Part shown: positions 1-64,000 of the stretch, in pieces | Layout: each line of letters opens with the position of its first letter | How positions within the stretch are numbered: position 1 is the first letter of the stretch | DNA from: Zymoseptoria tritici IPO323 | Taxonomy: Eukaryota; Ascomycota; Dothideomycetes; Mycosphaerellales; Mycosphaerellaceae | DNA length: 64,000 bases | Assembly (NCBI RefSeq): GCF_000219625.1 | Contig: NC_018214.1 | Coordinates: forward strand, 2,170,001 to 2,234,000 | Direction: 5' to 3' | Notes under the pieces: generated by a model | Databases searched by the model: none | What the model saw: the letters and a program-made list of their open reading frames with translations, nothing else | Told to the model about the DNA's origin: nothing | Program-made: the position numbers and the translations under genes

Positions 1-289
1 ATCGTTGAGTTACCAATACGCAACCATCAATACTTACGTCCAGGTCAGTCCAGGTAATCCCTAGCTTTTTGTCCTTCGCACCATCATTCTCGTTTTGTTG
101 CTGCGTTTGCTTCAATTCTTCTGTCAGTCCCCAGTCGGCGGCCTTTTTCGTGGAATCATCACTGCTGCTGGTGCTCTCCGGATATGTCTCTTCTTTCGGC
201 CTGTTGCTAAATGTTCGCGATAGCGTGCGGTACACTTCTTCTCCGGTCCCCGTCTGCACTCCCCACGACGACGATCTTTGCAGCGTCAT
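1..289 (-). CDS. PDR-type (ABC-G) ABC transporter, N-terminal exon, partial
   Basis: The minus-strand frame begins with ATG at 289 and stays open to the window edge. A canonical GTAAGT donor starts at 37, so the coding exon is 289-38 (84 codons, ending in phase 0). The peptide is hydrophilic and Ser/Thr/Glu-rich, contains LSRTFS, and ends with KKLGITWTDLD just before the donor. That ending resembles the stretch before the first nucleotide-binding domain in fungal pleiotropic-drug-resistance transporters (LGVTW.DL.V). Such proteins are plasma-membrane efflux pumps with two ABC and two membrane domains. None of those domains is inside the window, so the call rests on this short signature and gene structure. 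It is divergently oriented from the Ran-binding gene at 1761. Confidence 0.5.
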   Translation of the reverse strand, partial: MTLQRSSSWGVQTGTGEEVYRTLSRTFSNRPKEETYPESTSSSDDSTKKAADWGLTEELKQTQQQNENDGAKDKKLGITWTDLDVSIDGCVLVTQR

Positions 290-1760
290 GGTCGTTTGTC
301 TGAACGAAAGAAGAAAATCGAAACCAATTGTATCAAGGACAAAAGGTCAACGCCAATGAGACGGACCGATGCTCCGAGATATGTATTGAGAATCAGAAGA
401 AGACGTTCTCAGATGAAGATACTCATCAATGACGGTTAGTGCAAGGATGATTTCTCAGCACGTGAAAGACATGGTCGGGATCACGGACATGTACCTGAGC
501 CCGGATGTGAAGAAATGGCGAACAAAGAGATGCGCGGTGCATGAGTCGCGAACGAGTGATGACACACGGAGTAACGGACCTTCGGGGTTACGTTATCCAC
601 GATTTGCCCGGCGTGGCTTTTCGGGGGTTTGAGTTGGATACGGCAGATTCCTGACTTATGAATCAGCCAAGAGTGCAGCTCTTCGTGGTCCAGGCCGATG
701 TCGTTTGACTCCACATCGATCGTATGCTGAGTCGATGTTGATGATGCACCGAGATAGTTCCAGGGCGAAAGCCTTCTCGTTCACGCTGTTCGCAGATACC
801 CGTCTCCGGATTCGGACATTGTAGAACGCGGCTTGGTTGCCAAGGATGGAAATGGCCGGGGAGATGTTCTCGAGATCCAATCTTCTGTGGAACACAGAAC
901 GATGCGAGAAAAGTGACCGTCGATCGAGGACACGGGCATGAATGAGAATGAAGGAGCCTTCAAATGAGGTTGCTCGATCTCAACAAAGGAGCTTTGCGGC
1001 CGTGATTGAATGTCGTGTTCTCTTCAGAGTTGTTTCTCTTCAGAGTCGTGGCTCAGAAGCGCTACGTCGATCTCTGAGTGCTGCGGCGTGTACGTGCTGT
1101 CTTCATTAAAAGGCGAAGTGAAGTTGAATCTCTCCTACCTCCACTTCAGGCGCGACGAGGAAAGAACGACAACCTAAGGTATGGTTATGTAAGCGAAGTC
1201 CATCGGCCAAGCTGATTCGGGCTAGCGCACTGCATTCGAGAAGTTGCCTTGTGACTTGAAGCAACCCGACCGTCGCACATATCGTTGCTACTTTGATCTT
1301 GTAGGACGCTTCGCCACGTCGTCCGTTGTACGCGTGTTGATATCCACCGCCAGGATTGTTCTCAACGAAGCGATTCCGACCTTGCGAAGCTCCACGCAGT
1401 CCAGCTGTTTCTCGAGCTCGTGACAAGCGCCGACCTTGAACCGCACGATTGCACGATTGCACGATTGCACACTTTGCTCACTCGGACGGCCTTCACGCGC
1501 AGCTCATCCTCGAGGAAGTTCAGACAGCCTTCTGGATTCGTTCCGTCACCTCTTGGAACAGCACACAGCCTTGTCGAGTCACGATCGAATCACCAAGTGC
1601 GCGGGAGAACTCCCACTGAACCACCATCGCTCCCCGGGTGGCCGCAATCTGCGCAGAAGAAGGAGATCTATACTACATGCGGCGCGTGTCGTAAACCCAA
1701 CAGCATCCATCAGTATCCAAGGGCTGCGAGAGCTCGGAACAGGAGGAACAGACCGACAGG
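290..1760. other. Intergenic, divergent promoter region
   Basis: This is 1.47 kb between the divergent ABC-transporter exon and the Ran-binding gene. The short reading frames here show no recognisable domain, and frames on both strands overlap without one standing out. A small tandem repeat, GCACGATT in three copies, lies at about 1443-1470. No RNA gene was recognised. Confidence 0.6.
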
Positions 1761-3480
1761 ATGGCACCCGATCGAGACAACGCCGTGCACTCCGACGCTG
1801 AAAATGGAGAGAAGCCAGTACGAGAGCAGCTGAAGAACGCGCGGATCACACAAGAACGCGCTGCGGTCACATCAGAGCCTTCGAACGGTGAGCCCATGGT
1901 GGAGGACAACACCAGCAGCGTCGATGATGGTACCCTCAAGCCTCAACCGCGGGCAGAACTTCGGCGAAAGAGAAGCTACGAAGAGGTCGATGATGCCAAT
2001 GCACACACTGCGCATTCAGATCCTGTAAGGCACCACACTCGGAAACGATCTCGCGATAGTACCGCAGAAGAATTCGAGCTCAACAATGGCCGCCGCAAGG
2101 GTTCCGGCGAGCGCAGCAGGAACAGTGAGGACGAGAATGAGGCTGAGGCAGACTCGGCAAAAGCGAATGGCATTTCCAAGCCACCACGACCTTCAACGCC
2201 AGACGGTCCCGCCGAGAAGCAAAACGATGGCATGGTAGAAGAAGTGGCGAGTCCGAAGAACAAGCGCAGCAGGTTGCACTCCTCGACCGAAGATGAGATA
2301 GCAGCATCGAAGGCCGAGAACACAGGCGAATCCACCTCCAACGGCACGGCCAAGGAAGTAACTACAACAAAGATTCCACCCACCAGCGGATTTGCAAATG
2401 CGTCCGCCACATCTCCTTTCGGCGCTCTTGCTGGAGGCAAGTCTCCCGCCGCAGAAGCCACATCCTCATCCAGCGCTTTTGCTGCTTCAGGCTTCAGTGC
2501 TCTTTCCGGCTCTACAACCTCTGGCTTCGGCTCCATCGCTAAGAGCGGTGGAGGTTTTGGCTCAGGAGGCTCATTCGGATCTGGAGCTAAGAGCCCGCAG
2601 AGCAGTACTGAAGCGGAGCCGAAACCATCATCTGGGGGATTCGGAGGTGCACTCGGTCAGAAGTCAGCTTTCGCCGGAGCAGGCTCCACATCCCTTAACA
2701 GCGGATTTGGGTCAGCTAGCTCTGGTTTCGGTCGTATCGGTTCACCAAGCGCTGTCGGTTTCGGGAGCGGTAGTGGCACTGGTTTCGGCGGCCTGTCCAG
2801 CACTATCGGAGGAGGTGGCGGCCTCAGCAGTTTTGCTAGCGGGAAGTCCGCCCCAGCACCACTCGGCGGCGCCTCAAAGCCCACTCGAGCCTTTGGCGCA
2901 CCCGCCACAGAAGTCGACGACGATGAGGGCTCCAACGCTGGTGACGAAGAGGAAGGCATCAAATCCCCGCTTTCCACGGAAGAAGAAAAGCAAGACGAGA
3001 GATTCTACGCGCAATCCCTGGAAACCGGCGAGGAAGACGAGGTCACAGCTTTCTCATGCCGGGCGAAACTCTACAACTTCACATTCGTCGGCGAAGGCGA
3101 GAAAGAGGGCAAGAAGAAGGAATGGCGGGAACGAGGACTGGGAGTCTTACGGCTGAACGTCAAAGATGCTGGTGACGGCGAGAAGACCAAAGCGCGGCTG
3201 CTGATGCGTGCGGACGGCAGTCATCGTGTAGTGTTGAACACACCGCTCACGAAGGACATCAAGTTTGGCTCGCCAAATGGTGGACCGCCGCAGAGTGGGT
3301 ATATCTTTTTCATGGGCACGATTGGGGAGGGCGGAGGATTGGAGTTATTGCAGGTTAAGGTAAGTTCTTGCAAGATCTCCGTTGTGGTTTGAACGTGTAC
3401 TAACATGGTCGGAATAGATGAGACAGCAGAATTGTCTGGATCTCTACGAGAAGGTCACTGAGCTGCAAGAGAGTATGTGA
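1761..3480 (+). CDS. RanBD1-domain protein, RanBP3/Yrb2-like (FG-repeat middle, C-terminal Ran-binding domain)
   Basis: Two exons, 1761-3359 and 3418-3480, joined across a 58 bp intron (donor GTAAGT at 3360, branch TACTAAC at 3398-3404, acceptor AG at 3417), give 553 residues. The N-terminal third is charged, with nuclear-localisation-like KR clusters (residues 70-110). The middle is Gly/Ser/Phe-rich with many FG dipeptides (about 215-385). A RanBD1 domain follows (about 413-545: FYAQSLETGEEDEV, CRAKLYNF, RGLGVLRLN, RLLMRADGSHRVVLNT). Exon 2 supplies the last helix (NCLDLYEKVTELQE). Without splicing, the frame ends ten codons into the intron. In this family the protein binds Ran-GTP and assists Crm1-dependent nuclear export. 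A Nup50/Nup2-like nucleoporin is the main alternative, since both combine FG repeats with RanBD1. Confidence 0.85.
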
Positions 3481-4272
3481 GTGTCTGGCTTTCCAGCCAC
3501 TCCTTCGCCTTCGGCTCGACTTGTCAGCGACTTGGCTCACGAGCATGGAGGAAGAGAACTTGCCACGCGAGAAAGTGCATAGCTCGGTGCTCCCCCAGAA
3601 AGATACGTCGTTGGCCTGCACAGGATCAGACGACGCATGAGGAACGCCACAAAAGTTCGTTCGGAGGAAATAAGTCGAGCCAGCTGCGGACACGAAGCGC
3701 TACCACTTGGGACTTTGGAAAGAAACCAGGACTTGATGCGATACCCGCGCGATGCAGGTTGAGAGACATCATGGCAGAGTGGATGGGAGCGAGGATAGAG
3801 CTACGGAGCAGCGATAAGTACAAGTACAATTACACTCGCCCAATCTGGACACAATTTGCTTCGGCTAAAGCACAGATGTTGTCAAATTGAGTGGTTCATC
3901 GGGCTGCGCCCATTCACAAGCCAGCATGTATACTCCTCCTCTCTTGTGCTTGTGCGGCCGTTTGCCCAATCGGCCGAACTTCGGGGATACACCACGCAGC
4001 CCGACACTTCGACCCCCCGGACAAATCATCCATCAACACAATCTACATTGGGCATGAAGACCTCGCAATGTCGTGGCCATCACGACCCTGTCGATTGTTC
4101 TACACTTGGTGCAATAGTCGACAGCAAGTCTGCCAGGCTTCAAGACGGGTGAAACTCCAAAGGCTCACCGCAAGTAGGTCGCTGCGCAACCTACAAACTC
4201 GCGCTTCATGTCAGCCCCTCTCGATCGCTTTCTGTCCGTGACATTCCGCTGACAATCTACCGCAAAGCTACC
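3481..4272. other. Intergenic
   Basis: This 0.8 kb separates two tandem plus-strand genes. The overlapping frames at 3477-4241 have no domain and no consistent codon pattern, so they are taken as 3' UTR of the Ran-binding gene and promoter/5' UTR of the phosphotransferase. A short upstream exon carrying a mitochondrial presequence for the next gene cannot be excluded. Confidence 0.5.
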
Positions 4273-5907
4273 ATGGGCGACAATCCGGACTTCTATAGCT
4301 TTACCCGGGCTAGATTTGTGCAGAATGAAAAGGCAGAGATGAGCTCTCGACGGGTTACCTTCAATGTCAGCGAGCTCGCCAATGTTGCTGCTAGCAGTGT
4401 TGGTGCATCATGTGTTGGGATCGAAAGGTTGCCCGATGGCATGCACAACAGGGCTTTGCTTCTGACCATGGACAATGGCAAGCAGGTCGTCGCCAAACTC
4501 CCATGCCCGAACGCTGGTCAGTCTCACTTCACGACTGCAAGCGAAGTCGCCACAATGGAATTTATGCGCACTCGGTTGAATACCCCTGTCCCCGAGGTAT
4601 ATGCTTGGTGCAGTCATGCGGAAAGGACCACGGTAGGAGCTGAGTACATCATCATGGAAAAGGCCGAAGGAGTGCTACTGGAGACGATCTGGCAAAAGAT
4701 GGAGCTGCGACAACAAGGCGCTCTCGTGAAAGCCATTGTCCGGCTCCAAGCAGAGTGGGCATCATCTCTGTTCGCAGGTTACGGTAGCATTTACTACGCC
4801 ACGGATCTGGAAGAAGAGCGCCGGCTACCATTACACGCAAGCTCGTCGGCACAGGAGATTTTTGCCCTTGGCCCTATCACGGGAAGGGACTGGAACGATA
4901 ACGGGCGACTGGATGTCGCATTTGATAGAGGTCCATGTGAGTGTCATTATGCTTTGTGTGTCGTCGAGGTGCCCACTAATTTCTTCGCAGGGAAAACCGT
5001 CGAGCAGTATCTGGAAGCAGTTGGACTTCGTGAGGCGAAATGCGTCAAAGAGCTTTCACGTCTACCACCTCCTCAAGTGACCCTCTCCGGGCCAGGTCTG
5101 TACGAGAGCACTAGGGAGAAGAAGCTGCGGGCCTTGTGTTACTACCAGCAGATCTTCCGCCACTTGCTGCCGCACCCCGGCGATTCACCAATCCGCAGAC
5201 CAGTCCCGTGGCATGGAGATCTTCATGTCGCCAACATGTTTGTTGATCCAAAGGATCCGACGAAAATATTGAGCATAATCGACTGGCAGTCCACTGAAGT
5301 TGCCCCATTGTTCGTACAAGCCCGTCAGCCTTACATCATCGATTTCGAAGGACCTCAATTGCCTGACTTGAGCACGGAGCATCCATCTCTTCCAGAAGAC
5401 TTCGATCAGCTTTCTCCCGGCGAGCAAGCAGCTGCTCACAATCTCCGCCTGCGACAAGCTCTCGTGATGGCATACAGACAACGGACGCGAGTCATGGCGC
5501 CGGACATCTGGAAAGCCTTCGAGTATCAAGCCACACCCGCAGCGCAGCTCTTACAACTAGCTCGGGTGCTACTCGTCGATGGGGAAGGAATGTACACCGC
5601 TCGAATCGCCGAGCATCTCCGAGATCCCGACGGAATCCTCAAAGAAAGCGGCATCTCTATGACCGAAGCTGAAATGGCCGAAGCCGAAGCAGACGGAGAG
5701 AAAGCGGTCCTTGGGATACAGTGGATGACAGGTATCTCCGATACGATCGGTCGGGAGCTCTTCCCGTTGGGCGGATGTGTGAAGACGGAGCGCTACGATG
5801 AGTCGAAAGATGCGCTTCGGCAGTGCAAGGAGCAGGTAATAGAGGAGTTTGCGAAAACTGACGAAGAGCGAAAGGCCTGGGAGGATGCGTGGCCCTTTGA
5901 CAACTAA
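4273..5907 (+). CDS. Aminoglycoside-phosphotransferase-fold (APH) protein, AIM9-like
   Basis: The frame is continuous for 544 codons, but I infer a 54 bp in-frame intron at 4937-4990 (donor GTGAGT, branch CTAAT, acceptor GCAG). Removing it joins DRGP to WKTVEQYLEAVG, restoring the RGPW...Y..AVG..E tract usual in fungal members, for 526 residues. The start ATG (ccATGg) precedes an FYSFTRARFVQNE-like segment typical of the family N-terminus. Kinase-fold signatures are QVVAKLPCP (nucleotide-binding Lys), VPEVYAWC, EYIIMEKAEG, the catalytic loop WHGDLHVANMF (unspliced residue about 313) and the metal-binding IDWQ (about 336). Many fungal paralogues are predicted mitochondrial; S. cerevisiae Aim9 is one. 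The substrate is unknown. Confidence 0.85.
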   Translation: MGDNPDFYSFTRARFVQNEKAEMSSRRVTFNVSELANVAASSVGASCVGIERLPDGMHNRALLLTMDNGKQVVAKLPCPNAGQSHFTTASEVATMEFMRTRLNTPVPEVYAWCSHAERTTVGAEYIIMEKAEGVLLETIWQKMELRQQGALVKAIVRLQAEWASSLFAGYGSIYYATDLEEERRLPLHASSSAQEIFALGPITGRDWNDNGRLDVAFDRGPCECHYALCVVEVPTNFFAGKTVEQYLEAVGLREAKCVKELSRLPPPQVTLSGPGLYESTREKKLRALCYYQQIFRHLLPHPGDSPIRRPVPWHGDLHVANMFVDPKDPTKILSIIDWQSTEVAPLFVQARQPYIIDFEGPQLPDLSTEHPSLPEDFDQLSPGEQAAAHNLRLRQALVMAYRQRTRVMAPDIWKAFEYQATPAAQLLQLARVLLVDGEGMYTARIAEHLRDPDGILKESGISMTEAEMAEAEADGEKAVLGIQWMTGISDTIGRELFPLGGCVKTERYDESKDALRQCKEQVIEEFAKTDEERKAWEDAWPFDN

Positions 5908-6479
5908 TCGCGAAGATCAAGCATTAATGAATCTGCAAGAAGCATGCATGTCGATATAGCTGTGATGCTCCGTGCGCTCAGCTACTGGATCTGGTAAAGG
6001 CTTTGCCAGAGCTCCTGGTCGACCAGCACTCGCGGCGCCTGGTGAGTAACGCTTCCTGTATTGATAAGTTTGAGATGACTGATGAAGACTGATGAAGAGG
6101 GCAGCGACTCTCGCTCCAAGCATCGCAAACTGAGCCCACAGAAGCGATAAGCTCCCTTTCATCCATGAGCGTTCCGTCGAAGCTGCTTAAGAAGTCTGCG
6201 CCACAAAAGCGACGATATAAGCATGCGAGCGGCCGTATCGATTTTTCGGGAAAGCCTCGAAACTAACCATGGTCCATAGTTTCTTGCACCGACGGTACGG
6301 ATTCTCGACGTTGCCATGAAAAAAGGCCATTTTCCTCGCATCGACCTATATAGTCTCTACCTTTTCCGACGCACACCTCTCGAATGACCGGCTTCGTGTA
6401 CACAGCACGCTTTACACAGCCCATCCTCCTGACAGACTCCTCGACAACGCGAAGCAACACTATCGACAATTGAATCACG
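5908..6479. other. Intergenic
   Basis: Nothing coding is convincing in this 0.57 kb between two plus-strand genes. Several minus-strand frames overlap one another without similarity to anything I recognise. Confidence 0.5.
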
Positions 6480-6999
6480 ATGATTGCCCCACACAACGTA
6501 TACGCTTCCACCCTCCTCCCTCATCTGGCGCGGGCGATACCTCATAGCACAGGCCATTGCATTCGATCTCGCTGTCTTCCGCCGTGATGCCCTGCCAGTC
6601 CATATGCGCGGTGGTCACGTGGGAGTCCTAGCCTTGACCATCCCCTTCTTCGCCAACTTCATCATGCATTCTGGCCTCCGAATCGGTCCCATCACGCTCC
6701 TCCCGCAATTTGTGCCGAACACTTGCGCCGAAGCCAAGCAAGTCGAATGGGGCGAGAACGTGTGGCCTTGCCAGAGAGACGCGATGGCCGATAGCATCGA
6801 TGGTATGCTCAATGGAAGGAAACCAACTTTCAGCGAACTTTGGGAGCTGGTGACCTTCGTTCTGGCCGTGGCTGTGAACGCTTGCTTCTTGGCCTGGGCG
6901 TCGGGAGTGGTGGATCCCGGTCCTGCGTGGAGGAGATTCAGAGGGCGCCCAACGTTGGACGAGCAGACTCCTCGAAGTCTGGAGGCAAGGAACGCCTAA
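6480..6999 (+). CDS. Uncharacterised small protein with two hydrophobic segments
   Basis: A plus-strand frame runs from a stop at 6481-6483 to 6999. It encodes a hydrophobic stretch (VGVLALTIPFFANFIMHS), a polar loop with three Cys, a second hydrophobic stretch (LWELVTFVLAVAVNACFLAW) and a basic tail, suggesting a two-pass membrane protein. The start is unresolved. The first in-frame ATG is 6604 (131 residues). Alternatively, ATG 6480 plus a 55 bp intron (6498-6552, GTATAC...ACAG) joins in phase to the same frame and gives about 155 residues. I do not recognise a family. Confidence 0.4.
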
Positions 7000-7579
7000 T
7001 GGGGTTGTGATGGATATCTGAGGGTGCGAGCTGATGCGAGCGCTGAAGAATCAAGTGAAGCAGAGACAAGGCAATGAGATGGATGCGAGAATGGTGCAGG
7101 CCGCGGCGCGTGATGATGTGTCCGCCTGCCTGGCTCTCCGGTGGCGATGTGTCGATGCAAACATGATAGACTTTCTTGCCAGCGACTATGGGCATGATGC
7201 TAGAGATTGAAACGACAGCGATCGATGGGATGGAGACGGCACTCGATGTGAGGTCAGTGGCGAGGCGAAGCTATACACGTCGCAGATCAAAAACGAAGTG
7301 ATTTTTCTGATCGATCAAGTACAGATCACGTATCACATGATATAGAACGCATCGCTCGACCTGTCTTCGATGCGTTGGTGAATGAGGCAGCAGATGCATG
7401 TCTCAGATCGTTGTTTGCTTGCTTGCCACTGCTGGTGGTCGGTATATCACCGCTGGTCCGGCGCTCACCTTCACTTAACCATGTCGATGGATAAATCTGT
7501 CAATTATTCTCTCACGAGCTGACCGTACGATAGCCAAGATAGATTTCTTACTCACACACATCCGCGAGACTCAACAACA
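7000..7579. other. Intergenic
   Basis: This 0.58 kb holds no convincing gene. It presumably carries the terminator of the upstream gene and the promoter of the gene at 7580. Confidence 0.5.
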
Positions 7580-8221
7580 ATGCAAACTCCACCTCAATTC
7601 CAGCTGGAAGCCTTCCCTCGCCTCTCCGACTCTCCAACTCCTCCGCACACTCCATCAGCAACCCAAGATCCAACAACGCCCCTCCCCCCTCGCAAACCTA
7701 TTCCCGCCAATCCGAACGACGGCCTCGCGCCAATCCCAATTGACGATGACATCGAGCAAATACCTCTACACTCCCTCCTCCTCCAAACCCCCTCCACCAT
7801 TCCCTCCCCATCCCGCTCCCCAGCAGCCACAATAAACCGAGTCGAGAACCGGATCCTCTCCGAAGGCCGCAAACGTGACCTCGACGAGACCTGGCCGCAA
7901 GCCTCCGACTGGCCGGGGGCTCCTAGCGCGCCCCGCGCTACCAACAACCCACCCATCGGCAGTACCTCCGTCGAAGCAGACTGGTATACAGCCGAAAGTG
8001 CGAGAGCTCGGGGTATGAGGGGAGCTGGGGCCGGGAGACATTATGTCGATGGCGAGGAGGTGGAGGTGGACTGTTGGACGCGGTTCAGGGAGAAGCTGAT
8101 GTTTTGGAAGAGGAACAAGAAGGTTGAGACGGAGGAGGAGAGGGCGGTGAGGAAGAGGGCGAAGCAGGTGAAGGACATGGAGGATGATGAGGAGGGGCTT
8201 AGTGGGACTTTGTGGCGGTAG
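7580..8221 (+). CDS. Uncharacterised Pro/Ser-rich protein with charged C-terminus
   Basis: A single 213-codon exon starts at an ATG in an excellent fungal context (CAACAATGC). The first 120 residues are Pro/Thr/Ser-rich and probably disordered. The second half holds DWYTAESARARGMRG, a short Trp-containing segment (VDCWTRFREKLMFWKRNKK) and a highly charged tail (EEERAVRKRAKQ, EDDEEG). There is no signal peptide or clear membrane segment; the WTRFREKLMFWKR stretch could be amphipathic. C-rich third positions in the first half and G-rich ones in the second suggest true coding, but I do not recognise the family. Confidence 0.55.
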   Translation: MQTPPQFQLEAFPRLSDSPTPPHTPSATQDPTTPLPPRKPIPANPNDGLAPIPIDDDIEQIPLHSLLLQTPSTIPSPSRSPAATINRVENRILSEGRKRDLDETWPQASDWPGAPSAPRATNNPPIGSTSVEADWYTAESARARGMRGAGAGRHYVDGEEVEVDCWTRFREKLMFWKRNKKVETEEERAVRKRAKQVKDMEDDEEGLSGTLWR

Positions 8222-8478
8222 AGGGTGAAAGTGGTGGGCAAGTGCGAAACAGTCGTTGCGGGAGGTGGTTGAGGTTCCGAATCTGGGGGATGTTTTAGCA
8301 TGTGGTGGAATCGTTGTTCGCTGGAGCTTTGCACAATTATCCGTTGCTTTGTCTCGCAACGCTGGAGGCGTGTGGGAGCATGACTTCCTCCTCCAAGGCA
8401 AAGTCGTCCATTCAGCCGTTCGTATATCGAGGTAGTAGAACCCTGCGCTTCGTCGTAATCAATTCTTCTTCGGTCTCT

Positions 8479-9608
8479 TCAGATCTCTCCCTGCCTCAAC
8501 CCATTCTCCGGCTTAACCTTCGCCCAAGCCTGCTTCGTCATGAAAGCCTGCACTCTCCCCACAACCTTCTCAACATCGCTCTTCAAAAACGTCTCATTCT
8601 TCATCAACTTCTTCCTCACCTCGGCCAACACCGTTCCATTCCCTGAATTGCCCGTCAATCCTTGGCTCCCATACCTCCCCTGCACTAACTTCGCGACCAC
8701 CTGCTTCTTGATCGAGTCCTTGATCGTATGTTTCCTCCACCTCTTTCCGCTATCTTTCAAGTCCTGGATGTCCTCAGCGGTGAGTTGTGTCAAGATTCCT
8801 TGTGCTCTGCGCTGGGCTCTCTCCTCGGCGGTCCGAGGTGTGCGGCGGCCGAGAGTTCCGGTCAGGGCGGCGAAGCGATCGGTGATGATGCCGGGGAAGT
8901 TGTTCGCGGCTGGTGTAGATGCCCCATAGCCCGAACGGATGAAGTCTGTGGCGGAGGTAGGGACAGAAGGTCGGAAGGGAACGCCGAGTGGCTTGATCTC
9001 AGCGAGGCGTGAGCGGAGGATGGATTCTTGTTTCGAGGAAATGGGGGTCATGTCTTCTCCGGGTGCGGCAGCGAGTTCGGAGATTGACTGTATATTCGTT
9101 CGCCGCGAATCTTGCTGGCCTTCTTCTTCTTCGGGAGGTAATATTTGTCCTACGCCCTGTGCATTTGGTCCTTCTCGTCCTACGGAGACGTTTTCGCCCA
9201 TTCGCTCGCCGCCCATACTCTCCGATGTGCCCATGAAGCCTCTGCTTGTCGTGGGTACGGAGGGTCGCGATGTGCCTGTTGAACTACCGGGTGGGTTCGC
9301 TGGGTCGCTGCCGCGTGGTGGACTTTTCTGGAGCATGGAGACTTCGTTCGAGATGAGTGTGGATCGTTCCTGGCGGCTGGGGCGTCGTTTGGGAGCTGTA
9401 TTGGTATATTATTAGCGATCGGGCAACGGCCTTCCGGAAGGACGCGAGCCATACCAGCAGCAGATGGGTTGCCATTTGAGCTTTCGCCCGCACATTGTCT
9501 TGTAGAGGCGTGGAAGCATCGGGCACATTGTCCGCTCTGCATCCATCTCAATCTGAGTATCTGGCGCTCCGATGAGCCCAGTGCTGATGTCGCTTTTCTG
9601 TATAGCAT
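8479..9608 (-). CDS. Uncharacterised protein, possibly mitochondrial (two exons)
   Basis: Two exons, 9608-9455 and 9395-8479, are joined across a 59 bp intron (9454-9396; donor GTATGG, CTAAT branch, acceptor CAG). The phase-1 junction gives 356 residues. Without the upstream exon the protein would start at an internal ATG (9336). The N-terminus (LYRKATSALGSSERQ...) is basic and Ser/Ala-rich with few acids, like a mitochondrial presequence. The middle is low-complexity. The C-terminal 110 residues are basic and helical (EDIQDLKDSGKRWRKHTIKD, then VAKLVQGRYGSQGLTG, ending VQAFMTKQAWAKVKPENG) and look like the conserved core. I cannot name a family; the presequence idea is inference. Confidence 0.6.
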
Positions 9609-9985
9609 GGTGTGTAGTTGTTAGGTGTCAAGGAGCGAGTTGAAGTTCATTCACTTCAAGATGCATTGCCGCGGAGACCTTCCGCTTTGGGACCTTGTCA
9701 CGTGATGCCAGGAATTGGGACAGGAACTCATAGCAGAAAGAAGACCTACCTCTAGATATCTCGTCGACGACATGTGAAAGCTGGCTGAGAGCCACGAAGC
9801 AGTCTTTGTCTATAGTCCTATGAAAAACCTTACACTCTGCAGATGTATTTGGTGTCTTACATGGCACCATCGCATTTAAATGAGAGATCTACTCTACCGA
9901 CTCTTCGAAGAGAAGCCTTCCGAGATAGGTATGTATCCTTCAAACATCACTTGAGTTCGTTGTGTTGATAAGTACAGCAGCATTG
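9609..9985. other. Intergenic
   Basis: About 0.38 kb between two minus-strand genes, containing no supported feature. Confidence 0.5.
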
Positions 9986-10706
9986 CTATGTGTCGCTCTG
10001 CTTCTGTCGATACTCAGGACTTGTCGTGCGGTGCAATATACCTTGCAAAATCTGCAGAAAGCTCCACTGATGACAACTCAGAGAGTAGGCGCAGGACCCG
10101 TGATTGAGATAGGCAACCACATCGTGCAGTCCTCTTGATGCACATTCCGCCAATTTTTCCGAAGACTTCGACGACGGGATCGCAAATTCTGGTACAAAGC
10201 CCGCGCGCGGAAGTTGCTTGAATACTTCCAGATCTGGGCCTCCAGGTTCAAGGTCGAATTGCTGCACGGAAAGGTCAGGAAGCTCATGGCTTCCGATATG
10301 CTTCATTCTCTTCTGGTGACGGTCGAGATCTTTCCGATCCATGAATCCGTGATCGCACTGAGCGCAATGATGCGGCCGGTAGGAGGAATGTATCTTCTCA
10401 TGCTTCGTCCGCTCACCTGCACGACTGAAACAATTCTCGCAGTGATGACACTTGTACTCGCCAGGTGGCAATCGCTTTCTATTCTCTGCGGCTCACATCG
10501 GATTCGTGGTCCGAGACGACACCCGAGCCAATGCTACCGTTGGATGCTGGGGACACATACCCAGATCCGCAACCATGAGGGGACGTCGAGGAGAAGCGCG
10601 ACGTTGTGGGGAAGGGAGATGTCGATACTTGTGGGTGCTCGGAGCCACCGGTGCCACTGCGTCGTCCAGGCAAGTCAAAACCACCGCGTGGTGGTGGCGG
10701 CAGCAT
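9986..10706 (-). CDS. C2H2 zinc-finger protein (two adjacent fingers)
   Basis: The core is two fingers: C-x2-C-x12-H-x3-H (CHHCENCFSRAGERTKHEKIH) and C-x2-C-x12-H-x5-H (CAQCDHGF...RHQKRMKH), typical of fungal DNA-binding regulators. The finger frame itself has no ATG. I join it to an upstream Pro/Ser/Gly-rich exon starting ATG 10706 through a 52 bp intron (10537-10486, GTAGCA...CGCAG), which is in phase. Exons 10706-10538 and 10485-9986 give 222 residues. The intron's branch site is weak and more 5' exons are possible, so the fingers are firmer than the gene model. The tail after the fingers (about 120 residues) has no recognised domain. Confidence 0.6.
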
Positions 10707-10829
10707 TGTGGTCAATCGGCAGCGATCCGTTGCTTCGACCGGGCTGGCTTCGCATGGTTGCAAGATGGTATAGTGGCATCCAGCCAAGAGTTCGCCTACA
10801 AACCTCGATCGCAAGGGGTTCGCATCTTT

Positions 10830-11414
10830 TTAAGCCGCAGTGAACACTGTCGCGGCGTCGAGTGGGTCCCGGAAATCTGCCCTCAGATGGTCGCCCTTTG
10901 TACTGCTCTGATCAGGCGTGGGCAGGCCCCGACTTCCGAGGAAGGCAAGCAGCTGCTCGGATCCATCGGATCCCCCTATCATCCCTGGTACCCGCCGGAA
11001 TGTGACACTGTTTGGGTCTATCGTGCCTGCCGCGTGGACATTCTGACCAGGGTTCCAGCATCCGCGACAGGAAAGCGGAGAAGATATCGCACGTTTCGAG
11101 ATCAGAACTCGCTTGACAGTGCCTGAACCAAGACTCATGTGACTGAGCCGTCGTAGATAAGCCACGGCATGGATATGCTTACGCTGGCGGCGCTTCAACG
11201 GTACTGTGACAAGCGAGAAGCGATCGTGCTGGACCAAGAAATGTGACAGCTCTTCGTGATAGGTGACATGCCATTTCTGGAGTTGAGCTTCTGTGTTCCA
11301 GGAATTTTCACTGTCTTGTCCTGATGCTGCGTGGTCGACTGGCAAGACCGTTGAGCCCAGTTCGAGAAGCAAACCGTTGTGGCCAAGATCTTGAGTGGTG
11401 TTCGGAAGCGAAAG
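10830..11414 (-). CDS. R3H-domain-like reading frame, 5' end missing
   Basis: The frame is open from 11414 (just after an acceptor-like ACTAG) to a stop at 10830. Its middle reads as an R3H-like single-stranded nucleic-acid-binding fold: EELSHFLVQHDRFSLV, then RRQRKHIHAVAYLRRL containing R-x3-H, then SLGSGTVKRVLISKR. There is no ATG in this frame between the domain and the MULE insertion point at 11475. The start must therefore lie beyond the transposon nest or be lost. It is followed on the same strand by the C2H2 gene. The R3H assignment is by eye, and a pseudogene is possible. Confidence 0.4.
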   Translation of the reverse strand, partial: LSLPNTTQDLGHNGLLLELGSTVLPVDHAASGQDSENSWNTEAQLQKWHVTYHEELSHFLVQHDRFSLVTVPLKRRQRKHIHAVAYLRRLSHMSLGSGTVKRVLISKRAISSPLSCRGCWNPGQNVHAAGTIDPNSVTFRRVPGMIGGSDGSEQLLAFLGSRGLPTPDQSSTKGDHLRADFRDPLDAATVFTAA

Positions 11415-11467
11415 CTAGTCTCAGAAGCACAGACCCTCTTGGCGAGCACTAACCTCTTCGAGCGCCT

Positions 11468-11475
11468 CGCCTGAG
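11468..11475. repeat. Left TSD of the MULE (CGCCTGAG)
   Basis: The 8 bp here recur as CGCCTGAG at 47075-47082, directly outside the inverted terminal repeats. MULEs usually make 8-11 bp duplications. A further copy of GCGCCTGAGA lies at about 47149, so the match is slightly less unique than its length suggests. Confidence 0.65.
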
Positions 11476-11524
11476 CCTCAATGATATTTGCCGCCTAAGA
11501 TCCGGTTATTTGCCGCCTGGGAGG
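11476..11524 (+). repeat. MULE left terminal inverted repeat with doubled motif
   Basis: The 49 bp match the reverse complement of 47026-47074 at 39 positions. Each end holds two copies of the 12-mer TATTTGCCGCCT with starts 24 bp apart, which suggests paired transposase-binding sites. Confidence 0.7.
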
Positions 11525-12279
11525 TCACGTGCACGGGACTCGCACTTACGCGTGTCGCGTTTCTTACCTATTTTTATAGTATAAATAGACGTATTTTAGT
11601 CGCTGTCCTATACCCTTACCGTCGCCGGCATCTACTATACCTCCTATTGTTTCCGCTATATCTAGCTCTTCCGCTATGCCCTTAGCTACCGCCGCCGCGC
11701 CGCCGCCGTCTACCTTCGAGAGGTAGTTTCTTAAGAAAGATAAAGAAGATAAGGATAATAGTAATATACCGTAAGAGGAGTTCGATTCGCTAGAGCCGTA
11801 GGAGAAAGAAGAGGTGTTAAAGGAGCGTAAGATACGTAGTATCTATAAAGAGCTTAGTTAGCGGAATAATAGTATTAATAGAAGTAATAGAAATAGAGGT
11901 ATTAGTATAAGCGATATTAATAGAAATAGAGGTATTAGTACGAGCGATATTAATATAATAATATAGGATTCTTAGCGCGGTTTCGAGCCTAATATAGCTT
12001 ATTTTAATGCTATTCCTATACTAGATATCTAGCCTTAGTTTCCCTTATAATAAGCGGCCGAGGACTATATCTATTAGTACTCGAAGTAGACTAGATAGGA
12101 GGCTACGAAACCAAAGGGCGCTATTAAGAGGGATAGGGTTGTTATAAAGTAGCGGTAGATCTATACAAAGGGTAAGAGCGAGCGGTATATAATTTAAAGG
12201 AAGTAGAATTAAGTAGCCGCCGGTATTACTCCTATACGTAATAAGAGCTTAAAGAAGATAGGCTATACTATAGCGATAA

Positions 12280-13072
12280 CCGTATCGATAGACGGCCGAA
12301 CAGACTGCACCTTCACGCGGTGGCCGTCGTAAGTACCTTCCTTAGAAGGGAAACTAAGACAGTCTAGAAGAAACCTCCTCGAAAACCTCTTAAAATCCGC
12401 CCGAAATCCTTCTCGAAATCCGCCTTAAAACACAAGCTACAGAATAACAGTACGATTCGAACGAATAGCTCTCTACGCTACGAACAAGAAGAAGAAGAAG
12501 AAGAAGAAGAGGCAGTCTACTCTATCCTATACGCGCACCTCCTCGAAATCCGAATCGAAATCGCATGTCCCTTCTCTAGTAGAGACGTCGTTACCCTTAA
12601 AAGGAAGCATATATATACTTTAAAGAGCTAGAACTCGGTAGAATCTACAACTCTGCGATTAACCTACGTAGCTATATACGTTTAGAAGCGGCATACAGTT
12701 CTACAAAGGCATATTAAGGACAAGAGAAGACAGCGAGTTAGACAGCTGCTTTTGCACTGCTTTTGCATTCAAATTTGCAGCGTGCGTGCGAAGCGGAAGG
12801 ATCCGCTAAAACTTCTACAAAAAGCTTAGCGCGAAAATTCTGCAGCCCTAGGCTGCAACACTCGTTTAATTTCCTTTGTCCTGCATTTGTTTAAAGTCCT
12901 TTAGTATTGCCTTAGGCACGGGGTCTCCCCTAAGGTTAAAGAATACCAAAGAATCTAATTGTAACTAGATCTACTGCTTTGCCTTTAGGGCAAAGCCGTC
13001 CTACATAGTCTTAGACTCCAAAAGGACGTAAATGGAACAAACAAACAAACAAACAAACAACCGTATCGATAG
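12280..13072 (+). mobile_element. 5'-truncated LINE fragment with flanking TSD
   Basis: The body 12292-13060 is flanked by CCGTATCGATAG at 12280-12291 and 13061-13072. It ends with GGACGTAAATGGAACAAAC followed by (AAAC)n. The same 3' end and tail occur, reverse-complemented, in LINE-A (18533-18590), so this is a 5'-truncated copy of that family, inserted in plus orientation within the MULE. A GAA run sits at 12487-12510. Confidence 0.75.
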
Positions 13073-13547
13073 TAGATAAGGAGTCGCTAGATACCTTACT
13101 ATAGAAGATTAGTCTTAGGAAGGAGCCCGTTTATAACTACCCCTCTAGCGATATTATCGGATTAGTACTCTACCGCTATAAGGCTCGTAGAGCGGCAATA
13201 GTAGAGTTTCTTACTAATGCCTATAAGGCCGGTATGTCTACGAAGTCCGCTAGATTTATATATAAACAATAGTTTACCGGTAAGCGTAATAATACGCCTT
13301 AAGTGCTCCGAGATATATATAACGCTACTACTTACGTACGTAGCCTTTAACTCGAATCTATAGGCCTAATAGCGAGGGTATTATAGACTCTTAAGGACGA
13401 AGGTTATTAGTACGAGCTACTAGAGAATAGGGCTACTAATATACTCGAAGGACTAGTATTCGCTTATCTAGAGCTACTAAGTATATAGAAGGCTAACTCC
13501 GACTACCTTATAGTCGACTATACCTATAAGGTTATTAAGTATAGCAT

Positions 13548-13876
13548 TGTTAGAAGCACCTCAAGAGGGAGTGTAGGCTTGCACCGAAAACAAATAGTTG
13601 TAGAATGTAACGAGTCGATTCGATAAGGAAGGGAATAGACGAGAGCGTCCCCCGAGGCTATATACCCGCCCTTCGTGTTGCTAAATGCGTCCCTCCGCCT
13701 AGACTAGGCACCGGTCGTAGTCTAACGTCCGCTCGGGGGCCGTCGTGCGTCTGTAAGGTTCGTCCCTCTACAGGATGTCCTAGTCTAGGCTAGATAAGAT
13801 AGCACCGGTAATCTGTAGTACTAGGATAGTCTAGGTTAGGACAGGTAGGAGACGTTATTGTAAGGGTGTCCTTACA
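13548..13876 (-). repeat. Gypsy-1 LTR (3' in element orientation)
   Basis: Begins TGTTAGAAGCACC and ends GGTGTCCTTACA on the plus strand. It pairs with 44612-44940 at equal length, with mostly C/T and G/A differences. Next to it (13877-13900) lies a pyrimidine run that is a purine-rich PPT (GGGGAGGGGGGCAA) in element orientation. Confidence 0.9.
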
Positions 13877-14111
13877 TTGCCCCCCTCCCCTTTCTGCAAC
13901 TAACCTTAGTTGCGGTAGAAAATTTACAAGCTATTAGCTGCCAGATGTCCTAATCTAGAAGGATTTGCGGGTCTATAGCGTCGCTATATTAATTTAATTC
14001 TTCTTCTAAACTTTCTCTCTTCTTTACTAACTACTAAAAGTAAGTAATCTAGGGTAGTGCTAGTATAGTCTAGTTTAGGTCTAGCAAGGCTAATATTAGC
14101 GCAGACACACT

Positions 14112-15013
14112 ATATCTTCCGCCGCCGCGGCCCTCGTACGTAACGATTACGCTAGAAAGGTCCGCAACGGGACTTTTAACTACAATCCGTGCTTTAATTG
14201 TATTAAAGACATTAAGCAGAATAAAGACTTAACTAAGCTATACTAGTTAGCGTTAGAGAAGCCTATTAAGGGCATTACTGCCAAATGCGCCGGCTGTCTA
14301 GACGACAGAAACGCCGATTGCTTCTAGGTAGGATATTTCTAGACTGTTCTAGAGTCTTTTAGATCTAGGCTAACCCTAAATAGCTCCCTCCGGCCCGTAA
14401 GGACGAGTAGGATACTATTAATGCCTAGATTTAAGCAGAGTACGCTAATCCGGTAGCGAACGCGGACAACAAGAAGAAGTTAAGGAGTAAGGTGCTCCTG
14501 TTTGCTAGTTCGATTAAGTTGTATATGCCGTTCTAGCTTATTTTAGACTAGTATGCTAACTGTTAGCGCCTTAGGGAGCTTAGAAACAGCGTTCGCGGCC
14601 CGGAGGGTCTTACTTTGCACTAGGGTACCGGCGAGTAGGACACGTCGGGTTAAAAGGTTAAGAAGCGGGACAGGTCGGCCGCTGCTTATATAGAAAAGGC
14701 CGTAAGTGTACCGTTCTAGCGCATTTTAGACTATGCTAATACTAGGATGTAGGAGCAGGCTACTGCCGGGACCCCGAGGTCTAAGAGAAGCCGCCTAATT
14801 AATCTAAAGGGCGCTATTATAGTCTAGTCGTTAACAGAAAAGCTTAATAAGTACAAGACTGCCTTATATCGTAACAGCAAGGCCCTAGAGAGGTTTAATA
14901 TGTACGCTAGGGGTACGGGAAAGACTAATAGGGAGGCGTTAAAGGCTTTAGTGCGTACTACGGCCGCTTAGGAGCGTAGAGAGGACGCTTTAGACGAGGA
15001 TAGCGATAATTAA
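14112..15013 (+). pseudogene. Gypsy-1 antisense accessory gene encoding a CxxC/CxxC(x7)C protein
   Basis: Antisense to Gypsy-1 pol, between the chromodomain end and the 3' LTR. A frame can be followed from ATA 14112 (a likely RIP-mutated ATG, then SSAAAALVRNDYARK) to TAA at 15013. One 56 bp intron is predicted (14328-14383; donor GTAGGA, branch CTAAC, acceptor ATAG), phase 0, for about 281 residues. The N-terminal part holds NPCFNC, 28 residues, then KCAGC-x7-CF and a TAG where Trp is expected, just before the donor. The remainder is basic and helical (KKKLRSKVLLF, LTEKLNKYKTALYRNSK). Most stops are TAG at plausible Trp/Gln sites. It matches the accessory gene of Gypsy-2A/2B in position, orientation, Cys pattern and intron site. 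The function is unknown. Confidence 0.6.
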
Positions 15014-15304
15014 GCCGGTTTAGTCTAGTTAGCTCTAGCAGTATATAGGGTATAACAGATAATACTATTACGCAGAGTAATAGGGCCCTTTTAAGTTATA
15101 ATAGCGCAGAATAGCTTAATGTAGGCTAGAATAGTCTAGAATAGAAAACCTTAACGCCTAAATGAAATCCCTAGAATTATTAAAAATGTTTAAAGTCTAA
15201 TACTATAAAGGAAGAAAAAGGATTAAAAATTAACTAAGGGGGTTAGCGTTTTTTCTAGAATTTACCGCGCGCAGTTAGTCCTTTCTAGCCTATTCTGCGC
15301 CGGT

Positions 15305-16900
15305 AGGCCCGCATTGCTGCCGGGCTAATATTAACTGCTGCTTCCTAGGAGTTCTCGGACTAGTCGTAATCTTTCTACTTAATAAGGTACTCCCGATTGT
15401 TTAGTTCGTCTATACGTTCGGCCAGAATAGCCTCGACTTCGTATTCGTTGTCCTCTCCGGCGTCGTATCGCATTATCCTGTCCTATTTGCGACTAAACTA
15501 GTCCGGGATAGATAGTTCTAGCAGAGAAATATAAAAGGTTAGGTAGATCTTTAGTAAGTCTAGTAGATCGAGCGTATATGCGACGCGGTTAATAACCGCT
15601 TTTACCTTATAAGGTCTAATATATTTGTAATCGAGCTTCGCCGAAGGTCTTAATAACCTAATATTGCGTATGTTAAGGTAGACTTCGTCTCCGACGTTAA
15701 AGGAGATGTCCTTCCTATGCTCGTTCGCCTACTTAGCTATTTGCTTCTTTGTTTTGGCCAGTCTAACCCGCAGTTTCTTCTAGTTAGAGATAACGCGGTC
15801 CGTAAGTTATGCGGCGAACAGGGCTTCTCGTCTATTCTAGCGTAGTCTGGGCTAGTAGTACCGCCGAGGGTCCCGTATAGTATACGCCTAGAATAGTATA
15901 ACCCCTGTTGCGGAGTGTACACTATTATTGTATAAGAATTCCGCAGTAGAAAGTAGGGAGGCCTAGTTGTCCTGTTTATAGTTGTAGTATATGCGAAGAT
16001 ACTACTCTAGCGTCTGGTTTTAGCGCTCTGTTTACCTGTCTGTTTAGGGGTGGAACGCTATGCTTAGTTTTCGGCGTATGCTAAGGCAGAAACAGAACGT
16101 GCTCTAGAATTTTAAGGTTAGGATAGGCCCTCGATCCAACGTAATCGTAGCTAGTGTACTATAGAGTCGTACGACTTCCCTTATAAACACCTCTACGAGC
16201 TCCGCTACGGTAATCGTCTTCTTACATAGCGTATAATAGACTATTTTGGTACATCTGTCTACGATTACTAGGATTAAGTCGTAAGCCTGGCCTAGAAGCA
16301 TGCTAGGTAGCAGGTCCGTTATAAAGTCTAGCGTTATATCCTCCTATAGTATAAGCGATAATAGCTCTATATATAACAATCCGTAAGGTTTGTGCCGCCG
16401 TAGCTTTAACCTACTATACGCTTAATACGTTCGTATATAGTCCTTAACGTATTTCCTTATTTTAGGCTAGTAGAAACTCCTTTGTAGAAGTTCGAGCGTT
16501 CGAGAGAAGCCGAAGTGCCCTACTATAGGGTCGTCGTAGTATTCCTAAAGTAGTTAGAGTCTTATGCTTCCTTTAGGTACGTAGGCCTTGCCGTCTATAT
16601 ATGCGACTCTATCCTCGTTAGTCTATCGATCTGCCTAGAAAGCAGGTTCCGCTTAGTCCTTCTCCTCGTTAATCCTGTTAAAGGTCGGGTCTTTTAAGAA
16701 GGCGCGTTTTAGGCGCGTTTTCAGGTCTAGGGCGTCCTTTACTACCCCCGCGTGCCTTACTAGTCTATTATAGTCCAGATGCGGTTAGAATGCCGTCTAG
16801 AGGAGCTACAAGCTTGCAGACGACTCTTCGTCTATAGCCTACTGTCTAGAGTAGTCCTTGTTCGTTAGGTTAGGCCTTCTACTTAGTATATCCGCCGCCC
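15305..16900 (-). pseudogene. Gypsy-1 integrase and chromodomain
   Basis: Recognisable pieces are the integrase core (AYDLILVIVDRCTKIVYY at 16104-16301, ending LDRGPILTLKF) and a C-terminal chromodomain at about 15449-15305 (YEVEAILAERID, REYLIK.KDYD.SENS.EAA, with TAG in place of the aromatic Trp). Integrase plus chromodomain defines chromoviruses, whose chromodomain guides integration to chromatin. Stops are numerous; Gypsy-2A cuts the polyprotein upstream at 16957. Confidence 0.7.
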
Positions 16901-16957
16901 TATTAGCCTTGCCGAGTTTATAAATAGTCCTAAAGTCGATCTGCAACAACTACTCGG

Positions 16958-17172
16958 TGTCACATCTGCCTCCGCCGAATACCGACAATCGGCATCTAAT
17001 CCCCTGCCTTAGCGGCATATGCACCCCTACTAGGGCCTTTTAAGCTCGTTTAAGCTAGATTGCGCCTGTAGTATAAGGATACGTAGAATCTCCTCCTTCC
17101 GAGAGAGTATCGAATCGAGTCTGTTCTAAAGTAATTTATACTGCTACTCTATTCTTAACTGCACCTTTTACA
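16958..17172 (+). repeat. Gypsy-2A 5' LTR
   Basis: Starts TGTCACATCTGCC and ends CACCTTTTACA, 215 bp. Near-identical copies are at 21398-21612, 28110-28324 and 41329-41543. ATCGAATCG inside it is complementary to CGATTCGAT just downstream of the LTR. Confidence 0.9.
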
Positions 17173-18520
17173 TACGATTCGATCTACCCTACAGTACGAC
17201 GAATTACTTCCGAGATAGCTTCGTCTCGTCCCGGCCTATTAGGAAGCAAGAGCACCCGTCGCCGTGCGAACGAACCTACTAACGACCTAGATACTATAGA
17301 AACCTCTACTTAGACTGCCGTTAGCGACGACGAAGACGCCGAAGGCGGGCCTAAAAACCCGGAAGAACCTATTAGGTATTAGGATGCCGCTAACGAGGGC
17401 GAAGAAGAACCGGAGAACCCTCTATAGGGAGAAGACACTCTACCTAAGGAAGAAGAAGACGACATTAATAAACAAATCCGTAAGGAAGAGGCCGCTACCG
17501 CTAGATAGGAGCGCCTCCTCTAGCTTAGCCTTCTCTAGGCACGCAATAAGGCTATAAGGGACCGCATCGCCTAGGTACAGAACGGATCTATCCCTATTAT
17601 CCTACCCGATGCCCTAGTTCGGCTATCTATCCCTAAGAACGCGCTCCTAAAGGCCCGGAATTCCTATATCTTCGAGGGAAAGAACCGCGCCGACTAGGAA
17701 TAGTAGTAAGAAGACATTAACCGAGTAATTAACTAGGCTAGTATAGCTACCGACGAAGAAAAGATAGAATTCGCTAAAGAATAGATAGCGAGACCCTAAA
17801 AGCAGCACTAGAAGCGCTACCTTCTTAATAAGGCACCTGTTCGGCTAATATAGAGCGATATGTAGCTCGTAATGCTAGATTCTATAGGTACAAAAGACAA
17901 ACGTACCTAAAGAGCTATAGACAATATTAAAGAGGCTAAATAGGGCGATAGGACCCTAACCGGGCTAATAAACTACCTAAAAGAACAGTAGGATAAGATC
18001 GGTTATACCGACATTCCTAGGATAATCTATAAATTTAAGGGAGCTCTTACCCCGGCAGTTAGAAACAGGCTCGAACAGGGCTAAGTTACCCTTACGACCC
18101 TTGTAGATGCGGAGGAACGAGCTAATATATCATACCGACAGATATAGGAATTTAACAAAAAGCGCTTAGCGAAGACTTCCGTCGACGAGACTAATAGAAG
18201 GCGCCTAAACAAAAATAACAAGCCCCCGAGTAGGCCGAGAAGGGCTAAAACCCCCCTAAAGGCGGCTAATAAGGAGAAGTCGGCTACCGCCTGCTAGATA
18301 TGTAGTAAAGAGGGCTACCGGCGCTAGGAATGCCCTAATAAGGACTAGTCGGGAAAAGGGAGAGCCCGTAGTAGATCTCCTTTAACCGCTATAGGTTAAG
18401 TCTAGTACTTAGAGGCCTAAAGAAAGGCTGCCGAGCTAGGAGGAATTCCCTAAACTACAGGGGAAGGGCTAATACGCCTTAAAGTAGAGATACAGGGTCC
18501 TAATAGGACTAAGACACTCC
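17173..18520 (+). pseudogene. Gypsy-2A gag
   Basis: Parallel to 21613-22960 of Gypsy-2B but with more TA changes. It is acidic and Glu/Arg-rich. A CCHC-like knuckle near 18289-18336 reads C-stop-I-C-S-K-E-G-Y-R-R-stop-E-C, with the His now Tyr and both Trp now TAG. LINE-A interrupts it at 18533. Confidence 0.75.
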
Positions 18521-18532
18521 GAGCACTGCTCG

Positions 18533-18562
18533 TTTGTTTGTTTGTTTGTTTGTTTGTTTGTT
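18533..18562 (-). repeat. LINE-A 3' tail, (AAAC)n
   Basis: Reads as TTTG repeats on the plus strand, directly next to the left TSD. The same tail ends the fragment at 13060. Confidence 0.85.
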
Positions 18563-21397
18563 CCATTTACGTCCTGTAGGAGTCTATAACTATGTAGGAC
18601 GGCTGTCTCGCGACAGCAGTCTATCTATGTACAATCGTTGTTCTCTCGTATCTCTTAACCTTAGGGAAAGACCCGTGCCTAGGATAGTAGCAAGCTAGTA
18701 TCGAAGGACTTTAAAGAAAGACAAATAAGGAAAAGTAAAAGGAGTGTAGGCTAGACAGTCTCGTCTTCGCCTCTTGCTAGGTGCTAGGACCTAGAAGCAA
18801 TCTTTGTATCCGAGAGAAAGGTAGTAAGGTGTTTCCGGAGTTCCTTATCTTCTACTATTTCTAGTAGAGATTGTGCTTGTCGTAGCGGTAGTAGCCTAAA
18901 TACATCGTAGATAGGGCAGCTATATACGAGGTGTTCTGCTGTTTCTCGTCGTCCGCAAGGGCAGTCTAGCGTCGTTGCGTGTCTAAAGTAATAGAGATAG
19001 GACTTTAGGTATCCGTATCCTAATAGGATAGTATAGAAGGCACTAGTTAAAGCGCGTCTTCCTCCTATTCTATGTTTTCCTAGCGAGCTCTATAGAAATC
19101 GACTAAGGTAGCTATTTGTATTCCTAGGTACCTTATTAATCTCCCGTTGTCTTGCTATTTCGTATCGGGTTTTCTAGACGCTAAAGAGATCGTCTTTTGC
19201 GTAGTTAGCCCTCTCGTGTTCTACGAAATGCTTGTATTGTCGGAGTCGATAACAGAGTAGTTGTATCTATATTCTCTATCGTTTTTGCGGAAGTATCTCT
19301 CTCGAGTCCTCGTGTTAGACTTCTCGCATATCCGAAGGCGCGCTTTAGATAGCGAGTCTTACAGGGTGGTTTTCGGGTAGCTTTGCTACGCGTAGAGAGT
19401 ATAAAATTGACTGTCTCTCTAGGCGTAGATCCGGGGGGAAGAGATTTAACTCTACTTCGGACGGGACGTTTAGGGCAGTACGGAAAACGCCTAGGATCTT
19501 CCTACAAGCTTTACTTTATAGAGATACTAGAGGTTTTATACTCTTTTTCGACCGCTACCAAACCGGGGCCCTGTAGTCTACTATTGTAGTAACGCAGGCT
19601 AGGTAGATCTTTCTTAACGATATAGAAGACAGACCGCGTTCGGTATTTGCTAGTCTTTCTAATTAATAGAATGCTGCTTGTACTTATGCCGATCTTATTG
19701 CAATATGCTCCTTAAAGGTAAGACCGGCATCTAGCCAAATCCCAAGCTACCTTATCGCTTTCTTCGCTAGGCAAACAATATCGCCGTTTGGAAGAATTAC
19801 CAGGCAATCGGACCCTTTTCCTTTCGAGAAGTGTATTAGGTCTGTCTTTGCTAGGTCGAAAGCAATCGAGTTCTTCTTTCCTAGGTCTATTAGCCTTCTT
19901 GCTTTACGTTCTAGTACCTTAGAGTTCTTCTTAAGGGACGTAGACGAGGTAGATAGTCTAATGTCGTCGACGTAGGAACTAGGAGTAACTCCTTGTAGCG
20001 AGAAGAATATATCGCGCGTATAGATAAGAAAGAGGATAGGAGACATTAGGCTGCCTTGCGGAACGCCGATCTCTACGTCCTGGAATTCCTATATCTGTCC
20101 GTCGAATGCTATTCGTAGGCGTCTATTGCTTATAAACGACTAAACCTAATGTATAAGGCTATGCGGAAGCCTTAACTAGATTATTATTCTTAATAGTCGG
20201 TTCTTTGCAACGTAGTCGTATGCTCCTCTTACGTCGAGGAAGATAACCGAAGTCTTCTTTTTCTTTCTTCGATTCTCCTCGATTTCGTTCGTTAAGAGAA
20301 GCACCGTATCGATAGCCGATTTCTTCTTTCGCCCTCCTAACTGCGAGTCGTGTAGAAGGGGCTTCGTCTCTGCGATAATCCCTAGGCGTTTTGCGAGTAT
20401 TCTCTTACTAATCTTACTAAGGCAGTTTAGGAGAGAGATAACTTGGTAGGCCTTAGGGACCGAATAGTCTGGTTTTCCCGGCTTTGCTAGAACTGCGCCT
20501 GTCGCAACTTTCCAGCATCGGGGGTAGTGTCCTTCGTCGAGTAGCCTCCTATATATACGTAGAAAGGTAATAGGAATAGCGCCGTACGCTTTACTAATAA
20601 TAGCTTACGTAATACCGTCTAGGCCCGGCGTTTTTCCTTTTACTATCTTCGTACTATAGGCGGCAGCGAGTTCCTCTTTAGTTAGCGTAGTCCAGCCCTA
20701 ATCCCCGGCTGTATACGCTTCCTAACGGCTAGGTAGAGGTTCCTCGGCAGGAGGGCGCGGAAATAAGGCTTCGGAGAAGGCCTTACATTTCCCCTCGAAA
20801 GAATCCTCGTTGTTTATCGTAGGTATCTGTCTTCGGCTGCTGTTCCTAGTATAGGACATAGCTTTAAAGATAGATTTCGAGTCTTCTTTTTCGAGGAAAG
20901 CGTTCTAGTAGTTCTTCTTAGCTATTTTAATAGCTTAGAAGTACTTGTTTCTTGCTTTCGTATACGCCTCTTTCTCGTCTAGCGTCGGCGTACGTCCGCA
21001 GGTAAAGGTCTGTCTATATGTTCTAGACATTGTGCGGCGTAGCGTGCGTAGCTCTCTATTCTACCAAGGTTTTGCGCAGGCGTGTACTACTTTCTCTAGG
21101 ATTGCTCCCCGTATCGATTCGGTAATATACGAGGTAAAGGAGTCTGCGATGTCGTCGAGGGAGTTCGTATAGTTAATAGACGTCGCCTTGCTTATTAGGA
21201 GATCTGTAAACAGTTCCTAATCCGCGGAAGCTATGTCTAGAACTACTTTCTTCTGTTAGGCTCGATCTTGCGCGCTAATAAGGTCTATAGATATAGCCTT
21301 ATAGTCTAAGCCTGTCGGAATCGTTCTCCAGTCGATTTCTTTCGTAGATAAGGATCCTCTTGTAAACGTAAGGTCTAGGACCGACTCTGCGTCTAGG

Positions 21398-21612
21398 TGT
21401 CACATCTGCCTCCGCCGAATACCGACAATCGGCATCTGATCCCCTGCCTTAGCGGCATATGCACCCCTACTAGGGCCTTTTGAGCTCGTTTAAGCTAGAT
21501 TGCGCCTGTAGTATAAGGATACGTAGAATCTCCTCCTTCCGAGAGAGTATCGAATCGAGTCTGTTCTAAAGTGATTTATACTGCTACTCTATCCTTAATT
21601 GCACCTTTTATA
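21398..21612 (+). repeat. Gypsy-2B 5' LTR
   Basis: 215 bp, ending TTTTATA where the 3' LTR has TTTTACA (a CpA-to-TpA change). ATCGAATCG at 21549-21557 is complementary to CGATTCGAT in the bases after the LTR (21613-21624), so a transcript starting there could self-prime. Confidence 0.9.
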
Positions 21613-22960
21613 TACGATTCGATCTACCCTACAGTACGACGAATTACTTCCGAGATAGCTTCGTCTCGTCCCGGCCTATTAGGGAGCAAGAGCACCCGTC
21701 GCCGTGCGAACGAACCCGCTAACGACCCGGAGACTATAGAAACCTCCACTTAGACCGTCGTTAGCGACGACGAAGACGCCGAAGGCGGGCCTAAAAACCC
21801 GGAAGAACCTATCGGGCACTAGGATGCCGCTAACGAGGGCGAAGAAGAACCGGAGAACCCTCTATAGGAAGAAGACACTCCACCTAAGGGAGAAGAAGAC
21901 GACATTAATGAACAAATCCGCAAGGAAGAGGCCGCTACCGCCAGATAAGAGCGCCTCCTCTAGCTTAGCCTTCTCTAGGCACGCAACAGGGCTATAAGGG
22001 ACCGCACCGCCTAGGTATAGAACGGATCTATCCCTACTATCCTGCCCGATGCCCTAGTTCGGCTATCCATCCCTAAGAACGCGCTCCTAAAGGCCTGGAA
22101 TCCCCACATCTTCGAGGGAAAGAACCGCGCTAACTGGGAATAGTAGCAGGAAGACATTAACCGAGCAATCAACCGGGCTAGCATAGCCACTAACGAAGAA
22201 AAGATAGAATTCGCTAAAGAATAGATGGCGAGACCCTAAAAGCAGCACTAGAAGCGCCACCTTCTCGATAAGGCACCTGTTCGGCTAACATAGAGCGACA
22301 TGTAGCTCGTAATGTTGGATTCTATAGGTACAAAAGACGAACGCACCCAAAGAGCTATAGATAATATTAAAGAGGCCAAATAGGGCGACAGGACCCCAAC
22401 CGGGCTAATAAACTACCTAAAAGAACAGTAGGATAAGATCGGTTGCACCGACATTCCTAGGATAATCTATAAATTTAAGGGAGCTCTTACCCCGGCGGTT
22501 AGAAACAGGCTCGAACAGGGCTAAGTTACCCTTACGACCCTCGTAGATGTGGAGGAACGAGCTAATATATCGTACCGACAGATACAGGAATTTAACAAAA
22601 AGCGCTTAGCGAAGACTTCCGTCGACGAGACTAACGGAAGGCGCCCAAACAAAAACAACAAGCCCCCGAGTAGGCCAAGAAGGGCCAAAACCCCCCCGAA
22701 GGCGGCTAATAAAGAGAAGTCGGCCACCGCCTACTAGACATGTAGCAAAGAGGGCCACCGGCGCTAGGAATGCCCTAACAAGGACCAGTCGGGAAAAGGG
22801 AGAGCCCGCAGTAGATCCCCTCTAATCGCTGCGGGTTAAGTCCAGTACTTAGAGGCCTAAAGAAAGGCTGCCGAGCCAGGAGGAATTCCCCGAACTACAG
22901 GGGAAAGGCTAATACGCCTTAAAGTGGAGATGCAGGGTCCTAATAGGACTAAGACACTCC
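21613..22960 (+). pseudogene. Gypsy-2B gag with zinc knuckle
   Basis: Long degraded gag frame rich in Glu, Arg and Ala. Intact parts include EERANISYRQIQEFNKKRLA (22549 on) and a CCHC knuckle near 22729-22776 whose first Cys has become Tyr and whose Trp codons are TAG (T-C-S-K-E-G-H-R-R, stop, E-C-P). Gypsy-2A keeps the first Cys but loses the His, so the two copies together show the ancestral motif. Confidence 0.8.
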
Positions 22961-25900
22961 GAGCACTACTCGATTGCAGAGCGCAAAGCAACTTTATAGA
23001 CAACATAGCAGCTAAAGAGCTAGGCCTGAGCCCCGAGTTGGGGCAAACGGCCTAATACGTAGCACTAAACAGCCAGAGGATAGCTGTTCAGGGAGAATGC
23101 CACGTCCCGTTCAAAGTAACGGACACTTAAGGACACACAAGAGGATATGTAGAAACCTTCGCAGTCGGAAGAATCCACGGGTTCTAACTAGTCCTCGGCA
23201 TGCCCTAGCTAGAACGATAGAACCCGAGGGTGAACTTTATCCGCAAAAGCGTCACCTGGAAGGGGACGAAAGGCAGACAATAGAGGCCGGTTAGGCTCGT
23301 CTTACCTAAAGAGTTCTAGAAGGACGCCTCCGGCATCCCTTCGGGGCGCGTTTAGGCCCTTGCCGCTTAACGCACAGACGACGCGCCAAAAGAACCGGAA
23401 CTTCTAAGCGAATTCTCGGATTTCGCGGACGTTTTCGCAGAAGGAAACGAGTCCCTTCTCCCCGAGACGGGGCCGAATAAGCTCAGTATCGACCTCGAAG
23501 AAGGCAAGGAGGCCCCGTACGGCCTATTATACAACCTCTCTGTGACAGAACTAGAGACTCTGCGCAATTACCTCGCCGACAGCCTAGAGAAGGGGTAGAT
23601 CCGCCCCTCGACCTCCCTAGCGGGGGCAGGCATCCTCTTTGTAAAGAAAAAGGACGGCGGCCTACGTCTGTGCGTCGACTACAGGGCCCTTAATGCCGTT
23701 ACTATTAAGAATAGACACGCCCTGCCCCTCGTCTAGGAATCTCTGGACTAGTTGGCGCCGGCAAAGTTCTTTACAAAGCTAGATATACGAGACGCGTACT
23801 ATCGCATCCGAATTAAGGAGAGTAACCAGTAGAAAACTACCTTTCGGACGAGGTATAGCCACTTTAAGTACACTGTAGTCCCGTTTGGGCTGACCAACGC
23901 CCCAGCAGTGTTCCAAGGATACATAAACTACGCCCTCCGGGGCCTGCTAGACTACTATGTTATAGTATACCTCGACGATATCTTGATATACTCACAAGAC
24001 GCCGAAAGCTACAAGAAACACGTTAGGATAGTCCTCGAGAGACTCAGAAGACACCGACTCTTTACCAAACTGTCAAAGTGCGAGTTCTTTAAGCGGCAAG
24101 TCGGCTACCTTAAGTTCGTAGTAACCCCAAAAGGGGTCGAAATGGAGGCAGAAAGGATCCAAGCTATCGCTAACTGGCCCCTTCCGGCCTTAGTTAGGGA
24201 CATTCGCATCTTTATCGGATTTGCGAACTACTACTGCTAGTTTATTAAGGGGTTCTCCCGCATAGCTGGCCTACTAAACCGCTTAACAGAAAGAGGCCCA
24301 AATAGTGCTAAAGGAGGACACCGACAGAGAAAGGAGGAATTAGTTCCCCTCGAACTCCTACCTAACGCAGTACAAGCATTCTAGCAGTTAAAGACCAGGT
24401 TTATTAAAGCGCCTATCTTGCGGCATTTCGACCTAAAACTGCCTATCCGCGTCGCAACAGATGCCTCTAGGTTCGCCGTCGGGGCAGTACTGTCCTAACC
24501 GCATAAAACAGAGGGCAAAATGCACTAGCACCTAGTAGCCTTCTTCTCTAGCAAGATAAACGCGGCCGAAAGGAACTATAATATACACGATTAAGAGCTT
24601 CTCGCTATAGTCGAGGCCTTTAAGCACTAGAGACACTACGTTAAGGGCGCTTCGCACCAAATTAAGGTCTTAACAGACCATTACAACCTAAAATAGTTTA
24701 TAACAACTAAGCAACTAAGCCGAAGACAGGCAAGATGGGCAGAGCAGCTGTTAAACGTCGACTTCCGCACAACGTACAACCCGGGGTCGCTTAATGCCGC
24801 CGCGGACGGAGTAAGCAGACGCCCAGACTTAAAAGACAGGGACCACTCGGGACGGTAGATTAACGAAAGCGACAGTGCTCCTGCATTAGACACCCTTCGG
24901 CACCAACTGGGTCTGTCCGAGGGAATAACGGCCGAATCCAGCCCCGTTTGGTCTATAATAGCAGTTATAACCTACTATCTGCAGCTCGCCAGGACCTACT
25001 GCAGCAAAACGTACATAATAGCGAGCACTCTGATAGAAGAATTATCAGACTCCCCGCTAATTGATATAATACGCGAAAGCCTGAAACATAACCCTATGGC
25101 ATCGACAGTCGAACTAGCTATAAATGACCCGGATCCGCCGGAATGGACCTAAAGGTAGGCTATATAGGGCGAATTCCTCTTCTACGAACGGAAACTGTAC
25201 GTGCCTGCGGGCCCAGTACGCCTGGCAGCTCTCCGCTAGTGCCATAACGATCCCCTAGCCGGCCACTTTGGGTTTAAACGGACCCTAGAGCTGTTGCAAC
25301 GGTCGTTCTACTGGCCGGACATGAGAAAATACGTTAAGGACTACGTAAACAGCTGCCAGACATGCGACAGGGCGAAGCTACAGCGACATAGCCTATATAG
25401 AGAACTCTATGCGGAAGCTCCACCAAACGGGCCCTAGGAGGACCTAACATTGGATTTCATTACTGATCTGCCCCTAAGTACGTTCATAGGGCACACATAC
25501 GACTTAATCCTCGTCGTTATAGACAGGTGGTCCAAAATAGCCCACTACATTCCCGTACGGAAGGACATTAACGCCGAAACCCTCGCGGAGGTCTTCCTGA
25601 GAGAAATCTTCCGCCTTTACGGAACTCCTAAGTCAATTACGTCCGACAGAGGACTAATCCTTACATCCAAGTTCTAGAGCACGCTTTACTACCACCTTAG
25701 GGTCCGAAGGGGCCTAAGCACTGCATATTACCCCCAAACGGACGGTTAGACGGAACGTTAGAACCAAACGCTAGAGCAATACCTACGAGTGTACTACAAC
25801 TACGAACAGGACGACTAGGCACAGATGCTGTCGGTGGCCGAATTCTCTTACAACGATAGCGTTTATGCGACAACAGGGGTAACACTATTCTAAGCATGTA

Positions 25901-26455
25901 ACGTTCGCGATCCAATTGCCGCTAGATAGCCCGACCTGCCCTAATTAAAGGGCAAAGCTCCCAGTGCGGCGGAAATAGCGCACAGAGTAATCGGCCTACA
26001 GAAAACGCTACATAAAAGACTGGCTGCGTCACAGGAGAGACACGTACGATACTACAATGCTCGCAAAACTGCGAAAACGTACAAGGTTAGCGACCGTGTG
26101 TACCTCTCCACTCGATATTTGAAGTCCATCCGGCCGTCGGAAAAGCTCGATTACAAGTATGTCGGCCTATATAGGATTAAGCGAGTCGTGAACGACGTCG
26201 CGTATACGCTAGAACTGCCGGAAACGATGAACATCTATCCTACATTCTACATCTCCCTACTAGAGGAGGAAAAACCTGCCAAAATTACTAAACGGGCCCA
26301 GAATAGCCTAAAGGAGATCCGATTAGAGGAACCCGACGTTTACGTAGTAGACAAGATCCTAAAGCGTAAGAAACAACACGGCAGATGGATATATAGGATC
26401 GCGTGGAAGGGCTGGCCCGCGTCTAAAAACACTTAGGAACCTGCGACTTATATTA
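22961..26455 (+). pseudogene. Gypsy-2B pol: protease, RT, RNase H, integrase, chromodomain
   Basis: Domains in order: protease-like LLDCRAQSNFID (22966 on); RT with [34 protein letters not shown] and YLDD at 23968-23979; RNase H with RVATDASRFAVGAVLS and NYNIHD.ELLAIVEAFKH; integrase zinc region H-x3-H...CQTC (25240-25375) and core LDFITDLPLS ... VVIDRWSK (25450 on); C-terminal chromodomain YVVDKILKRKKQHGRWIYRI (26340 on) followed by AWKGWPASKNT. The RT and chromodomain blocks are open over more than 100 codons. Other stops are TAG/TAA at Trp/Gln positions. Confidence 0.9.
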
Positions 26456-26656
26456 GCCCTACTACGATAAGAGCATTTAATAGAAGTACGGGAGGTACTA
26501 AGGGCGGTAGACTAGCACGATAGATATACAAACGCGTTATTAGTCACTATTAAGGCCCCAAAGACACCAGTTAACACTACACTAACTCCTTAGTCCGGTT
26601 CCTAGTTACCTAAAAATTTTCTCTACCTTAGAAGAATTTTAATCTAATAAAATCCT

Positions 26657-26667
26657 AGGGGGGGAAA
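26657..26667 (+). promoter_or_regulatory. Internal polypurine tract after pol (Gypsy-2B)
   Basis: AGGGGGGGAAA directly downstream of pol looks like a canonical chromovirus PPT, yet the 3' LTR is 1.45 kb away and has its own PPT. The same tract is in Gypsy-2A near 39877. The accessory gene lies between the two tracts. Confidence 0.5.
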
Positions 26668-26875
26668 TTAGGGGCCAAACGGGCCCCTAAGGACGACATT
26701 ATCACATAACGAGAGACAATCGAGCACAGTGAAGTTATTTTGATTCTATCTAATCTATAAGTCGCCAAGTCGTAGCAAAAAGAAACAACCCGGGCGTTAC
26801 CGCACCTATTAGTCCTGAAACGAGCCTAAAAGAGGCCAAAAGAGATAAAAGAAACACGAAAAAGGGCTTACATGC

Positions 26876-27859
26876 TTATTCCTTAGGCTTAAGGTCCCTA
26901 GAGAGGTCGTACTCGGTCGGACGGAGCACTCCCTCTATAACGGAGGCCTTCGAGCCCTTCTTAGCGCCCGCACGGGTGTAGACGGTGTCCAGAGCGGCCG
27001 AAAGGGCCCGAACGCGACGCCTTAGGCGGTCCTCGGTAGATCCTTAGGCCAGAATAAGTCGCTTGCGGGGGGTGTTAGGCACGTCTTCACCCTGTTAGGG
27101 TTAGTAGGGCACTTTTAGGCAAGAAGGGACCCGAATACTTACAAGCTCCCTCTTTCGCTTTACAGCCTCCTTAGCGAGTAACTTCTCGCGCTTTCTAAGC
27201 ACAAGCGGTCCCGTCTGGTCGAATTCGGCCTTGCCTTAGTGCAGATAGAGGCTGTTAACACCGGTAAAGGAGTTAAAGCGCCTAAAAGGGGGTTAACGGA
27301 GCTAAACAGACCCGAACTAACTACACATACCCCTTAATGCGCACGTAGACCGCCTTGTAGGCCGAATAAGCCGCCGCAGCCATCGCTCCGGTACTATCGG
27401 CGGCAATAGCGGCCCTGCGGAGCTTATTAGCCCTCGTAATGTCGCCTTTAACTAGTTCCGGCATCTTTTAACTACATTAGCCCCCGAAAGCCCCCTTTTG
27501 ACCCTGTGTGTACTTACCTAGAAACAATCGCGGTTGGAGCAATTGTGACACTTTAGGTAATATTCGTCCTTATTATTAGTTGCCTACTTGTCCGGCGATT
27601 CGCGCGCAAAGAGGCAGAACTGGGCTAAATCGGCCTTGTTTGAGGGCTTGTTAAGGCAGTTGACGCACGGATTGCCCTTGAAGATGCCGTTGGCGGCGAA
27701 TTGCTTGCGTTAGGTCGCGATGGAGGCGGGTTGCGCTATAATAGGCTCGTTCGGTCGCGGATAGGGTCGTTTGGTAAGAATAGCGGTTTTTCGATAGAAT
27801 TCGAGGACGTCCGGTGGAAAATAGGGCTAGAAAGGAACTAAACGCTACGTTAGCACTAT
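26876..27859 (-). pseudogene. Gypsy-2B antisense accessory gene: spliced CxxC/CxxC(x4)C protein
   Basis: Antisense to the element. Four exons are predicted: ?-27518, 27464-27331, 27251-27143 and 27091-26876. The introns are 53, 79 and 51 bp with donors GTAAGT, GTATGT and GTAAGT and AG acceptors; the third has an ACTAAC branch site. All junctions stay in phase and the last exon is open to TAA at 26878-26876. The protein is about 267 residues if it begins near ATA 27859, a possible mutated ATG. It has a Cys module (GNPCVNCLNKP, 35 residues, KCHNC-x4-CF, TAG for Trp, first intron), an Ala/Arg-rich helix (ITRANKLRRAAIAADSTGAM), a basic segment (LRKREKLLAKEAVKRKREL) and a tail with EDRLRRRVRALSAALDTVYT. 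Only about four stops occur, all explicable by RIP. Function unknown. Confidence 0.65.
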
Positions 27860-28109
27860 ACAGGCTACAAATGCCCCTTAGGGGGGCACTTTTAGACCTG
27901 TTTAGCCATCGGATAGGATTAAGTTACACTTACTAAGTCTGCACAAGGTTGTTAAAGAAGAGAAGAACTCGAGGGATCCGAGCCTAGGTTTTGAAGCCGC
28001 AGTAGACCCTGATTAAGGCCTTAGGCTATTAAACTTGGCAAACACCAAAAAGAATTTACTCGAGGTGAAACCGTTTAGAGCGCGACGCTCTGCGCAAGGA
28101 GGGGGGCTA

Positions 28110-28324
28110 TGTCACATCTGCCTCCGCCGAATACCGACAATCGGCATCTAATCCCCTGCCTCAGCGGCATATGCACCCCTACTAGGGCCTTTTAAGCTCG
28201 TTTAAGCCAGATTGCGCCCGTAGTATAAGGATACGTAGAATCTCCTCCTTCCGAGAGAGTATCGAATCGAGTCTGTTCTGAAGTGATTCATACTGCTACT
28301 CTATCCTTAATTGCACCTTTTACA
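28110..28324 (+). repeat. Gypsy-2B 3' LTR
   Basis: Partner of 21398-21612, preceded by the polypurine tract AAGGAGGGGGG (28096-28106). Confidence 0.9.
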
Positions 28325-28979
28325 CTAGGTGCGGCCTATAGAAGGTCCCGACACCTATCGTATTACGTAGAGTAAAGCCCTAGTCTTCTATCTACTCTAT
28401 AAATTCGCGGGCACTAGTAGTATCCTTTCCCCTCGGATCCTAGGACGGGTGTCTAAGGTTAAAGTCTCCTACTAGTAGAGTGTTTAGAAGGAACGTGTTG
28501 CGTAGAGAGTAGAGGCTTCTCTCTGTTATTCGTCGGTTTTGCGGGTTCTCGGTATCTCGAAGGTCTTTCTCGTTATAGAGATTAACTATCTGGATCTTGT
28601 TGCCCCTCTTGTCTAAAATAACAAAGGAAAGTATGTCGCTATCGTCTAATAAAATAGGAGAGATATTAACATTAAGTCTTGTGCTAATATATAGCATTGT
28701 CCTTAGCCGGATCGTCGAATCCGTAGTCGTTAGGAATAGCTAGTTGTACTCCCGGTATGCGATAGATCTTGTCTCTTTGTAGCCTGTTATCGGGTCTTCT
28801 ATAGTCTATAGTTCCTAGACTAGTAGAAGGTCGGCTTTCTGCTTAACCGCGATGTCTAAGGTAGACTCTGTAGCCTCGATAAATTAGTTAAGATTAACAT
28901 AGAAAATCTGTAGAGAGTGTTCTAACATGTAGAACGTTCTAGGGGCCTCCCTTTCTGTTGTATACAATCCTTCGCCTTC

Positions 28980-30094
28980 TCGACTCTTAGGCTGTCCGCG
29001 CCTACGTATAGACAGTTTTGAATAGCCCTTTTTGCCTCCTCCTCGGTAGCAAAACCTACTAGAACTGTCGCCCTAGTAAGAGTCCTTCTTCTCTCTTCGT
29101 TTGTTAGCTAAATCGGGGTGCCTGCGAGTTTAAGACCTCTATTAAAGGTCTTAATTTCTCGTTAAATGTCCTATAGGCCCGTTAGCGTGTTAAAGTTCGC
29201 GGTCGAGACGCCGTAGACTACGACCTTATGCTAGAGAGAGTCCTCTATTACCTATGCCTCGCCTACGATATCGGTAACCTTAGTAAGGCTATCGATTGTT
29301 CGTTAGCGGGCTTTCTCTATTGCAAAGTTTAGGACAATGTTACCCTAAAATAATTTCTTTATCGCAAGGACAGCTAGCTCTTAGTCTTCACCTTTAAGAG
29401 CGTCGTTAATTTTGTCTCGGGTTGCGATCTAGTCGAGTTCCTTCTCTTTATCCTTTAGTACAAGGATAAGAGGCATTAGTTCTGCTTGTTCTTTCGGCTT
29501 ACTAGCCCTCCGGGAGACGGTCGTCTACTGTTGTTGTTGTTATTGTTGTTGTTGTTGTTATGTTGTCTTTGTTGTCGAGGAGGTAGAGGTAGAGGTAGCA
29601 GATCCGCTGTTACCCTTAATAACGTCTGCGAAAGTAGGCTTCTTCGCCTGTGCTACTAGTTTCTTTGTTGTTATTTCTAGGTTCGAGACTTGCTTTGCGA
29701 GGATTTAGGACGTTGTCCTAAAGTCTGTACGCTCGGTAAAGTGCCGAAAGACTTTAAGAAGGTCGAGAACCTAGGTTTGTTCTTCTAGAAACCCGACTAG
29801 ATCCCCCGCCGCTTCGACTAGTAGCTGTCGGGCTTGTAGGATCTTCTCGTTCGCGGGCGTGTAAGAGAGTGTTTGTTTCTTTCCGAGAGAAGGGCTACGA
29901 GTCGGGGAGATACTAAATTCGAAGGGGTTTTGCCTTTTCCTAGATAGGAAAGGAATGCCGGTTCTTTTTAGTAGTTCCTCCGGCAACGGCAGGGTTTTAA
30001 GAGACTTAAACGTAACTTCCTCGTCCCCTCTAGCCGTAGCTTTTGGAGTCTAAGGGGCTAAGCTTGCGTCTGTCATTTCCGTCTTAGTAGACAT
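28980..30094 (-). pseudogene. LINE-A ORF1
   Basis: Starts with ATG 30094 (MSTKTEMTDASLAP) just after a CAA/CAG-type repeat. An internal intact stretch is 29986-29771 (PEELLKRTGIPFLSRKRQ ... LVEAAGDLVGFLEEQT). A TTG/CAA microsatellite at about 29527-29570 lies within it. It probably encodes the nucleic-acid-binding ORF1 protein; no zinc knuckle was identified with confidence. Confidence 0.55.
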
Positions 30095-33000
30095 TGTCTT
30101 GTTGTTGTTGTTTGTTGTTTAAAAAGAGGCTTAGCAGTCTTTTACCGAGAGGGCTACTTGTTCGTCTCTATTTCTAATCGCGTTCGGGTCCTAGCCTACT
30201 TGCGACACTAGGGCACTCTTCTCCCTACTATACAAGAGTATAGGAGAAGGTATACTTTAAAGAGGAGAGAAGAGATATATAAATATACCTCTGCTTCTAG
30301 GAAGTACTCTAGCCTGCAGTAACGTGCGTCTTTGTAGCAGGCTTTAGAGGCGTTCTGCAGGTAGCTGTAGCAGGTTCGGGACAACCTTTATCTCTAGGGA
30401 AAGGTAGGCCTATACTCTATATAGAGTATCTAGCTATATAGCTAGTACTACTACTCTAATCCCTAGAGGTGCAAATTCGTCCTTACTAAACTACACTGCT
30501 CCTTTAGCTTCCTCTCTCGGCGGCGTAGGACAACAGGTAACTCTAGTGTAGAGAGAACTAAGTGTATGTGTATGTTTGTGTATCCTAGGAACACTGCTCT
30601 TGTTTGGCCTTTAGCTCTTTTAAAATTCGACTAAATTAGGCGTTTGATAGCTAAAATAAACGCTCTCGTCGAGGGCTTTTAAACGGGCTACACGGCGTCC
30701 GAATCGGCGGCGTATTAGTTGTGTTGTAGTGTGTTAAAGTGTTGTAGTACAGGTTGTAAACCTTCCTTGTGCAATGCCCTAAACAGGGAATATTCCGAGT
30801 ATAGGGGAGGTAAGGTCGGAATAAGGTTTCGGAGGTGGGGGCCAAATCCCGGAGTTTAGCAAAATTTGCACCCTAAAGGGGGCAACAAGGTGAATCTTTG
30901 AACTCTAGTAGCGGCGTGGGTTTTAAGGGCAGCGGGGTAAATGCGGGTTCGTTGGAACGGCCTTGATAAGGGCTTTCGAATGGTGCGTGTTTGGTGATGA
31001 ACAGGTCAATATTGGGTGTGCAATGGAAGTGCGGATGTCGATGTCGAGCACTGCTCGATTATAGAGCACAAAGCAACTTTATAGATAATATAGCAGCTAA
31101 AGAGCTAGGCCTAAGCCCCGAGTTAGGGCAAACGGCCTAATACGTAGCACTAAACGGCTAGAGGATAGCTATTTAGGGAGAATGCCGCGTCCTGTTTAAA
31201 GTAACGGACACTTAAGGATATATAAGAGGATATGTAGAAACCTTCGTAGTCGGAAGAATCTATAGGTTCTAACTAGTCCTCGGCATGCCCTAGCTAGAAC
31301 GATAGAACCCGAGGGTAAACTTTATCCGCAAAAGCGTTACCTAGAAGGGGACGAAAGGCAGATAATAGAGGCCGGTTAGGCTCGTCTTACCTAAAGAGTT
31401 CTAGAAGGACACCTCCGGCATCCCTTTAGGGCGCATTTAGGCCCTTACCGCTTAACGTATAGACAACGCGCTAAAAGAACCGGAACTTCCGAGCAAATTC
31501 TCGGATTTCGCGGATGTTTTCGTAGAAGGAAACGAGTCCCTTCTCCCCGAGACGGGGCCGAATAAGCTTAGTATCGACCTCGAAGAAGGTAAGGAGGCCC
31601 TATACAGCCTATTATACAACCTCTCTATAATAGAACTAGAGACTCTGCGCAACTACCTCGCTAACAGCCTAGAGAAGGGGTAGATCCGCCCCTCGACCTC
31701 CCTAGTAGGGGCAGGCATCCTCTTTATAAAGGAAAAGGACGGTAGCCTATGTCTGTGCGTCGACTATAGGGCCCTTAATGCCGTTACTATTAAGAATAGA
31801 TACGCCCTGCCCCTCGTCTAAGAATCTCTGGACTAGTTAGCGCCGGCAAAGTTCTTTACAAAGCTAGATATACGAGACGCGTACTATCGCATCCGAATTA
31901 AGGAGAGCGACTAGTAGAAAACTGCCTTTCGGACGAGGTATAGCTACTTTAAGTATACTGTAGTCCTATTTAGGCTAACTAACGCCTTAGCAGTGTTCTA
32001 AGGATACATAAACTACGCCCTCCGGGGCCTGCTAGACTACTATGTTATAGTATACCTCGACGATATCTTAATATACTTACAAGACGCCGAAAGCTATAAG
32101 AAACACGTTAGGATAGTCCTCGAGAGACTTAGAAGACACCGACTCTTTACTAAACTGTTAAAGTGCAAGTTCTTTAAGCGGCAAGTCGGCTACCTTAGGT
32201 TCGTAGTAACCCTAAAAGGGGTCGAAATAGAGGCAGAAAGGATCTAAGCTATTGCTAACTAGCCCCTTCCGGCCTTAGTTAGGGACATTCGTATCTTTAT
32301 CGGATTTGCGAACTACTACCGCTAGTTTATTAAGGGATTCTCCCGCATAGCTAGCCTACTAAACTACTTAATAGAGAGAGGCCTAAATAGTGCTAAAGGC
32401 GGACACTAACAGAGAAAGGAGGAATTAGTCCCCCTCGAACTCCTACCTAACGTAGTGCAAGCATTCTAGTAGTTAAAGACCAGGTTTATTAAAGCGCCTA
32501 TCTTGCGGCATTTCGACCTAAAACTGCCTATCCGCGTCGCAATAGATGCCTCTAGGTTCGCCGTCAGGGCAGTACTATCCTAACCGTATAAAACGGAGGG
32601 CAAAATGCACTAGCACCTAGTAGCCTTCTTCTCTAGTAAGATAAACGCGGCCGAAAGGAACTATAATATATACGATTAAGAGCTTCTCGCTATAGTCGAG
32701 GCCTTTAAGCACTAGAGACACTACGTTAAGGGCTCTTCGCACTAAATTAAGGTCTTAATAGACTATTACAACCTAAAATAGTTTATAACAATTAAGCAAC
32801 TAAGCCGAAGATAGGCAAGATAGGCAGAGCAGCTGTTAAATGTCGACTTCCGCATAACGTACAACCCGGGGTCGCTTAATGCCGCCGCGGACGGAGTAAG
32901 CAGACGCCTAGACTTAGAAGATAGGGACTACTCGGGACGGTAGATTAACGAAAGCGACAGTGCTCCTACATTAGACACCCTTTAGCACTAACTAGGTCTG

Positions 33001-33315
33001 TCTAAGGGAATAACGGCCGAATCTAGCCCTGTTTAGTCTATAATAGCAGTTATAACCTACTATCTGCAGCTCGCTAGGACCTACTATAGCAAAACGTATA
33101 TAATAGCGAGCACTCTAATAGAAGAATTATTAGACTCCCCGCTAATTAATATAATACGCGAAAGCCTAAAACATAACCCTATAGCATCGATAGTCGAACT
33201 AGCTATAAATAACCCGGATCCGCCGGAATAGACCTAAAGGTAGGCTATATAAGGCGAATTCCTCTTCTACGAACGGAAACTATATATGCCGGCGAAGGAT
33301 TAATAACCTTAGATC

Positions 33316-34887
33316 ATGCCAACGCAGCCACCACACGAACAGAGAGGCCTCCAGGCCTCTCAACACGCAGCAGTCCACCCTCAGAGGAGGCAAAACATTC
33401 AGGGAGGTCAGGGAGTGAAGGAAGGAGGAGGGGACCATCCTCCGCCTTCCCAAGCCCCCCTAACCACCCCAAACCACTCAAAAGGCCCAAAAGGCCATCA
33501 GCAGCACCTTAAGGAGCTGCAAATACAGTCAGAAATCAACAAGGACATGCAAAAACTAACCAGCGAAGTAGCAAAGGTCCTATCCTCCCCCCAGGAGGAA
33601 ACCCCAAAGTCTCTCCTCCTCTCCCTCCTCCAGAGGGCACAAACCACCCTCCTGCACACTCTCCAAGGGCAGACAGTCATCCAGAGAGTCCAGGAAATCC
33701 AGAAGACCATCCAGGCCACCCAGCCAAAGACCTAGGCACAAGCTGCAGCCCTCCCCAAACAACAGACATCTAGCCAGGTGTACACAAAGCTAGCCCCACC
33801 CCAAAGCCACCACTTCCTCCTCAAGATCCAGAACCCAGCAGAAAGAGAAGAGATTCAGAAGAAGACAAGCATAGAGATTGTCAGGGAGTTAAAAGACCCA
33901 GCAGTGCTAGCAGTGAAGAAGCTAGAAAGCGGAGACATCAGGGTTTTCACCCACAGCCAGAGCTCCCAGGAAAGGCTAGAAAGGGACCTTAAGTGGGCCC
34001 AGGACAAATACCCCAGTGCTAAAGCTGTGGTGCAGCTCTTCCAAGTGCTAGTACATAGTATCAAGATCCAGACCATCAATACTAAGAGTCAGGGAACAAA
34101 CACTCAAATTAAGGAGGAGAATAGAAGACTCCACCCACACCTAAAAGTCCTTAGAGCAGGATGGCTGAAAAGCAAAAAGGGAAGGGAAGGCAAGGACTTC
34201 TCTTCCTTAATCCTAAATGTCCAGAACACAGCACAGGCAAAGGAAATCGTTGCTAAGGGACTAGTTCTCCAAGGGAACATTCTGGTTGCAGAAGAGTTCC
34301 ACCCACACCAGAGACCAACACAATGCCTCAACTATGGACAGTTTGGACACATTACAAAGCACTGTAGAGGCACACAAACCTGTAGAAAGTGCTCAGGAAA
34401 CCACAGAACAGACACATGCAAGGAGACTAAAGCAAGGTGTAGCAACTGCCAGAGGGAGCACCCATCTTAGTCAGCAACCTACAAATTCAAGCAAGCGGCA
34501 ATCTTGAAGGCAAGGCAGTTCAGGAGCATTATAGCCCAGGGATTGTGTGGGAAACCCTCCCAAACCCAGCCGGAGGAGAGTTGGACAACAGTGCAACCAA
34601 CAAACACAAGGAAAAGAAGAGCTAGCCCTATCGACAGTGAGCAAACTAAAGGCAACCAGATTAGGAATCCAGCAGGGAGACCAAGAGCCATCCTAAAAGC
34701 AGGACAAAGCCAGGCCAACAAGATCAACACAATGCTAAGGAGCTCTACACAGGAGGGCCACCAACAAGCACCCCAGGTACAAGCAGGAATGCAGCAGCAG
34801 GACCAAGCCCAGGACCCCGGACAGGAGGACCTAGAAATAGGAGAGAGCGACATTAAGGACCACTTCTTCCCAACACAGGATGAATAA
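33316..34887 (+). pseudogene. LINE-B ORF1, nucleic-acid-binding gag-like protein
   Basis: The frame from ATG 33316 to TAA 34887 (about 523 codons) is broken by only two TAG codons (33733, 34468), both at plausible Gln/Trp sites. A Gln-rich N-terminus is followed by helical segments and then zinc knuckles at about 34324-34470: C-L-N-Y-G-Q-F-G-H-I-T-K-H-C (Tyr in place of Cys), CRKCSGNHRTDTC and CSNCQREH. The Tyr is a TGT-to-TAT change. The last bases overlap the ORF2 start (ATGAATAA). Confidence 0.85.
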
Positions 34888-37800
34888 CACACCAAAGGAA
34901 CTCAACATCCTACAGTACAACACAAACAAGAGTAGCAACCAGATCCAAACCCCATTCATGCAACAAATGAACCCAAGAACCCACCACATTGTTACAATCC
35001 AGGAACCATAGGTAAACACCTCCACCAGAGGGAATGTCAAGCAATACCCAGGATACTACACAGTAGTTCCAGAAGGAGAGACACCAAGAGTTGTCACATA
35101 TATATCAAAGGAACTGCAGCCAGAAACCTAGGAAGCCTGGCCAATTTGTGAGGACCTAATTAGGATCACCCTCCTCCAGACAGAGCCAAAACTCCACATC
35201 TTGAACTGCTACAACCCAAGTGGCCCAATAACAGGCAGAGACCTAGGTACCCTCCAGGAAGTTAGGAAGGCTCTCCAGGACACAAAGGAAAACCAGCACA
35301 TCCTAGTTAGGGACTTCAATCTGCATCATCAGAAGTGGGGAGCACAAACAGCAACAAACCAGCACTAGGCTGCAGACTACCTAATTAAGACGGTAGAACA
35401 GGCTGACATGCAGCTCCTCCTAGAACCAGGTACAACAACATAGGAGAGAGGACCAAGCATTCAAACCCTTGACTTGGTCTTTAGGACAAAGGAAATCCAG
35501 GACCAGATAACACAATGCAGGACCTACACTAAACTAGAAACAGGGTCAGACCACCTTCCAATCTAGACATCACTCTTCACCCAAGGCATTGTGGAGCAAG
35601 AGAACCAGAAAAGGCCACAGTAGAAGAAGGCACCATAGGAACAAATTAGATCTAAGATCCTAGAAGCAAAGGGAGAGGCTAAACAGCTACCTACAGAGGG
35701 AAAGCAGAGTCTAGACCAATAGGCACTCTAGCTTCAGAGGACAATCCAGCAGCTGGTTAAGGAGCTAGTACCACAAGCCCGACCCTCACTATACGCAAAG
35801 ATGAGTTAGGACCAGGAAAGCACCAGGCTAGTCAAGAGAGCGAGGAAGGCTAGGAGAGCCTGGAGGGAGAACAAATCCCTCCCAAACCACCTACTTGCAC
35901 TTGGAACTGCATATGCAAAGAAGAGGCACATCAAAAGGAGCGGGAACCTAGCTTGGAGGAAAACAGTTACAGAGATCTTAAAGGATCAGAGCAAGATATA
36001 GAAGTTTGCAAGGTAGGCAAGAGAAAGGGCAAACAAAGGACCCTCTCTTCCCTAGTTCCCAGGCATTAAGAACAAGGCTAGACTCCTCTAGACAACAATA
36101 TCTAGGAAGGCTAAGGCCCTTGCAGAGGAGTTCTTCCCTCAGCCGACAGAGGTAGACCTTACAGACATAACAGGATCTATACCAGCCCTAATCCCTATGG
36201 ACTATACAATCACCTAGGGAGAAATCCTAGCTACAATCCAGAGGCTTGCACCAAACAAGGCACCAGGACCAGATCAGATCCCAAACCTATTCCTAAAGAA
36301 GACAAAGAAAGAGCTAGCAGACCTCCTACAACTATTCCTGCAAGCCTACATAGTACAAGGATACCTCCCTAGGCCCTTTAAGGAATCTACAACAGTAGTC
36401 CTTAAGAAGCCCCAGAAACCAGACTACTTAAAGGCAGGAGCCTACAGACCAATCGCCCTGTTAAATACAATCTCTAAAGTCCTAGAGGCCCTTATAGCGA
36501 CAAGGCTTAGCAGGGCCGCTGAGGAAAGAAACCTGTTCCTACCAAACCAGATAGGAGGAAGACTAAAAAGGTCAACAACATCAGCACTGGAGCTAGTAAC
36601 TAAACAGGTCTACTCCATCTAGGGAAAAGGCCCAGGGAATGTAGCCTCAATGCTGTGTTTGGACATCTCAGCGGCCTTCCCAAATGTTTCACACCCAAGA
36701 CTGATCTACCACCTAAGAATGTGCCAAATACAGCCAAACCTAGTAGCCTTTGTGGAATCCTTCCTTCAGGACAGGACAACATGTCTTAGGCTAGGGAACT
36801 ACCTTAACACACCAAGGCCCTAGCATACAGGAATCCCCCAAGGATCAACAATGTCACCTATCCTCTTCCTGTACTTTGCAAGAACCCTACTTCCTCTAAT
36901 TGAAGAAACAGGAGTATTAGCAATAGGCTTTGTAGATAATACAAACATTCTGGCCTTTGGAAAAAGCACAGAGGAGAACTACAGAAAACTTGAGAGAGCC
37001 TATAAAAAATGTGCAGAATAGGCAAAGACTTATGGAGCAGTCTGGTCCCCACAAAAGTACATGCTGATCCACTTCACAAGGTCAAGAAGGAAACACAACC
37101 TACAAGCTACAGTTAACATCTAAGGATTTGATAGCAAACCCGTTCCTAACCTTAGGCTTCTTAGAGTGCAAATAGACACCAAACTCACATAGAAACCCCA
37201 CATTAGGAAAGTTGCAGAGAAAGCAGAGTCACACATAAACTCCCTGCATAGGCTTAGCCAATCAACCTAGGGAGCATCCTTCCAGAAGGCTAGGCACATC
37301 TACACTGCAGTTGTAAGGCCAGCAATAGCCTTTAGCTGTAAAGTGTAGGCAAAGGTAGAAGGGGTTTAGAAGGGATCTAAAAGCCAGACAAAAGAGCTTA
37401 AAGCAGTCCAAAATGCTGCCCTAAGAAGGATTACTAGAGTATACAAGAGTGTCCTACCAGGAGTACTCCAACAAGAGGCAGAGATACCACCCTTTAATCT
37501 ATATGTACAGCAACTAGCTTTGAACCAGGCAAGGAAGGAGGATAGGCGAGATGTAGGGAGGTACACAAAGGCAGCAAGTCAGGCACTCTCAAATCAGGAA
37601 CAGGGGGCCCAGAGAAGACAAGGACATCGAAGAAACCAGAGGGCACCCTACGAAACTGTACAGGAAAGACTCCTAGAAAAATTCCAACAGGAGGGGGGAA
37701 ACCAAGATAGAATACCCCCAAACAGATCCTTCATTTAGGAGAGATGGAAAGCAAGATAGGAGGCAGAAGTCAGAAAGAAGAGACAACACAGCAATGGGAG

Positions 37801-38188
37801 GTTACCCACAGCATGGACAAATGGAGGAAAAGGAAGGTCTCTACATCAGAACTAGACAAGAGCACAGAGCATAATTGCTACACAGATAAGGACTAAGCAC
37901 ATTAGATTTAATGCCTACCTAACAAAGAGAAGAGTCCTAGGGAAGACACCAGAATGTAGCTGTAGAGGTCAGGCTCAGACAGTAAAGCATATAGTAATGT
38001 TCTGCCCTCTCCTCCAGGGGAGAGACAGAACATTCCAGCAGCTAGGTACATCTAACTAGAAAAGCATAATGTTAACAAAGAAGGGTCTTAGGGCAATTGC
38101 AAAGTAGATGATTAGGGAAGAAGTCCTAGACCAGTTCCTACTAGCCAAGGAGGAGCAGGAACGAGAGGAGAGGGCTAAGGGAGCCTAG
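34880..38188 (+). pseudogene. LINE-B ORF2, endonuclease and reverse transcriptase
   Basis: Starts at ATG 34880, overlapping the end of ORF1 by 8 nt. Endonuclease: ELNILQYNTNKSS, TIQEP, ILNCYNPSGP, and LV(G to R)DFNLHHQKWG near 35307. RT: APGPDQIPNLFLKK, YRPIALLNTISKVLEALI, LDISAAFPNVSHPRL, GIPQGSTMSPILFL, and active-site FVDNTNILAFG (second Asp now Asn). C-terminal zinc motif: C-S-C-R-G-Q-A-Q-T-V-K-H-I-V-M-F-C-P near 37958. More than twenty stops, nearly all TAG where Trp or Gln is expected. Confidence 0.88.
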
Positions 38189-40094
38189 GTACACAACCTG
38201 GTGAGAGGATAGGATAACAGATCCTTCTAGAGTCCAAAAGAGGAACCTGAAATAAAAGGTGTCTACCAATGGTCCTGGGAGACACAAGCAGAGAGAGATT
38301 GGGAGGGTTTTTATGCCTATGGCTTTTTGCCCTCAGTGAAATGTAGGGAAGGCTGCTTGCCCTGTACATAGTTACATAGAGGGATGGATCAGCAATACAA
38401 GACTTTATTATTATTATATATGCCGGCGGGCCTAGTACGCCTAGCAGCTCTCCGCTAGTGCTATAACGATCCCCTAGCCAGCTACTTTAGTTTTAAACGG
38501 ACCCTAGAGCTGTTATAACGGTCGTTCTACTAGCTAGATATAAGAAAATACGTTAAGGACTACGTAAACAGCTGCTAGACATACGATAGGGCGAAGCTAC
38601 GGCGACATAGCCTATATAGAGAACTCTATACAGAAGCTCTACTAAATAGGCCCTAGGAGGACCTAATATTAGATTTTATTACTAATCTGCCCCTAAGTAC
38701 ATTTATAGGGCATATATACGACTTAATCCTCGTCGTTATAGACAGGTGGTCCAAAATGGCCTACTACATTCCTGTACGGAAGGACATTAACGCTAAAACC
38801 CTCGCGGAGGTCTTCCTAAGAGAAATCTTCCGCCTTTACGGAACTCCTAAGTTAATTACGTCTAACAGAGGACTAATCCTTATATCTAAGTTCTAGAGTA
38901 CGCTTTGCTACTACCTTAGGGTCCGAAGGGGCCTAAGCACTGTATATTACCCCTAAACGGACGGTTAGACGGAACGTTAGAACCAAACGCTAGAGCAATA
39001 CCTACGAGTGTACTACAACTACAAACAGGACAACTAGGCACAGATGCTATCGGTAGCCGAATTCTCTTACAACGATAGCGTCTATGCGATAATAGGGGTA
39101 ACACTATTCTAAGTATGTAACGTTCGCGATCTAATTGCCGCTAGATAGCCCGACCTACCCTAATTAGAGGGCAAAGCTCCTAGTGTAGTAGAAATAGCGC
39201 ACAGAGTAATCGGCCTATAGAAAACGCTATATAAAAGACTAGCTGCGTTATAGGAGAGATACGTACGATACTACAATGCTCGCAAAACTGCGAAAACATA
39301 TAAGGTTAGCGACCGTGTGTACCTCTCTACTCGATATTTAAAGTCTATCCGGCCGTCGGAAAAGCTCGATTACAAGTATGTCGGCCTATATAGGATTAAG
39401 CGAGTCGTAAACGACGTCGCGTATACGCTAGAACTGCCGGAAACGATAAACATCTATCCTACGTTCTACATCTCCCTGCTAGAGGAGGAAAAACCTGCTA
39501 AAATTACTAAACGGGCCTAGAATAGCCTAAAGGAGATCCGATTAGAGGAACCCGACGTTTACGTAGTAGACAAGATCCTAAAGCGTAAGAAACAACACAG
39601 CAGATAGATGTACAGGATCGCGTAGAAGGGCTAGCCCGCGTCTAAAAACACTTAGGAACCTGCGACTTATATTAGCCCTGCTGCGATAAGAGCATTTAAT
39701 AGAAGTACGGGAGGTACTAAGGGCGGTAGACTAGCACGATAGATATACAAACGCGTTATTAGTTACTATTAAGGCCCAAAAGACACTAGTTAACACTACA
39801 CTAACTCCTTAGTCCGGGTCCTAGTTACCTAAAAATTTTCTCTACCTTAGAAGAATTTTAATCTAATAAAATCCTAGGGGGGGAAATTAGGGGCTAAACG
39901 GGCCCCTAAGGACGACATTATTATATAACGAGAGACAATCGAGCATAGTAAAGTTATTTTAATTCTATCTAATCTATAATTCGCTAAGTCGTAGCAAAAA
40001 GAAACAACCCGGGCGTTACCGCGCCTATTAGTCCTAAAACGAGCCTAAAAGAGGCTAAAAAAGACAAAAGAAACACGAAAAAGCGCTTATATGC

Positions 40095-41061
40095 TTATTC
40101 CTTAGGCTTAAGGTCCCTAGAGAGGTCGTACTCGGTCGGACGGAGCACTCCCTCTACAACGGAGGCCTTCGAGCCCTTCTTGGTGCCCGTACGGGTATAG
40201 ACGGTGTCTAGAGCGGCTAAAAGGGCCTAAACGCGACGCCTTAGGCGGTCCTCGGTAGATCCTTAGGCTAGAATAAGTCGCTTGCGGGGGGTGTTAGGTA
40301 CGTCTTTACCCTGTTAGGGTTAGTAGGGCACTTTTAGGCAAGAAGGGACCTAAATACTTACAAGCTCCCTCTTTCGCTTTATAGCCTCCTTAGCGAGCAA
40401 CTTCTCGCGCTTTCTAAGTACAAGCGGTCCCGTCTAGTCGAATTCGGCCTTGCCTTAGTATAGATAGAGGCCGTTAATACCGGTAAAGGAGTTAAAGCGC
40501 CTAAAAGGGGGTTAATAGAGCCAAACAGACCCGAACTAACTACATATACCCCTTAATGCGCACGTAGACCGCCTTATAGGCCGAACAAGCCGCCGTAGCT
40601 ATCGCTCCGGTACTATCGGCGGCAATAGCGGCCCTACGGAGCTTATTAGCCCTCGTAATGTCGCCTTTAACTAGTTCCGGCATCTTTTAACTACATTAGC
40701 CCCCGAAAGCCCCCTTTTAACCCTATATGTACATACCTAGAAACAATCGCGGTTAGAGCAATTGTAACACTTTAGGTAATATTCGTCCTTATTATTAGTT
40801 GCCTACTTGTCCGGCGATTCGCGCGCAAAGAGGCAGAACTAGGCCAAATCGGCCTTGTTTAAGGGCTTGTTAAGGCAGTTGACGTACGGATTGCCCTTAA
40901 AGATGCCGTTAGCAGCGAATTGCTTGCGTTAGGTCGCGATAGAGGCGGGTTACGTTATAATAGGCTTGTTTGGTCGCGGATAGGGTCGTTTGGTAAGAAT
41001 AGCGGTTTTTCGATAAAATTCGAGGTCGTCCGGTAGAAAATAGGGCTAGAAGGGAACTAAA
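40095..41061 (-). pseudogene. Gypsy-2A antisense accessory gene
   Basis: Counterpart of 26876-27859 in Gypsy-2B with extra RIP changes. Predicted splice sites are still visible, though weakened: the first donor is GTATGT instead of GTAAGT and the second GTATAT instead of GTATGT. The stop codon is at 40097-40095. The 5' end is unresolved. Confidence 0.55.
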
Positions 41062-41328
41062 CGCTACGTTAGCACTATACAGGCTACAAATGCCCCTTAG
41101 GAGGGCACTTTTGGACCTATTTAGCTATCGGATAGGATTAAGTTATACTTACTAAGTCTATATAAGGTTGTTAAAGAAGAGAAGAACTCGAGGGATCCAA
41201 GCCTAGGTTTTGAAGCCGCAGTAGACCCTAATTAAGGCCTTAGGCTATTAAACTTGGCAAACACTAAAAAGAATTTACTCGAGGTAAAACTGTTTAGAGC
41301 GCGACGCTCTGCGTAAGGAGGGGGGCTA

Positions 41329-41543
41329 TGTTACATCTGCCTCCGCCGAATACCGACAATCGGCATCTAATCCCCTGCCTTAGCGGCATATGCACCCCTA
41401 CTAGGGCCTTTTAAGCTCGTTTAAGCCAGATTGCGCCTATAGTATAAGGATACGTAGAATCTCCTCCTTCCGAGAGAGTATCGAATCGAGTCTGTTCTGA
41501 AGTAATTCATACTGCTACTCTATTCTTAACTGCACCTTTTACA
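41329..41543 (+). repeat. Gypsy-2A 3' LTR
   Basis: Partner of 16958-17172, beginning TGTTACATC (one CpA-to-TpA change relative to TGTCACATC). It is preceded by the polypurine stretch AAGGAGGGGGGCTA. Confidence 0.9.
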
Positions 41544-41548
41544 CTCGG

Positions 41549-43460
41549 CCTATCTAACCTGCCGCCTAGACAAGGTCTTAGTCGTTATAAGAGTTTGTAG
41601 GTTTGCATAATCCGTTAGTAGTTCGACCTAGTGTCGAGCTCCCTCTAGGTATTGTCTAAAGTGCTTAAAGGAGTCTACGACTACTAATAGCTTAGCGTCT
41701 TCCGTAACGTAGTTCTATTCTGCCGCGATTATCTTTTGTAAGAAGTATAATATAGGGAACTACTACGTTTTGCCGTAGTCTTCGTATAGTTAGCTTAGGA
41801 TGCCCGAGATTGCTTCGCCTAAGGCGTCGGTTTCTACCCTATAGGGCAGTTCTAGGTTAAAATAGCGCAGGATAGGAGCTTCCGAGAACCTCTTCCGCAA
41901 TTCGTTAAAGGAAAGCATAGCTTGCTCGTCGAGCTCTAAGTATGCTCGTTCCTTCTTGCGTTAGTTTACTACCTTTTTCCCCTCCGTATAGCGGTTAAGT
42001 GCCGTAGCGAGGCGTAAGAAACCCTTAATAAAGCGCCTATAGTAGTTCGCGAAGCCGATAAAGACCCTAATGTTATATATTAACTAGGGAAGTAGCTACT
42101 CCTAGACCGATCTAACCTATTCTAGGTCGATCTCTAGCCTATTACGTATAATAATATACCCAAGGTAGTTAACGCGGTCCTTATAGAAATCGCACTTAGG
42201 CAAGTTAGCGTACAACTTGTGTTTCCGGAGGCGCTCTAGCACCTCCCGGACGTAGCCCTCGTGCTCCCCTACCGTTTTGGAGTATATAAGGATATCGTCG
42301 AGGTAAACGACGCAGGATACGTTAATTAGCCCTACTAATACGCTGTTAATAAAGTTTTGGAACACTGCAGGGGCATTGCAGAGCCCGAAGGGCATTACGG
42401 TATATTCGAAATAGCCGTATCTAGTCCGGAAGGCTGTCTTCTACTCGTCGCCTTCCTAGATACGGACACGGTAGTACGCGTAGCGGAGGTCTATCTTCGT
42501 AAAGTACCTAGCGCTAGCTAGCTAGTCTATTAACTTAGAGATTAGGGGAAGACCCCCCCTGTTCTTTACCGTAACCGCATTTAGGCCGCGGTAGTCGATA
42601 TAGAGGCGGAGTATGTTATCCTTTTTCCTCGCGAAGAGGATTAGCGCGCCCGCCGAGGATGTCGAGCGGCGAATAAAGCTACTCTTTAGATGTTTAGGGA
42701 GCTGCTTGCGCATCGCATCTATCTCTGCCTCCGATAGAGTATATATAGGGCTAAATAGGACCTTTGCTCCCTTAACTAGGTCGATCCTAAGATCGTACAG
42801 TCTATACAGTGCTAACTCGCTAGCTAACTCCTCTGAAAAGACATCGGAGAAGTTAGAGTACGCTATTAGGATGCTATTCTAGTCTAGTTCGAGTCTATTC
42901 TCGACCTCTTAGATCGATATAACGTAAAGAGCTGCCTCGACTTTACTAAGATACTCCTAGTAGAACCTATCCGGGAACACTACTACTATTGCTTAACGCT
43001 TATAAGGTTTCTACCTCTAGAAGACCTTCTTTAGAGCGAAGTTAATACCCGGGTTATACTTCTCGAGCTAGGGTATGCCGAGCACGACTTCGAAACTATA
43101 GATACGTCCTACCTTAAATGTATCTACGCACCCCTACGCCTTGCTAGAGGTGTCTATAGCCTTGTAGGAGTTTCTCGTTTCTCTAAAGACCTATAGGCTC
43201 TAGCTATCTAGAGTTAGGTACTTTATCTAGGTAGATAGCTCGGAAACCGTCTACCCTATTTCCTTTACTAGCATAGAATCGTAGAAGTTGTCCTAGGCGC
43301 CGCTATAAATTAGGCCCCGGACCTTTTTAGACTCCCCTAGGCCGTTTAGCGTTAACTCGACGCTAATTAGGCGCCCTTGCTAGGCGCGGCGCTTTCCTAG
43401 CTTAGCCGAGCGCCGCTAATCCTTATTATAGAGGACTTAGCCTACCTAAGCAATAGCGTC
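41549..43460 (-). pseudogene. Gypsy-1 protease and reverse transcriptase
   Basis: The best-preserved block is 42395-42117: MPFGLCNAPAVFQNFIN, then VVYLDDILIYSK, the RT active site (YLDD), then LPKCDFYKDRVNYLGYII. Upstream (42713-42522) is LRLYIDYRGLNAVTVKN. RNase H lies toward 41560, where Gypsy-2A interrupts. Stops are mostly TAG/TAA from Trp/Gln. Confidence 0.8.
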
Positions 43461-43479
43461 TACTTAGGGGGCGTCTCTT

Positions 43480-44590
43480 TCTCCGAATCCTTCTATAGGT
43501 GCTAGTTAGTATAGTCGCGGCGGATATGCCCGACCTATTAGCATCCGTAGCACGTAGCCTTAGAGGGGGCCTTCGGGTTCTGTTCGCTATTACTAGTCCT
43601 TGCCTTCTTGCCGTCCGGAGTAGTAGAGCTATTACTAGGGCGCTTCTTTGCCTACTTAGCGGACCTTTTAGTAGCCTGCCTCTTACGAGCCTCTTGTTTA
43701 GAGCCCTCGTTAGTATAGTAGGCCTTTTTAGCCCTTTCCTCGGCGTCTACTAGGTTTAGTAAGGTAGTAGGGTAGTTCAAGAGGCAGTTATAAAGGGTCT
43801 ATAGAAGGGCGCTATAGAACCTAAGGATCTTCTTACTATTGTCCCTTTTATCGAGCTCCTTCTAGAGTGTTTTTAGCTCCTTAAGGAGTTCTTCCGGCGT
43901 ACGGTTACCTAGGATAACCTTTTTTAGCTTCTTATAGGCCTTCTCGCGCTGTTTAGTCTCTATGCCTATCGAGTTAAGTATAACCTCCTTTATTATAGAC
44001 TAGGTTAGCTTAGAATAGTCGTTAAGGCTGTCGACGTAGCGTTCCTAGTAGTCTTACTAAAGCTTTCCTATATAGTCGGTAGTAAAGTCGACCTTATAGT
44101 CTTTACGTTCGGCGAATCCTTTATGTCGTCTAAAGGCTCTTTCGAAGGCTCGGACCTAGTCGTCGTAGCTCGCACGCGACTTGCCCTCGAAGACTAATAG
44201 CTCCTTTAACTTAGGGAGGTTATCCTTCGTCTTAGTATACTAGTTAGGTTCGGAGAAAAGATAGCGGAGGGTAGCCGTCCTTAGGTTCCCTTCTAGCGTA
44301 GGATAGTCTAGTTCGGTACGGAGTTCCTTAATCTTCTGCTAAAGGGTTAAGAACTCGAAGGTAGCGTAGGCAACTTTATTATCGTGCTCCCGGGTAGCCT
44401 TTTCTTCCGCGGTCTCTCCCGATCTAGGCTAGTTAAGAAGGTTAACGTCCTATAGCTAACTAGTAGGCGTAGCTAATAGCTCTATAGAGGAAGCGCTCGC
44501 CTATTATTAGGCGGAGGTATTAGGAAGGGAATTGTCCTAACGACGGGTAACCTTTAGAGCTATGTCGGTAGTTTTCGGTATAGTTATATA
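43480..44590 (-). pseudogene. Gypsy-1 gag with zinc knuckle
   Basis: In element orientation a degraded gag frame follows the primer-binding site. It ends with a CCHC-like knuckle near 43555-43515 that reads C-Y-G-C, two stop codons (probably Gln), V-G-H-I-R-R-D-Y. The final Cys has become Tyr (TGT to TAT), itself a TpG-to-TpA change. It is followed by protease/RT. Confidence 0.6.
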
Positions 44591-44600
44591 GTTGTTTTTA

Positions 44601-44611
44601 ATCGAATCGAA
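44601..44611 (-). promoter_or_regulatory. Gypsy-1 self-priming primer-binding site
   Basis: In element orientation the first bases after the 5' LTR are T then TCGATTCGAT. This is complementary over 10 nt to ATCGAATCGA inside the same LTR. There is no TGG-type tRNA complement. This matches the self-priming arrangement of Tf1/sushi elements. Confidence 0.55.
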
Positions 44612-44940
44612 TGTTAGAAGCACCTTAAGAGGGAGTGTAGGCTTACACTAAAAACAAATAGTTGTAGAATGTAACAAGTCGATTCGATAAGGAAGGGAAT
44701 AGACGAGAGCGTCCCCCGAGGCTATATACCCGCCCTTCGTATTACCAAATGCGTCCCTCCGCCTAGACTAGGTACCGGTCGTAGTCTAACATCTACTCGG
44801 GGGCCGTCGTACGTCCGTAAGGTTCGTCCCTCTACAGGATGTCCTAGTCTAGGCTAGATAAGATAGCACCGGTAATCTGTAGTGCCAGGATGGTCTAGGT
44901 TAGGACAGGTAGGAGACGTTATCGTAAGGGTGTCCTTACA
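44612..44940 (-). repeat. Gypsy-1 LTR (5' in element orientation)
   Basis: Partner of 13548-13876. In element orientation it contains ATCGAATCGA (44688-44679), complementary to the primer-binding site just outside the LTR at 44610-44601. Confidence 0.9.
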
Positions 44941-47025
44941 AGCATACTACTATTCGCCGTAGTTATCCGTACTCGTACCGGGATATTTCTACCTACGCTA
45001 TACTTATTTATACCCGGCGAGGATTACGATAGCTACCTATAGGCGTAGTAGTAGATTAAGCGGTATATATACGAGAATAGCATTAACGAGCCCTTAGTAG
45101 TATTATACGACCGCGATAGAGCGCTTATTAAGGCCTTTAAAGTAGTGTTTCTACGCGTACCTTAGCTTCTATATATATAGCATATAAACGCTATAGTTAA
45201 AAGTAACGTAGATAGCAAGTTTAGTAAGATAGTAGTACTAGTACCGCCGAATACCGGTAGTAAGGGCACTAGCGTCCGTAAGAAGGTTACTAAGAAGTAG
45301 CTAGCTAGCTATAGGGTATATATTAATACCTTAACACTATAGGTATTTAATAAAGTATATATACGACATAAGGCTAGAGCGGATAAGGATCTCGTCGACC
45401 CCTTTACCGACGAGCGGACGCTACTAATAGTAGCCGAGAAGGAGTTATAGCTCTACCTCTATAACGTCTACCTCGTTAACGAGTAGTAGCCTAAGAAGTA
45501 GCTCTACGTAAGAGCGTAGACGTAATAGGTACGTAGTAATAGACTATTAATAACATCCCCTAGTAAAGGATACTATAGCGGCCTAAAGGTATAGCTAAAG
45601 TCGTTACGTAAGGATCTATTCGGGTTCTTTAATACTATAGAGCCCTACTACGAGTATTATATCGACCGCTACCGCTATTTACGTACTAAGTATATCTAGA
45701 CGTTATTAGAGCTCTTCCGAAGGAGCTACTTCTAGTATCGAGTAAGGAACGTTATATACGAGTATACCTTATTATAGACTAACCTTTAGATCCTTAAATA
45801 TAAGTAACACTAGAAGCTTAAGCCTAAGGAGCGACCGGTCTATACTTACGCGTTTAGAGTAGAGACTAGTACGCCTTACTCTTACGAGCTTAGGCTATAT
45901 ATTAATAGTATACCGCCGAATGTACTACTCGTATTAGGGTACGATAAATACGATAAGGCCTACCTCCTTCCTAGTAGTTAGTTGCCGCTAGAGTAAGTAA
46001 CGCTCTATAACCCCCTTATACGTACTAATAAGCGTAAAGCGGCATAGATATAATATACCCTTAGTAGTACTTAACGTAAGATAATAGCGCTAGAGCGACT
46101 TAACTAATAGATAGACGCCTCTACTTAAGCGGTACAAGAGGTATTAATAATACTCGGACTACTATAGACGTCGATAAGCCGCCGTAACGAGGAGCCTAGT
46201 AACCCTTTATTAAGGCTGCTATAACTAATAGTATCCTAACGGCTCGGCTATAGATATAGTACTAAAGAAGGCTATAATCCGTAGAAGCGGTAGTATAGTT
46301 ACGTAAAGGCTAGTAAGAAGTATATAGAGTACTACTATAGTAATAGACTATATAGTAATAAGCTAGTAGTAGTATTAAACGAGGACCTTATTACCGAACG
46401 AGTAGCGGCGACGGTAAGGTCTTAGCTAGCCGTAGGACTTATAGTACTACCGCCGACGTAGCTATATTACTATAGCTATTAATACTACCCTTAGCGCTAG
46501 TAGATAATACCGCTACTATCCGGTTAATAGCTCTATAACTACTAGCTCTAATAACATAGGACTTAGTAGTACTACCCTTACTAAACTCCGTAGTAGAATC
46601 CGCCTTAGTAGCCCGGTTAATAGGAGCTACCGGATCTATAGCTATAGCGTTTACTATAGCCGCGATCCTTCTAGCGTATAAACTAGCGACCTTAGTTATT
46701 AAAACTAAAGGAGTTTCTCGCGCTCTTATTAGCTAACCGAGAATTACTAAATATACCGGTAATCGATAGATCTTACTATAAGAGTAGTCGTTTACGTAAG
46801 TAAGAGATCTACGCTAGCGTTCTAAGGAGTTTCTAGTATAGAATTTCCTTCTACTACCTCTACTACTACTAACATACTACTTATATATATTTTAATTATA
46901 CGAGCTTACTTATATAATGCTCCCTTATAACCTCTATAATGTTTTAATGCGCTTACTAATATAGTTGTAGTGTTATCGCCGTCGAGGGCAAAGTAAGGAT
47001 CAAGTTTAAATCCTAACGTTATTAG

Positions 47026-47074
47026 CCTCTTAGGCGGCAAATAACCAGGTCGCAGGCGGCAAATATTATCTGGG
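47026..47074 (-). repeat. MULE right terminal inverted repeat with doubled motif
   Basis: Reverse-complement partner of 11476-11524, carrying the same two copies of TATTTGCCGCCT at the same spacing. The gene arm resumes at the TSD copy 47075-47082. Confidence 0.7.
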
Positions 47075-47082
47075 CGCCTGAG
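47075..47082. repeat. Right TSD of the MULE (CGCCTGAG)
   Basis: Matches 11468-11475. It marks the return to non-RIP gene-arm sequence. Confidence 0.65.
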
Positions 47083-47130
47083 AGGCACCTACCCTACAGT
47101 AGGGCCAGCTGCTTGCAGCTAATAGGCCCG

Positions 47131-47436
47131 TTAAGCGAGGTGGTCTGAGCGCCTGAGACTAAGCGAAAGCTGCTGAAGCTGGGACCAGTTGCCGTCCTGT
47201 CCATAATTGGGTAGCCCTTCAAAGAATGCTTGCAATGCCTCATTGTCGTCCAATAGGCCTTCCGCGAAATCGGCAACCTCATTGGCGCCGCTGTCGAAGA
47301 TGTGTCCCTGGACGCCGGCACGGTCACGGAAGTCGCTCAGTAAGTCTGGCGTTGATCCTTGAGCAGCCTGATCTATCTCGCCGTACCCCGATGTGGTGGT
47401 GTTTGGACAAGACTCACACTGCAGAGGATAGTCCAT
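47131..47436 (-). CDS. Uncharacterised acidic reading frame beside the nest (possible 5' exon)
   Basis: 101 codons from ATG 47436 (MDYPLQCESCPNTTTSGYGE) to TAA 47131, in a good start context (GCCATGGA). It is acidic, with ADFAEGLLDDNEALQAFFEG resembling a transcription-factor activation helix, and has no membrane segment. It lies 48 bp from the MULE insertion point, on the same strand as the start-less R3H-like frame and the C2H2 gene on the other side. It could be the 5' exon of a gene cut by the nest, but I could not find a convincing in-phase splice joining them. No family recognised. Confidence 0.4.
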   Translation of the reverse strand: MDYPLQCESCPNTTTSGYGEIDQAAQGSTPDLLSDFRDRAGVQGHIFDSGANEVADFAEGLLDDNEALQAFFEGLPNYGQDGNWSQLQQLSLSLRRSDHLA

Positions 47437-48041
47437 GGCTTCATATTTGTACGACTGTGGAGCTTTGTCAGTGCGAGCCGTCCGTCGGTGTCACGCTCGA
47501 AGCGTATTAGCGTTCCCAGTGGCTGTCAAAGTGCAGCTGGCGAGGTTCATGTACAGGTTCGACTGGGGCCGCCTGCAGCCATGATGAAGCTGGCGGCGCA
47601 CGCAACTGGGGGCTTGTACAGCCGACGTACCTCCAGCATGCAGGCCGACAGGCGGTCAGCTTGCGAGCAGCGAAGTTCCATTCCGGGACCATCTCCAGAT
47701 GAACGAACATCGTGCTATGCCGCGAGCAGTAAGAGAGGTGAGGTCTTGTGAAGGACAGATCAAGGACACGCCCGACAGTCAGCTTCCATACGGGCTGCTG
47801 ACTAAGGCACTTAGACGACCTCTATCGAAACCGGAATGGTGAGGTGCATTGCCGAAGACGGTACGGCCAGGCTTCTCTCACTGATCGCTGCCTCACTGAA
47901 AAGCCCTAGATTCTCATACTTCGGATTCGTGAGATCTTCGGACCTCAAGCAAAGATGCCAGTGAATCGACCAACGCTTCACTCACATTCGATGTAGCAAT
48001 CTCCATCCTTGCGTTCACGGATAGTCGCAACCTCAACACCT
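47437..48041. other. Intergenic
   Basis: 0.6 kb with overlapping short frames on both strands and no recognisable product. It separates the acidic frame from the 3' end of the dUTPase gene. Confidence 0.45.
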
Positions 48042-48859
48042 TCACGCCTGTGGAAGGCCACCAATGCCAGGCAACGATCCGCCAAACCCACCCGTCGAGC
48101 CAAAGCCACCAGCACCACGAACAGTCTCCTCCAATTCCTCCACGACAACGACCTCAGGCGTATAGATCTGTAGCATATCAAGTCAGTCCAATATCCCAAA
48201 CCTCATTGAACATACCTTCTCCAACTCACCCTCTCCACGATCAACTGAGCCACCCGATCTCCCTCATTAATCTCAAACTCCTTCTCCCCAAAGTTGAACA
48301 GCAGCACCTTCACCGGCCCTCGATAATCCGCATCAATCACACCCGCACCCGTGTCAATCCCATGCTTGCTCGCCAACCCACTCCTCGGAGCCACACGTCC
48401 ATATGTTCCCGCCGGCACCGCGATGCTAATGTCCAACTCCACTAATGCCTTGCCTCGCGCTGGGATCGTGGCGGGTCTTGAGGCGTAGAGGTCGTAGCCG
48501 GCGGCGTGTTGGGAGCCTCGCGTGGGAGCTTTGGCGGTGGGGGCGAGGAGTTTGACTTGAAGAGCTGGTGGGGGTGGTTCGAAGGACATTGAGGGGAGGG
48601 TGGTGGTCTGCGGTGGAGGGATGGTCGACATTGTGGGGAGGGGCTCGGATGCGAATGCTGATGAGGGTGTCGGTGTGGGAGCGTCGTCGTTGAGTATTGC
48701 TTTGGGAGGGAATCAGTGGGCGTGTTTGTAGAGAGGAAGAGCGAGACGCTTACATGCTACAGTGAGATTGGGTGCTGGCTCGGTGTATTTTGTTCGTTTC
48801 GGGAATGGTGAAGATGGCAGACTTGGAGCTTCGTGTTCAGGTTGTGGAGTTTGAGCCAT
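48042..48859 (-). CDS. dut1: dUTP diphosphatase (deoxyuridine 5'-triphosphate nucleotidohydrolase)
   Basis: Hydrolyses dUTP to dUMP and PPi, keeping uracil out of DNA; the family is a trimer. Three exons, 48859-48754, 48699-48230 and 48167-48042, are joined by introns of 54 bp (GTAAGC donor) and 62 bp (48229-48168, GTGAGT, CTGAC branch, CAG), giving 233 residues. All five motifs are present: [34 protein letters not shown] with the catalytic Asp; [10 protein letters not shown] joined across intron 2 to IYTPEV; and [10 protein letters not shown]. The 70-residue Pro/Ser-rich N-terminal extension begins [20 protein letters not shown], with a KR nuclear-signal-like patch. The Gly-rich tail after motif V is a few residues longer than usual. 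An in-frame ATG at 48979 is a less likely start. Confidence 0.95.
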
Positions 48860-49546
48860 TGTCTCGAAGAAAGTGGCCGTTTTTGCGATGGGGGAGTTTC
48901 CAAAGACGACGCGATGTGGAAACGCGTTGGCCGAAGATCTTCCGGCCAGAACCACTTCGACTTCATCCTCCAACTTCATCCTCCATCACTCTTTCATCAA
49001 CCTTTCCTTCGTCCTGATCTTCCTCATTGTCGCTACGTGTCACCGTCGATGTGAATATGCAACGCGAGAGGCTATTGCAGGACAAGTCTCACAGGCTCTG
49101 CTCATGCCGTCAACGACGACTCACTCTTCAAGACTCTCATCTCACCACGATGCCGACAATGACCACATCGGAAAGCCATGTCTTGATAAGTATGAACAAT
49201 GGATCAATTTACGACCATGTCATTGGACGCAACATAAGACAAAGCCTCGCATCATTCCCAATTCGACGTCTTTCAGACACGCATACAGATTCGTCTCATT
49301 TCGTACGAGACAAAGGACAAGTTCATAACAGCTCAACGTCGCTCTCCATCACAATTCTCTGCCCATCTCATCGCATGCACACTGTTCTACTATCCCACCA
49401 GCAGACTTTCACTCAACTCCTACGCAGGTCGCAGGATAGCCAGTTCACGTACGTCTCAGCAAGACCTCACCATCCAGACAGAACAGTCCGCACAGAGCAT
49501 CACCGACCACCCACTCAACCTCAACCACAACCTCACACTCCCAAAA
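48860..49546. other. Intergenic, divergent promoter region
   Basis: 0.69 kb between the divergent dUTPase gene and the plus-strand gene at 49547. Frames here (such as a long one entering the next gene out of frame) are low-complexity shadows. Confidence 0.5.
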
Positions 49547-50140
49547 ATGGCCCCCTCAACCCGCCACGACACAACCCTAGCCAAGAAAATCGCCACCCTA
49601 CAACTCCGCCTCGCACCTCTCGTGCCCCTCCCCACCGGCCCACCTCACCCAGCCTTCCCCAAAACCCTCATGGCCTTCCACCTCCTCACCGAAGAAGAGC
49701 TAGACTCCATCGCCCACTACTACCATCAATCTACGCCCGGCATCTGGACCCACCAATACCCCGCCACCATGAACTGGGACAAAGACTTCCTCGCCGCTGC
49801 GAAACCTCCCACCGCGGAAGAGATTCGAGGCATGAGCGTCGAGGAAAAGGGATGGGTAGAGGAATTGATGGGAACGGTGGAGGACTTGGCGCATCCATTG
49901 TCGAACGCTGAGGAGAACGGAGAGCAAGCGACGAATCCGTATGTTGGTATGAGCGATAAGGAGAGGATCCGAATCAAGCGGAGGAAGGTCGGGAAGTTTA
50001 TTGGGTTGGTGGGAATGGAGACGCCGGTGGAGGAGATTGCGGGGAGGATTCAGGCGAGTATGGAGAGAGCGGTGGAGAGGAGTCGGGAGGAGTTGAGGCG
50101 GAATGAGGAGGTAATGTTGGGGAGGCGGAAGTTGGCTTAA
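49547..50140 (+). CDS. Uncharacterised conserved-looking protein, 197 residues
   Basis: Single exon from ATG 49547 (AAAAATGGC) to 50140. It begins with a basic helix (KKIATLQLRLAPLVPLPTG), then a segment with HLLTEEELDSIAHYYHQSTP and WTHQYPATMNWDKDF. The C-terminal half is charged and helical, with KERIRIKRRKVGKFIGLVGM and a final coiled-coil-like stretch (ASMERAVERSREELRRNEE). There is no signal peptide or membrane span. It is convergent with the Polo kinase gene, whose stop lies 364 bp away. Family not recognised. Confidence 0.65.
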   Translation: MAPSTRHDTTLAKKIATLQLRLAPLVPLPTGPPHPAFPKTLMAFHLLTEEELDSIAHYYHQSTPGIWTHQYPATMNWDKDFLAAAKPPTAEEIRGMSVEEKGWVEELMGTVEDLAHPLSNAEENGEQATNPYVGMSDKERIRIKRRKVGKFIGLVGMETPVEEIAGRIQASMERAVERSREELRRNEEVMLGRRKLA

Positions 50141-50503
50141 GAAAAGGCAGTGAGTGGTGTGCTGTGGGAGGACGTCTGGTACGTCGATCTCGCGTTTGGA
50201 GTGGAATATTGTGTGGTTCGAGCAAAGCGTGTCTGTCTAGTGTATGCATGTATTCGATATTGCTTAGACGTCGACTCTATACCAATGACTCTCCGATCGA
50301 AAGGACGAGACTCGAGGTCTGAAGCAACGATCCGCTCAATTGAGAAGACGAAATATACGGAATGTATAAGAAATGCCCACGCCACGCTATGTCTCTGTCT
50401 CCACTCTCGTGCAGTGTTCCAGTCAGCCGCCCATGTCCAAGGAGGAAAACACCAATTCGCTCCCATCGCCACGAGACTCCAGCGAAAATCCAAGAGACAC
50501 CCA

Positions 50504-53500
50504 TCACTTATCCCCGCCAAACCTCCCAACAGTAACCCTCTCCACCCTCTCCACCTTTCCCTTCGCCTCCCCTCCAACAACAACACCACCATCCCACTCC
50601 AACCTCTCCCCCGAACCAACATCCTCATCCATGATGCCCAGTCCTCCGTTCCTCTCCCATTGCTCCACGACCAATCCTACAAAGTCCAACTTCTCCCTCA
50701 CCCGATTCACTCTCACCAGTCTCTGCCTCACCCGTCCCGGTCCACTCGTAGCCAACAACTCCCCCACGGAATCCTGCACCACCATCCGACTATTCACATG
50801 AGCGGGTAGCAACTCCTTGCCCTTAGCCGCTTGCGCCGCGCCTTCGATCGAAAGCAACGTAGCGGAGACACTCCTCGCCAAACTCGAGAGTACGAATTTC
50901 GTGTGGTCCGGGAAATGGACCTGTACGCATCCGTCCGCGAAGACCCATACCCCGACCCCGCCGAGACGTTGGTAAAACCGGACGAAGACTTCTTCTTTGT
51001 TCGCGTCCGCGCCGTGAGAAGAGGGAGGCGGGACATCTTCCTCAGCCTGGGTGTCTGTTTCTGAGGTACTCCCCTCAAGCGACTGGCACATATACCTCCC
51101 AAACTTCACCCACAATACAGCGAGCACACGTCTCCGCTCCGCCTCGTCCGCCAGCGGACCTTCCTTGACACTTCCCAGTCCCTTGAAGACTTTTCGCTGC
51201 AATCCCGCCGCGCCATGGTCTTCGAAGAATTGCAGCGGTACGGCGTCGAGGTTGGTGAATTTCTTGTCGCGGGAGATGCGGTTGAGCCAGTACTGGCCGT
51301 TGCGAGCGAGGACGTGGGTAACGGGGTGAGTTTTGGAGGGATCCGAGCGCGAGGTGGAGGCGTTGATGATGCAGCCGACTGTGCCGTTGGAGAGGACGTA
51401 GCCGATGCCGTGTTTGCGGGAGTAGTCGACCCAGCGGGAGACAAAGGGGAGGTCTTCGGCGTGGGTGGGGGAGATGGAAGTTGTGGATGATGAAGAGGAG
51501 GAGAGGGCGGCGGAGAGGTTGTCGCGGAAGGTGGAGATTCTGTCGAGGACTGTTGTTGGGTCGGTGTGGGGGATTGAAGGGGAGAGGTCGTCGCGCCGTT
51601 GGGGTTGTGGTAGGCGGCGGGACATTTGAGGTGCTTTGGAGAGGTGGAGGTTTGCGGCTGGTGCGGAGGATGATGAAGGCGCTGATGGTTGGGCTTCTTC
51701 AGAGTCGGAGTGAATCTCGATGACTTCGACTGGGGAGGCTTTCTTGCGGTACTTGAATGGTAAAGCATCGCGCAGCTCGTCGAGTGTGGAGAGCGGATCG
51801 GGCTTGTTGTCTCGCGTGGGAGACGGACACGATCGGACTGTACGAGCTGGTTTGGCACGCACGGTCTGTTCAGGAGTCGGCTCGCGACCTTGCACGCTCC
51901 GTGTTCCTCGCGGTCTTCTAGCGAGACTGGCGTCTGCACTACGTGTCGTCGTCGCTGCTCGCGATGATTTCTCCTCAGGAACCCGTAATGTCGCTGCTGT
52001 TTGATAGGTTGTAGAGGAAGACTGGTTCAGCTCCTTCAGCGCTGATGTTGTGGTGCGAGCAAGAGGTACACTCGCTGAGCTGCTTGCCGCAGGCCTGGTC
52101 TTGTTCACTCTGATTGTCGCGGATGCAGATGGGTCCAACGCGACCTTGACCGACTCAGCTGATTTCGCAGCCTCTTCACTGATGGTTCGTGCTGCTCTTC
52201 GGACTGATCCTGTTCGTCCAGTGCCACGTACAGAAGCATTGGGCGGAGGCATCAACTCCGCATCCTTTGGTGTCCTTTCGGTCGCAGCTTGACGAGGTCT
52301 CGTGCTGGCTACTTCGTTGTGCGACAGCTCCGTGAGTCCTCTGCTGGTGCTCTTGTTCATCTCTTCGTTTGGCGGTAGAGCAACGCCACCATCCGAGCTG
52401 TCCAAGTCGTTGATCGGTGACATGTACACCTTGTCCTTCGGAATCGGCATGGTCGGGGTATTACCCTCCTTCTCCTCCGCTGCAATGTCGTGCACAACGC
52501 TACGCACCCTACGCCCACCGTTGTATAGCTGGAAACATTGACCTGCCGTGTATTCGCCGACACCAGATTCTCGGCATAATTCGTACCATCCACTAGTGTA
52601 ACCTCTTCGGATGTCGTTTGCTGATGGTAGCGTCACCTCTGGCCATGTTGGTGCGACTGTCCTCGCCGAGGCTGGAATACTTGAAGGTACAAAAGCAATT
52701 TTGAAAAAGTTGTGACTGGCGATCGCGTCCGGGATTGGTCTCTCCTGTTCTTCAACCAACAGACTTGAGACCAGATCTCTCAAATCTGAGCTCTGGTTCG
52801 ATGTCGCGCTCAGCTCTGGCCAGCTGTATGTTCCGGACCGCAGCTTTTTGTAAATCTCCTCCTTCGTGCTGGCATGGAAGGGAGCCTTGCCAACAGCTAA
52901 TGTGTATGCAATGACACCGATTGCCCAGAGGTCCACCTTTTCGTCGTGTCCCTTGCCCTTCTCCAGAATTTCCGGCGCGAGATAATTGGGTGTGCCGCAC
53001 ATTGTTGTTCGTCTCCGCACTTCCATCTCTCGTTCTGTCACCAGTAGCGCCGCGAGTCCAAAGTCTCCAACCTTTACATTCATGTTCGCATCCAAGAACA
53101 GGTTCCCGGTCTTCAGATCGCGGTGGACGATGTGACGATTGTGTAGATACTTGACTGCACCGCAGACTTGAATCACCAAGCGTCTGATCTCGGGAAGAGT
53201 CAGGTGTCGTCGCTTCTTCAGCATATCGGCCAGCGATCCGTTGGAGCAGAGTTCGAGGACGACATATGTGCTTGTCTGGAAGGCGAAGGCGCGGTAGAAG
53301 GTAACGATGTTCGGATGTGAGAGCTTGCTGTGTATTTGGAGTTCCGTGACGAACTACATCGGTGTCAGTATATCGTCTTGTCTTGTTGACCTTCCTCGTT
53401 GTTGTACCTTCTGAGCGAGCTTCGCCGGCTCCATCTTCGTCTTGACAATCTTCAGAGCAACGATCTGACCGGTCGGTCTGCTCCCATCGTATCTCTCCGC

Positions 53501-53614
53501 GCGGTGACAGATAGCGAAACCACCCTTTCCCAGCGCTGGTCCAGTGGCATAGTTGACACCGGTAGGCTCGGTGACGATAGGCGGAGGCGGGTCGGCGTGT
53601 ATTGACGACGACAT
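50504..53614 (-). CDS. Polo-like serine/threonine kinase (Plk1/Cdc5 type)
   Basis: Two exons, 53614-53408 and 53353-50504, across a 54 bp intron (donor GTACAA, ACTGAC branch, acceptor TAG; phase 0), give 1018 residues. Kinase: LGKGGFAICHRAE, the Plk form of the Gly loop with Ala in the third Gly place, VALKIVK (Lys 55), HRDLKTGNLFLD (Asp 148), VGDFG (Asp 166) and RRTTMCGTPNYLAPEIL with an activation-loop Thr near 186. A Ser/Pro/Arg-rich linker of about 400 residues follows. Two polo boxes (from about 720) include FVSRWVDYSRKHGIGY, the phosphopeptide-pincer Trp, and VHFPDHTKFVLS, the His/Lys pair. It acts at spindle poles, kinetochores and the cytokinesis machinery. The linker is long for the family. 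Confidence 0.95.
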
Positions 53615-54016
53615 GTTGTGGTGTGTTCTGCTGTGTCGTTATCGAGACATCCGGTGTGTGTCGTTATTCCTCCGCGGTGATTCCTCCAGACAATTTCTCG
53701 TCGACGACACGCAAAGATACAAAGCAGTGGTACATGAAGTTGAGGCTCGCTCGTGGAGAGTTTGGTTGTTGATCTTCGACTGGGGCGTGTCTCCGTCCCG
53801 CATAGCAACATCCGACCCGGATCTACACAGCCCTTAAACGCCGACACGCCGACTTCTAGCAATGCAAGGCAGCTGTGCGACAGGCTCAAGACCACTTTCA
53901 CTCACCGGAATCGATCCATTATCGGGCGCTGGAACTCCCTATCATGACCTGAGGAATCACATGCGGTCGGGGCAACCCACATCGCCCAAAGACCGCAGTC
54001 CTCATCATCAACAAAC
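53615..54016. other. Divergent promoter region between Polo kinase and OPA3-like gene
   Basis: About 0.4 kb between two start codons in opposite directions. No separate gene is supported. Confidence 0.6.
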
Positions 54017-55065
54017 ATGTCGCTCACATTCAAGCTACTCTCGTTGGTCATTCGAACAGCTGCAAAACCTATAGGCGTACGCATAGAAGCACAGATGCCC
54101 AATTGAGACTCACAATGCTGACAAGATGTCTATAGAACTACATCAAACGACAAGCACGAGAACATGAAGGCTTCCGCAAGTTCGCAGTCAATCAAGCCCA
54201 GCGAGTCCATCGAGTGGACATGCGTATGCGCCTGGGCATACTTCACGACGCTGACGCACAACAACGAATGCACGAACGAGAGCAGCGCGCGGCGGACGAG
54301 AAGAAGCGCAAGTCAGAGTCTCCTACAGTACGGACAGCAGAAGAGCAGGCAAAGTACGACGAACAGAAAGCGAAAGAGGAGCAGGATGCCAAAGACGGGG
54401 TGGTGAAGAAGGAGGAAAGCGCAAAACCTCTCAAGACGAAAATTCGGCCGCTGTCCGAAGCGAGAGCTATTGAGTTGGGAGCTAACTTCTTCTCCGAGGC
54501 ATTCATCTTCGGGGTAGCGGTTGGTTTGCTGGTGTGGGACAGCTGGCGGAGTCGGCGAAAGGAGAGCACCCGGCGCGACGACGTGGCAGACCGTTTAGAG
54601 CAACTGGAGATCGAGGTGGAAGCTCTACGGAGCGAGCTGGACCCCGATCTGGAGACTCTCCACGAGATCAGTGACAAGATAAAGGCGGCGAAGCTGCAGA
54701 AGAGGAGCAGCTCGTGGAATCCGCTCACCTGGGGACGGGCAGCGGAGGACACGGCGATTATGGAAGAGATTCATGATTACAACGCGAAACAGCCCGAGCC
54801 AGAGAAGGCGATTGTTGCGGAGCACAAGTCAGCCAAGACTATTGCGGCGGAGAAAGCGGTCGATGATGCTAGAGCGGAGGACGTAGCCGAAAAGAGACGA
54901 ATAGATGCGCAAGAGGCACGTGCAAGGCTAGCGGAGAAGAACAGGAAAGCTGAAGAGGCAAAGAAGAAGAAAATGGACGAGGATGCTCTCGCCCAAAGAA
55001 CGGCGGATGAGGCCAAAGCACCTGCGCGACTGGACTCTGTGGTTGCAGCGAGCAAGGAGAGGTAG
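54017..55065 (+). CDS. OPA3-family mitochondrial protein
   Basis: Exon 1 (54017-54076) encodes MSLTFKLLSLVIRTAAKPIG, the characteristic N-terminus of fungal OPA3 proteins. A 59 bp intron (54077-54135; GTACGC, CTGAC branch, ATAG) leads to exon 2 (54136-55065) in phase 0, for 329 residues. Conserved blocks are NYIKRQAREHEGFRKF, RMRLGILHDADAQQRMHE and IRPLSEARAIELGANFFSEA followed by a hydrophobic segment (FIFGVAVGLLVW). Then comes a long charged coiled-coil tail (EQLEIEVEALRSEL, ARLAEKNRKAEEAKKKK), longer than in animal OPA3. The family affects mitochondrial morphology and quality control; human mutations cause optic atrophy, but the biochemical role is unsettled. It shares a promoter region with the Polo kinase gene. 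Confidence 0.9.
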
Positions 55066-57405
55066 AGGAGACCTCTGTGTATATGCATTGTACAGAAGAT
55101 ACCCCTCTCAATCCTATGGCGACGATATATTTGATACACAACACACAGTTCAGTTACCGATTGAGCTAGACGAGCTTTCGACTCGCAGCGAGGAAGATCA
55201 CAGGGCGGCCATGATCTCGAATAATGGCACCCACACCATCTCCATCACCAAGTGGCACCGCCAAAACAACCAACAAGTACCGTGCACACCACGAACTCCA
55301 CATCTTCACAGCACATCTTAACATTCGCCAAGAGCTGACTCTCCAACATCGCCTGACTCGTTCCCACGTGGAAGGCGTCGATCAAAATTCCGTCCATCAA
55401 AACCTACATAATCCTCCAGGACCTCTTATCATTTCCACTTCTCCATATTCGAAACACACGAAGTCCTCCCACCTCCTCTCAAATGTGTCCATCGAGTCAC
55501 AGACCATCAAGTGAGGGGAATTGAGGGATATACAGATTGACATCGACTCGGTGCTTCAGCCTCGGTGCCGGTGTCGAAAAGATGTGATGGGGCTGAAGGT
55601 GGTTTCAGGTTGGTGTTGTGGTGATTTGAGAGTGCGGAGAGGGAGCTTGTTGATGCGAGATGAGAGTGGTCTAGATCCGGAAGGTGAAGAGGTGGTAACT
55701 TGTGGTGTAGATCTGGAGGTGAAGCTTGGAAGCAAGATGCGTGTATGTTTGGTTGACTTGGGCTCGTTGCAGTGTGCTCTCTACGAGCTGGAAGAGTTGA
55801 TGTAGAGGACCACAACGATAGCGACTTGCGAAGAGGAGCGATGCAGAAAAGCCCTGGGCAGATTGCATTCTTCAAACCCCACAGGGGAGCCACGTGAGAT
55901 GTGACATGTCTCTACAAGCACGGGCATGTTCGCCCATATTCGGTCTCCCGAACACGTTCACCAACCGCCGCGGCAGGAGATGTGCTCACGTCGCTCGAGC
56001 TCGAACATCCCTTGCCTCTCCTCCCATCAACACATACAATTGACCTTCCTCGTCCACAAAGCCGTCTTGTCCCAGCAACTAGCGAATCTCTCTTTGCCTA
56101 TCATGACATGATTGTGGCACAGGCATTGAAAGCAGGGTTTGAGATCGACCAGAACTTCGTACTGAGGCGGGACGCACCGCTGTCGTCGTCGTATTCGCCG
56201 TAGTCGGAGTGGTCGATGCCTTTGCCTGTTGCTGCTGTAGCTTCATTATCGACGGAGGTTTGGTAATGGGCATCCGCGAGGCAGGCACAGTATCTCATGC
56301 CTGTGAAGCCCTAGGCGAGCACGGCTGTGTGCGTCAGATGGAGGCTGAAGATGAGTGATAGAGGAGGCGCATGCTTTTGCTAAGATTGTAAGCTTGTGAG
56401 CTGGGTGTATAGGCTCACGTGTGAATCTGGTCGTCTTGGTTGTAAAAGTATTGGTCGATCGCTGTGAAGACTGCACTGCTAAGAATGGTTGTGAAAAGTC
56501 TGTGCAGATGGTTTTGAACCGCGAGACCATCGGAAGTGAATTTCGTGAAATGGGTGAGAAAGTATTGGCAGGGCGAGCCTTTCGTGCGCTTCCATTCCCG
56601 TCACCTTGACTGGCAGGGCGGTATGCAGTGACCCGGCAGACAGACCTCATCGAGCAAGACCGGGTTACCCCAAGATATGCACGTCAACCAGCCGCCGAAC
56701 CATACCAGCCCGTCCAGGATCATCCATGACCACATGGGGAAGGACATGAGTAATTCGTACATCGAGCTTCCAGATCCACGACCCCATGCGATCGCAGGAA
56801 GAGAAGAATGTGAAACTTGACCGCGGCAGTTGAAACATTCATGACATTCGCGGTTCGACGCTTCGTCATTGTCGACCCTTATGATGGTGATGAATGAGGC
56901 AGTGTTGGTGATGAAGCTGAAGGGTTCGATTATGGCGGCGAATATGAAGCATGGATGGATATTCCAACCACCGACCACCAACTACCAATCCCCTGCCACG
57001 TCCAAACACTCTCTCTCCGGCAGCCCAATCCCGTCGGTTTTCCGTTCTCGGGAGTGAGTGCCCCTCTTAACGCCGTCCTTTTTGTTCAAGGTTCCCGTTC
57101 CAAATTCGCCAATCTGGTCGTCATCCATGCCCAAAAGCAGATCGTCCCGGAACGCCATCTCGTCAAACTTCCCGAGACGATGATGAGGTCGTTTGCTGCG
57201 CCATGCCTGGAATAGCTGGTCTCGTCGTCGGAAAGTCGATGGCCGTCTGTGTGCCGATAATGTCGAGGCAGCAGGTCCGTCGATGTGAGCCCGTGGTCGT
57301 AAAGTAAGACAATGTGATTCTTGCGCCTTGCGGCAAAGTAGTAATAGCTCGAAGTCGTCCAGAATGATCGGAGAAAGTCGCTCGCAATGGGTATAGTCAT
57401 TAAAT
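55066..57405. other. Gene-poor stretch
   Basis: 2.3 kb between the OPA3-like gene and the stop of the minus-strand gene at 57406. Several 90-130 codon frames on both strands overlap each other with no domain, signal or consistent codon bias. The only one noted separately is 55224-55514. Sequence composition is like the gene arm, with no RIP pattern. Confidence 0.5.
55224..55514 (+). CDS. Possible small hypothetical protein
   Basis: A 96-codon frame opens with ATG in a fair context (MAPTPSPSPSGTAKTTNKYR, then AHHELHIFTAHLNIR) and ends where a GTGAGG donor overlaps its stop. Splicing 49 bp (GTGAGG...TTCAG) would keep the frame open for a few more codons. No family recognised; it may be an untranslated region or chance. 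Confidence 0.2.
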   Translation: MAPTPSPSPSGTAKTTNKYRAHHELHIFTAHLNIRQELTLQHRLTRSHVEGVDQNSVHQNLHNPPGPLIISTSPYSKHTKSSHLLSNVSIESQTIK

Positions 57406-58232
57406 TCATTTCGCGCCGAAGAAGCCCAGTTGCTGTGATAAACGTCAGTCGCGAAGTCAAGAATGGAACACATCTTGGAAGAACTGACCAAACAGCCTTC
57501 ACAAGCATCTCCAGTTTCGCCTCCCATTACATATCCATTACAATTTCTCGCGGTAAAGTAGTAACATTTTTGACAACTCAACTCCTGCGCATCCTGCAGC
57601 GGTGCAGGTTCTATAGGCCGCTTTGAGCCGACTGATCGACTTCGACCGTTTTGGAAAGGCCGTTTGGGTGGAAGTCTCAGAGGCGCCGGAACGGCAATCG
57701 GAGCATCTTTGGCACCGGGCACGGCGGGTAGAGGTCGCGTCGCGTATGTGCTGACGGCGACGGGAGGTGGAAAAGACGTATCCAGGTGTGGAAGGGATGG
57801 CCGTCGATTCAGTGAGCGGTCAACAAATTTTGAGGTCGGCAGTGATGTGTCTGCGGCATCTGGTTCTGGCGTCCGTGATCGAAGTGTTTGGGACGCTGAT
57901 CGAGAGAGTGAAGGAGATTGAGGATATGTTCTTCGGTTGAGGATGGAGCCGAACTTGAAGCGTTTTGAAGCGAATATTGATTTCTTGCTGCGAATGGAGA
58001 AGGCGTCGTCGTTGGATTCCTCCTCTGGTGCAGGCGTTAGAGGCCGACCGGTGCTGTGATATGACGATCGGAGGTCGTAGGATGAAGCTGTGGATAGACT
58101 GCTCATGGAGGAGTGAGCGCTGGGCGGGAGTGAGGATGAGGAATTCGAATGTGTAGAGGCGTCTCGAAAGAGGTTGTCCATGTATGCGGGACGGTGGCCG
58201 GCCAAAGAGGGACGTTGCATTGCCATTGCCAT
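57406..58232 (-). CDS. Uncharacterised Ser/Pro-rich protein with C-terminal Cys-rich motif
   Basis: I choose ATG 58232 (GCCATGGC), giving MAMAMQRPSLAGHRPAYMDN. The first 210 residues are Ser/Pro/Arg-rich and probably disordered, with an R-S-K-K-S-I-F-A-S-K-R-F-K basic patch. The C-terminus is Cys-rich: LSCQKCYYFTARNCNGYVMG, then GDACEGCL, i.e. C-x2-C...C...C-x2-C, probably zinc-binding. A 56 bp intron (57488-57433; GTCAGT, CTGAC branch, CAG) follows CL and leads to a nine-codon final exon, QLGFFGAK and stop, for 256 residues. Read unspliced, the frame continues for about 170 low-quality codons. A longer frame from ATG 58499 is possible but unlikely. Family not named. Confidence 0.6.
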
Positions 58233-59205
58233 GGCTTCGGGTCGATCAGGTGTACCGACAATGTGCAAGAGCACGGCAGTCGAACAATATAAGAGGACCA
58301 GTAAGGCGCTGGGACTTTTCCGAGGGTCCGCAAATGCAGGTCGGATCGATGTGCTCACCCTGTGTTTCGTGTTGCGGGTGTGGAGGGGTCCTGATTCAGA
58401 TCGGGCTCGAGCAGAGGTAAAAGTTGGCCTGGAACCTGTGGGCTGTGGTGCTGGTCGGATGTGCAGATGGAGAAGAGGAAGGATAAACGGGATTTCCAAG
58501 GCCCAAGAGTGCAGTCCTGTCGATGTTGATGTGAAAGAATAGCCGTTGGTCCAGAGGCAGATGCAAGTGCAAGCAGCAGAAAGGAAAGTCAGCAGTTCCT
58601 GCAGGAGGACTCCCTCGTTCAGATCGTGTCAGCGTCCACCAGCAAGAGGAGAAGAATATGTCTAAGGCTCGATGGGGCATAACCGAAAAGGTTTAAACAA
58701 CATGCAAGCTCGACGGACACTTCTGAGACAGGCTAGGATCGCCAGTCGCTACGATCAAACGAAGCCGCACGATGCTGAGAATAGGCACAGATAACATCAC
58801 CGTACACGCAAATGCGAACGTATGCTGGGTTCTAATGACTTGCGAGGTTTGGAATCTAGTGCAAGAGCGACCGGCGGGGCGCCGGGGATATTCCCAGTCG
58901 ACAGGGAAGAGCGATTGAGCACATGTGACATCCGGCATGGGTCTTGAGTCTTGACCTCGCGAGATGTGCTCGAGCGGGGCCCAGAGAGCGCCGGTCCGGG
59001 TCAAGCCTGCTTACCTGCGTGGAACCGCCAAAGCAATGCTCCGCACGCGGGCGATGGCAGTTGTTCGGACTCGGCGAGTGATGGCGGTACGGAGGAAGAG
59101 GACCAAGACTCAAGAGGTAAGGTATCGCGTTGCCGGGCCTGCAACAGAGCTTGGACTTGGACTTGGGCCGCTAGCAAGGCGCTAGAGAGCGCCGTTGTGT
59201 CGATC
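58233..59205. other. Intergenic up to the copia element
   Basis: About 1 kb with normal composition. Overlapping frames on both strands near 58700-59210 are not convincing. This is the promoter side of the gene at 58232 and the edge of the second RIP block. Confidence 0.5.
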
Positions 59206-62200
59206 TGTTAGCGTTGATTCATGAAACAGGGTAAGACCAGGGATATTAACTCCAACAGCCTGATTACGTAGTTAGTGTCCTATATAATATTATAGGATAT
59301 TGGCGATAAGACCCTAACCCCTTTTGGGTATTTGGAATCACGGCGTCTATATAGTCTTTAGGTCGATAACCTTAAGAAACATATGGTTTTTCTTAATCTT
59401 AAAGTTCACCCCTACATTGCACTACTAAATTAACAGTTATAAGCCCGGTTTCGACTTAAACAACAAGATTAAAGACAACTTCGCATTAACAAGCAACAAT
59501 AGAAGGTCTTAAGCTAGACTCGTTAGGTTTTCTAACCGCAACAGGACTAAAGCGTCGAGAAATCGTCTACACCGATCAAACTAAGTACGACGAATAGTAC
59601 CTAAATACCAAGTCGGCGGCAATTAACAACTATATATAGCAATATATGCGAGAGATAACCCTAATAGTTAAAGACGGTATAGCTATAGACCGAACTTCAG
59701 AACTAAAGGTCCTAAACATGCTAAACAAGACGGATTTAGGCCTTACAGACACTTAACTTCTAGAAGGCGAGAACTTTATAAAGTAGCAACAAAATAAAGC
59801 TATTTTCGACTCCAAAATAAAGAACTACACTAGAGAATCCGTTATCTACGAGACGTTTAGGAAGAAGAAAGAAGATTTCAAAAAATACTTTAGCCGGACT
59901 ATTCCGTTAACGTACCTAGACGACCTTAACGATTAGTCTAGGACACTAGCAAGCTAGATAGACTTCGTAACTAAGACATTCGCGCCGGACGACGCAACGA
60001 GGCGCAGAATGCTTTCTAAACAACATAACGACCTGTTGTCTAGACCTAAGTCGTCTAACATCCTTATGTACCTGCAGAAGTGGATTAAGCTTAAAAAGAA
60101 GATAGTTAGAGGACACTATCCGGCCGCTAGCATCCTGAAAGACGACTTTATGCGGATAGTAGAAGACAAGATTAATGTTACTATAGGAAGACTGTTAGCG
60201 AGCAAGAATAATCTTAGTTAATGCGTTTACGATGTAACTGCGTTTATTAACAGAGATCCTAGTAACTTGGCTAAGCAGTTCCGTACAAACGCTACGTTTG
60301 GGTCTAAAGAGGCTTAAATTACCGGAATAGGTTAGGTAACATTTAACGCAACGACTAATTTAGGTAATTAAAATAGAGGGAACAGGCCTAATAACAAGGA
60401 CAGGACCTGTCGACCGTATACGGGTAAAGACGCCGACAAAGCGTATCTAAAACTAGGAGATTGTCCTATCGTTAACTATCGTCTTCGACCTAATAAAGCC
60501 GATATAATAAAAGAGGATAAGAAATTCCTCGACAACTACCGGAACGTCCTTAAGAAGGACAAGGCCAAGTGCCTCTAGCAGATAAAGTTTAGAGACCCTA
60601 TTACTATAGGACTAAAGGATTACTACAAGATTACTAAGGTACTAAAGGAATAGACTAGGTCCGGAACACCTAGTTCAAGTAGGACAATCGTCTCTAACGA
60701 ACTAAAGACGCAGTATAGCAGTTACGCTATCAGAGCGGTAACTTAGTTTAGAGTAATATCGACCGAAGCTTACGACGAGAAAAATCGATAGCTTCTAGAC
60801 AGTAGCTTGAACGTTTATATCGTGAATAATCTAACTATAGCGGGATTTAAGGTCGTTAATATACTATATAACGTATCGATTTACACCGGGAACTAACAGA
60901 TAAAGGCTGCTGCAAGAGGTACGGCAAAAGTGTAGTTCCTATTACCCTTAGGCAAGCCGATCATGCTATTACTAAGGGACGTCCTATATATACCCGGATT
61001 TCACGTTAACATCGTGTCGACTAGGCTGTGTAGAGACTTCGGCCTCTTCTTAGACGAGAGGACCGACAACTAGATAGATAAATCCGGAGCAGTTGTTGCC
61101 AAAATTAAGCGATATAGCGGCTTACTATACCTAAACCTAGCGACTACGCCGAAAGTAAGGATTAAAATTATCAACTAGCTACTTAACGAGAATAGTCAAC
61201 CCCTAAGCGTCGAGATAGCGTTAAAAAGGGATTTACTAGCTAATTAAATACGGCTCGTCGCCTTCGCGACAGATAGTAGGGCTGCGAGACGACCTAGAGT
61301 CCTCTCTTAGGCCTAATAGCACCGAGTTATAGGCCACATCGGGGGTGATCGTATATTAGAACTCTATCGAGCTACTAAAGGCGTAGAGTATCTAAAAGAT
61401 AGAGATACGGCCCCTAAAATGCACGAATGCTACTTATACGCCTAGAGCAAGTCGAAAAGAATCGTTTCTTAAAGAAAACCGGTTAAGATCAGGATGCTAG
61501 CACTTTTTTCCGACGTTGCGGCCGATATCGTAGAATTTAACATAGCAAAGAACGGAGATAAATATATGTTTTACGCCGTAGATTTAACAACACACCTGCA
61601 CTTCGTTTAGACGATACCAAACACTAATTAAGCGAGCCTGGTACGATGCTTCGAGGAACTTCAGACCTTTGTAAAGAGTATAGGTCGTGAAATATTCGCC
61701 CTTAGATCGGACGTAGACCCTAAGTACGGATTAACGTTTCAGTCCGCACTCCGCAAGGGATTAGTAATGTAGAAGCCCTTAGCACCGTATACGCAAGTAT
61801 AGGACCTAGCAGAACGAGCCGGCGGCGTTATCGTCGAGATAGTAAGGACACTAATTATTAAATTAAGGCTCCTAAAGGATCTCTAGAATAAAGCCTACGT
61901 AATAGCAGCCTATATTATAAACAGGGCCCTAACGCAAGCATTAGGTTACAAATCCCTATAGGAAATAGCAACAAACTAGAAGCCAGATATCGCCTACATC
62001 TATAAGTTCGGGTCGAGAGCGTATGCACACAAAACTAATCTAAAAGACGTCCCTAAAAGGGAGAAGATAATAGAGCGAGTAAGAATCGGATACCTAGTCG
62101 GGTTCGAGGGATACAACATATTTCGAATCTAGATTCCAAGCCTAGACAGGGTAATTAGGACAAGAGATGTAGTGTTTAACGAGAAGATAAAGTACGAAGG

Positions 62201-64000
62201 ACTCTACGACTTTAATCTAAATATAGTAGTACTACTTAATCTTGCGATTAATATTAAACTAGACTACGCTGCAGAAGTACATTAATTTTATAACCTATAA
62301 GAGGCTATGTATATAAGCTACATCGCTAGATAAGGTAATAAGGTCGAAATTCTAGAATCCTTCCGAAGAGGTGCTCTAATTTAAGACGACAGTAAGGTCG
62401 AATACACAATCCCCTACAACAGACCTAAAGAGATGCGAGAGGACATCGTAGAAACGTTTGTTAGTATCTAAGGCATCGAATATACAGACAATTAACTCTT
62501 CCCCTTCTATTAAGCTTAGAAGCGGGGACCGGAATAGATAGATCCGGACGATAAGCTCGATAAACTAACGTTATCGGCTTAACGGCAGAGAATAATCGAC
62601 TACTAGCTACCTCTAAGCTTTAACACCGAGGTTATAGACTTTAACTTCGGCGAAATAACCTTATTCGACACTACGGGAATATTCGCGACTTATGCGACGA
62701 TAGCTAAAGTCTACGCTACTACTACGATAAAGGCGGTTATAGAGGAAGGAGCATCCGCAAAAGACGCACCTGTCCTTATCGGAGATTTACCGCTAGAACC
62801 AAAACGCTAGAAAGACCTTATTATGCATAAGTACTTAGAGGAATTCGAAAAGGCTGCTAGAGCAGAGTTTTAAAAGGCTCTCGACACTAGAACGTTCTAT
62901 TAGATCCCTAAAAGTTAAGCAGGAAACAACCTAACCGTCCTGTTAACGTAGGTGTTTAAATATAAGTAAGACTTAAAAGGACACTTAGAGAAGTTTAAGG
63001 CTCGAATTTGTGTAAGAGGAGACTTGTAGTTAACCGAGCTTAACACGTACGTAGCTACCCTCGTAGCGAGGCTGTTTAGGTTGTTAATAGCGATTATAGC
63101 ACACTTTAACCTAGAAATAATCTAGATAGACGCCGTAAACGCCTTTCTAAACTCTAAGTTGCCGACGCTAATCTACCTTTAACCCCTAGACGGTTTTCGA
63201 GACCCGAACATGCTGTTAAAATGCGTTCGCGCCCTTTACGGCTTTAAGGAGTCCCTAGCGCTGTAGTAGGGAGATCTAAGTAAAGGTGTCGAAGAGCTTG
63301 GACTACGGCAAGTCGTTAATTGCCTATATACCGATAGAAAAGTTATAATCTTCTTCTTCGTCGATAACATTATGTTAGCATTTTATTATAAACACAAAGT
63401 TTACGCCGAAGATATACAGAAAAGGCTAATAGCCAAATACGAGATAAGGGTTATAGGCCTAATCGACTACTTCTATAGAATTAAAATTATCCGGAATAGA
63501 GAGACTAGGGACATGTAGCTTAACTAAGACACCTATATTAAGAAGGTCGCCGGAAGATATAATGTCTTATTAACTAAAAAAAGGGCGGATACACCTCTAC
63601 CTATAAACTTTAATTAGGAACCGGCAAAAGAAAAAGCGAAACCCTATATAATTAAGGAGATGCAGTCAAAAGTTAGTTCTCTTAACTTCGCAGCATCCTA
63701 TACGAGACCAGATATCGCTTTTGCAGTTTCTTTGCTAGTATGTTATCTAGTAAATCTAGCCGAACATTATCTTAAAGTAGCAGATTATTACATTAGATAT
63801 CTGCTACAAAGCTCTTAATTAAGCGTTTAGTATAGTAAAGACGATAGTAGGCTTACCTACCTATCGTAGCCGCTAGAGTTCTTCGGAGCCTTAGATACTT
63901 CGTTCGTAGACGATCCAGAGACGCGAAGAAGCTTAGAGGGTATAGTTTTCTTCTTATTTAGAGGGATTGTCGACTAGAAGTCTACGAAGTAGACTATAGT
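59206..64000 (+). mobile_element. Ty1/copia LTR retrotransposon, RIP-degraded, 3' part outside the window
   Basis: Composition turns TA-rich shortly after 59206. A possible 5' LTR is 59206 (TGTTAG) to about 59435 (...TTAACA), followed by GTTATAAGCCC as a candidate primer-binding site; no second LTR is available to test this. The single gag-pol frame order is copia-like (protease, integrase, RT, RNase H). It is independent of the nest at 11476-47074. TSDs cannot be checked. Confidence 0.75.
59460..64000 (+). pseudogene. Copia gag-pol polyprotein with RIP stops
   Basis: The gag block 60009-60221 is open (MLSKQHNDLLSRPKSSNILM ... DDFMRIVEDKINVT). Protease-like LLDSSLNVYIVNN near 60795 is followed by DVLYIPGFHVNIVS. 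The pre-integrase HRVIGHIGGDRILELYRA and integrase core (NGDKYMFYAVDLTTHLHF, then LAERAGGVIVEIVRTLI) come before 62050. RT has FKARICVRGDL, DAVNAFLNSKLPTLIY, ALYGFKES and FFVDNIMLAF (second active-site Asp now Asn). The RNase H junction (SYTRPDIAFAVSLL) reaches the window end. Stops are mostly TAG/TAA. Confidence 0.8.

Follow-up and report, generated by a model that had tools for sequence, protein, structure and literature searches.

Antisense accessory genes of mobile elements are, as a kind, already known. In Boty-like elements of Botrytis cinerea, one such gene, brtn, was reportedly described by Zhao et al. in Virology in 2011. The accessible portions of PMC8365987, PMC7264820 and PMC4227169 cite brtn of Boty-like elements, and that of PMC5987419 names BRTN. 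As far as these portions describe it, its host is a Gypsy element of an ascomycete with a chromodomain in gag-pol, and brtn lies there on the antisense strand, after pol and before the 3' LTR. The plant aORF-3R genes (Grande gene23, RIRE2 and Retand TRP28) share this place and strand, and nuclear or DNA-binding roles are proposed for them in the available text of PMC7264820 and PMC11963269. The Retand type is defined there by PF04195, and the accessible main text of the Retand paper contains no word beginning with 'intron'. An antisense protein gene that requires the spliceosome is also on record, namely a homing endonuclease gene, itself interrupted by a spliceosomal intron, inside a nuclear group I intron; expression of this gene is demonstrated in the available part of PMC9548176. 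According to the accessible text of PMC7264820, it is not known what function antisense genes serve in LTR elements.

The gene of Zymoseptoria tritici described here resembles brtn in strand, position and type of host element; the Z. tritici gene has a six-cysteine module and three coding introns, which are conserved. It agrees with the plant genes in place and strand and differs from them in host, and the TRP28 profile (PF04195) did not match the antisense proteins scanned. Like the homing endonuclease gene it is an antisense protein gene of a mobile element that would need the spliceosome, but it belongs to a different element class and encodes a different protein. We found no description of this gene: no paper announcing it in Z. 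tritici appeared among the open-licence papers and listings searched, as far as their text was accessible, and the word 'antisense' is absent from the main texts of PMC10652580, PMC4502367, PMC9970103 and PMC3248453.

Structure of the antisense gene and its host elements

The window is a 64,000-nucleotide stretch of Z. tritici IPO323 (C5:2170001-2234000), and the genome searched comprised 39,686,251 bases in 21 contigs. As the preliminary description had proposed, Gypsy-1, Gypsy-2A and Gypsy-2B each carry a gene on the strand opposite to pol, located after pol and ahead of the 3' LTR, with homology beyond that of shuffled sequences; this is the position of an aORF-3R protein gene. Copy alignments and three strain proteins, P0001 and P0003 (strain 1E4, Gypsy-2 type) and P0002 (strain 1A5, Gypsy-1 type), give the following features.

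21393-28329, plus strand: Gypsy-2B element (self-blastn)
About 21398-21610 and 28110-28324: LTR repeats of Gypsy-2B (self-blastn)
22900-26698, plus strand: pol frame of Gypsy-2B, broken by stops
27952-27975, minus strand: pyrimidine-rich tract upstream of the gene, a possible promoter or start region
27838-27933, minus strand: probable leader (5' UTR) intron, GT and AG in 26 of 26 covering copies
27518-27739, minus strand: Gypsy-2B exon 1, six-cysteine module (copy alignment, P0003)
27465-27517, minus strand: Gypsy-2B intron 1, 53 nt, phase 0 (copy alignment; crossed by P0003)
27331-27464, minus strand: Gypsy-2B exon 2 (P0001, P0003)
27282-27330, minus strand: Gypsy-2B intron 2, 49 nt, phase 2 (acceptor from P0001; P0003 agrees)
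27143-27281, minus strand: Gypsy-2B exon 3 (P0001)
27092-27142, minus strand: Gypsy-2B intron 3, 51 nt, phase 0 (copy alignment; crossed by P0001)
26876-27091, minus strand: Gypsy-2B exon 4, basic end and stop (P0001)
40095-40958, minus strand: Gypsy-2A copy, exons 40958-40737, 40683-40550, 40500-40362 and 40310-40095
14112-15013, plus strand (element on the minus strand): Gypsy-1 copy, exons 14112-14327, 14384-14520, 14575-14701 and 14753-15013

In Gypsy-2B the gene thus comprises 237 codons including the stop, in four exons separated by three GT-AG introns; the introns of the Gypsy-1 copy measure 56, 54 and 51 nt. Every copy in the window is broken, with 5 internal stops in Gypsy-2B, 9 in Gypsy-2A and 10 in Gypsy-1. 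Established knowledge implies that introns on the antisense strand are retained through retrotransposition.

Several junctions were predicted ahead of the strain proteins and then recovered in them: Gypsy-1 introns 1 and 2 in P0002, Gypsy-2 intron 1 in P0003 and intron 3 in P0001. Altogether P0002 and P0003 cross introns 1 and 2 and stop within exon 3, while P0001 begins in exon 2 and crosses introns 2 and 3. The Gypsy-2 intron-2 acceptor was taken from P0001 and is hence not independent of it; P0003 agreed afterwards and supplied the start. The available text of a paper on strains 1A5 and 1E4 (PMC5765654) reports gene calling by BRAKER with RNA-seq intron hints, and we infer that P0001-P0003 stem from that run; the in planta RNA-seq of both strains (SRP077418) is treated there as stranded. 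No full-length, stop-free copy or protein was seen among the copies read and the three strain proteins.

These data revise the earlier gene model at several points. For the Gypsy-2B introns, the junctions of 1 and 3 stand as first drawn, but the intron-2 acceptor is 27282 (P0001, P0003) rather than 27252. The start had been placed at 27859, a position that falls within the probable leader intron; P0003 begins at the place of 27739. The leader intron itself is crossed by no protein model. In copy L011 the sole ATG between the pyrimidine tract and the start falls inside it, and the tract, located before this intron, is by eye near-identical between Gypsy-2 and the third family introduced below. 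Exon 1 was said to end in C-F-W, whereas both P0002 and P0003 read C-F-Q, and such an exon end in front of GT also fits the ordinary donor context. The CxxC-(28 or 35)-CxxC spacing was right in length (13+1+14 or 13+1+21) but overlooked a third cysteine in between, so that the module reads C-x2-C-x13-C-x14-21-C-x2-C-x4-7-C. This third cysteine is replaced by tyrosine in the window's Gypsy-1 copy.

Some introns of the gene resemble one another. Among 66 intron pairs compared, Gypsy-1 introns 2 (14521-14574) and 3 (14702-14752) have 17 of 19 bases in common (z 7.8, 300 shuffles), introns 1 and 2 of the third family have 14 of 14 (copy L051), and the leader intron matches intron 3 of Gypsy-2 at 16 of 18 (copy L011). 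Likeness among introns of one antisense gene possibly reflects duplication or conversion. Introner-like spread was considered and rejected: the Gypsy-1 intron 2/3 stretch has 79 genome matches, only part of which were mapped, and many are paired 183 bases apart as in Gypsy-1.

The pol of Gypsy-2B scores above the Pfam cut-off for RVT_1, Integrase_H2C2, SH3_Tf2-1 and Chromo, and below it for rve; with a Ty3-type pol and a C-terminal chromodomain, Gypsy-2B is a chromovirus, an assignment by Pfam that concerns Gypsy-2B only. By self-blastn, Gypsy-2A consists of several pieces, the last ending at 41548, and Gypsy-1 lies on the minus strand, split around the Gypsy-2 elements. The interval 13548-44940 is apparently nested, Gypsy-1 holding Gypsy-2A, which in turn holds a stretch (18537-31044) with Gypsy-2B inside; Gypsy-2A is additionally interrupted at 33294/38421 (self-blastn). 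Within 12-47 kb and 59-64 kb of the window there are stretches that bear a RIP mark (TpA up, TpG and mostly CpA down), with CpA depletion weakest at 31-41 kb, and 1-12 kb and 47-59 kb are without it. Two pol stop codons, at 25816 and 25942 (plus strand), are common to 25 of the 25 Gypsy-2 copies compared, which suggests RIP hot spots.

Copies, homology and descent

Exon-1 matches number at least 117 genome-wide over three families: at least 52 of Gypsy-2, at least 44 of Gypsy-1 and at least 21 of a third family, F3 (44-49% identity to the Gypsy-1 query). Of 69 matches to the Gypsy-2 query, 52 were of Gypsy-2 type and the other 17, all weak, of Gypsy-1 type; the Gypsy-1 query also gave 69, namely 44 Gypsy-1, 21 F3, 3 further Gypsy-1 pieces and 1 Gypsy-2. 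Every match falls in one of the three sequence families, and no separate host-gene-like match was found. As with aORF-3R genes, most copies of the element carry the gene, since the 52 Gypsy-2 exon-1 matches compare with 54 RT matches (73-100% identity) among the 150 of 330 RT candidates scored, a comparison of totals and not copy by copy. The RIP-broken families contrast with two other Gypsy RT matches, at C18:290747-291433 and C1:5978306-5979010, whose open frames run to 870 and 1399 residues and have no stop within the matched part.

For Gypsy-2, 29 of 32 sequences (30 loci, 2A and 2B) passed the span filter, and 28 remained once a duplicate of 2B was dropped, 26 of them covering exon 1. All 26 copies that cover intron 1 have GT and AG at its borders, and so do all 28 for intron 2; for intron 3, AG is present in 28 of 28 and GT in 18 of 28. 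The six cysteine codons read Cys in 17 to 25 of 26 copies and tyrosine in the remainder, the change RIP would give. Intron patterns were readable in 12 of 25 Gypsy-1 and 3 of 14 F3 copies, the rest failing the pattern.

Sequence similarity between families was assessed against 2000 shuffles. Exon 1 of Gypsy-1 and Gypsy-2B aligned with a score of 93 (shuffle mean 25.6, sd 4.9, maximum 52, z 13.8), and exons 2-4 with a score of 75 (shuffle mean 33.8, maximum 61, z 7.0). For exons 2-4, Gypsy-1 and F3 gave z 25.4, whereas Gypsy-2B and F3 scored 50, below the best shuffle of 59 (z 3.5). The preliminary description had placed intron 1 at the same site and in phase 0 in Gypsy-1 and Gypsy-2; this proved correct and extends to introns 2 and 3, all three coding introns occupying aligned sites in phases 0, 2 and 0 in Gypsy-1, Gypsy-2 and F3. 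Each of the three families probably has a leader intron as well. The single ancestral gene suggested at the outset is supported by the sequence, cysteine spacing and three intron sites that the families share; Gypsy-1, Gypsy-2 and F3 carry one homologous gene.

The two families first compared had been called different. Their LTRs may indeed differ, but they are relatives in pol, with 50-54% integrase identity. Antisense identity (Gypsy-1 to F3 37%, Gypsy-1 to Gypsy-2 30%, F3 to Gypsy-2 29%) tracks integrase identity (Gypsy-1 to F3 69-70%, Gypsy-2 to either 50-54%; to or among three other elements 30-39%), and inheritance from the families' common ancestor, rather than separate capture, is therefore the simplest route. 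A caveat is that RT does not separate one outside element: RT identity is 76-77% between Gypsy-1 and F3 and 52-55% from Gypsy-2 to both, and the RT of another element, in stretch L051, is 55% identical to Gypsy-2, as close as Gypsy-1 and F3. In five stretches from other families (L071, L072, L073, L075 and L076) an exon-1 profile found nothing better than E 1.8, a search that could miss a more diverged gene; a sixth stretch, L074, contained a Gypsy-1 copy and served as positive control. L073 extends about 3.6 kb beyond RT, and L072 and L076 lack an integrase match, so the end of pol is perhaps unspanned there.

Constraint, product and competing explanations

RIP cannot cause purine/pyrimidine (transversion) mismatch. 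Between Gypsy-1 and F3 (copy L051, frame-blind alignment) this mismatch was 0.256, 0.231 and 0.335 at codon positions 1-3, with a one-sided P-value of 0.0065 for the third-position excess; two further F3 copies gave 0.239, 0.24 and 0.324. Integrase, our yardstick, showed far stronger constraint (0.093, 0.031 and 0.247). Introns (0.216) and flanks (0.223), for their part, are no more diverged than the first two codon positions, so constraint on the antisense protein is weak or shifts fast. Within families, dN/dS is powerless: differences are mostly transitions, and the few transversions follow no codon pattern (columns 6, 3 and 3 of 247 at positions 1-3 and 6/161 in introns for 24 Gypsy-1 copies; 22/817 in exons and 4/153 in introns for Gypsy-2), so no constraint is visible.

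Neither the strain proteins nor the alignment rows matched Pfam or NCBIfam, and the loose likeness to a known CxxC domain that had been suggested was not found in domain searches. The PDB comparison gave no convincing match. At E 5, none of the 4 alignment rows scanned, some with X, matched any Pfam family, PF00172 (Zn2Cys6) included. Zn2Cys6 factors follow C-x2-C-x6-C ... C-x2-C-x6-8-C; the module here is like them in its two CxxC pairs, six cysteines and basic neighbourhood, and unlike them in its longer loops (13 and 14-21 residues). Protein searches, weak at such distance, returned no relatives outside Z. tritici; the plasmid DNA search gave no match, and of 9 stretches in viral contigs that fitted a pattern, none was a relative. 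The ratio of K+R to D+E is 36:17 in P0001, 21:16 in P0002 and 18:11 in P0003. Two predicted structures are poor (mean pLDDT 39.9 and 53.1).

Overall, we consider it probable that this is an antisense accessory gene, inherited by three Ty3/Gypsy families (with a chromodomain shown for Gypsy-2B), that encodes a zinc- and nucleic-acid-binding regulator. The gene would descend from the common ancestor of Gypsy-1, Gypsy-2 and F3 and would probably be transcribed from its own putative promoter adjoining the 3' LTR, toward pol. Splicing would remove the leader intron and three coding introns, and the product would be a basic protein, about 236-246 residues long, whose N-terminal six-cysteine module probably binds zinc and whose basic C-terminal part is probably helical. 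The protein would most likely bind nucleic acid and modulate the expression or life cycle of the element that carries it. A role in regulation, nucleic-acid binding or chromatin is plausible; we favour an accessory regulator that binds nucleic acid, in view of the six-cysteine module, the excess of basic residues, the likely helices of low-confidence models and the roles suggested for such proteins in other elements. Against this explanation we count the weak constraint, the low score of Gypsy-2B with F3 in exons 2-4, the poor structure models and the lack of any full-length stop-free copy among those read, and also the non-independent intron-2 acceptor and a shared exon-3 stop. One aligned exon-3 codon is a stop in 12 of 12 Gypsy-1 and 3 of 3 F3 copies read, and P0002 ends there; it could be a RIP hot spot or mark a genuine shorter product, and because of this shared stop and the P0002 end the product could be shorter. 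Fixed stops spread by a decayed master copy are not favoured, as fixed stops also occur in pol of that family, at two sites in 25/25 copies.

A bolder and doubtful form is that the spliced zinc-binding regulator senses chromosomal state, because the gene is readable only from integrated DNA through nuclear transcription and splicing, and controls the element's transcription, silencing or chromatin targeting. If true, it would be the equivalent, in fungi, of the antisense regulators of retroviruses.

Kinship with Boty, in which the gene would be BRTN in another fungus and both would represent a single ancient antisense gene shared among chromoviruses of ascomycetes, seems to us rather unlikely. 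Both genes have the same place and strand in Gypsy elements with a chromodomain, as far as the available sources describe them, but no protein named BRTN was among the protein search matches; such kinship can be compatible with an inherited regulator gene. It is unlikely, too, that a host gene was captured once, backwards with its introns, by the families' ancestor and is now a useless passenger. The short GT-AG introns and likely leader intron do look like those of an ordinary fungal gene, and constraint on the frame is weak; yet the structure was retained although integrases fell to 50-54% identity, a separate host-gene-like match is lacking (element location was not checked match by match), and protein searches led to three Z. 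tritici proteins only. Still less probable is that the antisense RNA matters and not the protein, by pairing with sense RNA and feeding silencing or damping expression. Introns and flanks are conserved as much as codon positions 1 and 2, and for plant elements the accessible part of PMC7264820 discusses effects of antisense RNA, but an RNA needs neither cysteine spacing, in-phase introns and protein similarity nor a third-position excess. A chance open frame or RIP artefact, to which the stops in every window copy might point, we regard as already refuted by the shuffle tests, shared introns and strain proteins.

The regulator gene thus preferred would give the wheat-leaf fungus Z. tritici a small cysteine-rich protein encoded where repeat masking ahead of gene prediction would probably hide it. 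Three families in one well-studied fungus make pol available as a yardstick of divergence, and their shared intron structure reveals the direction of reading. RNA data exist for this fungus, so the expression, splicing and usefulness of such genes can be asked about directly.
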